A stretch of 46,834 nucleotides of DNA from Sporosarcina psychrophila (lineage in GTDB: Bacteria > Bacillota > Bacilli > Bacillales_A > Planococcaceae): NCBI GenBank assembly GCA_020742515.1, contig DYWT01000140.1:1-46834 (forward strand), given 5' to 3'. Positions 1 to 46,834 of the stretch are shown here, in pieces. Each line of letters starts with the position of its first letter. The first letter of the stretch is position 1. A model generated the notes under the pieces. The model saw only the letters and a list, made by a program, of their open reading frames with translations. It made no database searches and was not told the origin of the DNA. A program made the position numbers and the translations under genes.

Positions 1-242
1 TGAAATCTACAATCTGGAGTGTGTCTTTCTTGACTATAGTTAGTATCAATAAGTAATCACCTTATAATCTCGGCATATACATCTCAAAATCACATTTCTT
101 TCGATAATGAACACCCTAGCGCAGGCGCGGCAAAGGCATCCCCAAAGCACCCAGCGTTCTACAGTCCACACCCCGAATTACAACTCTCTCATTATTGAGC
201 CCCACAGCGGATTCAATGGGCTTCTTTAATTCAACATATCTA
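1..242 (-). repeat. Dispersed repeat, copy A (cut by window edge)
   Basis: This gene-free stretch is closely similar to 8055-8352: long shared blocks, differing mainly by a hairpin insertion present only in the other copy. It ends at 230-242 with TTCAACATATCTA, one mismatch from the terminus seen at 8340-8352, 38790-38802 and, inverted, 46488-46500. The end lies 1-2 bases from the stop codon of the neighbouring minus-strand gene. I see no coding potential. It is probably a non-autonomous mobile repeat; the left end is outside the window. Confidence 0.75.
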
Positions 243-243
243 G

Positions 244-792
244 CTATTCTTTTGAATTGGAATCTGCTTCTATACGAATTTCGTAAAACGTCTTGACCAA
301 TCCGCTTTCCTTTTCAGAATTAATTTCCGTGAGTCTGCGTTTCCCAAACCGCTTATCGAATAAGCTAATCGCTCTGACAAATGGATGCTCATGCACAACT
401 GCTTCTTCAAACGGCATATGAACATATTCGAATAAAAGTTCTTTCACAGCCCATGCCGGGAAAACTTCGTCAGCAATTAGATGGATTTCGGTATCCGCGT
501 ATGCACGATGATAGGCTTTATAATCTTCAGATTCTTCCCATTCCTGCCAGTGGAGATGCCACGGGAATGAATTCAATTGCCGCTCGTCTCGCAAATCGTC
601 ACTGCGTCGATTCAGTTCCATCGCGTATGGAATATCCGATGCCCAGCCAATCTCTTTTCCATCTAATGTCACACGAAAACTGCTTGTCTGGTCATGACTT
701 TTTCGATGAACGATTGCCTGATAATGCACCCGACCTTTCAGTGATTCACACAGCAAATCTTCCGCCATCTGCTTCAGCTTCGACCACCTCAT
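244..792 (-). CDS. Hypothetical protein, SF0329-like
   Basis: A protein of about 182 residues beginning MRWSKLKQMAED, followed by a beta-rich stretch (GRVHYQAIVHRKS, SFRVTLDGKEIGWASD) and an acidic, aromatic C-terminal half. The opening WSKLKQ...ESLKGRVHY resembles the SF0329 family of uncharacterised proteins as I remember it; no function is established and no catalytic motif is evident. I chose the ATG at 792 rather than 810. It overlaps the upstream acetyltransferase stop as ATGA, has GGGAG about a dozen bases upstream, and starts where the family similarity starts. The two genes are therefore probably translationally coupled. A dispersed repeat begins directly after the stop codon. Confidence 0.6.
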   Translation of the reverse strand: MRWSKLKQMAEDLLCESLKGRVHYQAIVHRKSHDQTSSFRVTLDGKEIGWASDIPYAMELNRRSDDLRDERQLNSFPWHLHWQEWEESEDYKAYHRAYADTEIHLIADEVFPAWAVKELLFEYVHMPFEEAVVHEHPFVRAISLFDKRFGKRRLTEINSEKESGLVKTFYEIRIEADSNSKE

Positions 793-1331
793 GAAAGCCG
801 GGACTCCCATTCCTCGCGCAGAATACCCATTCGAATCGAATCATAATAAGTCCCGTTCCAGAAGCGAACTTTTCGTAACCGTGCTTCCATCGTCATGCCC
901 AGTTTTTCGCCGACTTTAATCATACGTTCATTACCTGACCACGTCGTATAGCCGACACGAACCAACGGCATTTCATTGAATAAATGATCAATCCACATCG
1001 TGAACGCTTTCGTTCCGTAGCCGCCGCTCCAATACTGTGGTTCATAAATGACAATCCCCATCTCCAGCCAAAGGGACGGCTTATGTTCCCAGTAATAACT
1101 AACCATGCCAATTAATTGGCCATCCACTTCGATGCCCCAATAATCATCTTGTGCAACGATATTATCGCGTCTTTCCAGAAACGCTTCGTACGTCATTGTC
1201 TGATGCCCATAATAGGGGGCATCCCACTTTTTCCATTCAGGGTTTTCATCTTTAAAACTCAGTTCCCACATTCGTTGTAAATCTTGTTCTTGGATTGGAC
1301 GTATTGTTACGCCCTCATTTGTATAACTCAA
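789..1331 (-). CDS. GNAT-family N-acetyltransferase (RimJ/RimL type)
   Basis: This 180-residue single-domain protein has the layout of a GCN5-related acetyltransferase: an N-terminal VTIRPIQEQDL strand/helix, a central VDGQLIGMVSYYW strand, the acetyl-CoA loop region YWSGGYGTKAF (about residues 100-110), and a C-terminal GNERMIKVGEKLGM helix and FWNGTYYDSIRMGIL strand. It probably acetylates a protein N-terminus or a small amine; the substrate cannot be read from sequence. The start is TTG, supported by GGAGG with a 7-base spacer and the absence of an in-frame ATG nearby. It is the first gene of a two-gene unit with the downstream hypothetical gene, which it overlaps by 4 bases. Confidence 0.85.
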   Translation of the reverse strand: MSYTNEGVTIRPIQEQDLQRMWELSFKDENPEWKKWDAPYYGHQTMTYEAFLERRDNIVAQDDYWGIEVDGQLIGMVSYYWEHKPSLWLEMGIVIYEPQYWSGGYGTKAFTMWIDHLFNEMPLVRVGYTTWSGNERMIKVGEKLGMTMEARLRKVRFWNGTYYDSIRMGILREEWESRLS

Positions 1332-1350
1332 TCATATTCCTCCAAATCAA

Positions 1351-1475
1351 TTATAGATATTTCGCGAACCAGCCTGTTATCTCATCGAGCCTTGCTACGC
1401 GAAGGTTCGGTGTACCCGTACGCGATAAATTCCGTTTCTTTCCCCATGCTTTTTAATGTAATGTACAGCTGCTCT
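1351..1475 (-). pseudogene. Duplicated 3'-end fragment of the S9 peptidase gene
   Basis: About 125 bases here align almost base for base with 2717-2870, the last ~150 bases of the intact S9 peptidase gene, in the same orientation. The fragment has scattered substitutions and lacks a 29-base segment (corresponding to about 2795-2823), which breaks the frame. It has no start, so it is a non-coding relic. It lies on the far side of the DUF6932/XRE gene pair from the intact copy, so the two gene ends form a direct repeat flanking that module. Confidence 0.85.
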
Positions 1476-1517
1476 GAAACGATTCGAATTGTGTGAGTGC
1501 CTGTGCGCTTGGAAATT

Positions 1518-1955
1518 TCACGCTAATAACAAATCCTCAGACTGAATCTCCATTTTAGCCACCATACGCATGGCCTCCATTACTTCTTGAACTCGTTCTA
1601 ACGTAGCCCCATAATATTCGTTTCGTTCATCTCTCGATACTTGGGAAGCAGATACGCCTAAGCGATCAGCAAGTTCTTGCTGGCTTAGACCTACGTAAAT
1701 CCGATAAGCAATTAATGATTTTCCCAAGTTGTGAAGATTGATGATGGGTTCAAATTCGCCTCTCCGAATTCGTTCATAATAAACGACTTCCTCCTTCAAT
1801 TGCTCATGGAAGGTAATGGAAGGTTGCAACGCCTTTTCCACTTGTTCTTCCGTTAACCCCATGTCTTCTAACACTTTTTTTTGGTCTCGAATAAATAACT
1901 TGTCCTCTTGAAGTTTTTCAAGCGATTTTTTATAGGCTGTTTCTGTTTTAATCAT
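1518..1955 (-). CDS. XRE-family helix-turn-helix protein, putative antitoxin/repressor
   Basis: A 145-residue protein with a charged, probably coiled-coil N-terminal half (residues about 1-65) and a C-terminal HTH of the Cro/C1 type (about 78-125). The HTH includes VGLSQQELADRLGVSASQVSRDE, in which QQELADRLGV is the first helix and ASQVSRDE the recognition helix. HigA-like antitoxins and autorepressors have this size. It starts 16 bases after the DUF6932 stop with a GGAGG ribosome site, so the pair is one operon. A 10-bp-arm palindrome overlapping the operon promoter (2550-2573) is a plausible binding site. The antitoxin role is inferred from pairing and size. Confidence 0.75.
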   Translation of the reverse strand: MIKTETAYKKSLEKLQEDKLFIRDQKKVLEDMGLTEEQVEKALQPSITFHEQLKEEVVYYERIRRGEFEPIINLHNLGKSLIAYRIYVGLSQQELADRLGVSASQVSRDERNEYYGATLERVQEVMEAMRMVAKMEIQSEDLLLA

Positions 1956-1971
1956 ATTTCTTACACCTCCA

Positions 1972-2505
1972 TCATTGAATAATTTTCACAATACCTTTTG
2001 GTAGATAAGAGTCCCTTGTTTTTCTAAATGCGGCTGGAAACTGCTGTTGATTTCCGTGTTCATCTCGAATGCCGCATGGCTGACCGAAATGAGGATATAA
2101 CTCTACACGATAGCGATGCCACATTGGTAATTGCTTTTTAGTAAAACCACGATAAGGTTTTCGACTACTACTATCCCAAGTCCAAACTTTATAAGGATCT
2201 AAGGCGTTTAATTTACGTTCCAATTCCCCCGATGCCAAGTCCATTAACTCACATTCAAAATAACCATCGATGTCATTGGGATGGGCTTTATCCTCTACAA
2301 ACGACCCGTCAATATAAATTTGATTAATCCCCACCACCCAAAGCTGTTCGGCCATGATTTCCAACTGATTGACCAAAAACAATCGCCATTTCATATCCCA
2401 TGGATTCTCATTTTGTGATCCCTTGACGAGAATGGATACCCTCAGTTCACTTAACGTTAATTCATAGTCTTTTGGTGGTAACAAACCTTCCTCGTTAAAT
2501 TTCAT
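1972..2505 (-). CDS. DUF6932-like nucleotidyltransferase-fold protein, putative toxin partner
   Basis: A 177-residue protein carrying the minimal nucleotidyltransferase signature: IYIDGSFVEDKAHPNDIDGY, i.e. GS followed by a DxD-type pair (NDIDG) at about residues 65-83. A charged C-terminal part contains MWHRYRVELYPHFGQ. This matches the uncharacterised DUF6932 family, which often neighbours HTH proteins. If active it would transfer a nucleotide to a protein or RNA; no substrate is known to me. It is the first gene of a two-gene operon with the XRE gene and has AAAAGGAG 10 bases upstream of ATG. Toxin-antitoxin function is an inference from family context. Confidence 0.7.
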   Translation of the reverse strand: MKFNEEGLLPPKDYELTLSELRVSILVKGSQNENPWDMKWRLFLVNQLEIMAEQLWVVGINQIYIDGSFVEDKAHPNDIDGYFECELMDLASGELERKLNALDPYKVWTWDSSSRKPYRGFTKKQLPMWHRYRVELYPHFGQPCGIRDEHGNQQQFPAAFRKTRDSYLPKGIVKIIQ

Positions 2506-2523
2506 GATTTGATTTCTCCTTTT

Positions 2524-2573
2524 AGTATATTCAAAAAGAACGCGTTTGATAACTTAACAAATATGTTAAGTTA
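2524..2573 (-). promoter_or_regulatory. Promoter and palindromic operator of the DUF6932/XRE operon
   Basis: On the minus strand a TATACT -10 (2524-2529) is preceded at 17 bases by TTATCA (2547-2552, 4/6 to TTGACA). A perfect palindrome with arms TAACTTAACA / TGTTAAGTTA (2550-2573, 4-base spacer) overlaps the -35. Its position is what an autorepressor site would require. The palindrome is seen directly; its binding by the XRE protein is inferred. Confidence 0.6.
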
Positions 2574-2653
2574 ATATTAACATGGCCAATCAGTAATAAA
2601 AAGGAATGTGCAATACGCTTAAGTAGCTAGTAGCCATTTATAGGTGTTCTTCG

Positions 2654-2700
2654 AAAAAAAACCAATGCGCTCCTTTTTTAACGGAGGCATTGGTTTTTCT
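2654..2700. terminator. Rho-independent terminator
   Basis: The stem ACCAATGC-G-CTCC (2661-2673) pairs with GGAGGCATTGGT (2683-2694), with one bulged G. A-tracts precede it and T-tracts follow it, so it can stop transcription from either side. It closes the S9 peptidase gene (minus strand). Confidence 0.8.
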
Positions 2701-2716
2701 TTATTTCTGATTCTGT

Positions 2717-4693
2717 TTATAGGTATTTCGCGAACCAGCCTGTTATCTCATCGAGCCTTGCTACGCGCAAGTTCGGCGTACCGGTCCGCGATAAGTTATG
2801 GTCAGCATCCGGGAAGCGGACAAATTCCGTTTCTTTCCCCATGCTTTTTAATGTAATGTACAGCTGCTCCGCTTGTTCAATCGGGCAGCGGAAGTCTTTT
2901 TCCGAGTGTAAAATTAACAGCGGCGTCTCAATATGTTTTGCATATTTCAACGGTGAATGTTCCCACAGCTTGTCAACATTCGTCATGTCAGCGCCGATTT
3001 GCCAATCGCTGAAGTAGTAACCGATATCAGATACACCAAAGAAACTGATCCAATTCGAAATCGAACGTTGCGTGACTGCCGCTTTGAAACGATCCGAGTG
3101 ACCGACAATCCAGTTTGTCATAAAGCCGCCGTAGCTCCCGCCCGTGACGCCAAGACGGTCAGTGTCAATCCAGTCATTTTCTTCGATAACGCTGTCAAGG
3201 CCGGCCATGATATCTTCATAATCACCACCGCCATAATCGCCTCGCACCGCATCAACGAATTCCTGGCTATACCCATGGCTGCCGCGTGGATTCACGTATA
3301 GCACACCATATCCTTGCGCCGCTAATAGCTGTAATTCATGGAAAAACGTGTTCGCATACATTGCATGCGGACCGCCGTGAATTTCGACGATCAGCGGATA
3401 TTTTTCCCCTTCGACGTAGCCCGCCGGTTTCATTAGCCAGCCATGCACGTCCCAATTGGTTGCGCCTTTATAGACAATTGCTTCTGGTTCTACGAGTTCA
3501 ACTTCTTCCAAATACGTTTTGTTGAATGAAGTGAGTACTTCCCGTTCCCCCGTTGCGATTGTCTGCTTATACAGCTCTCCTGGATTGACGGCATTGCTGA
3601 CCCCAATGAGCGCAAACTCGCCGTCAGCTGAAAGGTCATAACCGTATACATGCTCATTTTCAGGCGTTGCTGGGTACAACGCACCTTCAAGTGACGCAAA
3701 GTACAGACGGATGTCACCCATTGTCGACAGTTGGAAATACAGGTAGTTATCTTTTGTCCAAACCACTGAAGGCGCACCCGAGCCTTGCAGATGATCCGCA
3801 ACGGCGGAATCCCCAACTGGCGCGTCAATGCCTTCCGTTAGATTCATACGCGTGCCATCTTGCGTGTCATAGACGTACAAATTGCTATGTGTCGCGTTTT
3901 GGAATGCCCGGTCCGAACCTACGTATGCGATGTAACGGTCATCAAAAGAAAATTGAGCTCCCCCGAAATAGCCGTCTTCATCGACAAGCACTGTTTCTTC
4001 TTTTGATTCCACGTCTATAATCAATAGCGGCTGGCGGAATTCAAAATCTAGATTCTCATTTCGGTTGACACCCATAACTAATTTCTTACCGTCATGCGAT
4101 ACGGCTTGCAGTCCATGGTGGAAATTTCCTTCTGTGAATTGAGTCACATCTCCGGTTTCAATGTCGACAACGCCAATTTGTCGGAATGCATCTTGCGGCA
4201 AAAGCCCCGCTCCGTCCGCCTGGTATTTCATTTTTGTGGCACGATACGGTTCCGGCTTTTTCTTTTCATCTTTTTCTTCTTTATCCGTGAACGTCTTGCC
4301 TTCTTTCACAATTGCGTTCACCCAAATCTTCTTGCCGCATGGCGACCAAAGGAAACTTGAAACACCTTTTTCAAACGACGTCACCTTCCGTGCTTCCCCA
4401 CCTCGTGCCTGCAGGATAAACAATTGGTTCTTCTCTTCCCTGTCCGATAAAAAAGCAATCTGCTTCCCATCGGCAGACCATTCGGGTGATGAAACATTCC
4501 CTTTGCCATGCGTCCACTGTGTCACTTCGTTTGACGCAAGGTCTAGATGAAATAAATTCGCTATATATTTATTGTCTTCCTCGTCAATATGCGTTTTCAC
4601 AAACACCGCTTCTTTGCCATTCGGTGCTACCTTCGGATCTGTCACAGACTGTAATTTAAACAAATCATCTACTTGCAGTTTACGTTTTCCCAT
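2717..4693 (-). CDS. S9 family (prolyl oligopeptidase-type) serine peptidase, acylaminoacyl-peptidase-like
   Basis: A 658-residue cytoplasmic protein with an N-terminal beta-propeller (about 1-390), seen as repeated blade motifs such as SPEWSADGKQIAFLSDR, SFLWSPCGKKIWV and QAVSHDGKKLVMGV. A C-terminal alpha/beta-hydrolase follows. The catalytic triad is visible: Ser520 in GGSYGG, Asp600 in HSEKDF and His632 in DADHN. The propeller in this family restricts access to small peptides, so the enzyme probably trims oligopeptides or N-acylated peptides. No signal peptide is present. GGGGGAA lies upstream of the ATG. The gene is monocistronic, between terminators. A broken copy of its 3' end lies at 1351-1475. 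Confidence 0.9.
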   Translation of the reverse strand: MGKRKLQVDDLFKLQSVTDPKVAPNGKEAVFVKTHIDEEDNKYIANLFHLDLASNEVTQWTHGKGNVSSPEWSADGKQIAFLSDREEKNQLFILQARGGEARKVTSFEKGVSSFLWSPCGKKIWVNAIVKEGKTFTDKEEKDEKKKPEPYRATKMKYQADGAGLLPQDAFRQIGVVDIETGDVTQFTEGNFHHGLQAVSHDGKKLVMGVNRNENLDFEFRQPLLIIDVESKEETVLVDEDGYFGGAQFSFDDRYIAYVGSDRAFQNATHSNLYVYDTQDGTRMNLTEGIDAPVGDSAVADHLQGSGAPSVVWTKDNYLYFQLSTMGDIRLYFASLEGALYPATPENEHVYGYDLSADGEFALIGVSNAVNPGELYKQTIATGEREVLTSFNKTYLEEVELVEPEAIVYKGATNWDVHGWLMKPAGYVEGEKYPLIVEIHGGPHAMYANTFFHELQLLAAQGYGVLYVNPRGSHGYSQEFVDAVRGDYGGGDYEDIMAGLDSVIEENDWIDTDRLGVTGGSYGGFMTNWIVGHSDRFKAAVTQRSISNWISFFGVSDIGYYFSDWQIGADMTNVDKLWEHSPLKYAKHIETPLLILHSEKDFRCPIEQAEQLYITLKSMGKETEFVRFPDADHNLSRTGTPNLRVARLDEITGWFAKYL

Positions 4694-4766
4694 TGTAATT
4701 CCCCCTTATTTCTTCCCTATCTACTTGTTTCGACATTCGGAACAGTTACCCTTTTTTTCATGGCAA

Positions 4767-4801
4767 TAAAAAATGATCCCCTTATGTAACGAAGGAGATC
4801 A
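4767..4801 (-). terminator. Terminator of citrate synthase gene
   Basis: On the minus strand TGATCTCCTT pairs with AAGGGGATCA (10 bp including one G-U; 4774-4801) and is followed by TTTTTT. Confidence 0.8.
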
Positions 4802-4854
4802 GGTGGAACTCGTGTGACAGTTATGGCAAATCGGAAGGGCAATTCCGCTAGCAA

Positions 4855-5949
4855 TCAGCCCTCCACATGAAATTCTCCCACATACACCGATTGCGGACGA
4901 AAAATGGTATTATCACTTAACTGTTCGATTGCATGTGCCGTCCAGCCGACGATTCTCGCAGCACTGAATGTCGGTGTGAATAGTTCCGGCGGCATATCAA
5001 TTGATCGCATGATGGCTGCCGCATAATATTCGACATTCGTATACAATTTCCTTCCTGGTTTGTGCTCTTCAAGCAAAGCTATAATTTCTTTTTCAGCTAC
5101 CGTCGCCAAGTCCAGCCAAGCGTCTTCGCCCGACATGCTGATGCATTTATCTCTCAACAAAATCGATCGGGGATCCTCTGTTTTATAAATCCGGTGGCCA
5201 AATCCCATAATGCGTTCGCCACCCTTGATTTTTCCTTCCACAACTCGACGGATATTGTCCCGCGTTCCCATCTCCTCCAACAAATCAATCACACCTGATG
5301 GCGCGCCTCCATGTAACGGCCCCTTCATCGTGCCGATTGCTGATGTGATGGCGGAGACTAAATCCGACTCAGTCGAAATGGTGACTCGTGCCGCAAAAGT
5401 AGAAGCATTTAATCCATGCTCCATCGTCAATTTCAAATACGTCTCCAACGCTTCGACTTGTACGTCATTTGGCATTTCACCTGTAAGCATCCACAAATAA
5501 TTCGCAGTATGCGATAAAGCCGAATCCGCTTCAACGATTGTTTGCCCGTTTTGATTGCGATAATGGCGCGCAATGATCACCGGAAGGGCAGCCGTCAAAA
5601 TGATCGCCTGATCCTCGATTGTTCCATCTTTAAACGCAGTGTGTCCATATGCGGAAATCGCCGTTCGCATCACATCCATCAATGGCATATTAGCAGGAAG
5701 CGCCTCTATTATCGCAATTACATGTGAAGGGAGTTCTCTTCCTGCAATCATTTTCTCATTTAATTCATGAAGTTCCTCATCACCCGGGAATACTCCATTC
5801 CACATGAAATAGGCCACTTCTTCAAATGAATGCGTTGCTATAAGATTGCCTACAGAAACACCTCTATAACGTAATTCTCCTTTATCCCCATCAACTGAAG
5901 CGATATTCGTGTGTACTGCGATAACATCTTTCAACCCTTTTTGAAACAT
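4855..5949 (-). CDS. citA: Citrate synthase, CitA type
   Basis: This 364-residue enzyme condenses oxaloacetate with acetyl-CoA (possibly propionyl-CoA) in the first step of the TCA or methylcitrate cycle. The order of motifs is that of type I/II bacterial citrate synthases: LRYRGVSV near residue 30, MEHGLNASTFAARV, GTMKGPLHGGAPSGV with the substrate histidine, ERIMGFGHRIYKTEDPR, and RKLYTNVEYYAAAIMRSI followed by FTPTFSAARIVGWTAH. Length and sequence fit B. subtilis CitA rather than the longer CitZ. The ATG at 5949 has GGAGGA at 7 bases; the ATG two codons earlier is too close. It diverges from a LysR gene, the citA-citR arrangement of B. subtilis, so LysR repression is likely. A methylcitrate synthase role cannot be excluded. 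Confidence 0.88.
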   Translation of the reverse strand: MFQKGLKDVIAVHTNIASVDGDKGELRYRGVSVGNLIATHSFEEVAYFMWNGVFPGDEELHELNEKMIAGRELPSHVIAIIEALPANMPLMDVMRTAISAYGHTAFKDGTIEDQAIILTAALPVIIARHYRNQNGQTIVEADSALSHTANYLWMLTGEMPNDVQVEALETYLKLTMEHGLNASTFAARVTISTESDLVSAITSAIGTMKGPLHGGAPSGVIDLLEEMGTRDNIRRVVEGKIKGGERIMGFGHRIYKTEDPRSILLRDKCISMSGEDAWLDLATVAEKEIIALLEEHKPGRKLYTNVEYYAAAIMRSIDMPPELFTPTFSAARIVGWTAHAIEQLSDNTIFRPQSVYVGEFHVEG

Positions 5950-6000
5950 GACCATTCCTCCTTCTTTTCTTTAGTATAAGGGGAATGTATAATTATAGAA

Positions 6001-6021
6001 ATTGAATGTTTTTCATTGAAT
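6001..6021. promoter_or_regulatory. Candidate LysR-type operator between citA and citR
   Basis: The imperfect dyad ATTGAATG-N5-CATTGAAT contains a T-N11-A core typical of LysR-family sites and lies in the 107-base divergent region. On the minus strand TATACT at 5973-5978 is a plausible citA -10. CitR binding is inferred from gene layout. Confidence 0.45.
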
Positions 6022-6055
6022 CAATTAGGAACATTAATCAAAGGGAGGTTTTCTA

Positions 6056-6937
6056 ATGGACTATCAATGGCTCAAAACATTTATCGTCGCCGCTGAAACA
6101 TTAAATTTCCGCAAAGCTTCCGAGAAACTGATGCTATCCCAGCCAAGTGTAACCGTTCATATCCGTCTCTTAGAGGAGCGACTGGGCACTACTCTTTTTG
6201 ATCGGCTAAACAACCGTGTCACTTTGTCCGATGCCGGCAAGATTTTTTATCCTGAAGCTGTTCGACTTACCGAGGATGCGGACGCTAGTGTGAATCGGAT
6301 GCATGCATTTTCGCAAGGCTACCGCCGTAACTGGACCATTGCTATCTCTCCGTTGATGGCCGAAACGATATTACCGTATTTATTGCGGTCATTCATGAAG
6401 CGCCATCCCGATGTCGAACTATCCATTCGCATTGAAGAATCGGAAATGATTGAACAGCTTGTCGACAATGGTGCTGCACATCTTGGCATTTCAGCACTTG
6501 ATGCTACATTCAAAAACATTGAATCGATTCTGATTTACGAGGACCCCATTTTATTCATCATGCCAACGGATCCTTATGATGAGGAAAGCGGTCCCCCCAT
6601 TGACGTTTCTCATGCACTTCGAGAAAATCACCTATTCACACATCATCATCCAGTCTATTGGGATGACTTACTATTCATCCTCAATAAACACATTCCCGGC
6701 ATCCGAACGATGAAAGTGACACAAGCGCACATCGCAAAAAGGTTCATCCAGGAAGGATTAGGCGTCTCATTTCTCCCGCATTCCATCGTTCGCCGTGAAT
6801 TGATTGAAGGCAGACTGATGCAGCCCCATTTTGACCTATTCGAATTGCCAACCGTTTCGACTTATATCCTTGTGAAAAAGAAAGGCAGGCTTGAAGAAGA
6901 GTTTATTAATCAGGTTTCTAATTATTATTTTGGATAA
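6056..6937 (+). CDS. citR: LysR-family transcriptional regulator, CitR-like
   Basis: A 293-residue LysR protein. The winged HTH is at residues 1-65 (WLKTFIVAAETLNFRKASEKL, SQPSVTVHIRLLEERLGTTLFDR, VTLSDAGKIF) and the periplasmic-binding-like effector domain spans about 90-290. It has AGGGAGG 8 bases before ATG. It is transcribed divergently from citrate synthase, as citR is from citA in B. subtilis, where CitR represses citA. The effector is unknown. The symbol is assigned from family plus synteny, not from effector-domain identity. Confidence 0.8.
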   Translation: MDYQWLKTFIVAAETLNFRKASEKLMLSQPSVTVHIRLLEERLGTTLFDRLNNRVTLSDAGKIFYPEAVRLTEDADASVNRMHAFSQGYRRNWTIAISPLMAETILPYLLRSFMKRHPDVELSIRIEESEMIEQLVDNGAAHLGISALDATFKNIESILIYEDPILFIMPTDPYDEESGPPIDVSHALRENHLFTHHHPVYWDDLLFILNKHIPGIRTMKVTQAHIAKRFIQEGLGVSFLPHSIVRRELIEGRLMQPHFDLFELPTVSTYILVKKKGRLEEEFINQVSNYYFG

Positions 6938-6973
6938 TGATATACTGAAGAGACTAGTTAAGGAGGGATTTTT

Positions 6974-7381
6974 ATGTACGATGAAATCTTCCGACAGGTT
7001 CGCGAGTTTATCACGGAAAAACTAAATCCTGACTTCATCATAGTTTTCGCTTCGTACGCAAAACGAACAACACATAGTGAAAGCGATATTGACGTAGCCT
7101 TCTATCGCGAAGATAAGGTGTTTTCTTCATACGAACTCTTTATGTTTGCGCAACGATTAGCAGATATTATCGGTATGGAGGTCGATCTCGTAGATTTAAA
7201 AGAGGCATCCACTGTTTTTGCGGTACAAATCTTTTCAACTGGAGAAGTCATCTATTCAAAAAACGAAAACCTTCGAATGGAATTGCACATGAGGACATAC
7301 AGTATGTACGCACGGCTCAACGAAGAACGTCAGCCGATCATCGATAAAATTATGGAAACGGGGTCAGTTTATGGTGAATGA
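6974..7381 (+). CDS. MntA-like nucleotidyltransferase antitoxin (degenerate motif)
   Basis: A 135-residue minimal nucleotidyltransferase of the type VII MntA family, whose members neutralise HepT toxins by adding AMP to a tyrosine. The signature GSX10DXD is present but altered: ASYAKRTTHSESDID (residues 26-40) has Ala for the Gly, and Lys-Arg where the family usually has Arg-Gly. The two metal-binding Asp residues (38 and 40) remain, and MEVDLVDL probably holds the third acidic residue. GGAGGG lies 8 bases before ATG. It overlaps the downstream hepT frame by 11 bases. Because the partner toxin is broken, the antitoxin may be under relaxed selection; activity is uncertain. Confidence 0.8.
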   Translation: MYDEIFRQVREFITEKLNPDFIIVFASYAKRTTHSESDIDVAFYREDKVFSSYELFMFAQRLADIIGMEVDLVDLKEASTVFAVQIFSTGEVIYSKNENLRMELHMRTYSMYARLNEERQPIIDKIMETGSVYGE

Positions 7382-7778
7382 TGTGATTCTCAATAAAATC
7401 AGTGTCATTGAAAGATGTCTTCAAAGAGTAAAAATCGTCTACGATGATAATACGAATAATTTAACGGATTTCACAAAGCAGGACTCCATCGTTTGAAATA
7501 TCCAACGTGCTTGTGAAGCGTGTATTGACTTAGCCATGCATGTATCAGCAGCCAAGAAGTTCGGTGTTCCACAAAAAAGCAGGGAAGCATTCGAACTTTT
7601 GCATGCTAATTACGTAATTTCAAAAGAAACAGCATCTAACATGAAAGTAATGGTTGGTTTTCGAAATATCGCAGTCCATGATTTTCAGACTATCAATACG
7701 AATATCTTGAAAGAAATTATTGAGAACCACTTGGTAGACTTTACATCTTTTACGGAACAAATTCTTGCCTACGGATGA
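7371..7778 (+). pseudogene. HepT-like HEPN ribonuclease toxin, interrupted by an in-frame TGA
   Basis: The frame starting at ATG 7371 (inside the end of mntA) encodes MVNDVILNKISVIERCL...DFTKQDSIV, then TGA at 7494-7496, then NIQRACEACIDLAMHV... to a stop at 7776-7778. Both halves are in one frame and together give the usual ~135-residue HepT, so a single nonsense change, probably of a Leu codon at position 42, inactivates it. The HEPN motif RX4HXY reads RNIAVHDF (R98, H103, F105): the Tyr that MntA modifies is Phe here. An internal restart at ATG 7536 would give an 80-residue C-terminal piece holding the motif. Sequencing error or readthrough are the alternatives. Confidence 0.85.
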
Positions 7779-7897
7779 CTACAATAGTTCTATTCAAAAA
7801 CGACTCATTGTTTTTCTGACTAGATAAGCAAAATATCGTTATCACCGGTTTTAGCCCCATTATCACCGCTATCCGCGAATCGCATAAAAAAACAGCA

Positions 7898-8352
7898 ACT
7901 TTCAATAATTAGAATTCCTTTCAATACCGCTTCGACGCTTTGTGGATGCCTCCCGCGATAAGCCAGAAAGAAAATCACTTTCAGTCTTATCGCTCCGGCT
8001 ACCACGAAGTCGCGCCTTCGCTGATTTGAAAAAGCCCATTTCATTAGCTGTGATGAAATCTGCAATCTAGAGTGCGTCTTTCTTGAATATAATTAGTATC
8101 AACTAGTAATCACATAAAAGTCTCGGCATATATATCTCAAAATCCCATTTTTCTCGATAATGAACACCCTAGCGAAGGCGCGGCAAAGGGGTCGCCGAAG
8201 CCGTAAGACTGGATGCGAAGCGATAATCCAGGCTTACGGCAAAAGGCATCCCCAAAGCGCCAAGCGTTCTATAATCCACACCCCGAATAACAACTCTCTC
8301 ATTATTGAGAGCCGCAGCAAATTCAATGGGGCTCTTCAATTCAACATATATA
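7898..8352 (-). repeat. Dispersed repeat, copy B
   Basis: The left part (about 7906-8090) matches the reverse complement of 38808-38990 and the right part (8055-8352) matches copy A at 1-242. It ends with TTCAACATATATA (8340-8352), 6 bases short of a minus-strand stop codon. Core motifs GCGAAGGCGC and GGCATCC(C/A)CAAAGCGCC recur in the other copies. Short reading frames here are by-products of the repeat. Confidence 0.75.
8187..8243. repeat. Hairpin insertion inside repeat copy B
   Basis: Relative to copy A, about 57 extra bases sit between CGGCAAA and GGCATCC. They contain a 15-position stem (GCCGTAAG-a-CTGGAT at 8200-8214 with ATCCAG-g-CTTACGGC at 8226-8240, one mismatch) and are bracketed by GGCAAA direct repeats. 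This could be a nested insertion or a module lost from copy A. Confidence 0.6.
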
Positions 8353-8358
8353 TCCAAT

Positions 8359-8496
8359 TTACTCCACTGATTCCACTACTTTTTTGACCGCTTCAACTTC
8401 ATATAATTCGCCTTCTAAACTAACGATATAGCCGGCCTTTGGCTTGCCAAGGTTTGCTTTATGGCCCGCAATGTATAGGGCTCTTTTCCCAACGAA
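8359..8496 (-). pseudogene. 3' remnant of an unidentified gene
   Basis: A minus-strand open frame of 45 codons encodes ALYIAGHKANLGKPKAGYIV followed by SLEGELYEVEAVKKVVESVE, then TAA. It has normal-looking codon use but no start codon and is preceded by a TGA. The composition looks like a real protein C-terminus (lysine/valine/glutamate-rich amphipathic tail). I do not recognise the family. It ends where the dispersed repeat begins. Confidence 0.4.
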
Positions 8497-8555
8497 TCAT
8501 AACAAATAAGAGCTTTTAATATGCTAAATCTCTTCAATCAGAGTTTTATTTCCAC

Positions 8556-9647
8556 CTAATCCAACATACCCAATTGGCTTCTAATATAGTTTCCCCGCGC
8601 CTCAATATAAGTCATGATGAAAGCGGGTTCTTCATCGAATACGGCCATATTATCCTTTTGATAGGGGTCCTTTTGGACATATGGCCTGATCAAATCATGC
8701 ATCTCCTGTATTTTGGGTTTCATATAGCTCACATTAAATGTACTGTTTAAAACATCTTCCAACAAATTCTTGTATTGCGTCCGAAATGTTTTTACATCTA
8801 AAATCCTTGCAGTAAGCGTATTAAATCCTTCGATTCTTAAATAGTCTTCACGCATTATTTCTCCATTGACGTCCCTTCCCCATGTCGCATCATAATCCCA
8901 AGGGATAACTTCAAACAGTCCCGTCTCCCCGTTCCGATAAAGTGCATAGTTATGAACAAATCCATCGAAGTTTTGAGTGAAAATAACGCCAGCGAGCCAG
9001 CGAAGATACTTATCCACGTTTACATACTTTACGATTTCATGCTCAAATTCTTCTCTTGAAATGGTATTGATGGCCAGAATCAATTCTTGTAACCGTTCAT
9101 CATCTTCACCTGTCCCGTATTTTTTTTCGTAGCCTAGCTTAAGTGATTTCTTTACTTCTTTATCTAGATTGCTCATTAACGAAAAGTTAGCATCACCATC
9201 AATCGCATAATGTATTGAACCTTCCGGCAGCTGCCGATTCGCTAGGAAACGCTCATCTACTGATTCTATTTCTAAATAAACCCCTTCGTTTTTGCCATTA
9301 ATTTTCAAAAAAACGAAACGGGATTCAGGTGATAGGCAACCAATTTCATTAAAAAAATCAAATGATAATTTATTTCTCAGCATTGATGGATCTTTGAACT
9401 CTGCATTCAAATGAACTTCTTTTGCATTCCTATACATACTTGGTTTGTAAAAAGAGAGTTGGTATGATTTCTTTTGAAAATCCCGGATGTGAGAGCCCCG
9501 ATAGGCAATATCAATTGCATATTTCTTTTTATTTATCGTCAGCTTGGCGGAAACTGGATCATCCATCCAAATATCTTTCCGTAATTCACTCATAATACTC
9601 GGATGTATAAAAAGCTGGTATTCAGGTATTCCCTTGCTAGTATCCAC
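8556..9647 (-). CDS. cotH: CotH spore coat protein kinase
   Basis: CotH is an atypical protein kinase that phosphorylates serines in coat proteins such as CotB and CotG in the mother cell, and is needed for outer coat assembly. This 363-residue protein has the length of B. subtilis CotH. It shows the family landmarks: [18 protein letters not shown] (about 48-65, nucleotide-contacting lysines), [38 protein letters not shown], and [15 protein letters not shown] with the metal-binding acidic residues (about 240-255). The start is GTG at 9647 with GAAGGGAT upstream. It is divergent from two CotG-like genes, as cotH is from cotG in B. subtilis, so these are its likely substrates. A CATACGAAT sequence upstream could be a sporulation -10, but this is weak. 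Confidence 0.92.
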
Positions 9648-9707
9648 GTGAATTCTATCCCTTCACTTTTATCCTATTCGTATGTATTCAAATGTGGGAT
9701 GTTACTC

Positions 9708-9871
9708 GGATATAATAATTATTTTTAAAGTGTAAGCATTTGTCTCTAGCGCTCTTAGTACAACCACGTACTTTAAGAAGAGAGGAAGGATTCACTCTAT
9801 AGCGTTAAGGTGTTCATAAAGAAGGTTATCTACATCTCCTTTCTCTCAATAAGTGAGAAAGGAGGATGGAC
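9708..9871 (+). promoter_or_regulatory. Conserved leader of first CotG-like gene with RBS-sequestering hairpin
   Basis: This leader is clearly homologous to 10208-10379 upstream of the second CotG-like gene. Two structures are visible. AGTAC-N6-GTACT (9757-9772) corresponds to GGTAC-N6-GTACC in the other leader, an A-T to G-C paired change. Just before the gene CTCCTTTCTC (9836-9845) pairs perfectly with GAGAAAGGAG (9855-9864) over a 9-base loop, burying the Shine-Dalgarno GGAGG. A purine run GAGGAAGGA (9782-9790) could compete for the left arm. Confidence 0.65.
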
Positions 9872-10069
9872 ATGTCACTATTTTTCGAAGATGAAATACA
9901 AAAAGCAAAGGAAAAAACCGATCGCTTGGGGTTGGATGAATTAATGTCTCAGGATCCCCGTGATAACCCGGGTAGAGTTAACAGCTATCGAAACACTTCA
10001 CGTAATCAATCCTCTCCTAGCAGAGATAAACATGGTCCCGGCAAACGACCTTCGGGCAGGAGAAAATAA
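9872..10069 (+). CDS. CotG-like small spore coat protein (Ser/Arg-rich tail)
   Basis: A 65-residue protein: MSLFFEDEIQKAKEKTDRLG opens it, then LDELMSQDP, then a basic Ser/Arg/Asn-rich disordered tail ending GKRPSGRRK. The N-terminal pattern I-x2-A-x7-GL-x2-[LF]-x2-Q-[DE]-P is shared with the next gene and, as I remember it, with the start of B. subtilis CotG (IEEAV...GLKDYLYQEP). The tail holds serines next to Arg/Lys, plausible CotH targets. I start at 9872 rather than 9866 because GGAGG then sits 6 bases away and the paralogue starts at the same residue. Late mother-cell expression is expected but not demonstrated. Confidence 0.7.
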   Translation: MSLFFEDEIQKAKEKTDRLGLDELMSQDPRDNPGRVNSYRNTSRNQSSPSRDKHGPGKRPSGRRK

Positions 10070-10103
10070 CAGGAAATGAGAACAGTGCAAGACACCTGTA
10101 ACG

Positions 10104-10140
10104 AGCCAGCGACGCGGTATCCTTTACCGCATTGCTGGCT
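10104..10140 (+). terminator. Hairpin after first CotG-like gene
   Basis: AGCCAGC-gac-GCGGTA pairs with TACCGC-att-GCTGGCT around a 5-base loop. It is followed only by TGATTTAT, so it is either a weak terminator or a processing/stability hairpin between the two coat genes. Confidence 0.5.
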
Positions 10141-10207
10141 TGATTTATAACTTCGCTTTAAGCTGCTAAAAATTCACTTCGTTATAGGTTAAGGTGCGAT
10201 TTTCACC

Positions 10208-10379
10208 TCGTCTGTACATAATTATTTTACAAGTGTGTGCGTTTGCCTCTTACACCGTTGGTACATCTACGTACCTTAAGAGGGAGAGTAAGGAGCGTGT
10301 AGTGCCTCTGAATCTGTTCTGTAAAAAGAATATGGGAGTACACCTCCTTTCTCCGTCCAACAAGAAAGGAGGTTTAAAC
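10208..10379 (+). promoter_or_regulatory. Conserved leader of second CotG-like gene with RBS-sequestering hairpin
   Basis: Homologous to 9708-9871. GGTAC-N6-GTACC (10260-10275) has two G-C closing positions where the first leader has A-T. ACCTCCTTTCT (10342-10352) pairs perfectly with AGAAAGGAGGT (10363-10373) over a 10-base loop whose sequence differs completely from that of the first leader. The stem covers the whole GGAGG ribosome site, 7 bases before the ATG. AAGGAG at 10290-10295 is a possible competing partner for the left arm. Confidence 0.65.
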
Positions 10380-10871
10380 ATGTCACTACCTTTTGATGAT
10401 CAAATACAAAAAGCGATTAATCAGGTTGGCCTTTTGGGATTAGAAAACTTTTTGTTCCAGGAACCTTCCAGTAACAGCCATCAAACGTATAACGACGAGT
10501 GCTGCACTTCGAATCACCAACAGCATACAAGCAGTAATCGGTGTTCTTGCTGTAAAAAACAGCGTACAAGCAGTAATCGACGCTCTTGCTGCAAAAAACA
10601 GCATACTTGCGATAAGCGACGTTCTTGCTGCAAAAAAGAGCGTACTTGCGATAAACGGCGCTCTTGCTGCAAAAAACAGCGTACTTGCGACAAGCGACGC
10701 TCTTGTGGTAAACAACAGCATCCTTGCGACAAGCGATGCTGGTGCGGTCAAAAACACACAAGCAACAAGCGATGCTCTACCGTTGGTCCACAACTTCCGA
10801 GCAAAAAGCGACGTTCTTGCTATGACCAACAACGACCAAGTAACAATCACTATCCTTGCTGTGGTCGATAA
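10380..10871 (+). CDS. CotG-like repetitive, Cys/Arg/Lys-rich spore coat protein
   Basis: A 163-residue protein. The N-terminus MSLPFDDQIQKAINQVGLLG, continuing LENFLFQEP, matches the first CotG-like protein and the remembered CotG start. Then come about nine units of a 13-residue repeat with consensus TCDKRRSCCKKQR (residues about 47-163), more degenerate toward the end. B. subtilis CotG also has a 13-residue basic, Ser-rich repeat, but here cysteine largely replaces Ser/His, giving CC and CDKRRSCC arrangements. Most units carry a serine flanked by basic residues, suited to CotH phosphorylation; the cysteines suggest disulfide or metal cross-linking. The start at 10380 (GGAGG at 7 bases) is preferred over a longer upstream frame, which would run through the leader. 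A 16-bp terminator follows. Confidence 0.75.
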   Translation: MSLPFDDQIQKAINQVGLLGLENFLFQEPSSNSHQTYNDECCTSNHQQHTSSNRCSCCKKQRTSSNRRSCCKKQHTCDKRRSCCKKERTCDKRRSCCKKQRTCDKRRSCGKQQHPCDKRCWCGQKHTSNKRCSTVGPQLPSKKRRSCYDQQRPSNNHYPCCGR

Positions 10872-10953
10872 CAACAGAACTACAATCGTAAAAGCCGCTT
10901 CACCTTCTAACTAATGACTGTTTTCCAAAATATTCTCCCTAAACAAATAGAGT

Positions 10954-10993
10954 AAGAAAGAAACCTCTTTCCCCGGGAAGAGGTTTCTTTCTT
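10954..10993 (+). terminator. Terminator of the CotG-like locus
   Basis: A perfect 16-bp stem, AAGAAAGAAACCTCTT (10954-10969) with AAGAGGTTTCTTTCTT (10978-10993). The right arm is itself T-rich. Confidence 0.85.
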
Positions 10994-11166
10994 AATGCAC
11001 GAATGAGAAGTTCATTAAAGGTTAAAAAACGAACCATTGACATGCCTGTTTCGATTTGACTTTCATCTCATTCAGATAAACCCGGAAAAAGTCTTAAAAT
11101 AGGTTGAACTTGTTTGAAAGAACTTTTTGAAGTAATGTGATTCATCCGCCCAAAAATCAAACCATC

Positions 11167-11198
11167 AAAAAAAGCCTTCTCATTTACCTCGAGAAGGC
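11167..11198 (-). terminator. Terminator of acyl-CoA ligase gene
   Basis: GAGAAGGC and GCCTTCTC pair (11174-11198). On the minus strand a run of seven T follows. Confidence 0.85.
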
Positions 11199-11206
11199 CT
11201 CGCTAT

Positions 11207-12760
11207 TTACAGTCTCACTTGATCTTTCAATGACCGTCTTAATATTTTACCAGTTGTGTTTTTCGGTAGTTCGTCCAAAAACTCGATTCGTTGCGGTACT
11301 TTGTATTTCGCCAAACGAGCCGCGCAGAACTCCATCAATGCTGCTTCGTTAGGGATAATTCCGTCTTTCAACACGACAAATGCGTGAACTGCTTCGCCGA
11401 AATTAGGATCCGGCAAACCGATGACAGCTGCTTCAACTATGTCACGGTGAGTGAATAATACTTCTTCGACTTCACGTGGATAGACATTGTAGCCGCCTAC
11501 GATGACAAGGTCTTTTTTACGGTCAACGATATAGAAGTAGCCGTTTTCATCACGTTTAGCCATATCACCCGTATACAGCCAGCCGTCACGGATAGCCGAT
11601 TCGGTTTCCTCAGGCATTTTGTAATAGCCTTTCATGACGTTCGGTCCTCGTACGACAAGTTCGCCGACTTCACCATCTGGAACTTCATTGCCCAGCTCAT
11701 CAACGACTTTGTTTTCGACATTAATAATATCTGTTCCGATTGAACCTGGGATACGTTCGCGGTCAAGCGGATTGAAGCATGTTACAGGTGATGCTTCTGA
11801 AAGACCGTATCCTTCTGAAATACGTGTATTGAACTTCTCCTCGAAATTGTGAAGCAATGCGACAGGCAATGATGATCCGCCAGAAATTGTAGTCCGAACC
11901 GATTTGAAATCATCCGGAGCTGAATCAGGATACTGGTAAAGGAAGTTATACATTGTCGGCACAGCCGCGAAAATAGTCGCCTGCTGTTCCTTCACGACTT
12001 TGAACACTTCCGCTGGGCTGAAGCGCGGCATTAGCAAAATCGTTGCACCCTTCACGAGCGGAGCATTAACGACTACTGTCAGTGCGAAGACATGAAATAC
12101 TGGAAGTGTCGCCACAACACGGTCATCTTCCGAGTAACCAAGGTAGTCCGCAACGTCGCGCGCATTTGAATACAAGTTGTTATGCGTCAGCATCGCACCT
12201 TTTGGCTGGCCTGTCGTTCCCGACGTATACAAGATGATAGCGGTTTCATTTTCATCCACAGTAACGGGTTCCACATTCGGTTTCCCTGTCGCAATCAGCT
12301 GTGTGAATGAAAGGACTTTCGACTTTACTGCTTCCGGCAGTGCAGCGATCTTTTCCGGCGTTTCTGGAAGTGTTTCGCAAATCACATAATGTTTAACTGT
12401 CGGGAATGCACCCGCCGCCTGCTCAACTAGTGGCAGAAGAAGGTCCAGCGCGATAACCGCCTTGGCATCACTATTATGTATGATGTACGAAATTTCGTCC
12501 GGCGTGTAAATCGGATTAACTGGAATCGCTGTTGCACCGATTCGCATTGTCGCATAAAGCGAAATTAAAAAGTGTGGTGTATTCCCCAGAAGAAATGCGA
12601 CATGGTCCCCTTTGCCAATGCCAAGATCTTGCAACGCCGAGGCAAACATCGACACTGACTGATCAAACTCCGCATACGATGTATCTTTCCCCATGAAGTG
12701 ATAAGCCGCTTTTTCAGGCTGTGTCAATGCCGTTTCCCGCACTCGAGTAACTAGATTCAT
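11207..12760 (-). CDS. lcfB: Long-chain fatty acid--CoA ligase, LcfB-like
   Basis: This 517-residue adenylate-forming enzyme activates fatty acids with ATP and CoA for beta-oxidation or lipid synthesis. The P-loop YTSGTTGQPKGAMLTH (about 158-173), the GYGLSEASP motif, GWLYTGDMAKRDENGYFYIV and DRKKDLVIVGGYNVYPREVE, and a C-terminal PKNTTGKILRR catalytic lysine region are all present. I start at ATG 12760 with GGGG 8 bases upstream; a 27-codon upstream extension lacks conservation and a ribosome site. In B. subtilis lcfB lies near lplJ, yhfH and the hem genes, and it does here too, which supports the assignment. Cytoplasmic. Confidence 0.88.
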   Translation of the reverse strand: MNLVTRVRETALTQPEKAAYHFMGKDTSYAEFDQSVSMFASALQDLGIGKGDHVAFLLGNTPHFLISLYATMRIGATAIPVNPIYTPDEISYIIHNSDAKAVIALDLLLPLVEQAAGAFPTVKHYVICETLPETPEKIAALPEAVKSKVLSFTQLIATGKPNVEPVTVDENETAIILYTSGTTGQPKGAMLTHNNLYSNARDVADYLGYSEDDRVVATLPVFHVFALTVVVNAPLVKGATILLMPRFSPAEVFKVVKEQQATIFAAVPTMYNFLYQYPDSAPDDFKSVRTTISGGSSLPVALLHNFEEKFNTRISEGYGLSEASPVTCFNPLDRERIPGSIGTDIINVENKVVDELGNEVPDGEVGELVVRGPNVMKGYYKMPEETESAIRDGWLYTGDMAKRDENGYFYIVDRKKDLVIVGGYNVYPREVEEVLFTHRDIVEAAVIGLPDPNFGEAVHAFVVLKDGIIPNEAALMEFCAARLAKYKVPQRIEFLDELPKNTTGKILRRSLKDQVRL

Positions 12761-12845
12761 AAGTTCATCCCCTTTTGATTGAATGAATAGCCATTCATAA
12801 CCTATCAATATCATTATATAAGAAAAGTTCAGACAATACAAGACT

Positions 12846-13140
12846 CGAAAAGCGGAAGCGCCTGTTCAGGGGCGACAGGCATAAGACGAATTGGCGACGC
12901 GGTGCTCTTCCCGCACAGCCAATTTGACTTATGACCCGAGCCCCTAGGCGCTGGAGCTAGACAACCGAAAAGCAGAAGCGCCTGTTCAGGGGCGACAGGC
13001 ATAAGACGAATTGGCGACGCGATGCTCTTCCCGCACAGCCAATTTGACTTATGACCCGAGCCCCTAGGCGCTGGAGCTAAACAGTCGAAAAGCGGAAGCG
13101 GCCGTTTAGGGTAAGGCAGCCTAAATTCGCCATGCCCTAC
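12846..13140. repeat. 120-bp tandem repeat, two full copies plus a partial third
   Basis: Units start at 12846, 12966 and 13086, exactly 120 bases apart. The first two differ at only a handful of positions; the third diverges after about 17 bases. Each unit folds on itself: AGCGCCT/AGGCGCT, GGGGC/GCCCC, CATAAG/CTTATG and AATTGGC/GCCAATT pair in order, forming a long imperfect hairpin. The ends (GAAAAGCGGAAGCGCC and GGCGCTGGAGCTAGAC) recur at 25981-26050 and 42871-42914. This 370-base gap contains no gene. Confidence 0.9.
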
Positions 13141-13142
13141 GC

Positions 13143-13169
13143 AAAAAAGAGGGATGCACTTCCTCCCTC
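13143..13169 (-). terminator. Terminator of the Bce-type operon
   Basis: GAGGGA (13149-13154) pairs with TCCCTC (13164-13169); six T follow on the minus strand. Confidence 0.75.
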
Positions 13170-13209
13170 CACTGTATAAACCTATATTATGAAAACTCCT
13201 AAGTTATCA

Positions 13210-15138
13210 CTATGCTTTTATATGCGCAAGATAGCGCCAACGTATTAAATAGAAATAAAAAATTTGCATCAACGTAAACCCGGCAAGAACAAGGACTAAT
13301 TCTTTTACAATCGATATTTCCGCCAGTGCATCCCAAATCACTTGTAAAGAGAGAAATGCAAACGAACTATGAACAAAAGCGACTCCCCATGGGAAGAAAA
13401 ATTGCGGGATTAATTGCCGGTTGACGATTTTTTTGAATTCGCGGTCCGTAATACCCATGCGCCGCAGTACATCAAACTGTTTACGATCACTCTCAAGTGA
13501 AGTATAGAGCCTGAAATAAATGAAACTGCCCGCCGCTAGGAAAAATACTGCCGCCAGCAGTAATCCGATAAACAACAATAATGAAAACGTCGTCCGGATA
13601 ACAGAATAATTTAAGCCTGGATTTTCAAACGAATACGGCAACTCTCCAGAATCTCCTGCTAGGAATGATTCCGAAACCTTCGCCTCGATGGATAGCCCGA
13701 TAACCTTTGTTTGTTGCCAATCTGGAACATTGAATGCATAGTAGGAAAATGCCTTAAATCCTTCAGTGAATCCACTTTCAAACACTTTATCATAATCTGC
13801 ATCATTCAATATGATGGCGTTCGTCGCGATGGAATACGCTGAAAACAATTGGTGCGGATAGGCGCCTTCTATCTGGATAGATACATTACTTTCTTCGAGA
13901 AGCGTTTTCACAGTTCTATCCTTTAGCTGGTCAAATGATGACGCTGACGGTGGAAGAAATACGGCTTCGCCTTCTTCCAAGTCCATTGCTGGATAACCGA
14001 ACGAATGTGCAAGCATATTGACATTAGATGACTTCAATATCGCTACCGGATTTTCCGTAAATGAGGAGGTCTGCTCCAATACTTGGAATCTAATAAGGGA
14101 ATAATCGATTCGTTCTGTATCTAATTCATCGACGAGCTTTGCAATATGCTTTCTTTCAAGTTCATTCTTCTGTGTACTCTTGTAAACGAGACCCAGCGGA
14201 TGCGTTTCTCGATATTGCGAAGCAAACGAAGTAAGCGAGGCAAGTATGCCAACTGACATGAATGCTATCGTGGACACCATTGTTACAATGAAAAACATGC
14301 GTGCATTTTCACGTAGCCGGACGGCACCTTCTGAAATTGACAGCAGCCAGAACTGATGCCAATACAATCGTTTTCGATTACGAAGCTTATGTAACAGCAA
14401 TGGCAATGAATCCGTGAAAAAGTAAAAAGTCCCTATCGTAGCGAGCGGCGGCAAGAAAAAGAGCAGCCCGATGACAACAGAATTCGACGTCGATGCCGCC
14501 ATAACATACGACATGCCAAGGAAGATCAACCCTAGATAGCCGCGGACCTTTGAATAACCGTATGCTCCTTGGCTGCTAATATCTCCCTGTATAAGATCTG
14601 CTACTTCCCCTGTCCGGATGAAGACCGGCGCGACGTACGAAATGAGTATAAAGAGACTCATGAAAGCACCTATTGTCAGTGCAAATGGTTCCCATGATAA
14701 ATAAAGTGGCAAAGCCGGTAAGAGTACAATTTCCCGGATAATCATGAAAAAGAATTTCGAAAACATATACCCTAGAATCGTCCCCGCTACAATCGAGGCA
14801 ACTCCAATAATCATTGTCTCCAAGAAAATAAGACGGTTCAATTGCCGCTTCGCCATACCTAAGTGGAGCAATATGCCAAATTCCTTCGATCGTGCTTGTA
14901 AAAATGCACGCATCGAATAAAACAGGAAAAACACAGTGAAAATATACAAAATGATTTCAGCTATGCCCATGCCCATAAACGCAATCCCCTGCACAAACCG
15001 ATCTTCTATGGACGGATGGAACAGTAGCATGGAATAGAGAAAAAATACCATAACTGAAAAAACGCTCGCCATTAAAAATGCAGCGTAGACCCGTCTATTT
15101 CGAATGACATTACGGTAAGCGAACTGACGAAAGGTCAT
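13210..15138 (-). CDS. Bce-type ABC transporter permease
   Basis: A 642-residue FtsX-family permease of the BceB/VraG type, which works with its ATPase and a cognate two-component system in sensing and resisting peptide antibiotics. Hydrophobic segments cluster at the N-terminus (about 20-285, including VYAAFLMASVFSVMVFFLYS) and C-terminus (about 515-640). They flank a large hydrophilic extracellular domain (about 305-510), the hallmark of the family. The start at 15138 (MTFRQFAYRNV) has GGAGGG 7-8 bases upstream and overlaps the ATPase gene by 29 bases, implying coupled translation. The ligand is unknown; bacitracin- or lantibiotic-like peptides are the usual ones. Confidence 0.88.
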   Translation of the reverse strand: MTFRQFAYRNVIRNRRVYAAFLMASVFSVMVFFLYSMLLFHPSIEDRFVQGIAFMGMGIAEIILYIFTVFFLFYSMRAFLQARSKEFGILLHLGMAKRQLNRLIFLETMIIGVASIVAGTILGYMFSKFFFMIIREIVLLPALPLYLSWEPFALTIGAFMSLFILISYVAPVFIRTGEVADLIQGDISSQGAYGYSKVRGYLGLIFLGMSYVMAASTSNSVVIGLLFFLPPLATIGTFYFFTDSLPLLLHKLRNRKRLYWHQFWLLSISEGAVRLRENARMFFIVTMVSTIAFMSVGILASLTSFASQYRETHPLGLVYKSTQKNELERKHIAKLVDELDTERIDYSLIRFQVLEQTSSFTENPVAILKSSNVNMLAHSFGYPAMDLEEGEAVFLPPSASSFDQLKDRTVKTLLEESNVSIQIEGAYPHQLFSAYSIATNAIILNDADYDKVFESGFTEGFKAFSYYAFNVPDWQQTKVIGLSIEAKVSESFLAGDSGELPYSFENPGLNYSVIRTTFSLLLFIGLLLAAVFFLAAGSFIYFRLYTSLESDRKQFDVLRRMGITDREFKKIVNRQLIPQFFFPWGVAFVHSSFAFLSLQVIWDALAEISIVKELVLVLAGFTLMQIFYFYLIRWRYLAHIKA

Positions 15139-15892
15139 GGACATTCCCTCCGAGAAGCGACAAGACATTCAAAATACGTTGAAAAAACGTCTGACGCCTT
15201 TCATCTTTGTAGATTTCATTGAAAAATTCGCCGTCTTTTATGAATAGCACACGGTCGCAATAACTCGCTGCAATGGGATCATGTGTCACCATGATTACAG
15301 TCTTTTTCTCGGTTTTATTAATATGACTAAGCAATTCAAGAACGTCCTTTGCAGACTTCGAGTCAAGATTACCCGTCGGTTCATCAGCCAAAATGATTTT
15401 CGGCTTATGAATCAATGCACGGCCAATTGCTGTTCGCTGTGCTTGTCCACCCGATAACTCATCGGGTCTGCGATTCAAGATATCTGACAAATCGAGCCTA
15501 GCTGCAACTTCTGCAACTCGTTTTTCCATTTGAGGAACGGTTTGTCCATCGAGCGTCAGTGGCAGGACAAGATTTTCTTCAACTGTCAGCATTTGAAGCA
15601 AATTAATATCTTGAAAAACGAATCCTAGATTGCGCCGTCTAAACAGCGCCAGTTCGTTTGGTTTGAGTACTTCCGGTTCGATTCCATTTATCATCAGGCG
15701 CCCGTATGTCGGCAAAGCAATCGTCGAGATTAAGTTCAACAAAGTTGTCTTTCCGCTTCCTGATGGGCCCATTACTGCCACGAACTCGCCTTCCTCTACA
15801 TCAAAGTCGAGACGGTTCAATGCCCGGTGCATCACTTTGCCTTCATAAATCTTCGTTACTTCCTCCAGCTCCACGATTGTGTTCGGTTTCAT
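15110..15892 (-). CDS. Bce-type ABC transporter ATP-binding protein
   Basis: A 260-residue ATPase with Walker A GPSGSGKTT (residues 42-50), Q-loop FVFQDINLL, signature LSGGQAQR, Walker B IILADEPTGNLDS and H-loop VTHD. The MacB/LolD/BceA subfamily has this arrangement. The start at 15892 has GGAGA upstream and overlaps the end of the kinase gene by 50 bases. The C-terminal tail after VLFIKDGEFF is longer than usual and rich in Leu/Asn. With the downstream permease it would form a peptide detoxification module. Confidence 0.9.
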   Translation of the reverse strand: MKPNTIVELEEVTKIYEGKVMHRALNRLDFDVEEGEFVAVMGPSGSGKTTLLNLISTIALPTYGRLMINGIEPEVLKPNELALFRRRNLGFVFQDINLLQMLTVEENLVLPLTLDGQTVPQMEKRVAEVAARLDLSDILNRRPDELSGGQAQRTAIGRALIHKPKIILADEPTGNLDSKSAKDVLELLSHINKTEKKTVIMVTHDPIAASYCDRVLFIKDGEFFNEIYKDERRQTFFQRILNVLSLLGGNVHDLSSVRLP

Positions 15893-16895
15893 CCGTCTCT
15901 CCTGCCTCTCCGTTTTCAAACAACACTGTCACTGTTGTCCCATTTCCCGCCTCTGATTCGATTGATAGCGGATGGCCAAGCCGATTGCAGACTTCCGACG
16001 CAATATAAAGACCCATACCGGTCGATTCACCCGTCAGCCTGCCATTTTCACCCGTGAAGAACGCTTTTCTCACGCGGTTCAAATCTGAAGAAGGGATACC
16101 GATTCCTTCATCCCGAATCGCCAGTTTCAGCCCATGACCTGTACAAGCTGCGGTTAAATGAACCTTCTTTCCTTCATCAAACGTATATTTCACCGCATTG
16201 GTAATGAACTGCCCAATGACGATTTTCATCCATTTCACATCGGTGGCAACAAGAAAATTGTCATCGATTGAAATAACCGGAAACACGCCATTTGTGATGA
16301 ATAGCCGCTTATGATCTGTCACAATTTCTTGCACCAATTGTTTCAAGCCGATCCGTTCGATTTGCATATCCTGTTCAAATGTCTCAAGCCGTGCATTGAC
16401 GAGCACAGATTCGAGGCCGTTCCTTATTTTTTCGACTTCTTCAATGATGCTGTTGCGGTCCAAATCATCTTTTTCCTGCAACAGAAGCCCCATAACGGAA
16501 ATTGGCGTTTTCATCTGATGCACCCACTGATTCATGAAATGAAGCTGGCGATGTTGAGCCGCATACAGCCGTTGTACTTCATTTTGATATAACTTGTACA
16601 ATTCACGAGTAAATTCGGTTGTTTGCCGATGTTCCGGGCCTTGCGGATAGCGAATAAGTGCGTCTTCCATTTTTTCTGGCTTGCGTATGATCGCCTCGTA
16701 AAATGAACGCCTTATAATGAATTTCCCAAGAAGGTAGCCCCCGGTCAACAGCATACTCATGCTGATCGTGTAGATGGCAGTATTAACATTCCTGAAACCA
16801 TCCAGCCAGTATATCAGCATCATGAACAGAATAAGAATTCCTTGAAATATAAGGAAGGATATATGGTCTTTCAGAAAAAGCATCACATTCTTCAT
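15843..16895 (-). CDS. Intramembrane-sensing sensor histidine kinase, BceS-like
   Basis: A 350-residue kinase with two N-terminal membrane helices (about 12-31 and 38-60) separated by only a few residues, so it lacks an extracellular sensor domain. This is the BceS-type design, in which the ABC permease detects the peptide. The phosphoacceptor is His126 in QWVHQMKTP. The ATPase domain shows FITNAVKYT (N-box), IRDEGIGIP (G1) and STGMGLYIASEV (G2). Its ATG overlaps the response-regulator stop (ATGA). Confidence 0.9.
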   Translation of the reverse strand: MKNVMLFLKDHISFLIFQGILILFMMLIYWLDGFRNVNTAIYTISMSMLLTGGYLLGKFIIRRSFYEAIIRKPEKMEDALIRYPQGPEHRQTTEFTRELYKLYQNEVQRLYAAQHRQLHFMNQWVHQMKTPISVMGLLLQEKDDLDRNSIIEEVEKIRNGLESVLVNARLETFEQDMQIERIGLKQLVQEIVTDHKRLFITNGVFPVISIDDNFLVATDVKWMKIVIGQFITNAVKYTFDEGKKVHLTAACTGHGLKLAIRDEGIGIPSSDLNRVRKAFFTGENGRLTGESTGMGLYIASEVCNRLGHPLSIESEAGNGTTVTVLFENGEAGETDETEHNRGAGGSNEDL

Positions 16896-17596
16896 GATTC
16901 CTCCGATGCCAATACGAAGCGATAACCTGCGCCACGCACAGTTTCAATAGTAGATAAAACCCCGTAATCGGCAAGTTTTTTCCGTACGCGTGTCATATTA
17001 ACATTTAACGTATTTTCATCGACAAATGACTGGTCGTCCCATAATTCTTCCAATAAACTTTCCCGGGAAACAACTTTCGGTACAGCATCCATCAACAATT
17101 CAAGGATGACACACTCCTTTTTTTGCAATGGCACAATATTTTCTTTAATATGCAGTTCCATCCGCTCGATGTATAGATTAAGCGCTCCGATTTTCACGGT
17201 ACGTTCGGATTGATTCGGAGCATATTCACCAAATGTTCTGCGCAGATGACTTCTTATTTTTGCAAGGACGATTTCATAATGAAAAGGTTTCGTTATGAAA
17301 TCATCGCCGCCATTTTCCAGCGCAAATACTTGGTCCATGTCACCAGATCGTGCGGAAATGAATAGTATAGGACACGTAGTATGTTGACGAAGTTGACGGC
17401 ACCAATAATAGCCGTCATAAGAAGGCAGATTAATATCAAGTAGAATGAGATGCGGATTAAATGCAAGGCTTTCTTCGGTGACTCGTTCGAAATCTTCGAC
17501 GATTGCAACGTCGTATTGGTATTTCCTGAGCGTGTCTGCTAATAATTGCGCGATTTTCTTATCGTCCTCAACTATGAATATACGATGGTTTTCCAT
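16892..17596 (-). CDS. OmpR-family response regulator, BceR-like
   Basis: A 234-residue regulator: receiver domain (1-120) with Glu/Asp pocket EDD at 10-12, phosphoacceptor Asp54 in LLDINLP and Lys in ITKPF, followed by a winged-helix DNA-binding domain (about 130-230, ending TVRGAGYRFV). First gene of the four-gene operon regulator-kinase-ATPase-permease. It probably activates transporter expression when the permease senses a peptide. No direct-repeat binding site is obvious in the short upstream region. Confidence 0.9.
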   Translation of the reverse strand: MENHRIFIVEDDKKIAQLLADTLRKYQYDVAIVEDFERVTEESLAFNPHLILLDINLPSYDGYYWCRQLRQHTTCPILFISARSGDMDQVFALENGGDDFITKPFHYEIVLAKIRSHLRRTFGEYAPNQSERTVKIGALNLYIERMELHIKENIVPLQKKECVILELLMDAVPKVVSRESLLEELWDDQSFVDENTLNVNMTRVRKKLADYGVLSTIETVRGAGYRFVLASEES

Positions 17597-17695
17597 AGGT
17601 CAGTCCCCTTTCACACTTCTTTTCATTATAACTTAAAAATAGCTCTGGCGGTTGGCAGGTTTTTGGAAATATTGTTGGGTTTGGCGGGGGCGGGG

Positions 17696-17821
17696 GGATA
17701 TGATCGGTTTGTGGAGTTTTATGATTGGTTGGTTGTGTTATATGAGCGGTCGACAACATTATTTGAGCGGTCTGCCACGCTATTTGAGCAGCTAACCACG
17801 TTATATGATCAGTCACCCATG
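17696..17821. repeat. 21-bp tandem repeat tract
   Basis: Six imperfect 21-base units (starts at 17696, 17717, 17738, 17759, 17780, 17801) with core TTATNTGAGCGGTC. Read on the plus strand they give degenerate heptads such as YERSTTL, FERSATL and FEQLTTL. There is no ribosome site and the frame enters from non-coding DNA, so I treat this as a minisatellite rather than a gene. It occupies the gap between the Bce operon and lplJ. Confidence 0.7.
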
Positions 17822-17872
17822 CTATAAAATCATCTACACCTTTCTCACTTGAAAAGAAGGTAATCTAAAAAA

Positions 17873-17899
17873 GAAAAAAGCCTGACATATTGTCAGGCT
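17873..17899 (-). terminator. Terminator of lplJ
   Basis: AGCCTGACA (17879-17887) pairs with TGTCAGGCT (17891-17899); T-run on the minus strand. Confidence 0.85.
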
Positions 17900-17909
17900 C
17901 CCACTTTTA

Positions 17910-18902
17910 TCAATAAATCAATTGAAGGAATTCTTCTTTCGTAATTCCTCCTAGATATGTCGGAATATCGATTGAAGCGAGGGCTTCACTGATTGCCTGT
18001 CTTTCATACTGGACGCCAGTCAAGCTTTCTTCGATGACTGCTACTTCCCCGACACCGAAAAAGTCGCCGAAAATGTTGACGTCTTCCATGATGCCTTTTT
18101 TCACTTGGATACGGACATCGATGCCGCCTACCGGGAATCTGTGTGAGTGTTGCATATTGAACTTCGGTGATTTGCCGTAATTCCAATCCCAGTTTGCATA
18201 ACGCTCTGCAGAAAGTTTGCGGATGTTGTCCCAGTCCTCATCTGTCAGCTCCAAATATTGAATCTTTTCTTCCCCGCCGAAAATCGATTTCAGTATTTCC
18301 ATCCTGAACTGTTCAATTGTCATTGGCTCTTTGAGAAATTCAGAAATATTCGCGACACGGCTACGAATCGATTTGATGCCTTTTGATTCAATTTTGTCTT
18401 TTCGTACTTTAAGTGCTGAAACGACACGTTCGATTTCTGTATCAAACATGAGCGTCCCGTGACTGAACATACGGCCATTTGTTGAAAACTGTGCGTTGCC
18501 TGAAACTTTACGTCCCTCAACAAGAATATCATTACGGCCTAGTAGTTCTGCTTTGACGCCCATTTCTGCGAGTGCTTGAACAACTGGTTCTGTCACCTTT
18601 TTGAAGTTGCGGAACGACTCGCCATCATCTTTGGTAAGAAAACTGTAATTCAGGTTGCCAAGATCATGGTAGACAGCACCCCCGCCAGATAGACGACGAA
18701 CAACATGAATACCGTTTGCTTCCACGTATTCCGTATCGATCTCTTCCACTGTATTCTGGTTTTTGCCGACGATGATGGATGGCTCGTTAATATAGAACAG
18801 CAAAAATGAATCTTTATCAATATCCATATTCTTAAGAACGTATTCCTCGATTGCTAAATTGATATGCGGATCTGTAATTCCTTTATTATCAATAAAATGC
18901 AT
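17910..18902 (-). CDS. lplJ: Lipoate--protein ligase LplJ
   Basis: LplJ adenylates free lipoate (or octanoate) and attaches it to lysines of E2 and GcvH subunits of 2-oxoacid dehydrogenases and the glycine cleavage system. This 330-residue protein has the LplA fold motifs RRLSGGGAVYHDLGNLNYSF (about 69-88) and GRNDILVEGRKVSGNAQ with the catalytic Lys, plus a C-terminal accessory domain (about 245-330). Length matches B. subtilis LplJ (331). It is divergent from the YhfH genes, neighbours of lplJ in B. subtilis too. Confidence 0.93.
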   Translation of the reverse strand: MHFIDNKGITDPHINLAIEEYVLKNMDIDKDSFLLFYINEPSIIVGKNQNTVEEIDTEYVEANGIHVVRRLSGGGAVYHDLGNLNYSFLTKDDGESFRNFKKVTEPVVQALAEMGVKAELLGRNDILVEGRKVSGNAQFSTNGRMFSHGTLMFDTEIERVVSALKVRKDKIESKGIKSIRSRVANISEFLKEPMTIEQFRMEILKSIFGGEEKIQYLELTDEDWDNIRKLSAERYANWDWNYGKSPKFNMQHSHRFPVGGIDVRIQVKKGIMEDVNIFGDFFGVGEVAVIEESLTGVQYERQAISEALASIDIPTYLGGITKEEFLQLIY

Positions 18903-19008
18903 AGTTATCGCTCCCTATAAATAGCTTCTCGACTATTTTATCATTTTTAAGCAAAGAAGACCCCTCTTTAAACTTTTCAGAATAAAACGTCAAATCTATT
19001 GACATTTG

Positions 19009-19044
19009 TAAGTCTGTTATAATACACTACTAATAACAGATTTA
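19009..19044. promoter_or_regulatory. Operator-like dyad upstream of the first yhfH
   Basis: TAAGTCTGTTAT (19009-19020) and ATAACAGATTTA (19033-19044) are inverted repeats with 11 of 12 positions complementary and a 12-base spacer. TTGACA (18999-19004) lies immediately upstream and TATAAT falls inside the left part, though only 13 bases from it. The dyad is visible; which factor binds is unknown. Confidence 0.45.
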
Positions 19045-19078
19045 GTTATAGTACAAATTGAAAGGGGAGAATGAAACT

Positions 19079-19204
19079 ATGATTGAGAATGTCATCGAGT
19101 TTTTCAAAAACTTGCCTGCGAAGGTTTGTACATCATGCGGTAAGGAAATCCAAGAACAGCATGAGTGCTACGGTAACAAATGCGACAACTGCAATATCTT
19201 GTGA
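19079..19204 (+). CDS. yhfH: YhfH-family small zinc-ribbon protein, copy 1
   Basis: A 41-residue protein: MIENVIEFFKNLPAKVCTSC begins it and CYGNKCDNC is near its end. Four cysteines in two CxxC-like pairs (CTSC and CDNC), plus HEC, predict a small zinc-binding knuckle, as in the B. subtilis YhfH family. Function is unknown. AAAGGGGAG lies upstream of ATG. A near-identical gene follows 206 bases later, a tandem duplication. Confidence 0.8.
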   Translation: MIENVIEFFKNLPAKVCTSCGKEIQEQHECYGNKCDNCNIL

Positions 19205-19284
19205 TTTTTTTACTAACCCTGTACTATTACACCACTTAAATATAGTTTAGTACTAATACAATTAGGTAAGGAGGTAAAGGAGCT

Positions 19285-19410
19285 ATGCTTGAAAATGTTA
19301 TCGATTTTTTCAAAAACCTACCTGCTAAAATTTGTACATCATGTGGTAAGGAAATCGAAGAGCAACATGAATGCTATGGCAACAAATGCGACGATTGCAA
19401 TATCCTATAA
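19285..19410 (+). CDS. yhfH: YhfH-family small zinc-ribbon protein, copy 2
   Basis: A 41-residue tandem paralogue of the preceding gene, differing at only six positions (for example EIEEQ for EIQEQ and CDDC for CDNC) with all cysteines kept. Many third-position differences with conserved protein indicate that both copies are under selection. A strong GGAGG-containing ribosome site precedes the ATG. Its upstream sequence differs from that of copy 1, so the two may be expressed differently. Confidence 0.8.
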   Translation: MLENVIDFFKNLPAKICTSCGKEIEEQHECYGNKCDDCNIL

Positions 19411-19415
19411 CTCTA

Positions 19416-19453
19416 AAAACAGCCGTGGAGATTTCATCTCTGCGGCTGTTTTT
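19416..19453. terminator. Bidirectional terminator between yhfH and the GDPD gene
   Basis: A 13-bp stem with two G-U pairs, CAGCCGTGGAGAT (19420-19432) and ATCTCTGCGGCTG (19436-19448), with A- and T-runs on the two sides; serves convergent genes. Confidence 0.9.
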
Positions 19454-19455
19454 CT

Positions 19456-20316
19456 TTACTTATCCAGTATGTCAGGACGGTCTGTGTGCACGCCATTTGC
19501 TCCGATTGCTTTCAGTTGTAACGCTGTTTCAGCATCGATAACCGTATACGCGTAAACTGCGAGCCCTTTTTCATGCATTTTCTTTATAAAAGGCGCCGTC
19601 AATGCTTCATAGCTTACACCCATCCCTGATGCGTATGTCAACAGTTCATCCAGTTCTTTTTTTGACAGTTTCGCCTCTTCATCCTCATCAAATGAAATGA
19701 GTTGTAAAAGCGGGATATCTGCATTTAATTCATGTACACGTTTTAACCCTTTTTTGCTGAAAGATTGGATTGCCACTTTCGGATGGCTGTCCCCATCAAA
19801 TCCGATCATGTCATGCTCTTTCAATGCATCGACCAGTTTTTCTTCGATTCCAGGATAGTCTTTCGGATCCTTTAACTCTACGATGAAATTCATATTGTTC
19901 CCGAATTGATCGAACACTTCACTGAGTGTAGGCACTGCAAATTCTTCGGATGGACCATTTACAGCTTTTTTCTTCTCATCCTCACGTCGAAAGTTCGCGG
20001 AGAGTTCCTTCAACTCAGCGAGTGTTAATGTACCGATTTCCCCGTTGGCTTCTGTCGTACCGGATATATCCGCGTCATGCATGACGGCAAGTTGTCCGTC
20101 TTTTGTCAAATGTATGTCTAGTTCAATATAGTCGGCATCAAGCTCTTCCGCCAATCCATAAGATGCCAGCGTGTTTTCCGGAACATAAGCTGATGCGCCA
20201 CGATGGGCGATGATGAGAAAATCATCACTTGGCATTAGCCCTTCCTCTGCTTCTCCTTTGGTGCAACCCGTCAATAGCAACACAGCACAAATTAGTCCCC
20301 ATATGTATCTTTTCAT
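19456..20316 (-). CDS. Glycerophosphodiester phosphodiesterase lipoprotein
   Basis: A 286-residue lipoprotein: signal peptide with lipobox LLTGC (Cys18), then a GDPD TIM barrel. Catalytic and metal motifs are visible: IAHRGASAYVPENTLASY (first His and the PENT glutamate), DYIELDIHLTKDGQLAVMHD (E, D, second His) and NFIVELKD. It would hydrolyse deacylated phospholipid or teichoic-acid diesters to glycerol-3-phosphate at the outer membrane face. It is separated from hemY by a terminator and so is monocistronic. Confidence 0.9.
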   Translation of the reverse strand: MKRYIWGLICAVLLLTGCTKGEAEEGLMPSDDFLIIAHRGASAYVPENTLASYGLAEELDADYIELDIHLTKDGQLAVMHDADISGTTEANGEIGTLTLAELKELSANFRREDEKKKAVNGPSEEFAVPTLSEVFDQFGNNMNFIVELKDPKDYPGIEEKLVDALKEHDMIGFDGDSHPKVAIQSFSKKGLKRVHELNADIPLLQLISFDEDEEAKLSKKELDELLTYASGMGVSYEALTAPFIKKMHEKGLAVYAYTVIDAETALQLKAIGANGVHTDRPDILDK

Positions 20317-20370
20317 ATCTATTCCTCTTTTCGATAATCTTCTATGTATCTTACATACCCTTTATCCAAC

Positions 20371-20400
20371 AAAAAAGTCCACCCAAGGGCGGACTTTTTT
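20371..20400 (-). terminator. Terminator of the hemEHY operon
   Basis: AAAAAAGTCC-a-CCC pairs with GGG-c-GGACTTTTTT over a 2-base loop, giving an A-tract/T-tract terminator just after hemY. Confidence 0.85.
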
Positions 20401-20457
20401 ATCATCTATAATAAGTTTACATAAAGAATTCCTGTAAATCCGCTTCGGTACTTTTAC

Positions 20458-21894
20458 TCAATCAAATAAATCGTCCAGCACTTCTTTCACCGCGGCTCTT
20501 CCCTGATCAATGCAATCGGGTAATCCGACGCCATTATAAGATGCGCCGGCTAATTTCACTTGTGGAAACTTCGACTTAAGTTCCGCACGTGCTTCTGCAA
20601 TTCGCTGTTTGTGGCCAACCCGGTATTGCGGCCGGTCTTTTTTCCAGCGGGTGACAACCGTGAAATCCGGCTCTCCTTTTATTTCAATGATTTTACCGAG
20701 GTCCGAAAGAACAATCTTCTCGATTTCAGCATCAGATAAGTCGACAATCGCTTCGTCGCCTACTCGGCCTACAAATGCACGGATAAGTACCTTTCCATCC
20801 GGCGTTGTCGTAGGCCATTTCCGATGTGTCCATGTGCATGCTGTAATTGAATAATCGCTGCTCCTCGAGACAAGGAAACCGGTTCCTTCTTTGTCCTGTA
20901 CTACATGTTCTTCAGGAAAAGCCAAGGCGATTGTAGCAACAGATGTTGTCGGTATTTCTCTCAGATCTTGCAATAATCCGTGCGGCGCGAACAAGCGGCC
21001 CGCCATTTCATGCCCCGTCGTGAGAATAACTGCATCTGCTTCAATTTTTCGGCCGTCATTCATTTCAAGAACCGTTTTTTCTCCGGCACTTTCTGGTCCC
21101 TCGATTGCATCAATCCGGACGCCTTTCATGATGGAGTCCGGTTCAAGTTGCTGCTCGATTGCTTCAACAATTGTTTCAAGCCCATTGCGGAACGTATGGA
21201 AGACGCCTTCTTTTTTAGCGCCGTGTCCATCCTTCTGCGGCACTTGTTTCGGTGTTGTTTTTTTCATCCCAAGAATAAGGCTTCGGTGTTTCTTTTCCAC
21301 TGCGTAAAACTGTGGATATGTCGATTCCAAGCTCATATGGTCGATATCGCCTGCGTAAACGCCTGATAGTAATGGTTCGATCAAGTTCTCAACGATTTCA
21401 CCGCCAAAACGTCTTCGGAAAAAACCGCCGAGCGACTGATCGCCTTTGACGCTTGAGCGCGGGAGAACAAAATCACCGGCTACGCGCAGTTTTCCAGCCC
21501 ATGAAAACAATCCTGTTTTCAAAAAAGGACCGATTTTCGTAGGAATCCCCATAACCGATCCGCCTGGAATTGGATGCAGTTCGCCCCCTACAAGTACGTA
21601 CGCTTGTCCTGTTGCATTTCTAACTAGATCTCCTTCGATGCCGAGATCTTCTGCAAGGACACCTACACTTTTCTTGCGGATAAGGAATGAATCCGGACCA
21701 CGCTCAATGACAAAACCGTTTCGTCTCACTGTCTGGATCTTGCCGCCAAGTCGGTTCGATGCTTCGACAAGGATGACATCGAGCGGGAGGCCTTTTTCGC
21801 GTGCTTCTTTCTGCATATAGAACGCCGCGGAGAGGCCCGTAATTCCTCCCCCGACGATGACGACTTTCTTGTTTTGTCCGTTCATGTCCATCAT
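20458..21894 (-). CDS. hemY: Coproporphyrinogen III oxidase HemY (CgoX)
   Basis: A 478-residue FAD enzyme. In Gram-positive bacteria HemY oxidises coproporphyrinogen III to coproporphyrin III in the coproporphyrin-dependent heme pathway, despite older annotation as protoporphyrinogen oxidase. The FAD Rossmann motif VVIVGGGITGLSAAF lies at about residues 11-25, followed by EASNRLGGKIQTVRRNGFVIERGPDSF. The C-terminal part contains LAGASYNGVGLPDCIDQGR, which closes the FAD site. It is the last gene of hemE-hemH-hemY, 18 bases after hemH. The start context is modest: AAAGAG directly before ATGATG, so an ATG three codons later is possible. Confidence 0.92.
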   Translation of the reverse strand: MMDMNGQNKKVVIVGGGITGLSAAFYMQKEAREKGLPLDVILVEASNRLGGKIQTVRRNGFVIERGPDSFLIRKKSVGVLAEDLGIEGDLVRNATGQAYVLVGGELHPIPGGSVMGIPTKIGPFLKTGLFSWAGKLRVAGDFVLPRSSVKGDQSLGGFFRRRFGGEIVENLIEPLLSGVYAGDIDHMSLESTYPQFYAVEKKHRSLILGMKKTTPKQVPQKDGHGAKKEGVFHTFRNGLETIVEAIEQQLEPDSIMKGVRIDAIEGPESAGEKTVLEMNDGRKIEADAVILTTGHEMAGRLFAPHGLLQDLREIPTTSVATIALAFPEEHVVQDKEGTGFLVSRSSDYSITACTWTHRKWPTTTPDGKVLIRAFVGRVGDEAIVDLSDAEIEKIVLSDLGKIIEIKGEPDFTVVTRWKKDRPQYRVGHKQRIAEARAELKSKFPQVKLAGASYNGVGLPDCIDQGRAAVKEVLDDLFD

Positions 21895-21912
21895 CTCTTT
21901 CTTTCAATCATA

Positions 21913-22845
21913 TTAGGCTTCTTCCATCTTTTCGAATACCGCTGCTACCATCGCATCCACGAATAGCGGATCGATGTTCGGCATTTCGGGGCGATAATAG
22001 GAAGCACCGATTTCATCACAAACGACTTTGCATTCATAGTCGTTGTCAAATAGTACTTCGAGATGGTCGGAAACAAACCCGACTGGCGTATACACAAATG
22101 TTGTATATCCTTTTTCATTATGCAAGTCACGCGTCAAGTCTTGAACGTCCGGGCCAAGCCATGGTTCAGGCGTTTGCCCTGCGCTTTGCCAGCCTAGTTC
22201 GTAGGTTTTCACACCTGCAGCCGCAGCTATTAAATCAGCCGTCTCTTTCAACTGCTCCGGATATGGATCGCCGTTCGCGATAATCTTTTCAGGCAAGGAA
22301 TGCGCTGACACAATCAGGCATGCGCCCGCACGTTCTTCATCACTCATACTTTCGTATGTACCGCGTACTTTATCAGCCCAGTATTCAATAAACTTCGGCT
22401 GTTTGTACCAGCTTTCGACAGAAGTAATTGCGATGCCATGCTTGTCGGCCTCTTCTTTCGTGCGACCGTTGTATGATTTGACAGAAAACGTCGAGAAGTG
22501 TGGTGCCAGTACAATTGAGACCGCTTCTGTTATACCGTCTTCATGCATTTTTTCTACCGCATCCTCAATAAATGGTGCAATATGTTTCAACCCGATATAG
22601 ACCTTAAATTCAATGTCATCCTGCACTTCATTCAGACGATTGCAAAGCGTATTTGCCTGGTCTTCGGTAATCCTAGCAAGCGGGGAAATCCCGCCAATTG
22701 CCTCATAACGATTGCGAAGATCCTCCAATTGTTCGGGTGCTGGCGGGCGACCGTGCCGGATATGCGTATAATACGATTCTATATCCTCTTCCTTATTCGG
22801 AGTTCCATAAGCCATCACTAAAAGTCCCATTTGTTTCTTTGTCAT
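21913..22845 (-). CDS. hemH: Coproporphyrin III ferrochelatase HemH (CpfC)
   Basis: This 310-residue soluble ferrochelatase inserts Fe(II) into coproporphyrin III. Motifs: [11 protein letters not shown] at the N-terminus, the GGISPLA porphyrin loop, [17 protein letters not shown] with the metal-site His, SAHSLPEKI, and [15 protein letters not shown] with the catalytic Glu. The start at 22845 has GAGGTG 8 bases upstream; the ATG three codons earlier touches that site. Middle gene of the heme operon, 30 bases after hemE. The final enzyme, HemQ/ChdC, is not in the window. Confidence 0.93.
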
Positions 22846-22875
22846 AACATTCACCTCTTCGTTTGGATCAGCACG

Positions 22876-23916
22876 TTATTTACGCAGCTGTGCACTATAT
22901 TCATGAACAAATTCAGTTAGTTTTTTCAAAGTTGCTGGTTTCACGTCTGGGAACACACCATGGCCAAGATTGAAAATGTGGTTGCCATGCTCCACGCCTT
23001 GCTCGATGATTACTTTTGCACGTTCTTCGATAATATTCCAATCAGCAAGCAACAATGACGGATCAAGATTCCCTTGCAACGGCTTCGTTAGACCGCGTTC
23101 TCCTGCCTCTTTGATGGACAGGCGCCAGTCAAGACCAACAACGTCTACAGGCAAGTCATGCCATTCGTTTGCCAAGTGGCTTGCGCCGACACCGAATGTT
23201 ATCAGTGGAACATTCAATTTACGCAGTTCTGTAAAAATACGTGTCATTACTGGTTTGATGAAGATTCGGTAATCGGAAACGTTCAATGCTCCTACCCACG
23301 AATCGAAGATCTGGATAGCTTTTGCACCCGCATTAACTTGTGCAGTAATATACGTAATCGTCATATCCGCCAGTTTGTCCATTAATGCGAACCATGCTTC
23401 CGGCTCAGATACCATAAATGACTTCGTCAAGTTATAGCTTTTCGAAGGACCACCTTCGATCATATAACTCGCAAGTGTAAATGGAGCGCCCGCAAAGCCG
23501 ATAAGCGGAACATTCAGTTGTTCCTTCGTCAGTATTTTAATCGTTTCAAGAACAAAAGGAATATCATCCTCCGGCGATAAATCACCAAGATTATGGACAT
23601 CTTGAACAGTGCGGATAGGATTCGAGATAACCGGACCGACACCTGCTTTGATTTTCACATCGATACCAATTCCAGGTAATGGCGTGACGATGTCTTTGTA
23701 GAGGATTGCTGCGTCAACATTGTATTGATCGACTGGAAGCTTCGTTACATATGCGCAAAGTTCCGGCTGGTGTGTGATTTCTTCAAGTGAGTATTTCTCT
23801 TTGACTTTCAAATATTCCGGTTGTGAACGGCCTGCCTGCCTCATATACCAGGCAGGTGTATGATCAATCTTTTCGCCTCTCGCAGCGCGCAAAAGTGTAT
23901 CATTGAATTTTGTCAT
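22876..23916 (-). CDS. hemE: Uroporphyrinogen III decarboxylase HemE
   Basis: A 346-residue enzyme converting uroporphyrinogen III to coproporphyrinogen III by four decarboxylations. The N-terminal signature [15 protein letters not shown] (about 21-35) contains the substrate-binding Arg, and a [17 protein letters not shown] motif lies in the middle. Also present are [12 protein letters not shown] and the C-terminal [12 protein letters not shown]. First gene of hemE-hemH-hemY. The 200-base region between it and the divergent hmoB should hold both promoters; I see no clear heme- or iron-responsive operator there. Confidence 0.95.
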
Positions 23917-24129
23917 TTAGTCTATTCCCTCTTTCTAAATTAACTATTTCCGTGTTACATATCCGTACTTAATATAGACGTTTCTCCCTGCAAAGTATAG
24001 CGTTTAGCCCCGTTATTCATACAATTGTGCTTACTTTCTATTTTTTTGCCATCATTTCGTCAAAGTTTGTTTTAAGTTCTCAAATAGGGGAAAATAGATA
24101 GATAAGAACTGTAAGGAGGTTTTTTGGAA

Positions 24130-24630
24130 ATGAATATTTATATGACATCCGGTACACCTGAATTTATGATTACTTTAAAAGAAAAGTACGCGGCGGAAGG
24201 TCTGATTGCCATGCATGGACAAGGCAATTCCCTTCTGTTACATGAAACAGAAGGGAAAACGGTGTTTCAAACACCACGTCGCTACGAAGTAATCGGCACG
24301 TCCGGAACGCTTCAAGATGACGGCTATTTCGTTTTCAATAATATTCCTGTCACGGATGAAGGGCGTCCCATTTTCGAACATCGCTTTGCAGAACGTGCGG
24401 GTGCCATTGATTCTGAACTCGGATTTGTTGCTTTCCGTTTGCTCCGTCCACTCGATTCCGACACCTATATCGTGATGACAGAATGGTCCGAGAGCGCCCA
24501 TTATACAAGGTGGAAAAACTCCTCCTCTTTCGACAAGGCCCACTCACCAAATTCAGAAACTGGGGTCGACAATACACCCCATATCTTTTCAAGCGCTCCT
24601 TATGTAACAACTTATACAACAAAGGAGTAA
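24130..24630 (+). CDS. hmoB: Heme-degrading monooxygenase HmoB-like
   Basis: A 166-residue protein with an ABM ferredoxin-like domain in its C-terminal two-thirds: NNIPVTDEGRPIFEHRFAER, GFVAFRLLRP and the conserved HYTRWKNSSSF with the heme-ligand region. An N-terminal extension (MNIYMTSGTPEFM...) is typical of B. subtilis HmoB (YhgC), which releases iron from heme. It is divergent from hemE, so heme synthesis and breakdown are neighbours. I use ATG 24130 (AAGGAGG at 10 bases); an in-frame TTG at 24124 is the alternative. Confidence 0.85.
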   Translation: MNIYMTSGTPEFMITLKEKYAAEGLIAMHGQGNSLLLHETEGKTVFQTPRRYEVIGTSGTLQDDGYFVFNNIPVTDEGRPIFEHRFAERAGAIDSELGFVAFRLLRPLDSDTYIVMTEWSESAHYTRWKNSSSFDKAHSPNSETGVDNTPHIFSSAPYVTTYTTKE

Positions 24631-24671
24631 GTACACAAACGCGTGACCTGAGGCCTGCATAAAGCAAGCCA

Positions 24672-24714
24672 TGCAGCAGAGTGGGATTGAACTTCATCCC
24701 TCTTTGTTGCTGCA
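24672..24714 (+). terminator. Hairpin after hmoB, member of a repeated hairpin motif
   Basis: Outer stem TGCAGCA (24672-24678) with TGCTGCA (24708-24714) and inner stem GGGAT/ATCCC. The 22-base inner segment 24681-24702 is identical to the reverse complement of 27347-27368, where a different outer stem is used. T-rich sequence follows, so it may terminate hmoB. Confidence 0.55.
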
Positions 24715-24816
24715 GGACACGGTTATTTTTTCTGCCCTACCATTGTCCCTCATCGAATGTTTGCTATAATGAAGTAGAAACATTCAAACTAGTGGCATTT
24801 AGAGAGGGGTAATCGA

Positions 24817-25980
24817 TTGAGAGAGCAATTATTCGAAAAACTTGAAAGCGCTTACGAGGATATGGTCGTTATTCGCCGTCATCTTCACATGAATCCTGAA
24901 CTATCTTTCAAGGAAAAAAATACTGCGCAATATATATATAATTTTTATGCTGAACTTGGGATTGAAGTACAGCAAGGGGTTGGCGGTAATGGAGTTGTAG
25001 CACGGGTATCAGGCGGAAGGCCAGGCAAGACAGTCGCACTGCGTGCAGATTTTGATGCCCTACCGATTCAAGATGAAAAAGATGTACCCTATAAATCGAC
25101 TGTTCCCGGTGTCATGCATGCCTGTGGCCACGACGGGCATACGGCAACGCTCCTCCAGCTTGCAAAAGCGTTTCATGAGTTGCAAGAAGACCTTACCGGT
25201 GAGTATGTCTTTATCCACCAACATGCGGAAGAGTATGCCCCAGGCGGTGCTATTTCGATGATTGAAGACGGTTGCCTCGATGGAGTCGATGTCATTTTCG
25301 GAACGCATCTATGGTCGTTGACACCTTCCGGGACAATCGAATATTTAACCGGTCCTGTCATGGCAGCCGCCGACCGTTTTGACATTATAATTCAAGGCGC
25401 CGGCGGTCACGGTGCAGCTCCACATCAAACGAAAGATGCCATTGTCATCGGTGCCCAACTGGTTATGAATTTACAGCAACTCGTTTCCCGACGCGTCAAT
25501 CCAATCGATTCCGCTGTATTATCCATTGGATCATTTGTCGCACAAAATGCTTTCAATGTCATAGCCGATTCAGCAACATTGGGTGGTACAGTCCGAACAT
25601 TCAATCCAAAAATTCGTGACTTAATGGAACGTGAGATGAAACGTGTCATTGACGGAACTGCACTTGCAAATGACTGTACCATTGATTTTGAATATGTACG
25701 CGGATATCCTGCCGTTGTCAATCACGAAGCTGAGACGGAATTTCTAAAAACTGTAGCAGAAAGCATCCTTAACGTTGAATCTGTCGTCGAATCAACGCCG
25801 CAAATGGGTGGCGAAGATTTTGCGTACTATTTGGAAAAAGTACCTGGAACGTTTTTCTTCACAGGTGCAAAACCGGAGCATCCTTATCCGCATCATCATC
25901 CGAAATTCGACTTTGATGAAAGCGCAATGCTTCTGGCCGCAAAAACACTCGGGGCTGCAGCAATCGATTATCAAAAATAA
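24817..25980 (+). CDS. M20-family amidohydrolase (YhaA/AmhX type)
   Basis: A 387-residue metallopeptidase-like amidohydrolase. Metal-site motifs: LRADFDALPIQ with Asp, MHACGHDGHTA, QHAEEYAPGG with the catalytic Glu pair, GTHLW, and a C-terminal MGGEDFAYYLEKVPG and HPYPHHHPKF. The dimerisation domain spans about 185-290 (QGAGGHGAAPHQTKDAI). Relatives hydrolyse N-acyl amino acids, indole-acetyl conjugates or N-acetyl-diaminopimelate; the substrate here is unknown. The start is TTG with AGAGGGG 8 bases upstream and no nearby in-frame ATG. A terminator follows after a dispersed repeat. Confidence 0.87.
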   Translation: MREQLFEKLESAYEDMVVIRRHLHMNPELSFKEKNTAQYIYNFYAELGIEVQQGVGGNGVVARVSGGRPGKTVALRADFDALPIQDEKDVPYKSTVPGVMHACGHDGHTATLLQLAKAFHELQEDLTGEYVFIHQHAEEYAPGGAISMIEDGCLDGVDVIFGTHLWSLTPSGTIEYLTGPVMAAADRFDIIIQGAGGHGAAPHQTKDAIVIGAQLVMNLQQLVSRRVNPIDSAVLSIGSFVAQNAFNVIADSATLGGTVRTFNPKIRDLMEREMKRVIDGTALANDCTIDFEYVRGYPAVVNHEAETEFLKTVAESILNVESVVESTPQMGGEDFAYYLEKVPGTFFFTGAKPEHPYPHHHPKFDFDESAMLLAAKTLGAAAIDYQK

Positions 25981-26084
25981 GAAAAGTGCTGGAAGGCTTT
26001 AAGCTAAAGGCGCTCGAGCTAGACAACAAGAAAAGCGCAAGCGCCTGAGTAGCTTGAAAAACGTATAACTTCTTATTCTTTATG
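25981..26084. repeat. Dispersed GAAAAGCGCAAGCGCC / GGCGCT-GAGCTAGAC repeat
   Basis: Contains GGCGCTCGAGCTAGACAAC followed by AAGAAAAGCGCAAGCGCC, the end motifs of the 120-bp units at 12846-13085. It then carries TTGAAAAACGTATA...CTTATTCTTTAT, which recurs at 42924-42950. No coding content. Confidence 0.7.
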
Positions 26085-26092
26085 AAAATGAT

Positions 26093-26127
26093 GGCCTTCT
26101 CACTTAAATAGGTGAGAAGGCCTTTTT
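26093..26127 (+). terminator. Terminator of the amidohydrolase gene
   Basis: GGCCTTCTCAC pairs perfectly with GTGAGAAGGCC (11 bp, 8-base loop), then TTTTT. Confidence 0.9.
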
Positions 26128-26255
26128 ACTATTGGCCAATCATAAATAGTCCTGTAAACTCATTAAAGACCGGTTAATTCAGCCCCCAAAAACTGTAGAT
26201 TCGACAGGTTAATGGAACCAACAGGCAAAATAGTACATATTAACCAACAAAATGG

Positions 26256-26283
26256 TTGCATTTATAATTTTCTGACTTATAAT
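26256..26283 (+). promoter_or_regulatory. comK promoter with a CodY-like box
   Basis: TTGCAT (26256-26261), 16 bases, TATAAT (26278-26283), leaving about a 30-base leader. The 15-mer AATTTTCTGACTTAT at 26266-26280 matches 11 of 15 positions of the CodY consensus AATTTTCWGAAAATT, including the first ten, and sits in the promoter spacer. CodY represses comK in B. subtilis; binding here is inferred. Confidence 0.55.
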
Positions 26284-26321
26284 GTGATTTTAAGACTAAA
26301 AATTATAAGGGGTGCATTAAT

Positions 26322-26861
26322 TTGGGGAAAAAGAATGAAAATGGAAATTACATTGTTTCCTTCGACACGTTTATGTTACAACCTGTAATCAAAGGGAATA
26401 AAATTTCAACAAATGTCGTCGAACGAAACGGCGAATTCAGTGTTCCAAGAAAGCCCATCCACATTGTTAGAAAGTCCTGCGATTTTTATGGAGGTTCTTT
26501 GCAAAATTCAACAAATACAGCGAAACTTGCGCTAGGCAAACGACATAAAACTCCGATTATCGTAGCTCATGACTTTGGGGTACCTTATATCTTCCTACCT
26601 ACCATGTCTCCAGCTTCTGAACAGAATGTCTGGATTTCTTACAGTGCAATCGAAAATATAGAGCAAGACAATATGGACTCTATTATCCATTTAGAAAATA
26701 ATCGTTCTTTCAAGGTGAATATTTCAGCCGCGACTATGTACCGTCAATATGCAGTCGCTACTCTTCTCGAAAAAAACTTCTTGAAGAAACAAAGACAGCT
26801 AAACAGACCTTCCGTCTTTGAAGAGTTTGAAGATTATAATGACACTGAGGACGACGATTGA
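26322..26861 (+). CDS. comK: Competence transcription factor ComK
   Basis: A 179-residue homologue of ComK, the master activator of DNA-uptake genes, which binds A/T-rich K-boxes. Family features seen: YIVSFDTFMLQPV near the N-terminus, IVRKSCDFYGGSLQN, KLALGKRHKTPIIV, IFLPTMSPASEQNVWISYSAI (about 84-104) and an acidic disordered tail ending EDYNDTEDDD. The start is TTG with AAGGGGTG 7 bases upstream. Gene order with yhaA-like and yhjD-like neighbours resembles the B. subtilis comK region. DegU, an enhancer of comK autoactivation in B. subtilis, is encoded 1.3 kb away. Whether the strain is naturally competent is not shown. Confidence 0.88.
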   Translation: MGKKNENGNYIVSFDTFMLQPVIKGNKISTNVVERNGEFSVPRKPIHIVRKSCDFYGGSLQNSTNTAKLALGKRHKTPIIVAHDFGVPYIFLPTMSPASEQNVWISYSAIENIEQDNMDSIIHLENNRSFKVNISAATMYRQYAVATLLEKNFLKKQRQLNRPSVFEEFEDYNDTEDDD

Positions 26862-26862
26862 C

Positions 26863-27222
26863 TTAACTTTCGGCCATTGCAAAGTATATGCCTAACAGTT
26901 CTTCTGTCCGATTGCGGAGGCGGACGTTCAAATAGCGTCTGTGGTCTTCATAGCCGCCGTGCATAAAAACATACTCGGTGAAGGTGGCGTCCGTTTTCCT
27001 CCGTATGACTTTCATGTTATGGCGACGTAAATAGATTTTAGTTTTCTTCAGTTCGGTCCGTGCAAACTTTGCAGCTTCGTCAACAATCTTGACATAAGGG
27101 CCTTTCAGTTTGAATGAACCTTTTTCAATTGATTCCCGATCTCTCGCTAATATAATAAGAAGCATCGGCAAATAAATCATGTTCTCAAAATACGGCAATG
27201 CCTCCGCAGGAATTAAAGGCAT
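26863..27222 (-). CDS. Conserved hypothetical protein, YhjD-like
   Basis: A 119-residue protein starting MPLIPAEALPYFENMIYLPM, with an amphipathic/hydrophobic N-terminus and a strongly basic remainder (KTKIYLRRHNMKVIRRKTDATF). It resembles the small B. subtilis protein YhjD as I remember it; no function known. ATG 27222 has AGGAG 9 bases upstream, preferred to an in-frame TTG at 27243. It converges with comK, the stop codons being one base apart. Confidence 0.6.
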   Translation of the reverse strand: MPLIPAEALPYFENMIYLPMLLIILARDRESIEKGSFKLKGPYVKIVDEAAKFARTELKKTKIYLRRHNMKVIRRKTDATFTEYVFMHGGYEDHRRYLNVRLRNRTEELLGIYFAMAES

Positions 27223-27342
27223 TATAGTCACTCCTCTCTCCAAGTAGGAACATTAGTTCGCATACCTATTGTATGCCCGCATCATTGAAAAAACAACCTA
27301 CAAATTTATGGAATTTATGCTTTTACTTGGAGGAGGATTGCC

Positions 27343-27374
27343 CAATGAGGGATGAAGTTCAATCCCACTCATTG
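27343..27374 (-). repeat. Second copy of the GGGAT-loop-ATCCC hairpin motif
   Basis: CAATGAG (27343-27349) pairs with CTCATTG (27368-27374) around an inner segment identical to the reverse complement of 24681-24702. As at hmoB, it reads GTGGGATTGAACTTCATCCC downstream of a gene on the transcribed strand, but with an unrelated outer stem. Confidence 0.6.
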
Positions 27375-27473
27375 CATGAGTTGTATCCTATAGCCCTAAG
27401 CGCTAGATACTGGACATGAATTATCATCTTTCGCAGGTTATCCATAGTACGAGATTTTAATAGCTCTTGGAAC

Positions 27474-27506
27474 AAAAAAAGACTTTCGGCCAAAAAGCCG
27501 GAAGTC
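27474..27506 (-). terminator. Terminator of the lipoprotein gene
   Basis: GACTTTCGGC (27481-27490) pairs with GCCGGAAGTC (27497-27506) with one G-U; seven T follow on the minus strand. Confidence 0.9.
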
Positions 27507-27516
27507 CTACATAATT

Positions 27517-28092
27517 TCACTCTTGTTTCTCTCCATCATCACCAATGTAATGCACGGATGCCACTTTCCAGTCGCCGTCATTTTTCGTAAATACGGTCAC
27601 TTGTCTGCCAGTCGGCTTCGTTACAAGACCTGTGGACAATTGTTTATACGTTGTCGTCAAATTTGAAAATACTTGGGCTTCCGTATCAGAGTATTTCACA
27701 ATAGTTACATTCGATACTTCACGCTTTAGCTCATACTCCTTGAAATGGTCTGCCATAAAGGCGCGTTCTTCCTCAAGATCATAGTCTTTCGCTGACAGCG
27801 TGGCCAAATAGCCATCGAGATCCTGCTTATTCAATGTCTCCATATTCCTGTCAAGTACAGCTAAAAGTTGTTTTTTCTCATCAGCCGGAACACCAGACGC
27901 TTCTTCTATCGTCTCTCCCGACAAGCTGAATCCCACTTTTTTCTCATCCACACCATGATTGATCGAGCCGTATTCATTTGTTGCTTCACCGTCATTGACA
28001 GAGCCCGTTTCAACAGGGCCTCCTTCATCCTTACCACAAGCACCAAGCAGTAAAAGGACTGACATACTTATAGGGACAATCATCTTTTTCAT
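27517..28092 (-). CDS. Putative lipoprotein with an NTF2-like C-terminal domain
   Basis: A 191-residue exported protein: signal peptide with lipobox LLLLGACG (Cys19), a disordered linker (about 20-60), then a domain (about 70-185) of helix (LLAVLDRNMETLNKQDLDGYLATLSAKD) plus strands. The strands are SNVTIVKYSDTEAQVFSNLTTTY and VTVFTKNDGDWKVASVHYIG, the NTF2/SnoaL-like layout. No catalytic residues are evident; such domains often bind ligands or partners. It lies downstream of degU but after a terminator, so it is probably a separate unit. Confidence 0.75.
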   Translation of the reverse strand: MKKMIVPISMSVLLLLGACGKDEGGPVETGSVNDGEATNEYGSINHGVDEKKVGFSLSGETIEEASGVPADEKKQLLAVLDRNMETLNKQDLDGYLATLSAKDYDLEEERAFMADHFKEYELKREVSNVTIVKYSDTEAQVFSNLTTTYKQLSTGLVTKPTGRQVTVFTKNDGDWKVASVHYIGDDGEKQE

Positions 28093-28113
28093 CTTTTTTC
28101 CTCCCGAACAGGT

Positions 28114-28142
28114 AAAAAGGCCGCTCCAACTGGAAGGCCTTT
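28114..28142 (-). terminator. Terminator of degSU
   Basis: AAAGGCC (28116-28122) pairs with GGCCTTT (28136-28142); T-run on the minus strand, 25 bases after degU. Confidence 0.75.
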
Positions 28143-28167
28143 CTCCTTTTTTTGAACAAAATCTAAT

Positions 28168-28848
28168 TTATTTCACTTCGACCCAACCATTTTTAATCGC
28201 AGTTACAACCGCTTGTGTTCGGTCATTTACAGCCATTTTCTGAAGAATGCTTGAGACATGATTCTTAACTGTTTTTTCAGAAATGAATAGCGTTTCTCCG
28301 ATTGTCCGGTTACTTTGCCCATCTGTCAACAGTTGCAATACCTCACACTCACGTTTAGTAAGTAAGTGAAACGGCCGACGGATATCATTTTGCTGGAACG
28401 ATCCTTTATGTTCACGTTCGCTTAATCTGCGGAACTCTGTAACGAGATTATGCGTCACTTTCGGATGGAGGTATGAACCGCCCAACGCAACAACTTTAAT
28501 CGCTTGAACAATCGCATCTGCATCCATCTCTTTTAACATATAGCCGAGTGCACCTGTTTTCAGTGCATGCGATACATACGATTCGTCATCGTGAATCGAC
28601 AACATAATTACCTTTGCGTCAGGAAACTCTTTAACAAGATTTTCTGTCGCATCGACACCATTCATGCGCGGCATGTTAATATCCATGAGGACAACATCCG
28701 GTTCGCACTGCCTATAAAGTTCGTTCACTTCGCCGCCGTCGTCTCCTTCGGCAACAACTTCAAAAGAATCTTCAAAATCAAGGATTCTCTTTACCCCTTC
28801 ACGGAATAATTGGTGGTCATCTACAATTAATATTTTTGTAATAGTCAT
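28168..28848 (-). CDS. degU: Response regulator DegU
   Basis: This 226-residue NarL/LuxR-family regulator controls exoenzymes, motility, biofilm and competence. Receiver domain with DDH at 10-12 and phosphoacceptor Asp56 in VVLMDINMP; LuxR HTH in the last 65 residues ([20 protein letters not shown]...[17 protein letters not shown]). It is very close to B. subtilis DegU, including [18 protein letters not shown] and AIKNGWVE at the end. I start at ATG 28848, with GGAGG 8 bases upstream; two earlier in-frame ATGs crowd or precede the site. It follows degS by 21 bases. Confidence 0.95.
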
Positions 28849-28869
28849 AGTCATTTCCTCCCCATGCAT

Positions 28870-30027
28870 CTAGTCATCAATTATTTCACTCTGAAGTGGA
28901 ATCTGGAAATGGATTATCGTGCCATTGCCAGGCGTTGAAATTATTGTCATCTTGCCTTTTAACAACTCAATCCGTTCCCGCATTCCAATCAAACCGAATG
29001 ACTTATCTTTCACTTCATTTTGATCGAATCCTTGTCCAGTATCTTTGACGATAATATTCATTATATCGCGAAGCCATTCAGTTTTCACCCAAATGTCCTT
29101 CGTTTTCCCATGTTTCAATGCATTTGAAACGGATTCTTGCACAAGCCGGAAGACCGATACTTCGAAGTTCGTTTGAAAACGCAGCTCTTGTCCGATGTTT
29201 TGGAAATGAATTTCAACACCTTTTTCGTATTCTTCGATTGTCGATAAATACTTTCTCAATGTCGGAATCAGACCAAGATCGTCAAGCGCCATAGGCCGGA
29301 GATCATAAATGATACGACGGACTTCATGAAGCGCATTTCTCACCATGCTCTTAAGATCTGCCAGTTCACCCAGTGCAGGTTCAGGACCTTTTTCGACATA
29401 AATCTTTTCAATCAATCCGGTACGAATCAACACATTTGCTAACATTTGTGCAGGTCCATCATGAATGTCGCGAGATAGCCTTTTGCGTTCCTCTTCCTGT
29501 GCCTGGATAATTCTAATGCCAAATTCTTGTTTGTGCCTTGCGGTTTCAAGTGCTTCGCCTACATTTTTTAAATCCGTTGTCAAATAGTTAATAACAGTCG
29601 CAACTTGGTTGACAAGATGATCTGCTCGTTCGATTGTCTCAAGCAGCACCACAAGACGTCTGTCTAAGTCATCCCGGCGGGCGCGCAGTTGCTTCTCTTC
29701 CATCCGGTTAATGGATAGGCGGACAAGCAAGTCATTTGCCACTTCATAAGCTTCTCTAACTTGTTCTTCTGTAAAATTCATGAAGTTTTTCGAAACGTCT
29801 GCAAGTCTTCGGCGGGAATGACGCGTCATATCTTCCAAATAGTCGCCTTCTGTTATTGCCCGGGAAATGTCGTTTTTGACTATTGTAAGTTCATTTTTCA
29901 TATCTTCAAAGCTCCGACGGCTTTGTTCACTTATAATAAAGATATCGTTCTTTGAGTGATCCATAGCACGGACCATGCTATTGAAGATGGTTTCAAGCGT
30001 TTGGATATCGATTGTATTTTCTTTCAA
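28870..30027 (-). CDS. degS: Sensor histidine kinase DegS
   Basis: A 385-residue cytoplasmic kinase, exactly the B. subtilis DegS length. An N-terminal coiled-coil signalling region (about 1-180) is followed by the HisKA_3 phosphoacceptor His189 in LSRDIHDGPAQMLANVLIR and the HATPase domain (NALKHGKTKDIWV, VKDTGQGFDQNE, SFGLIGMRERIELL). No membrane segment. It phosphorylates DegU. Divergent from yvyE, as in B. subtilis. Confidence 0.95.
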   Translation of the reverse strand: MKENTIDIQTLETIFNSMVRAMDHSKNDIFIISEQSRRSFEDMKNELTIVKNDISRAITEGDYLEDMTRHSRRRLADVSKNFMNFTEEQVREAYEVANDLLVRLSINRMEEKQLRARRDDLDRRLVVLLETIERADHLVNQVATVINYLTTDLKNVGEALETARHKQEFGIRIIQAQEEERKRLSRDIHDGPAQMLANVLIRTGLIEKIYVEKGPEPALGELADLKSMVRNALHEVRRIIYDLRPMALDDLGLIPTLRKYLSTIEEYEKGVEIHFQNIGQELRFQTNFEVSVFRLVQESVSNALKHGKTKDIWVKTEWLRDIMNIIVKDTGQGFDQNEVKDKSFGLIGMRERIELLKGKMTIISTPGNGTIIHFQIPLQSEIIDD

Positions 30028-30180
30028 TAAGTTACCTCCCGCCTACAGGCCCGAAAATTGACATATATACTAATAAGGAGTGTTGTAGGAATAATGATTT
30101 CCTTTCGCACTTCGTTTATTATAGCATCATAGTACCCACTTGATATTAAGATTGTATTACAAGTAATGGAGGTGCCGCAA

Positions 30181-30813
30181 ATGCGAGCAGATTATACTAC
30201 AGTGAAAAATTATGGAGAGAGTGAATTGGTTATCCAAAAATCCAGATTTCTTACCTTCGTGAAACGTGCTGAAACGGAGGATGAGGCCCTCGACTTCATT
30301 CAAGATATCAAAAAAAGACATCATAATGCTAACCATAATTGTTCAGCCTATATGATTGGCGAACACGACAACATCCAAAAGGCAAATGATGATGGTGAAC
30401 CAACGGGAACCGCGGGTGTACCCATGCTTGAAGTGTTGAAAAAGCAAGGACTGAAAGATACCGTCGTCGTCGTGACACGCTATTTTGGAGGTATCAAACT
30501 CGGTGGCGGCGGTCTAATTCGTGCGTATGGCCGCGCAACGTCTGAGGGCATTGCAGCCGCATGTACCGTTGAAAGAAAACTTCATCATTTAATGAAAGTA
30601 ACAATAGACTATACATGGCTCGGAAAAGTCGAAAATGAAATAAGACAATCCCCTTATCCACTAAAAGAAATTTCTTATTCAGATGGTGTTAATCTATTCG
30701 TGTACGTTCCGGTGGCGGAAGCAGAGACCTTCACAGCATGGATGGCTGAGCTGACGAATGGACAAGCGGGAATTATGTCGGCCTCTAGCGAATTTCTTGA
30801 ATTCGACAGCTAA
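30181..30813 (+). CDS. yvyE: YigZ/IMPACT-family protein YvyE
   Basis: A 210-residue protein with an N-terminal IMPACT/UPF0029 domain (about 1-130: QKSRFLTFVKRAETEDEAL, HHNANHNCSAYMIG, DDGEPTGTAGVPMLEVL, VVVVTRYFGGIKLGGGGLIRAYG) and a C-terminal ferredoxin-like DUF1949 domain. The molecular role is not firmly known; the family is linked to translation control. ATG 30181 has GGAGG 8 bases upstream, so the ATG at 30166 is rejected. Confidence 0.92.
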   Translation: MRADYTTVKNYGESELVIQKSRFLTFVKRAETEDEALDFIQDIKKRHHNANHNCSAYMIGEHDNIQKANDDGEPTGTAGVPMLEVLKKQGLKDTVVVVTRYFGGIKLGGGGLIRAYGRATSEGIAAACTVERKLHHLMKVTIDYTWLGKVENEIRQSPYPLKEISYSDGVNLFVYVPVAEAETFTAWMAELTNGQAGIMSASSEFLEFDS

Positions 30814-30970
30814 CTAAAAAAATAGTATAATAGGAAAGATCGTGGTCATTTATGTCGCGAAGCCCCTGTAACCCGTAATGTTGTCTTTGCTCTTTGACAA
30901 GTTGTGTCAATTATATGATCAGCTATGAAAAAAGGGAAGTTTTACATAGCCGATTCCGGAGGAACTAGAA

Positions 30971-32026
30971 ATGAAAAGAAAAGATTATAAGAAACAGAAG
31001 AAATCGTCTGGTAAACGCTTAGCTATAAAAGTTGCGCTTCTTCTTACGCTTTCCTTATTTCTTGTTGTGGCGGCCTATGCTGCTTCCTTACAGAAAAAAG
31101 CAGAAAATGCGGCAGTTCGTGCATATGAAGTTGTCCCCGACCGGCCTAAATCTGAAATTCGTGAAGTGAAAGTCGAGCCTGCAAGTGACAATGTTTCCAT
31201 TTTATTCATCGGTGTCGATGACAGTGAAGCGCGCCACCAGGGTGATAGCAACAGCCGATCGGATGCACTCCTCCTGGCAACGTTGAATCCAAGAAATAAG
31301 TCTGTGAAACTGGTCAGCATTCCGCGTGATTCATATGTTTATATTCCGGAAGTCAAGTACAGGGATAAAATCACGCATGCCCACGCATTCGGTGGAACCC
31401 GTGCAGCAATTGAAACAATTGAAGAATTATTCGAAATCCCAGTCGACTACTATGTAAAGATGAATTTTAACGCATTCATTGACGTCGTCAATGCAATTGG
31501 CGGTATTGAAGCAGAAGTTCCATACGATCGAATTGAAAAAGATGAAAATGATAAATACACGATTCAGCTAAAAAAAGGTTTGCAACAACTTGACGGTAAA
31601 CACGCGCTTGCGCTTGCCCGGACACGTAAACTCGATACCGACGTCGAACGCGGGAAACGCCAGCAAATGATTTTGCAGGCAATTATGAAAGAAGTCGTCT
31701 CAGTGAAATCAGTAACAAAATATGGCGATGTCATTGATGCAGTTGGTGACAACATGAAAACCGACATGACGTTCGATGAAATGAAATCGTTCTTGGAATA
31801 TGTTAAAGGCGGTATGCCACAAGTTGATACACTTAGTTTGAAAGGCTACGATGATATGTCCACGGGTATTTACTACTGGAAGCTAGATGAGCCTTATCTA
31901 GCTGAAGTGAAGAAAATATTGCAGTCACATCTTGGCCTCATCCCCGACTCATCCAGTCTAACTGACAGCAGTTCGACCATGACCGGTTCAGGAGAAGAAG
32001 CCTTAGAAGATAATTTAACTAACTGA
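30971..32026 (+). CDS. LytR-CpsA-Psr (LCP) family glycopolymer transferase
   Basis: LCP proteins transfer wall teichoic acid or other undecaprenyl-linked polymers to peptidoglycan on the outer membrane face. This 351-residue protein has a basic N-terminus, one transmembrane helix (about 22-42, LLLTLSLFLVVAAYAA) and an extracellular LCP domain. Domain motifs: ILFIGVDD, NSRSDALLLATLNP, VSIPRDSYVYIPE (catalytic Arg) and KHALALARTRKLDTDVERGKRQQ. The C-terminus is Ser/Thr-rich. Its position between yvyE and tagO is that of yvhJ (tagV) in B. subtilis; orthology to TagT/U/V is not resolved here. Confidence 0.9.
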   Translation: MKRKDYKKQKKSSGKRLAIKVALLLTLSLFLVVAAYAASLQKKAENAAVRAYEVVPDRPKSEIREVKVEPASDNVSILFIGVDDSEARHQGDSNSRSDALLLATLNPRNKSVKLVSIPRDSYVYIPEVKYRDKITHAHAFGGTRAAIETIEELFEIPVDYYVKMNFNAFIDVVNAIGGIEAEVPYDRIEKDENDKYTIQLKKGLQQLDGKHALALARTRKLDTDVERGKRQQMILQAIMKEVVSVKSVTKYGDVIDAVGDNMKTDMTFDEMKSFLEYVKGGMPQVDTLSLKGYDDMSTGIYYWKLDEPYLAEVKKILQSHLGLIPDSSSLTDSSSTMTGSGEEALEDNLTN

Positions 32027-32037
32027 TACACTAAGAG

Positions 32038-32069
32038 CCAGGTTGATCATACACCTGGTTTTTTTTTTA
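32038..32069 (+). terminator. Terminator of the LCP gene
   Basis: CCAGGT (32038-32043) pairs with ACCTGG (32053-32058), then about eleven T. Confidence 0.85.
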
Positions 32070-32093
32070 TTTCCAAACATACATATTTTAAAG

Positions 32094-32137
32094 AAAAATG
32101 GCCATGCTACCTTAATGTAAAGGAGCATGGCCATTTT
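32094..32137. terminator. Bidirectional terminator between LCP gene and tagO
   Basis: AAAAATGGCCATGCT-a-CCTT pairs with AAGG-AGCATGGCCATTTTT around a short loop; one bulge. Suited to converging transcripts. Confidence 0.85.
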
Positions 32138-32237
32138 TTCTTTGAAATTAAGAAAGTATAAGTTTTTTAAATCTGGAACAGTGTCTAGACTTCAGATACT
32201 TAACACGTTTCTTATTGCCAAGTTTTAAAAGTCTGTA

Positions 32238-33281
32238 TTACTTTCCGATCATCCGTACAAGATTTAGCAAAGGCCGATAGTTTGTGCCAGCTAGACCAAT
32301 TACTTCAACGAATAGTTCAATCGCAATCAGCATAACTACAATGAGCAGAATCGCTCCCCATACTGTCGCTTGTGAGAACAGCACAGCTGCAATTCCAAAC
32401 AGAATCGCCAATCCATAAATAACCAAGACAGTCTGCCTATGTGAAAAACCGCTGCGCAATAAACAATGATGTAAATGCGATTTATCCGGAGCCATAATAG
32501 GCTGTTTCGTGCGTATTCGTCGAACAATCGCGAAAAATGTATCAGAAATTGGGATACCCAATATAATAACCGGGATAATTAGTGAGACAACTGCAACGTT
32601 CTTGAATCCTAATAATGCCAGAACCGAAATCATAAAGCCTAGGAACAAGGAACCGGTGTCCCCCATAAAGATTTTTGCGGGATGGAAATTGAAAAACAGA
32701 AAACCGAGTGAGCTTGCTGCAAGAATCGAAGCTGTTGCAACAACGAATACATTTCCCATTATCATCGCCATTACAGCAATTGTAATAAGTGCTATCGTCG
32801 ATACACCTGCCGCAAGTCCGTCCAATCCATCTATAAGATTTATGGCATTTGTAATGCCGATGATCCAAATAATTGTAATTGGGATACTTAAGTAACCAAA
32901 ATCAAATTCGCCAATGAACGGTAAATTAATAACTTCAATGTGCAAGCCGCCCCATGCGACAACGATAACAGCCGCAGCCAATTGACCAGCAAGTTTTGCT
33001 TTCGCGGTAATTTCGAGCATATCATCGAGGAACCCCATGACGATGATAATAAAGGCGCCTACAAGAATTCCAGCAGCATGTTCATTTGACGGAAGTAAGA
33101 TCGCATAGCCAATCAAAAAAGCACCAAATATAGCAAGACCGCCAATACGCGGCATAACAGATGCATGCACTTTCCGGTAATTCGGGCGATCGACTGCTCC
33201 AATTCGGAATGCTAATTTAATGACGAGCGGAGTAAGTAAGATGGACGCTAGAAGTGCAGCAGCCATTGCAAGGAATAACAT
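32238..33281 (-). CDS. tagO: UDP-GlcNAc:undecaprenyl-phosphate GlcNAc-1-phosphate transferase TagO
   Basis: A 347-residue polytopic membrane enzyme that starts wall teichoic acid (and similar polymer) synthesis by moving GlcNAc-1-P to undecaprenyl phosphate. About ten hydrophobic helices. The MraY/WecA family motifs are MGFLDDMLEI (Mg2+ Asp pair), NLIDGLDGLAAG, FMGDTGSLFLGF, and the cytoplasmic HLHHCLLRSGFSHRQ loop. It lies next to the LCP gene and secA2, so this segment is an envelope biogenesis cluster. Confidence 0.92.
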   Translation of the reverse strand: MLFLAMAAALLASILLTPLVIKLAFRIGAVDRPNYRKVHASVMPRIGGLAIFGAFLIGYAILLPSNEHAAGILVGAFIIIVMGFLDDMLEITAKAKLAGQLAAAVIVVAWGGLHIEVINLPFIGEFDFGYLSIPITIIWIIGITNAINLIDGLDGLAAGVSTIALITIAVMAMIMGNVFVVATASILAASSLGFLFFNFHPAKIFMGDTGSLFLGFMISVLALLGFKNVAVVSLIIPVIILGIPISDTFFAIVRRIRTKQPIMAPDKSHLHHCLLRSGFSHRQTVLVIYGLAILFGIAAVLFSQATVWGAILLIVVMLIAIELFVEVIGLAGTNYRPLLNLVRMIGK

Positions 33282-33546
33282 GTCCTTCCTCCTTATAATA
33301 AAACGCTATTTTATCAAACCAACAGTATTATAGCATAGTTAGAAGAGTAAAGCACTTTACTAGAAAACTCTTTCTTCTGAGTACTTCTATTCTTGTTCTT
33401 ATCTTTCCCTCATCTTCTCCGAGCTATCCCATATCTTCTTCTTCCTTATATATGTAGATTTCAGCTCAAGGTAGTCATTTCCCATTCTATTTGGTAAAAT
33501 GGGGACGGGTCCTTTAAAGGGATCGGAAAAAAGGAGCGTTCATCCA

Positions 33547-35913
33547 ATGCTATCAATATTCAAACGTTCAAATCAGACGAACGATCGACAACTTCGAAAA
33601 TACCGCAAGATTGTCCAGCAAATAAATAAATTAGAAGCTACATATGAGCCTATGTCAGACGAACAACTGATAAGTATGACAGATACATTCAAGGATCAAA
33701 TCCAATCCGGAGAGAAAATCCAATCGATTATACCGGACGCGTTTGCTGTTGTCCGCGAAGCATCCAAGCGAGTTCTTGGCATGCGTCATTTCGATGTTCA
33801 GCTCATTGGCGGACTCGTATTGACAGAAGGAAACATTGCTGAAATGCCGACAGGCGAAGGGAAAACACTAGTCGCTTCCCTACCTTCTTATGTGCGCGCA
33901 CTTGAAGGTAAAGGCGTCCACGTAATTACAGTGAACGACTACCTTGCAAAGCGTGACTATGAACAGATTGGTCAAATTCACCGTTTCCTCGGCCTCACAG
34001 TGGGTCTGAATGTACCAATGATGCAAGGCCCGGCAAAACAGGCCGCTTACAATGCTGATATTACGTACGGGGTAGGAACTGAATTTGGTTTCGACTATTT
34101 GCGCGACAATATGGCGCAGCAAGTAGCCCAAAAAGTTCAGCGCCCCTACCATTTCGCCATTATCGATGAAGTCGACAGTATTCTTGTAGACGAGGCAAAA
34201 ACTCCACTTATTGTAGCGGGTAAAATGCAAGCGGATGCGGATCTTCATTACATTGCCGCCCGTCTTGCAAAACGGTTCAAAAAAGGCGTCGATTTTGATT
34301 TTGACGATGAAACAAAAGCGACTTCACTTACCGATTCAGGAATTGAGAAAGTGGAAAAAGCATTTGGTGTCGATAATTTATATGAATTAGAACATCAAAC
34401 CCTTTATCATTACATGATTCAATCATTGCGTGCATATGTCATCTTCGAACGTGATGTTGACTATATCGTCAAGGACGACAAGATTGAACTTGTCGATATG
34501 TTCACTGGGCGAATCATGGAAGGGCGCACACTTTCCGACGGTCTTCACCAGGCAATCGAAGCAAAAGAAGCTCTGCCAATCACTGAGGAAAACAAAGCGC
34601 AAGCACAAATTACAATCCAAAACTATTTCCGGATGTATAAAGAACTTTGCGGAATGACCGGTACAGCGAAAACGCAGGAGAAAGAATTCCGAGAAGTGTA
34701 CGGCATGGAAGTCATTCAAATTCCAACAAACCGCCCGCGCGCACGTATTGATTCACCGGATCAAGTATACAAAACAGTTGAGCAAAAATATAAAGCGATG
34801 GCAAAAGAAGTCGCCGAGCGCAATAAAAAAGGACAACCGGTTCTCGTTGGTACCACATCCATTTTACAATCGGAAAAAGTGGTCGAGTATTTAGACGAAT
34901 ACAAGCTCAACTACAACTTGTTGAATGCGAAAAGTGTTGCGCAAGAAGTAGATCTAATTTCGCAGGCAGGACAACTTGGTCAAATTACAGTCGCAACAAA
35001 TATGGCTGGACGAGGAACTGATATTGTACTCGGGGAAAATGTCGAAGAAATCGGTGGACTTTTTGTACTCGGTACTGAAAAGCACGAAAGCCGCCGCGTC
35101 GATAACCAACTACGTGGTCGTTCCGGACGCCAAGGCGATCATGGCGAGAGCCGTTTCTTCCTTTCTCTTGAAGATGATATGTTCAAACGGTTCGCCAAAG
35201 ATGAGCTTGAGAAATTCCTCAAGAAAGTGACGACAAACGAAGACGGTCTCGTGCAGAATCCTGAAGTGGATGAACTGACAGAACGGACGCAGCGCATCGT
35301 AGAAGGCGCTCACTATTCGATGCGTGAATACAACTTGAAACTTGACGACGTCATCAACGATCAGCGTGAAGTCGTCTACACGCTTCGTAATAACGTCATG
35401 GACCACGAAGGCATCCTGGATCAATTGAAAACGATGCTTTCTGAAACGGTTGAATTTGTTGTCTTCGATAGTTGCCCTGATGAAGAACCTTCAGTCAACT
35501 GGGATTTCGAGCGCATCGAACGCACAATGAACAGCTTGTTATTGGAACCTGTCTCAATTCCGCATACGCTTGAAAAAACGGCAGAAGTGCTAAAACTATA
35601 TGAAGCACCACTCGCTGATTTATTGAACTTTATTGATTCATTTGCAGACAATGAACAAATCAATCAGATGATTCCCCAAGTAATGCTATCTCATATTGAT
35701 GCAATGTGGGTCAAGCATTTGGAAGTTATGACACGCCTCAAGGAAGGCATTGGACTTCGTTCGTACGGACAAGAAGATCCGATGCGTATCTATCAGCGTG
35801 AAGGGCTGGAACTGTTCGGGCGTCATTACCAAAAACTGCGCCGCAGTATCGCATCTGAAGTTATCGGCTTTATGAAACTCATTTTGGAACAACAACAGGA
35901 GGTACAACAATGA
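33547..35913 (+). CDS. secA2: Accessory Sec translocase ATPase SecA2
   Basis: A 788-residue SecA homologue. Walker A EMPTGEGKTL (about 100-109), IIDEVDSILVDEAKTPLI with the DEAD-like box, the preprotein region (YIVKDDKIELVDMFTGRIMEGR), GTTSILQSEKVVEYL, and MAGRGTDIVLG and QLRGRSGRQGD of the second motor domain are intact. The C-terminus ends MKLILEQQQEVQQ: the zinc-binding CxCx8CH tail of housekeeping SecA is absent and the protein is shorter than SecA1 (~840). This, with the overlapping S-layer assembly gene, identifies SecA2. Start ATG 33547 with AAGGAG about 10 bases upstream; a 16-codon upstream extension is rejected. Confidence 0.9.
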   Translation: MLSIFKRSNQTNDRQLRKYRKIVQQINKLEATYEPMSDEQLISMTDTFKDQIQSGEKIQSIIPDAFAVVREASKRVLGMRHFDVQLIGGLVLTEGNIAEMPTGEGKTLVASLPSYVRALEGKGVHVITVNDYLAKRDYEQIGQIHRFLGLTVGLNVPMMQGPAKQAAYNADITYGVGTEFGFDYLRDNMAQQVAQKVQRPYHFAIIDEVDSILVDEAKTPLIVAGKMQADADLHYIAARLAKRFKKGVDFDFDDETKATSLTDSGIEKVEKAFGVDNLYELEHQTLYHYMIQSLRAYVIFERDVDYIVKDDKIELVDMFTGRIMEGRTLSDGLHQAIEAKEALPITEENKAQAQITIQNYFRMYKELCGMTGTAKTQEKEFREVYGMEVIQIPTNRPRARIDSPDQVYKTVEQKYKAMAKEVAERNKKGQPVLVGTTSILQSEKVVEYLDEYKLNYNLLNAKSVAQEVDLISQAGQLGQITVATNMAGRGTDIVLGENVEEIGGLFVLGTEKHESRRVDNQLRGRSGRQGDHGESRFFLSLEDDMFKRFAKDELEKFLKKVTTNEDGLVQNPEVDELTERTQRIVEGAHYSMREYNLKLDDVINDQREVVYTLRNNVMDHEGILDQLKTMLSETVEFVVFDSCPDEEPSVNWDFERIERTMNSLLLEPVSIPHTLEKTAEVLKLYEAPLADLLNFIDSFADNEQINQMIPQVMLSHIDAMWVKHLEVMTRLKEGIGLRSYGQEDPMRIYQREGLELFGRHYQKLRRSIASEVIGFMKLILEQQQEVQQ

Positions 35914-36812
35914 AACTTTTCCCATTTTTTAAGAAAACCGAAAAAACTGGGTCAGACAGTACAATCGGTTCCGAAGAAATCATTGACGGTGTAAATGCAT
36001 CGACAAATACGGATGAAGTCGAAACTACGCTTTCTCTTCACCCAGAATGGAAAGTTCCACAGGAGCAAGAGTATGTTTTCCGCTTCCTTTCGAATGAACT
36101 TGAACCACTTAAACCGAACCAAATTTCCCTTTCCGGAATCGATATCGACGTCGAGCCCGCAAACGGCAGCTGGCTCGTTAAAGCATTTTTCCGTTCTTCA
36201 CTTGACCAACAGATTTCTGTCGGATCAGTTGAATTAATGTTGCTTGATGAAGAAGGTAAAACGCTGGCATCCGATGAATTCGATTTGAAAGAACTCGGTG
36301 ATATCCCGGCACGCAGTGCAAGACCATGGGTGTTCGTCTTCACAAAAGATAATATCTTTGCGGAACAGCCGCCTACGGAAAACTGGAAACTAGCATTCAA
36401 TGTCCAGTCAATGGTGCCTCATAAACTGGAATTGGAACAAGCATGGGAAGACGGTTTAACGGAAGAGCAAAAAAACGGACTAGAAAAAGTCGTCGAAGGC
36501 CTTCCGAAATTAAAACCGCGTGAAGTAAATATTAGTGGATTCCAAGTGAAACAGCAGGATGACGGCGGTATCGCAGCATCTGTATTTATCCGTAACGGTC
36601 ACTCGAAACAAATCAATATCGAGAAGCTTCCACTTGAACTAATTGATGCATCCGGCGATCTAGTTGCGAGTGGTTCATTTGCTCTAGATCCACTTTCTGT
36701 GAAAGCCAACACTTCAAAACCATGGACATTCATCTATCCAAAAGAACTGATTCAAAAAGAAGAGCCTGACTTGTCACGTTGGACAGTTCGTGTACCACAA
36801 CAAAACGCTTAA
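35910..36812 (+). CDS. slap: Accessory Sec system S-layer assembly protein (SLAP)
   Basis: A 300-residue cytoplasmic, acidic protein made of two repeats (about 45-165 and 175-298). Both have WKVPQEQ.../AWEDGLTEEQ... starts, LKPNQISLSGIDI / LKPREVNISGFQV strands, a central beta region and an ARPWVFVF / SKPWTFIY end. This duplicated SLAP domain is characteristic of the partner that works with SecA2 in S-layer protein export in the B. anthracis group. Its ATG overlaps the secA2 stop (ATGA). No signal peptide. S-layer substrates are not encoded in the window. Confidence 0.88.
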   Translation: MKLFPFFKKTEKTGSDSTIGSEEIIDGVNASTNTDEVETTLSLHPEWKVPQEQEYVFRFLSNELEPLKPNQISLSGIDIDVEPANGSWLVKAFFRSSLDQQISVGSVELMLLDEEGKTLASDEFDLKELGDIPARSARPWVFVFTKDNIFAEQPPTENWKLAFNVQSMVPHKLELEQAWEDGLTEEQKNGLEKVVEGLPKLKPREVNISGFQVKQQDDGGIAASVFIRNGHSKQINIEKLPLELIDASGDLVASGSFALDPLSVKANTSKPWTFIYPKELIQKEEPDLSRWTVRVPQQNA

Positions 36813-36959
36813 AAATAAAAACGAATGTGGCTACTATAGAAGGGATCGTACCCCTTCCTTCTGATCCTCTGAGCATTCGATGCCAGGGGCCTAGACAGCA
36901 AATCACTTTATGGTAACCTATTCACAGAATCAGATTATCTAATTTCCTATATATCAATA

Positions 36960-37013
36960 AAAGGCTGCATATCCAAATCAGTTACTATCTGATTCGGGTA
37001 TGCAGCCTTTTTT
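36960..37013 (+). terminator. Terminator of secA2-slap
   Basis: A long stem from AAAGGCTGCATA-t-CC-a-AATCAG with CTGATT-c-GG-g-TATGCAGCCTTT, followed by T. Confidence 0.9.
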
Positions 37014-37024
37014 ATAAAAAAATT

Positions 37025-37078
37025 AAAAAATGACAGCGCCAAGTGCCCTCATCAGGACGCTTAGTACTGTCATTTTTT
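37025..37078. terminator. Terminator at the NlpC/P60 gene end
   Basis: AAAAAATGACAG (37025-37036) pairs with CTGTCATTTTTT (37067-37078), with further pairing inside. It overlaps the stop codon region of the minus-strand gene and faces the slap terminator. Confidence 0.85.
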
Positions 37079-37568
37079 ATTTCGCTGAAGCGATTGAGTT
37101 CACGCCCGTGATGCGTTTTGCACCTACGTAGCGCGAGCCCCAATAATGAGGATCATTTAACTTATCAACACGTACACCTTTTGATGTCGATGCATGTGAG
37201 AACTTACCTTCACCTATGTATATGCCAACATGCGAAACCCCTTTGCCTGACGTATTGAAAAATACGAGGTCTCCGGTTTCCAAGTTCGCTTTATTAACAG
37301 TTGTACCTGATGCGTGCATGCTAGCTGCTGTACGTGACACGTGGATATCGTTCTGCTTGAAGACGTATGAGACATACCCTGAGCAGTCAAATCCTTTTGT
37401 TGTTGTGCCTCCGTAACTATACTTAACGCCTATAAGACTTGTTGCTGTTTTTGAAATAGCAGCCGTTTTAGATGAAGCTTCGGCTTGTCCTGTGAATGGT
37501 GCAACTAGTAACAGAAATGACATTGCAATAATCGTAATTGTCGTTTTCATCGTAAATGTAAGTTTCAT
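37077..37568 (-). CDS. Secreted NlpC/P60 endopeptidase
   Basis: A 163-residue secreted enzyme: signal peptide about 1-31 (TIIAMSFLLLVAPFTGQAEA), then directly a single NlpC/P60 domain. The catalytic residues are Cys62 in FDCSGYVSYVF, His113 in VSHVGIYIG and His125 in FSHAS. It would cleave D-Glu-mDAP-type peptide bonds in peptidoglycan. No LysM or SH3 cell-wall-binding domain is present, so it is a minimal hydrolase. Start ATG 37568 with GGGGG 5 bases upstream. Export by Sec is expected; dependence on the neighbouring SecA2 is only speculation. Confidence 0.9.
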   Translation of the reverse strand: MKLTFTMKTTITIIAMSFLLLVAPFTGQAEASSKTAAISKTATSLIGVKYSYGGTTTKGFDCSGYVSYVFKQNDIHVSRTAASMHASGTTVNKANLETGDLVFFNTSGKGVSHVGIYIGEGKFSHASTSKGVRVDKLNDPHYWGSRYVGAKRITGVNSIASAK

Positions 37569-37780
37569 GTGTTCCCCCAATGGCTTAATTTATCTGAAAA
37601 ACTATCTGTTACAACCTTAACATGTTTGAAACACCCCTTATATTACAGTTGTGTAACAAGGTCGTTACACAAAACGCAATAAAGTAGTTTTTTGAAACAT
37701 AGTAGCTTTTTCATAAGGTTTATAGTTTATAAGAGAGGGAATTTAGTTATATAACATCTATTTTATGGGAGGCGATTGAA

Positions 37781-38155
37781 GTGAAACACGAAGATGACTT
37801 TTCGAAAGATACGAAAGAAACATTTCTTGAGACACAAGAAAAAGCCGGTCACTGGGTAGGTAACGAACAAATCGAGAAAAAAATTACCGGCCGAAGTTAT
37901 ATCCGCGATCCTTTTCTTGACCCTGCCGCAGGTGATTACGAACCCATTCAAGAAGATAGCCGATTCCATGTATCAGAAGACCGAGAACGGAGTCCCGTTG
38001 GAGAAGATAGAATAACGAAAAACAAAGTCCCACCCTCTGACCTCTTAAATGAACAAATCGATGAAGATCAACGAGTATTACTTGAAGAACAGCAACGTGG
38101 CGATAAAATTGAAGAAATCCGATCTACTTTTGGTGCATTGGATAAACATAAGTAA
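37781..38155 (+). CDS. Hydrophilic hypothetical protein
   Basis: A 124-residue, highly charged protein (many Asp, Glu, Lys, Arg) without membrane segments or cysteines, likely largely disordered. TGGGAGGCG lies upstream of the ATG. A C-terminal helix (DLLNEQIDEDQRVLLEEQQRGDKIEEI) is probable. I do not recognise the family. The AT-rich 200-base region upstream separates it from the divergent NlpC/P60 gene. Confidence 0.65.
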   Translation: MKHEDDFSKDTKETFLETQEKAGHWVGNEQIEKKITGRSYIRDPFLDPAAGDYEPIQEDSRFHVSEDRERSPVGEDRITKNKVPPSDLLNEQIDEDQRVLLEEQQRGDKIEEIRSTFGALDKHK

Positions 38156-38250
38156 ATTCACACATGTTGATTAACCAAAAGAACCGGTAAAATAACTTGG
38201 GTGTTCTGTGTACAGATGCTTTTGGATCGCTTTAGATGAAAATGACATCT

Positions 38251-38326
38251 ATATCATTACCGAGATTTTTTGATGTATAGGGATGCGACAAAGTCGTATC
38301 CCTATACATTTTTTCGGTAATGATAT
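38251..38326. terminator. Large nested inverted repeat
   Basis: Outer arms ATATCATTACCGA (38251-38263) and TCGGTAATGATAT (38314-38326) are perfect. Inner arms ATGTATAGGGAT-g-CGAC (38273-38289) and GTCG-t-ATCCCTATACAT (38293-38309) have one mismatch and a 3-base loop. T/A tracts lie between the two stems. It could terminate the upstream plus-strand gene but is larger than needed. Confidence 0.7.
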
Positions 38327-38385
38327 GGTGACCGTTCCTTCGCTACTCTCCAAAGATAAATTTTGGTTGCTCAAATCTTCTCTAC

Positions 38386-38802
38386 TATATATGCTGAAAT
38401 AAAGACTCCCATCGAATTTGCTGCGGCGCTAGGGGATGCCTCCCGCCCTAAGTAAGGGTGCTGAAAAAGTACGATTTCCTTCAATCCCGTTGATTTCCTT
38501 TCCAAGCAGACGCTTTCCGCGGGCACAGCTTCAGCCAATCGAACTACGAAGGGTTCGATTGGCCGTATTTCTGCGTTTTTGGCAGAAATTAAGGCATCAT
38601 TTCCTCGTGCTCCCAACGCTAACGCTTTTCCTGCGGAGTCGCCGCTCTCCATTACAATCAACTAGTTCTTACTAAAAAAAGAACTTTTTCAGTGGCTTCC
38701 CCTAAGCCAAGCAGCTTTGCCGCCATTCTTATAGCTTCGGCTCCCCCTGAATATGCGCCTTCGCTCATTTTATACACCAGATTCAATAGTTCAACATATA
38801 TA
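38386..38802 (+). repeat. MITE-like dispersed repeat, copy C
   Basis: About 417 bases bounded by TATATATGCTGAA (38386-38398) and TTCAACATATATA (38790-38802), inverted with one mismatch. The first ~290 bases match 46488-46834 at high identity. Internal palindrome CAATCGAAC-TAC-GAAGGGTTCGATTG is shared. There is no transposase. Reading frames in this block encode no recognisable protein. Together with 38808-39170 it fills a 1.1-kb gene-free gap. Confidence 0.75.
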
Positions 38803-38807
38803 ATTAG

Positions 38808-39170
38808 ATTCAAGAAAGACGCACTTCAGTTTGCAGATCTCATCACAGATAACGAAATGCTCTTTCTCGCATAGACAATCCAGCGAAGGCGCGACTTCGT
38901 GGTAGCCGGAGCGATAATACTGAAAGTGCTTTCCTTTCCGGCTTATCGCGGGAGGCATCCACAAAGCGCCGAAGCGGTATTAGCAGGATTTCTAATGCAT
39001 CCCTCATGTATTGGAACATTCGTTGATCACATTCAATCGATTTATGGCACGCCTGGTTGCAGGTCTCATCCCCGAAAACGAAATGCGCTTTCTCAACTTG
39101 ACCATCCAGCGAAGGCGCTTCTTCATGGGAGGTATCCACAAGCGCCAAAGCGTGTACCCTGGGAAACACT
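38808..39170 (+). repeat. Dispersed repeat, second type, two degenerate units
   Basis: 38808-38990 matches the reverse complement of 7906-8090. A second, shorter and more diverged unit (about 39058-39170) repeats the CGAAATG(C/T)...CCATCCAGCGAAGGCGC core and the GGGAGG(C/T)ATCCACAA..GCGCC end. No gene is seen; the remaining sequence to 39269 shows nothing I can assign. Confidence 0.65.
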
Positions 39171-39269
39171 TTGTTCATTCTATAATAATGGACATTTTTT
39201 TAGCTTAAAAAAACTAGCGCGGTAGCTCACGCGGTATTCAATGAAATCTTTAACTAAGCGTACCAATTT

Positions 39270-39314
39270 AAATAAAGGTGAGTGCCTACTAACTGTAGGC
39301 ACTCACCTTTATTT
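39270..39314. terminator. Terminator of nagB
   Basis: A perfect 20-bp stem, AAATAAAGGTGAGTGCCTAC with GTAGGCACTCACCTTTATTT, 5-base loop. Confidence 0.92.
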
Positions 39315-39323
39315 TTTTCTTCA

Positions 39324-40025
39324 TTAAATTTCAAGATCCGTAATGACAGTTACATCATCATGGCGAAGCAATTTCGTAATCGGCCATTCAACAGTAACAT
39401 CGCCTTCAAGCAATTTCGTAATCGCTGCGCGTTTTTTCTCACCAAATGCAAGTAAAACCAGCTTTTTCGCACCGAGAATCGAGCTGATTCCCATTGTTAA
39501 AGCCGTTTCTGGAATCTTTTCATCATTTTCAAAGTACTGGCTATTCACACCCAATGTCGATTCAGTTAAATGTGCTACATGAGTGACTGAATCAAAAGAT
39601 GTCCCCGGTTCATTGAAAGCGATATGCCCATTCTCCCCTACTCCAAGCAATTGGAGGTCGAGTGGATACTCTTGTAAAAGTTCTTCATAAGCTTCACATT
39701 CTTCCGCCAAATCTTCCGCCATGCCGTCTGGAATATTCGTTTTTCTAAACTCCTTTTTATCAAAAAGGTGTTCATTCATAAAATAGGCATAGCTATTCGG
39801 GCTCGATGCCGGGATTCCAATATATTCATCCAAGTTAAAAGTAACAATATTTGTAAAGTCAAGATCTGATTCGATCCATTTATCGTAAATAGGCACCATC
39901 GTACTTCCCGTCGCCAAGCCAAGAACGTTTAGACGTCCACTTTCAAGTTCATCTTTAATAATTTCATAAACCTGCTCAGCGCCTTGTGTGGGGCTTTCAA
40001 CTTTTATAAGTTTTAGATTTTTCAT
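39324..40025 (-). CDS. nagB: Glucosamine-6-phosphate deaminase NagB
   Basis: A 233-residue enzyme converting glucosamine-6-P to fructose-6-P and ammonia. Motifs: LGLATGSTMVPIYDKW (phosphate loop), FNLDEYIGI with catalytic Asp, and GVGENGHIAFNEPGTSF with the ring-opening His. Length is that of the short Bacillus NagB form. I start at 40025 (MKNLKLIKV); the longer frame to 40094 begins with TTG and has no family similarity. The ribosome site for 40025 is weak. It stands alone, without nagA or a GntR regulator nearby. In an mDAP/GlcNAc recycling context it may use wall-derived amino sugars. Confidence 0.9.
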   Translation of the reverse strand: MKNLKLIKVESPTQGAEQVYEIIKDELESGRLNVLGLATGSTMVPIYDKWIESDLDFTNIVTFNLDEYIGIPASSPNSYAYFMNEHLFDKKEFRKTNIPDGMAEDLAEECEAYEELLQEYPLDLQLLGVGENGHIAFNEPGTSFDSVTHVAHLTESTLGVNSQYFENDEKIPETALTMGISSILGAKKLVLLAFGEKKRAAITKLLEGDVTVEWPITKLLRHDDVTVITDLEI

Positions 40026-40335
40026 ATGGATCAACCAACTTTCATTAAGATTTTGCTCTCGCTTAATTGTAATTTCTTGAAACAGTCTGGTCAACTTTAA
40101 GGGAATTCAACATGGCGATTACCTGATTAATTCTTGTACATTCCATGTCACTGAAACTTTACTCTATACAACCGACAATAGATTTCGTCAAAAGTATGAA
40201 GAATGCGTGACCAATTTGTGACATCAGACCCCCTATCTAAAGGCATAGGGTTTTCCCTAATTCCCATAATACTCCTTGTGACTATGATAAAGGTAAGACG
40301 ACGAATTCACTTCGCCGCGAAAAGGAGGTGCACCA

Positions 40336-40482
40336 ATGGGAAAAGGAAATCCAAAGCAACATCAGCCCAGTCATCATGATTCTTCCTCTAATTTGAAAGG
40401 GACTTTCATTGCTGTCATGTTGTTAGGTGTTTTTATTCTGGTAGCTTGGTTCGGTTTTTATGCACTATTTCTATCTAGATAA
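40336..40482 (+). CDS. ba3-type cytochrome c oxidase subunit IIa
   Basis: A 48-residue protein: a hydrophilic, His-rich N-terminus (GKGNPKQHQPSHHDSSSN) and one membrane helix (about 22-43, GTFIAVMLLGVFILVAWFGF). Size, single helix and position directly before subunits II and I match the small subunit IIa of ba3-type oxidases. AAAGGAGGTG 5 bases before ATG. First gene of the oxidase operon. A possible -10, TATGAT, lies near 40283. Confidence 0.8.
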   Translation: MGKGNPKQHQPSHHDSSSNLKGTFIAVMLLGVFILVAWFGFYALFLSR

Positions 40483-40505
40483 TACTTACGTGAGGAGGGA
40501 TACAT

Positions 40506-41009
40506 ATGAATTTGCATAAGTTTGAAAAGATTTGGCTTGTTTTCGGAATGGCTTCACTTGTCCTATTCCTACTTATTATCGGCTTTGCTGCTTTCTGGAA
40601 AGGAACTCATCCGCAAAGTCATATTGAAACAATCGATCCACAAAATGTTGAAGCACATGACGCATTTAAGCCTGAAAATCTAGGTATCCGTGAAGTGGCT
40701 GATGGCAAATACATCGTCAATATTGTCGCTTCAGCATTCAACTATGATTTCGGAAAGGACAAAGAAGGCAATACTGTTAAAACGATTCGCGTACCAAAAG
40801 GTTCCACTGTTCTTTATCAAATTACAACAAAAGATGTTGTCCATGGCTTCCAAGTGGCTGGAACAAATGTCAACATGATGGTCGAACCTGGTCATATCAG
40901 CCGATATGAAACGGTTATGAAAAATGCGGGCGAATTCACGATTGTCTGTAACGAATACTGCGGCATCGGTCACCACCAGATGTACGGAACAGTGGAGGTG
41001 TATGAATAA
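40506..41009 (+). CDS. cbaB: ba3-type cytochrome c oxidase subunit II
   Basis: A 167-residue subunit with one N-terminal membrane helix (about 12-31) and an extracellular cupredoxin domain. The binuclear CuA ligands are all visible: His113, then Cys148, Cys152, His156 and Met159 within CNEYCGIGHHQM. It passes electrons from cytochrome c to subunit I. Short length without a fused cytochrome c domain is typical of the ba3 (B-family) oxidases. Its TAA overlaps the subunit I ATG by one base. Confidence 0.9.
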   Translation: MNLHKFEKIWLVFGMASLVLFLLIIGFAAFWKGTHPQSHIETIDPQNVEAHDAFKPENLGIREVADGKYIVNIVASAFNYDFGKDKEGNTVKTIRVPKGSTVLYQITTKDVVHGFQVAGTNVNMMVEPGHISRYETVMKNAGEFTIVCNEYCGIGHHQMYGTVEVYE

Positions 41010-42664
41010 TGGCTACAAATCAATTACCGCTTTCTAAAAAGGATTCCAGATTATATATGGCATTTATGTACGTGACTTATATAGCCCTCCTTGTGGGAGG
41101 CCTGATGGGACTATTACAAACACTCGCGCGATCCGGCAAATACACATTGCCTTTCAACATCAATTACTATACAATCCTGACTGTCCACGGCGTCATTCTC
41201 GGTCTCGTTTTGACAACTTTCTTCATCATCGGATTTCAGTTTTCGCTCATGGGAAAAACAGTTGGTATCTCGGATAAACAAAGGAAAGTTGCCTGGCTAT
41301 CATTCTGGGTTATGGTCGTTGGGACCGTTATGGCAGCGACTACGATTCTTGTAGGAGAAGCATCCGTATTGTATACGTTCTATGCACCACTGCGAGCACA
41401 TCCTGCATTTTACTTTGGCCTCGCTTTCGTTATTATTGGCAGCTGGATTGCAGCGTTCGTCAACTTCCGTCAGCTCTATGTATGGAAGAAAGCACATAAA
41501 GGCGAGAAATCACCATTACTTGCATTCATGGTTACAATCAATATGCTGATGTGGTTCATTGCTACCATCGGGGTGGCAACATCCGTCATCATCCAGTTCA
41601 TCCCCTGGTCACTGGGCTATGCTGAAACGATTAACGTTCTGCTGAGCCGGACATTATTTTGGTATTTTGGACATCCGCTCGTTTATTTCTGGCTACTCCC
41701 TGCTTACATGGCATGGTATGTCATTATTCCTAAAATCATTGGCGGGAAGCTATTCAGCGATTCACTTGCAAGAATGGCCTTCATTCTGTTGCTGATGTTT
41801 TCAATTCCCGTCGGATTTCATCACCAGTTAACAGAACCGGGTATTGACCCGACATGGAAATTCATTCAAGTTGTGCTGACATTCATGGTTGTTATTCCCT
41901 CATTGATGACAGCATTCTCGATTTTCGCTACATTTGAACTAACAGGTCGTAAGAAAGGGTATAAGAGCCTCTTCGGCTGGTTTAGGAAGCTTCCTTGGAA
42001 AGATGTCCGCTTCCTTGCTCCGTTCATCGGAATGGTGGCATTCATTCCCGGAGGTGCCGGTGGTATCGTTAATGCTTCCCACCAGATGAATGCACTTGTT
42101 CATAATACAATATGGATTACGGGACATTTCCATTTAACTGCAGCAACGACAGTTATCCTTACGTTTTTCGGGATTACGTATTGGCTTGTCCCGCATTTGA
42201 CAGGCAGAAGACTGACACCGAGGTTGAATAAACTCGGAATCATCCAGACCTTTATCTGGACGATCGGTATGACAATCATGTCAGGTGCCATGCATATCCA
42301 AGGATTACTCGGCGGACCGCGTCGATCTAACTTCTCTGAGTATGCGGGCGGCGAACAAGTTGCAACGTGGATTAATTACCAAATTGCACAGGCAGTCGGC
42401 GGAACAATCCTTTTCATCGGAATTATCTTGATGGTCTACATTTTCATTCAGCTGACGTTCTTTGCACCGCGCGGCGTTGAAGAATTCCCGATTGCTGAAG
42501 AGGAAGTAAATGCAGAACCGACACCTAAGATTCTTGAAAACTGGTATTTGTGGATTGCGATTACGATTGGTCTGATTCTATTCGCTTATACGATTCCCGT
42601 AATCGATATACTGAAACATTCTCCGCCAGGTTCGCCGCCATTTGACTGGCCGATTGGCAGATGA
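41009..42664 (+). CDS. cbaA: ba3-type cytochrome c oxidase subunit I
   Basis: A 551-residue heme-copper oxidase subunit with 12-13 membrane helices. Heme and copper ligands: His in TVHGVILGL (low-spin heme), the HPLVYFWLLPAYMAWY His-Tyr cross-link helix, HH in GFHHQ for CuB, and HFHL for the two heme ligands. B-family enzymes have high oxygen affinity and simplified proton channels. The end (PPGSPPFDWPIGR) is hydrophilic. Operon IIa-II-I, closed by a hairpin at 42676-42720. Confidence 0.92.
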   Translation: MATNQLPLSKKDSRLYMAFMYVTYIALLVGGLMGLLQTLARSGKYTLPFNINYYTILTVHGVILGLVLTTFFIIGFQFSLMGKTVGISDKQRKVAWLSFWVMVVGTVMAATTILVGEASVLYTFYAPLRAHPAFYFGLAFVIIGSWIAAFVNFRQLYVWKKAHKGEKSPLLAFMVTINMLMWFIATIGVATSVIIQFIPWSLGYAETINVLLSRTLFWYFGHPLVYFWLLPAYMAWYVIIPKIIGGKLFSDSLARMAFILLLMFSIPVGFHHQLTEPGIDPTWKFIQVVLTFMVVIPSLMTAFSIFATFELTGRKKGYKSLFGWFRKLPWKDVRFLAPFIGMVAFIPGGAGGIVNASHQMNALVHNTIWITGHFHLTAATTVILTFFGITYWLVPHLTGRRLTPRLNKLGIIQTFIWTIGMTIMSGAMHIQGLLGGPRRSNFSEYAGGEQVATWINYQIAQAVGGTILFIGIILMVYIFIQLTFFAPRGVEEFPIAEEEVNAEPTPKILENWYLWIAITIGLILFAYTIPVIDILKHSPPGSPPFDWPIGR

Positions 42665-42675
42665 TCATGTAACTG

Positions 42676-42720
42676 AAACAGCCCTATTTTCTGAATTTCT
42701 CCAGATGATTGGGGCTGTTT
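42676..42720 (+). terminator. Terminator of the oxidase operon
   Basis: AAACAGCCC (42676-42684) pairs with GGGCTGTTT (42712-42720), then TTT; long loop. Confidence 0.75.
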
Positions 42721-42752
42721 TTCGGCTTGATTGTAGTGGTATTTCGGGGTTA

Positions 42753-42950
42753 GTCATGGTTCGTCAACGCGAAGTCAGGGCTCGAGCGGGGTTAGTCATG
42801 GCTCCTCTACAGTTGGTCATAACAATCCACAAATCTATCAGGGCAAACCCTAATTTAGTTATCCCTATTAAGAAAAGAGCAAGCGCCTTGGTAGAGGCGC
42901 TGGAGCTAGACAATGCTCCAGATTGAAAAACGTATACTTTCTTATCTTTA
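42753..42950. repeat. 21-bp tandem tract followed by a dispersed repeat
   Basis: Four 21-base units starting GTCA (42753, 42774, 42795, 42816), reading as heptads such as GLVMVRQ and GLVMAPL. Then comes GAAAAGAGCAAGCGCC...GGCGCTGGAGCTAGACAA (about 42872-42914), an end pair of the 120-bp repeat family, with the same TTGAAAAACGTATAC...CTTTAT tail as at 26054-26084. No gene here. Confidence 0.65.
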
Positions 42951-42951
42951 T

Positions 42952-42998
42952 AAAAAGAGCCTTCCACCGGATTACATTCCCGGCAGAAAGCTCTTTTT
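42952..42998 (-). terminator. Terminator of the malic enzyme gene
   Basis: AAAAAGAGC (42952-42960) pairs with GCTCTTTTT (42990-42998), with inner CCGG/CCGG pairing. Confidence 0.8.
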
Positions 42999-43013
42999 AT
43001 TTCAATCTTTTAT

Positions 43014-44327
43014 TTATAAGTTGTTTGCAACTCGTTCAACTGCAGCTGCTACATTGTGGTGGACATTTGGATCGAGCGGATGCGGAACGAGATCGCCCGG
43101 TTTTGTGCTTTCGACAATTGCTAGTGCTGCAGCGATCAGCATTGGATATGTAATTTCCTTTGCATGCGCATTGAGCGCCCCCCGGAAAATACCTGGGAAT
43201 CCAAGGATATTGTTGACGAGACGGCCATCTGCCGCAAATGCCGCGCCCGCCGCAAGTGCGTCTTCCGGTGCAATTTCTGCGTTCGGATTAGACAAGGCCA
43301 AGATGATTTGTCCTTTGCGTACCAACTCTGGTTTGATAAGCCCAGCAACCCCTGTTGTCGCTACAATAATGTCGCATGTTGCCATCAATTCTTCAAGAGA
43401 ATCAACGATGGTGCCGCCATGGCTGGCAAGTCTCTCCCGCGCAACTTCATTGCGATCGATACCGCGCATCTCCTTCACACCATATGCCATGAGCATACGG
43501 CTGATTGCTAGACCCGCTGCACCAAGACCAATTTGTCCGACAACCGCATCTGAAAGCTTAACATTCGTCTGTCGACATGCGGATATGACAGAAGCCAGCG
43601 TGACAACAGCTGTACCGTGCTGGTCATCGTGCATAACAGGAATTGACAGCTCTGCTTTTAGCCGTTCTTCAATTTCGAAACAATGCGGTGAACCGATGTC
43701 TTCTAGCAATATACCGCCGAATCCTTGATGAATATGTTTTATTGTTTCAACAACCTCATCCGGATCACTCGTATTAAGCAAAATAGGAATACCGCTAATC
43801 CCAGCAAATTGATCGAATAAGACAGCCTTTCCTTCCATTACAGGCATTCCAGCGACGGGTCCGATATTCCCTAGACCTAAAATTGCAGTACCATCTGTTA
43901 CGATTGCAACGGTGTTTGATATTCCCGTGAAATATTTTGCCTGTTCCGGATCATTTTTGATAACTTCACAGACGTTCGCTACGCCTGGTGTGTAGACGCG
44001 ACGCAGATCGCCAAGCGAACGGATTTCCATGCGGCCTTTCATATGAATCTTTCCGCCTTCATGTGCTTGCAATACATCATCCGTTACAGCATGGACGCTA
44101 ATTCCTTCGCCAATTTGGTTGACAGCGTCCACAATCTGCATCAAATGCTCTTCACTTACACATTGAATTGAAATATCTCGTATCGTTGATAATGTTCCAA
44201 CTTTTATAGTCTGAATATCACCAATATCTCCATCTAATTGCCCGATAGCTAACGCGACTTTCGCGAAATTCCCCGGCACCGAAGGCGTCTCGATGATTAG
44301 ATTACGCATGAATTGAACTTGTTCCAT
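43014..44327 (-). CDS. NAD(P)-dependent malic enzyme with N-terminal ACT domain
   Basis: A 437-residue enzyme decarboxylating malate to pyruvate. An N-terminal ACT domain (about 7-78: [32 protein letters not shown]) precedes the malic enzyme core. The core shows [14 protein letters not shown] with the catalytic Tyr, [21 protein letters not shown] with the catalytic Lys, [13 protein letters not shown] and [10 protein letters not shown] for metal binding, and the Rossmann motif [19 protein letters not shown] domains usually bind small effectors such as amino acids, so allosteric control is likely. The architecture resembles B. subtilis MleA/YqkJ more than YtsJ as I remember them. Confidence 0.88.
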
Positions 44328-44472
44328 TTTAAAACCTCCTGATTATACTACCCTTGCATCATTTTACACGGTTAAGACCAGGTCGTAAATGATTTACTTT
44401 CTTATATTAAGAAAAGCGCAATCTAGCACATGAAGTGGGAAATTACGGCATCTATTCTTCAATTGTACTTGC

Positions 44473-46374
44473 CTATTTTACAGGCAAGTACAACTTCTCT
44501 TCCCCTATGAACAATGCCATTAGTCTATTTATTTCTTCAATGGGCAACGGTTTGCTAAAATAAAAGCCTTGGATATCATCACACCCCATTGCTCTCAAAC
44601 TATTCCACTGTTCTTCCGTTTCAACACCTTCTGCAATTGTACGAAGACCTAGGCTTTGTGCAAGACTGATAATTGTTTGAATGATAGCAGTACTCTTTGG
44701 ATCTTCATCCAACGTGCTAATAAATTGACGATCAATTTTAATTTCTTGGATGGGGAAATGCTGCAAGTAAATGAAAGCAGAATAGCCTGTCCCAAAATCA
44801 TCAATTGAAATTGCAAAACCACAATCGCTCAGTTTATGAATCCGTTTTTTTACCGCAACATGATCTTCTAGCGCGACATTTTCCGTTATTTCCAAAATAA
44901 GTTTTTGCGGATCGACACCAGTCTCATCTGCATATCTCATCAAACAAGCTGGAAGTTTCGGATGAAGAAAATGCCGTGGCGATAAGTTGATAGAAACTGT
45001 GAAATGTCCTTGTCCCTGCTCTTTCCAGATGGCTAATTGATTAAATGCTTCTTTAATGACCCATTCACCGATTGGCGTTATAAGCCCAGTGGATTCGGCA
45101 AGTTCGATGAAATCTCCCGGGAAGATTAATCCGCGTTCCGGATGTTGCCATCTAATAAGCGCCTCAAATCCAATTACTTCTCCAGAATTGCAATTAACTT
45201 GAGGTTGATAAAACAGCCTGAACTCATTGAAATCCAGTCCTTTTCTCAAATTCATTTCGGATAGCATTGTTTCTTTCATGGATTTCCTCATGCCCGTTTT
45301 ATAGACTCCCCGTGCTTTACGGGGTGACTTGTTCCGCCCCATCCCGAGTGCCATCTGGGCTGCTTGTAAGCCTTCCTTCACATTACTAACATGATCGGGA
45401 AAATACGACACACCGTAGCTGAATGTCATATACACTTCCTGTCCACCAATATCCATCGGTTCCCGCAGTACTTGGGCGACGAAATCCAAGTTCATTTCGC
45501 GCGTCGCCCGATTCCCTGTATATGGATAAAAAATAATGAAATGGTCGAAGCCAATACGGCCGGTTAACGCCGGTTCAGGAAACAAGAATTGCAGTCGCTC
45601 TGCAGTTTTCTTTAGTACTTGCTCACCGCCGTCATAACCAAGCGCCCCTTGCACTTCCGTAAACTGATCGAGGACCATATATATAAAAATACCGCGCTCT
45701 TTTCCAGTCAAAGACTGTAATTGTTGTGTCGCTTTTTCTGTGAATGAATGCTGATTGTCAAGTCCTGTCAGGGTGTCAGTGAATGCGAGTGTATGCACAT
45801 GCTCTTCCACTTCAAGCCGGTAAAGCCGGTCAAACAAGAAAGCAAGCATATCGGCCAGTGATGCAATGACAACTTTATCAAACGTTGTCCACGAACGTCT
45901 TTTTTCTGTTTCGCAACAAAGCACACCGCCGATTCCTCTACTTAAAAGGATTGAAGCATCTAAAATTGAACTAATGGGTATCTGTTCTTTAAAATACGCC
46001 TTTTCAAAATCACGCGTAGCTTGATTCGCCATTACGTCTTCCACCGCTAATGTTCGCTCACGCTGAATCGCTTCAAAATAGGAAGGGACATCCGTTTGCA
46101 ATAGAACGTCGCCTGACGCCTGATTCGAAGTCTTGTGATCACAAATCATTTGAGCAGTTAATGATGTCCTGTCCTCATTAAATAACCAAATACTTACCCG
46201 ATTACACTGCATCACTTCTAGAATTCGGTTACATGTTTCTTCTAGAATGGGTTTAATTGAATCACTTGTCAGCTTTAATTGTTTTGCCTGCGAAAAAAGT
46301 AATTGCTGTTGTTCATGAAGTTCTTCTAATACCGAATTTGCCGACTCAATTGACATCTCAATAGAACGTTCCAT
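44473..46374 (-). CDS. GAF-GGDEF-EAL cyclic-di-GMP phosphodiesterase
   Basis: A 633-residue cytoplasmic protein: coiled coil (about 1-40), GAF domain (about 40-185), GGDEF domain (about 190-350) and EAL domain (about 370-625). The GGDEF active-site loop reads GFDHF (275-279), so diguanylate cyclase activity is probably lost. The EAL domain keeps its key residues: EALIRW (404-409), EITENV, DDFGTGYS (525-532), IKIDRQFI and AEGVET, so it should hydrolyse c-di-GMP. A degenerate GGDEF can serve as a GTP sensor. AAAAGGAGG lies upstream of ATG. Confidence 0.92.
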   Translation of the reverse strand: MERSIEMSIESANSVLEELHEQQQLLFSQAKQLKLTSDSIKPILEETCNRILEVMQCNRVSIWLFNEDRTSLTAQMICDHKTSNQASGDVLLQTDVPSYFEAIQRERTLAVEDVMANQATRDFEKAYFKEQIPISSILDASILLSRGIGGVLCCETEKRRSWTTFDKVVIASLADMLAFLFDRLYRLEVEEHVHTLAFTDTLTGLDNQHSFTEKATQQLQSLTGKERGIFIYMVLDQFTEVQGALGYDGGEQVLKKTAERLQFLFPEPALTGRIGFDHFIIFYPYTGNRATREMNLDFVAQVLREPMDIGGQEVYMTFSYGVSYFPDHVSNVKEGLQAAQMALGMGRNKSPRKARGVYKTGMRKSMKETMLSEMNLRKGLDFNEFRLFYQPQVNCNSGEVIGFEALIRWQHPERGLIFPGDFIELAESTGLITPIGEWVIKEAFNQLAIWKEQGQGHFTVSINLSPRHFLHPKLPACLMRYADETGVDPQKLILEITENVALEDHVAVKKRIHKLSDCGFAISIDDFGTGYSAFIYLQHFPIQEIKIDRQFISTLDEDPKSTAIIQTIISLAQSLGLRTIAEGVETEEQWNSLRAMGCDDIQGFYFSKPLPIEEINRLMALFIGEEKLYLPVK

Positions 46375-46487
46375 ATGTTCCCCTCCTTTTCAAATGCGAC
46401 CAATATCTTACCTTGACTATGATTAAAGTATCTATTTAATAGAAAACAGTTCCCATTCAATACATCCCGAATAAAGAACTGTCTTAC

Positions 46488-46834
46488 TATATATGTTGAA
46501 ATAAAGAATCCCATTGAACCCACTGCGACGCTAGGGGATGCCTCCCGCCATAAGCGGGGGTACTGAAAACGTATGATTTCCTTCAATCCCGTTGATTTCC
46601 ATTCCGAGCAGACGCTTTCCGCGGGCACGGCTTTAGCCAATCGAACTACGAAGGGTTCGATTTGCCGTATTTCTGTGTTCTTTGCAGAAATTAAGGCATT
46701 CTTGCCCGGTGCTCCCAACGCTAGCGCTTTTGCTCGCAAAAGCCGTTCTTCGTAACGGCTCTTCCTGCGGGGTCTTCAGCTCGCGCTGTTCCCGCTGGAG
46801 TCGCCGCTCTCCACTACAATCAACTAGTTCTTAC
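46488..46834 (+). repeat. MITE-like dispersed repeat, copy D (cut by window edge)
   Basis: Begins TATATATGTTGAA (the exact inverse of the terminus at 38790-38802) and follows copy C (38386-38680) closely. Relative to copy C it has extra bases around 46730-46790, including a small hairpin AGCCGTTcttcgtAACGGCT. A minus-strand frame of over 100 codons running into the EAL gene start is a by-product of the repeat; the same frame is shorter in copy C. The far end lies outside the window. Confidence 0.75.

Follow-up and report, generated by a model that had tools for sequence, protein, structure and literature searches.

Judged from sequence comparison, the short protein encoded beside cotH in the window (the whole stretch of 46,834 nucleotides of Sporosarcina psychrophila DNA analyzed here) is a member of a conserved repeat-less family and not a decayed substrate, which is what is new here. 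This short form constitutes a conserved family, which is kept even where CotH is absent. In the window, the short protein and the long protein encoded next to it have an N-terminal module of about 29 residues in common, each of the two genes has its own promoter copy, and only one of the proteins carries a repeat tail. The best explanation of the locus is that it is the cotH-cotG locus of the genus with a tandem CotG duplication. Since both the promoter region and the gene start form direct repeats, the tandem duplication took in the control region. The features of the locus are the following.

8556..9647, minus strand: cotH, atypical Ser/Thr kinase CotH, 363 aa, GTG start
9715..9778, plus strand: candidate promoter copy 1 (short gene), repeat D5
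9737..9745 and 9767..9775, plus strand: boxes of copy 1, upstream box CATTTGTCT and sigma-K-like −10 box CGTACTTTA, 30 bp apart
9835..9865, plus strand: leader hairpin of the short gene, 11 bp, 3' arm over the Shine-Dalgarno site
9872..10069, plus strand: short repeat-less CotG-module protein (P0001), 65 aa
9872..9958, plus strand: N-terminal module of the short protein, residues 1 to 29
10218..10281, plus strand: candidate promoter copy 2 (long gene), direct repeat of copy 1
10240..10248 and 10270..10278, plus strand: boxes of copy 2, upstream box CGTTTGCCT and −10 box CGTACCTTA, 30 bp apart
10342..10373, plus strand: leader hairpin of the long gene, 11 bp, 3' arm over the Shine-Dalgarno site
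10380..10871, plus strand: long CotG-like protein (P0002), 163 aa, Cys-rich 13-residue repeats
10380..10466, plus strand: N-terminal module of the long protein, residues 1 to 29
10519..10752, plus strand: 39-nt tandem repeat array, 13-residue units, e.g., QHTCDKRRSCCKK

The cotH locus and its two CotG-like genes

The coordinates and layout put forward in an earlier note on this DNA, with cotH divergent from two tandem small genes, were borne out; on the plus strand, leading away from cotH, the short gene comes first and the long gene second. In a Pfam search CotH covered the PF08757 model completely (positions 1 to 322 of 322; 313 bits, E 3.7e-93), and it is the sole PF08757 match in its own genome. 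It aligns over residues 7 to 363 with the solved relative 5jd9 (spore coat protein H; 495 bits), and in this alignment Asp is found at CotH positions 228 and 251. These are the numbers of the residues whose mutants are termed catalytically inactive in the available text of PMC7821199. With a full-length PF08757 domain and the catalytic Asp residues, the protein belongs to the CotH kinases.

For the long gene, a longer GTG start (10194) was considered and dropped, since the Shine-Dalgarno site and the relatives favor 10380. Its module matched the module profile A1 with an E value of 4.6e-11, the sequence itself being among the 35 rows of A1. About five copies of the 39-nt unit are present, and the tail of 134 residues contains 22 Cys, 18 Ser, and 9 Thr, with 42 Lys/Arg/His versus 8 Asp/Glu. 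The long protein therefore has the central positively charged tandem repeats of a CotG-like protein, and its gene is divergent from cotH in the same cluster, with the short gene sitting between them. Its residues 7 to 29 align with positions 4 to 26 of the 26 positions of NCBIfam model NF047410, at 20.6 bits (E 3.1e-4), which is below the cut-off of 28; in a six-frame search of its own genome the long protein scored 23.5 bits. In a second genome of the species (G021), the long protein has 202 aa compared with 163 aa, the 39 extra residues lying in the repeat array, which indicates that the Cys-rich tail is quick to alter its length.

The short gene starts at 9872, and a further in-frame ATG lies two codons upstream, at 9866. 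The tail of the protein consists of 36 residues, of which six are Ser and one is Thr, and it lacks the central tandem repeats of CotG-like proteins. Its module is nonetheless homologous to that of CotG, scoring 34.2 bits with a model into which no short protein had gone. Searches of the short protein against Pfam and NCBIfam returned no family, NF047410 giving no match at E ≤ 10, and against its own genome (E ≤ 10) only the protein itself and the long protein (E 0.0025) were found. AlphaFold2 placed helices at residues 3 to 19 and 21 to 26 in a weak model (mean pLDDT 60, pTM 0.25). The short proteins of the window and of the second genome are identical. The earlier description of the tails, a short Ser/Arg tail on one copy and a long repeat domain on the other, thus stands, and the Cys-rich nature of the long tail is an addition to it.

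The N-termini of the two proteins, which had been noted to follow a common pattern, are identical at 14 of 29 positions (BLOSUM62 score 68), and none of 20,000 shuffles reached this score. The resemblance noted to B. subtilis CotG also holds, as does the divergent arrangement of cotH and cotG in that group; both were seen at the locus of B. spizizenii (L054), where the sequence is MGHYSHSDIKEAVKSAKKEGLKDYLYQEP. Indeed, at the B. subtilis-group loci CotG begins with the same module as the window proteins. The module is already known as such, given that NF047410 is the CotG/ExsB N-terminal domain. It is therefore known to an annotation library, whereas the available text of PMC9765600 states that the primary sequences of CotG-like proteins show no homology. 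Across genera, the tails found on the module vary widely, being rich in Thr-Ser-Arg-Asn, in His-Lys-Lys-Ser-Arg, in Ser, or in Cys, or repeat-less.

The two candidate promoter copies are 77% identical (9715 to 9778 versus 10218 to 10281), and the gene starts are 86% identical (9870 to 9906 versus 10378 to 10414). The box spacing of copy 1 was measured on the upstream region of L088, which is identical to that of the window. A C[AG]TA...[TC]A box was present in 99 of 115 module-gene upstream regions, at a median of 93 nt before the gene start, versus 46 of 251 control genes from the same loci, an enrichment whose P value is overstated because the relatives are not independent. A CGTA-type −10 box and the upstream box were found together in 13 of the 32 upstream regions from the genus, with a spacing of 30 bp in all 13, whether the gene was short or long; in the remaining 19, one or both of the patterns, as used, were missing. 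The cotG promoter of B. subtilis is a sigma-K promoter with GerE as activator. By analogy, the boxes fit a promoter read by sigma-K with the help of an activator, GerE for example, the factor names being borrowed from B. subtilis cotG.

Each gene also has a leader hairpin, with a shuffle fraction of 0.007 for the short gene (scored on the identical L088 leader); for the long gene, none of 300 shuffles of the upstream region gave a hairpin of this length. Such a hairpin could act as an mRNA stabilizer or as a translation switch. More widely, a run of at least seven nucleotides complementary to the Shine-Dalgarno site was seen in 47 of 96 module-gene leaders and in 42 of 222 control genes, and many of the 43 leaders scored singly were no better than their own shuffles.

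Other features were observed in the window. A small nucleotidyltransferase-like gene (6974 to 7381) followed by a HepT-like gene (7536 to 7778), which we take to resemble an MNT/HepT pair, lies between LysR and cotH and has homologues in L004. A dispersed element around GCATCCCCAAAGCG occurs in four copies with up to two mismatches (136 to 149, 7936 to 7949, 8246 to 8259, and 38955 to 38968) versus 0.29 expected, and the two copies near 8 kb bracket an inverted repeat (7975 to 8022/8171 to 8218). A tandem 120-nt repeat, with two full copies that are 96% identical and a partial third, is found at 12840 to 13111, just upstream of an AMP-ligase gene.

Linkage of the module to CotH across genomes

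The module profile was seeded with 18 sequences, two from the window, 15 from CotH loci, and B. subtilis CotG. The search with CotH found 198 relatives, from which 80 loci were kept. On the opposite strand, no more than 700 nt upstream of where CotH matched, the module was present (at least 10 bits) at 79 of these 80 loci, a count that is not wholly independent because some loci supplied seeds of the profile, and six of the 79 scored merely 10 to 20 bits. The exception was L061, and no module was found at L115 and L116 either. The presence of the module near CotH at 79 of 80 loci in many genera argues for a front end that would be of common descent, with a tail of quick turnover. The proposal of one module with exchangeable tails thus agrees with what is found next to CotH.

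Among the 261 genomes of the order, 47 contain the module (E ≤ 0.001) and 115 a PF08757 protein (E ≤ 1e-10). A gap was seen between 294.8 and 282.1 bits, after which the cut for canonical CotH was set at 294 bits or more, giving 43 loci in 41 genomes. At all 43, the opposite strand carries the module no farther than 1.2 kb from the CotH domain match, and the neighborhood check that had been suggested for the N-terminal pattern therefore came out in its favor in both sets of loci. Twenty-eight of the 43 loci are in the genus, and their sequences each show one or more copies whose tail is long and basic; as for the other 15, four sequences were seen and 11 are known by open frames of 122 to 269 codons alone. 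The module was near just one of the 27 noncanonical loci, defined by 255 to 283 bits with lower-scoring PF08757 rows left out, and the CotH of this locus (G010:C25) carries internal stop codons.

In a sample at the level of the class, CotH (E ≤ 1e-74) was found in 35 of 398 genomes and the module (E ≤ 0.001) in 10, all of them within those 35. The 19 CotH loci from this sample (L180 to L198) comprise eight with a clear module (at least 35 bits), four with diverged starts only (3 to 12 bits, judged by eye), and seven with no module, one of which is near a contig end. As many CotH genes of the class lack a module that the profile detects, the pairing may not hold throughout the class.

Module loci that are not beside a listed CotH encode short repeat-less proteins in 14 of 15 cases, and the 15th (G144:C4) encodes a 135-aa repeat protein in a genome with two CotH proteins. 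Every repeat-bearing module seen has CotH in its genome or locus, two of them (G144:C4 and G324:C11) not being adjacent to it. The pattern without CotH, which the earlier note had named as counting against its proposal, was thus encountered for the short form and not for the repeat-bearing form. A second module within the fetched cotH locus was also seen in other genera (L048, L056, L069, L070, and L073), perhaps as independent duplications.

A short repeat-less family and genomes without CotH

The family of the short protein has 24 members of 58 to 71 aa, which start M(S)LFFEDEI and have nine invariant residues. A comparison of the family with profile A1 is circular because A1 contains two short sequences, and homology was therefore tested with a model made from long modules only. 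With this model all 24 proteins scored 9.7 to 34.2 bits, the best of 6417 reported shuffles scoring 9.3 bits, so that the two lowest members (9.7 and 10.4 bits) barely beat the shuffles. Searched against NF047410, the 24 proteins gave a single match (E 0.15). The best Pfam match of the family, Bac_DNA_binding (E 0.012, one of 24 members), was taken as chance, and the plasmid collection searched gave no match.

The coding sequences point to conservation of the protein. In 33 of 35 within-subgroup pairs dN was lower than dS, e.g., 0.02 versus 1.07. The 15 pairs of L155 to L160 have dN of 0.013 to 0.155, dS of 0.32 to 2.6, and dN/dS of 0.01 to 0.18, and the 10 pairs of the window subgroup have dN of 0.02 to 0.26, dS of 0.05 to 0.96, and dN/dS of 0.17 to 0.44. 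The two pairs with dN above dS are L162-L164 (0.076 versus 0.059) and L162-L165 (0.265 versus 0.192); in the third pair of that trio, L164-L165, dN is near parity with dS.

Short members stand beside cotH in the window, G021, G020, G034, G036, and G037, with that of G010 on the far side, and lie some 7 to 11 kb from cotH in G009, G013, G014, G015, G042, and G055. Six genomes have the module without canonical CotH (G006, G008, G025, G048, G050, and G059), and a search of the genus at E ≤ 0.01 added a further genome with a short member, G058. G008 has a noncanonical CotH along with its short repeat-less member. In the six others (G006, G025, G048, G050, G058, and G059) no PF08757 match was found at E ≤ 0.001, and in each of them the module protein is short and repeat-less; the short protein, although beside cotH in the window, is thus not confined to genomes with CotH. 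The completeness of these genomes is 78% for G048, 83% for G059, and 98 to 100% for the other four. CotE was found in 40 of 40 genomes tested, including these six and G008, which indicates that the CotH-free genomes look like those of spore-formers.

G048 has an ABC permease, the AMP-ligase, the short gene, and the S9 peptidase in the order of the window, with no cotH and no long cotG between the AMP-ligase and the peptidase; the genes that separate cotH from the peptidase in the window are absent as well. The short gene of G058 is about 0.9 kb away from this S9 peptidase, and a single other open frame lies in the interval. These neighborhoods show that the short gene is able to stay at the cotH site without CotH. 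At four loci with CotH-unlinked short genes no coat context was found among the neighbors, which were SelO, toast_rack, short-chain dehydrogenase, AMP-ligase, S9 peptidase, and two proteins without a Pfam match. The short members of CotH-free genomes, being without repeats, show that the module is separable from both CotH and the phospho-acceptor repeats. In a literature search read mostly at the level of its listed entries, with few subscription journals in its scope, no account of a repeat-less CotG paralogue was seen.

Possible roles of the module and comparison with known systems

We hold it probable that the module serves in coat assembly, that the long protein is a CotH substrate of the CotG type, and that the short protein is a natural analogue of repeat-less CotG. 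In the available text of PMC7821199, CotH is described as phosphorylating CotG and CotB. CotG devoid of repeats still promotes CotB maturation (PMC7821199, there citing Saggese 2016; PMC9765600), and without its central repeats the coat becomes tight and less permeable, the repeats being regarded as spacers (PMC9765600). Set beside a natural repeat-less family that occurs without CotH, this literature has as its simplest reading that the module assembles and that the tail spaces and accepts phosphate. Because the short family is kept without CotH, the shared segment probably attaches the proteins to the coat and not to the kinase. A point against such a role in coat assembly is that the short protein lacks the C-terminal region of CotG, which is also credited with CotB binding (PMC9765600, available text).

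In mechanistic terms, the module would find its partner in the coat, in a CotB-like protein, in a further module, or in the CotE layer, and not in CotH. The long protein would serve as substrate and spacer; CotH would phosphorylate Ser and Thr in the basic tail of this protein, and cross-links may form through its numerous Cys residues. The short protein would take the same binding partner without CotH, like the laboratory CotG without central repeats, and, being free of a spacer, might reduce the distance between coat components. If it brings them closer, the short-to-long ratio would set coat tightness. We infer the coat role, the partner, and the effect on permeability from these comparisons. 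A wider version, which we find doubtful, is that the genus keeps a CotH-independent short CotG, which competes with the long spacer or caps it, with their ratio setting the mesh size and permeability of the coat and the module being an ancient docking tag for any tail.

The alternative that both proteins are CotH substrates, with the module docking to CotH and the short protein acting as a low-capacity substrate, is in our judgment unlikely. It would account for how closely, and in divergent orientation, the module is linked to canonical CotH, and a docking model also predicts that the repeat form is almost always linked to CotH. The seven Ser/Thr residues of the short tail lie amid basic residues, which makes a limited phosphorylation of this tail possible, and six cotH-linked short tails have 4 to 8 Ser and Thr versus 2 to 5 in six from CotH-free genomes. 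However, short-form proteins occur in the six CotH-free genomes and elsewhere away from cotH, and 9 of the 24 short tails have just one or two Ser/Thr. Moreover, in yeast two-hybrid experiments CotG bound CotB and itself and not CotH, a weak negative because no partner at all gave a signal with the CotH fusions (PMC7821199, Table 1 and section 2.6 of the available text). The earlier suggestions of a short copy that is a second phospho-acceptor substrate and of a CotH-docking module accordingly found no support, given the lack of repeats in the former and the presence of short-form modules in genomes without a PF08757 match.

An improbable alternative makes the module a tag for regulation or stability, such as a handle for a chaperone or protease before assembly; its presence with every tail type and the small helical N-terminus predicted at low confidence by AlphaFold2 would agree with this. 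That the short gene is a decaying, functionless cotG duplicate that lost its repeats is very improbable and was discarded for its conservation, since even though repeat arrays easily alter length within one species, the first copy at L003/L089 retains a long tail (137 aa), and two pairs show dN above dS, the 24 members keep their invariant residues, dN/dS is low in both larger subgroups, the protein is identical in both genomes of the species, and many members retain the promoter elements.

With the module read as a coat-assembly segment, the short family would part module function from phosphorylation in nature, and would offer a small, directly testable tool for what the CotG N-terminus binds.

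In a comparison with known systems, the window CotH shares with 5jd9 the aligned span and both Asp residues and shows no notable difference from it. Within the cotB-cotG-cotH cluster of B. subtilis, cotG is likewise divergent from cotH, and CotG likewise has the module followed by a tail of repeats that are rich in Ser and basic residues (L050 and L052 to L054). In contrast, the long protein of the window is Cys-rich with 13-residue units, it lacks the WKDGN-type C-terminus in which the B. subtilis-group relatives end, and a second, repeat-less copy accompanies it. ExsB of the B. cereus group is described as homologous to CotG, its repeat region being phosphorylated (PMC7821199, available text), and the name of the NCBIfam model is what ties it to the window proteins. 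The laboratory CotG without central repeats, as described in the available text of PMC9765600, is made up of the N-terminal segment and a short basic end and in this is like the short protein; the construct, however, retains the C-terminus of CotG, whereas the short family has a tail of its own.
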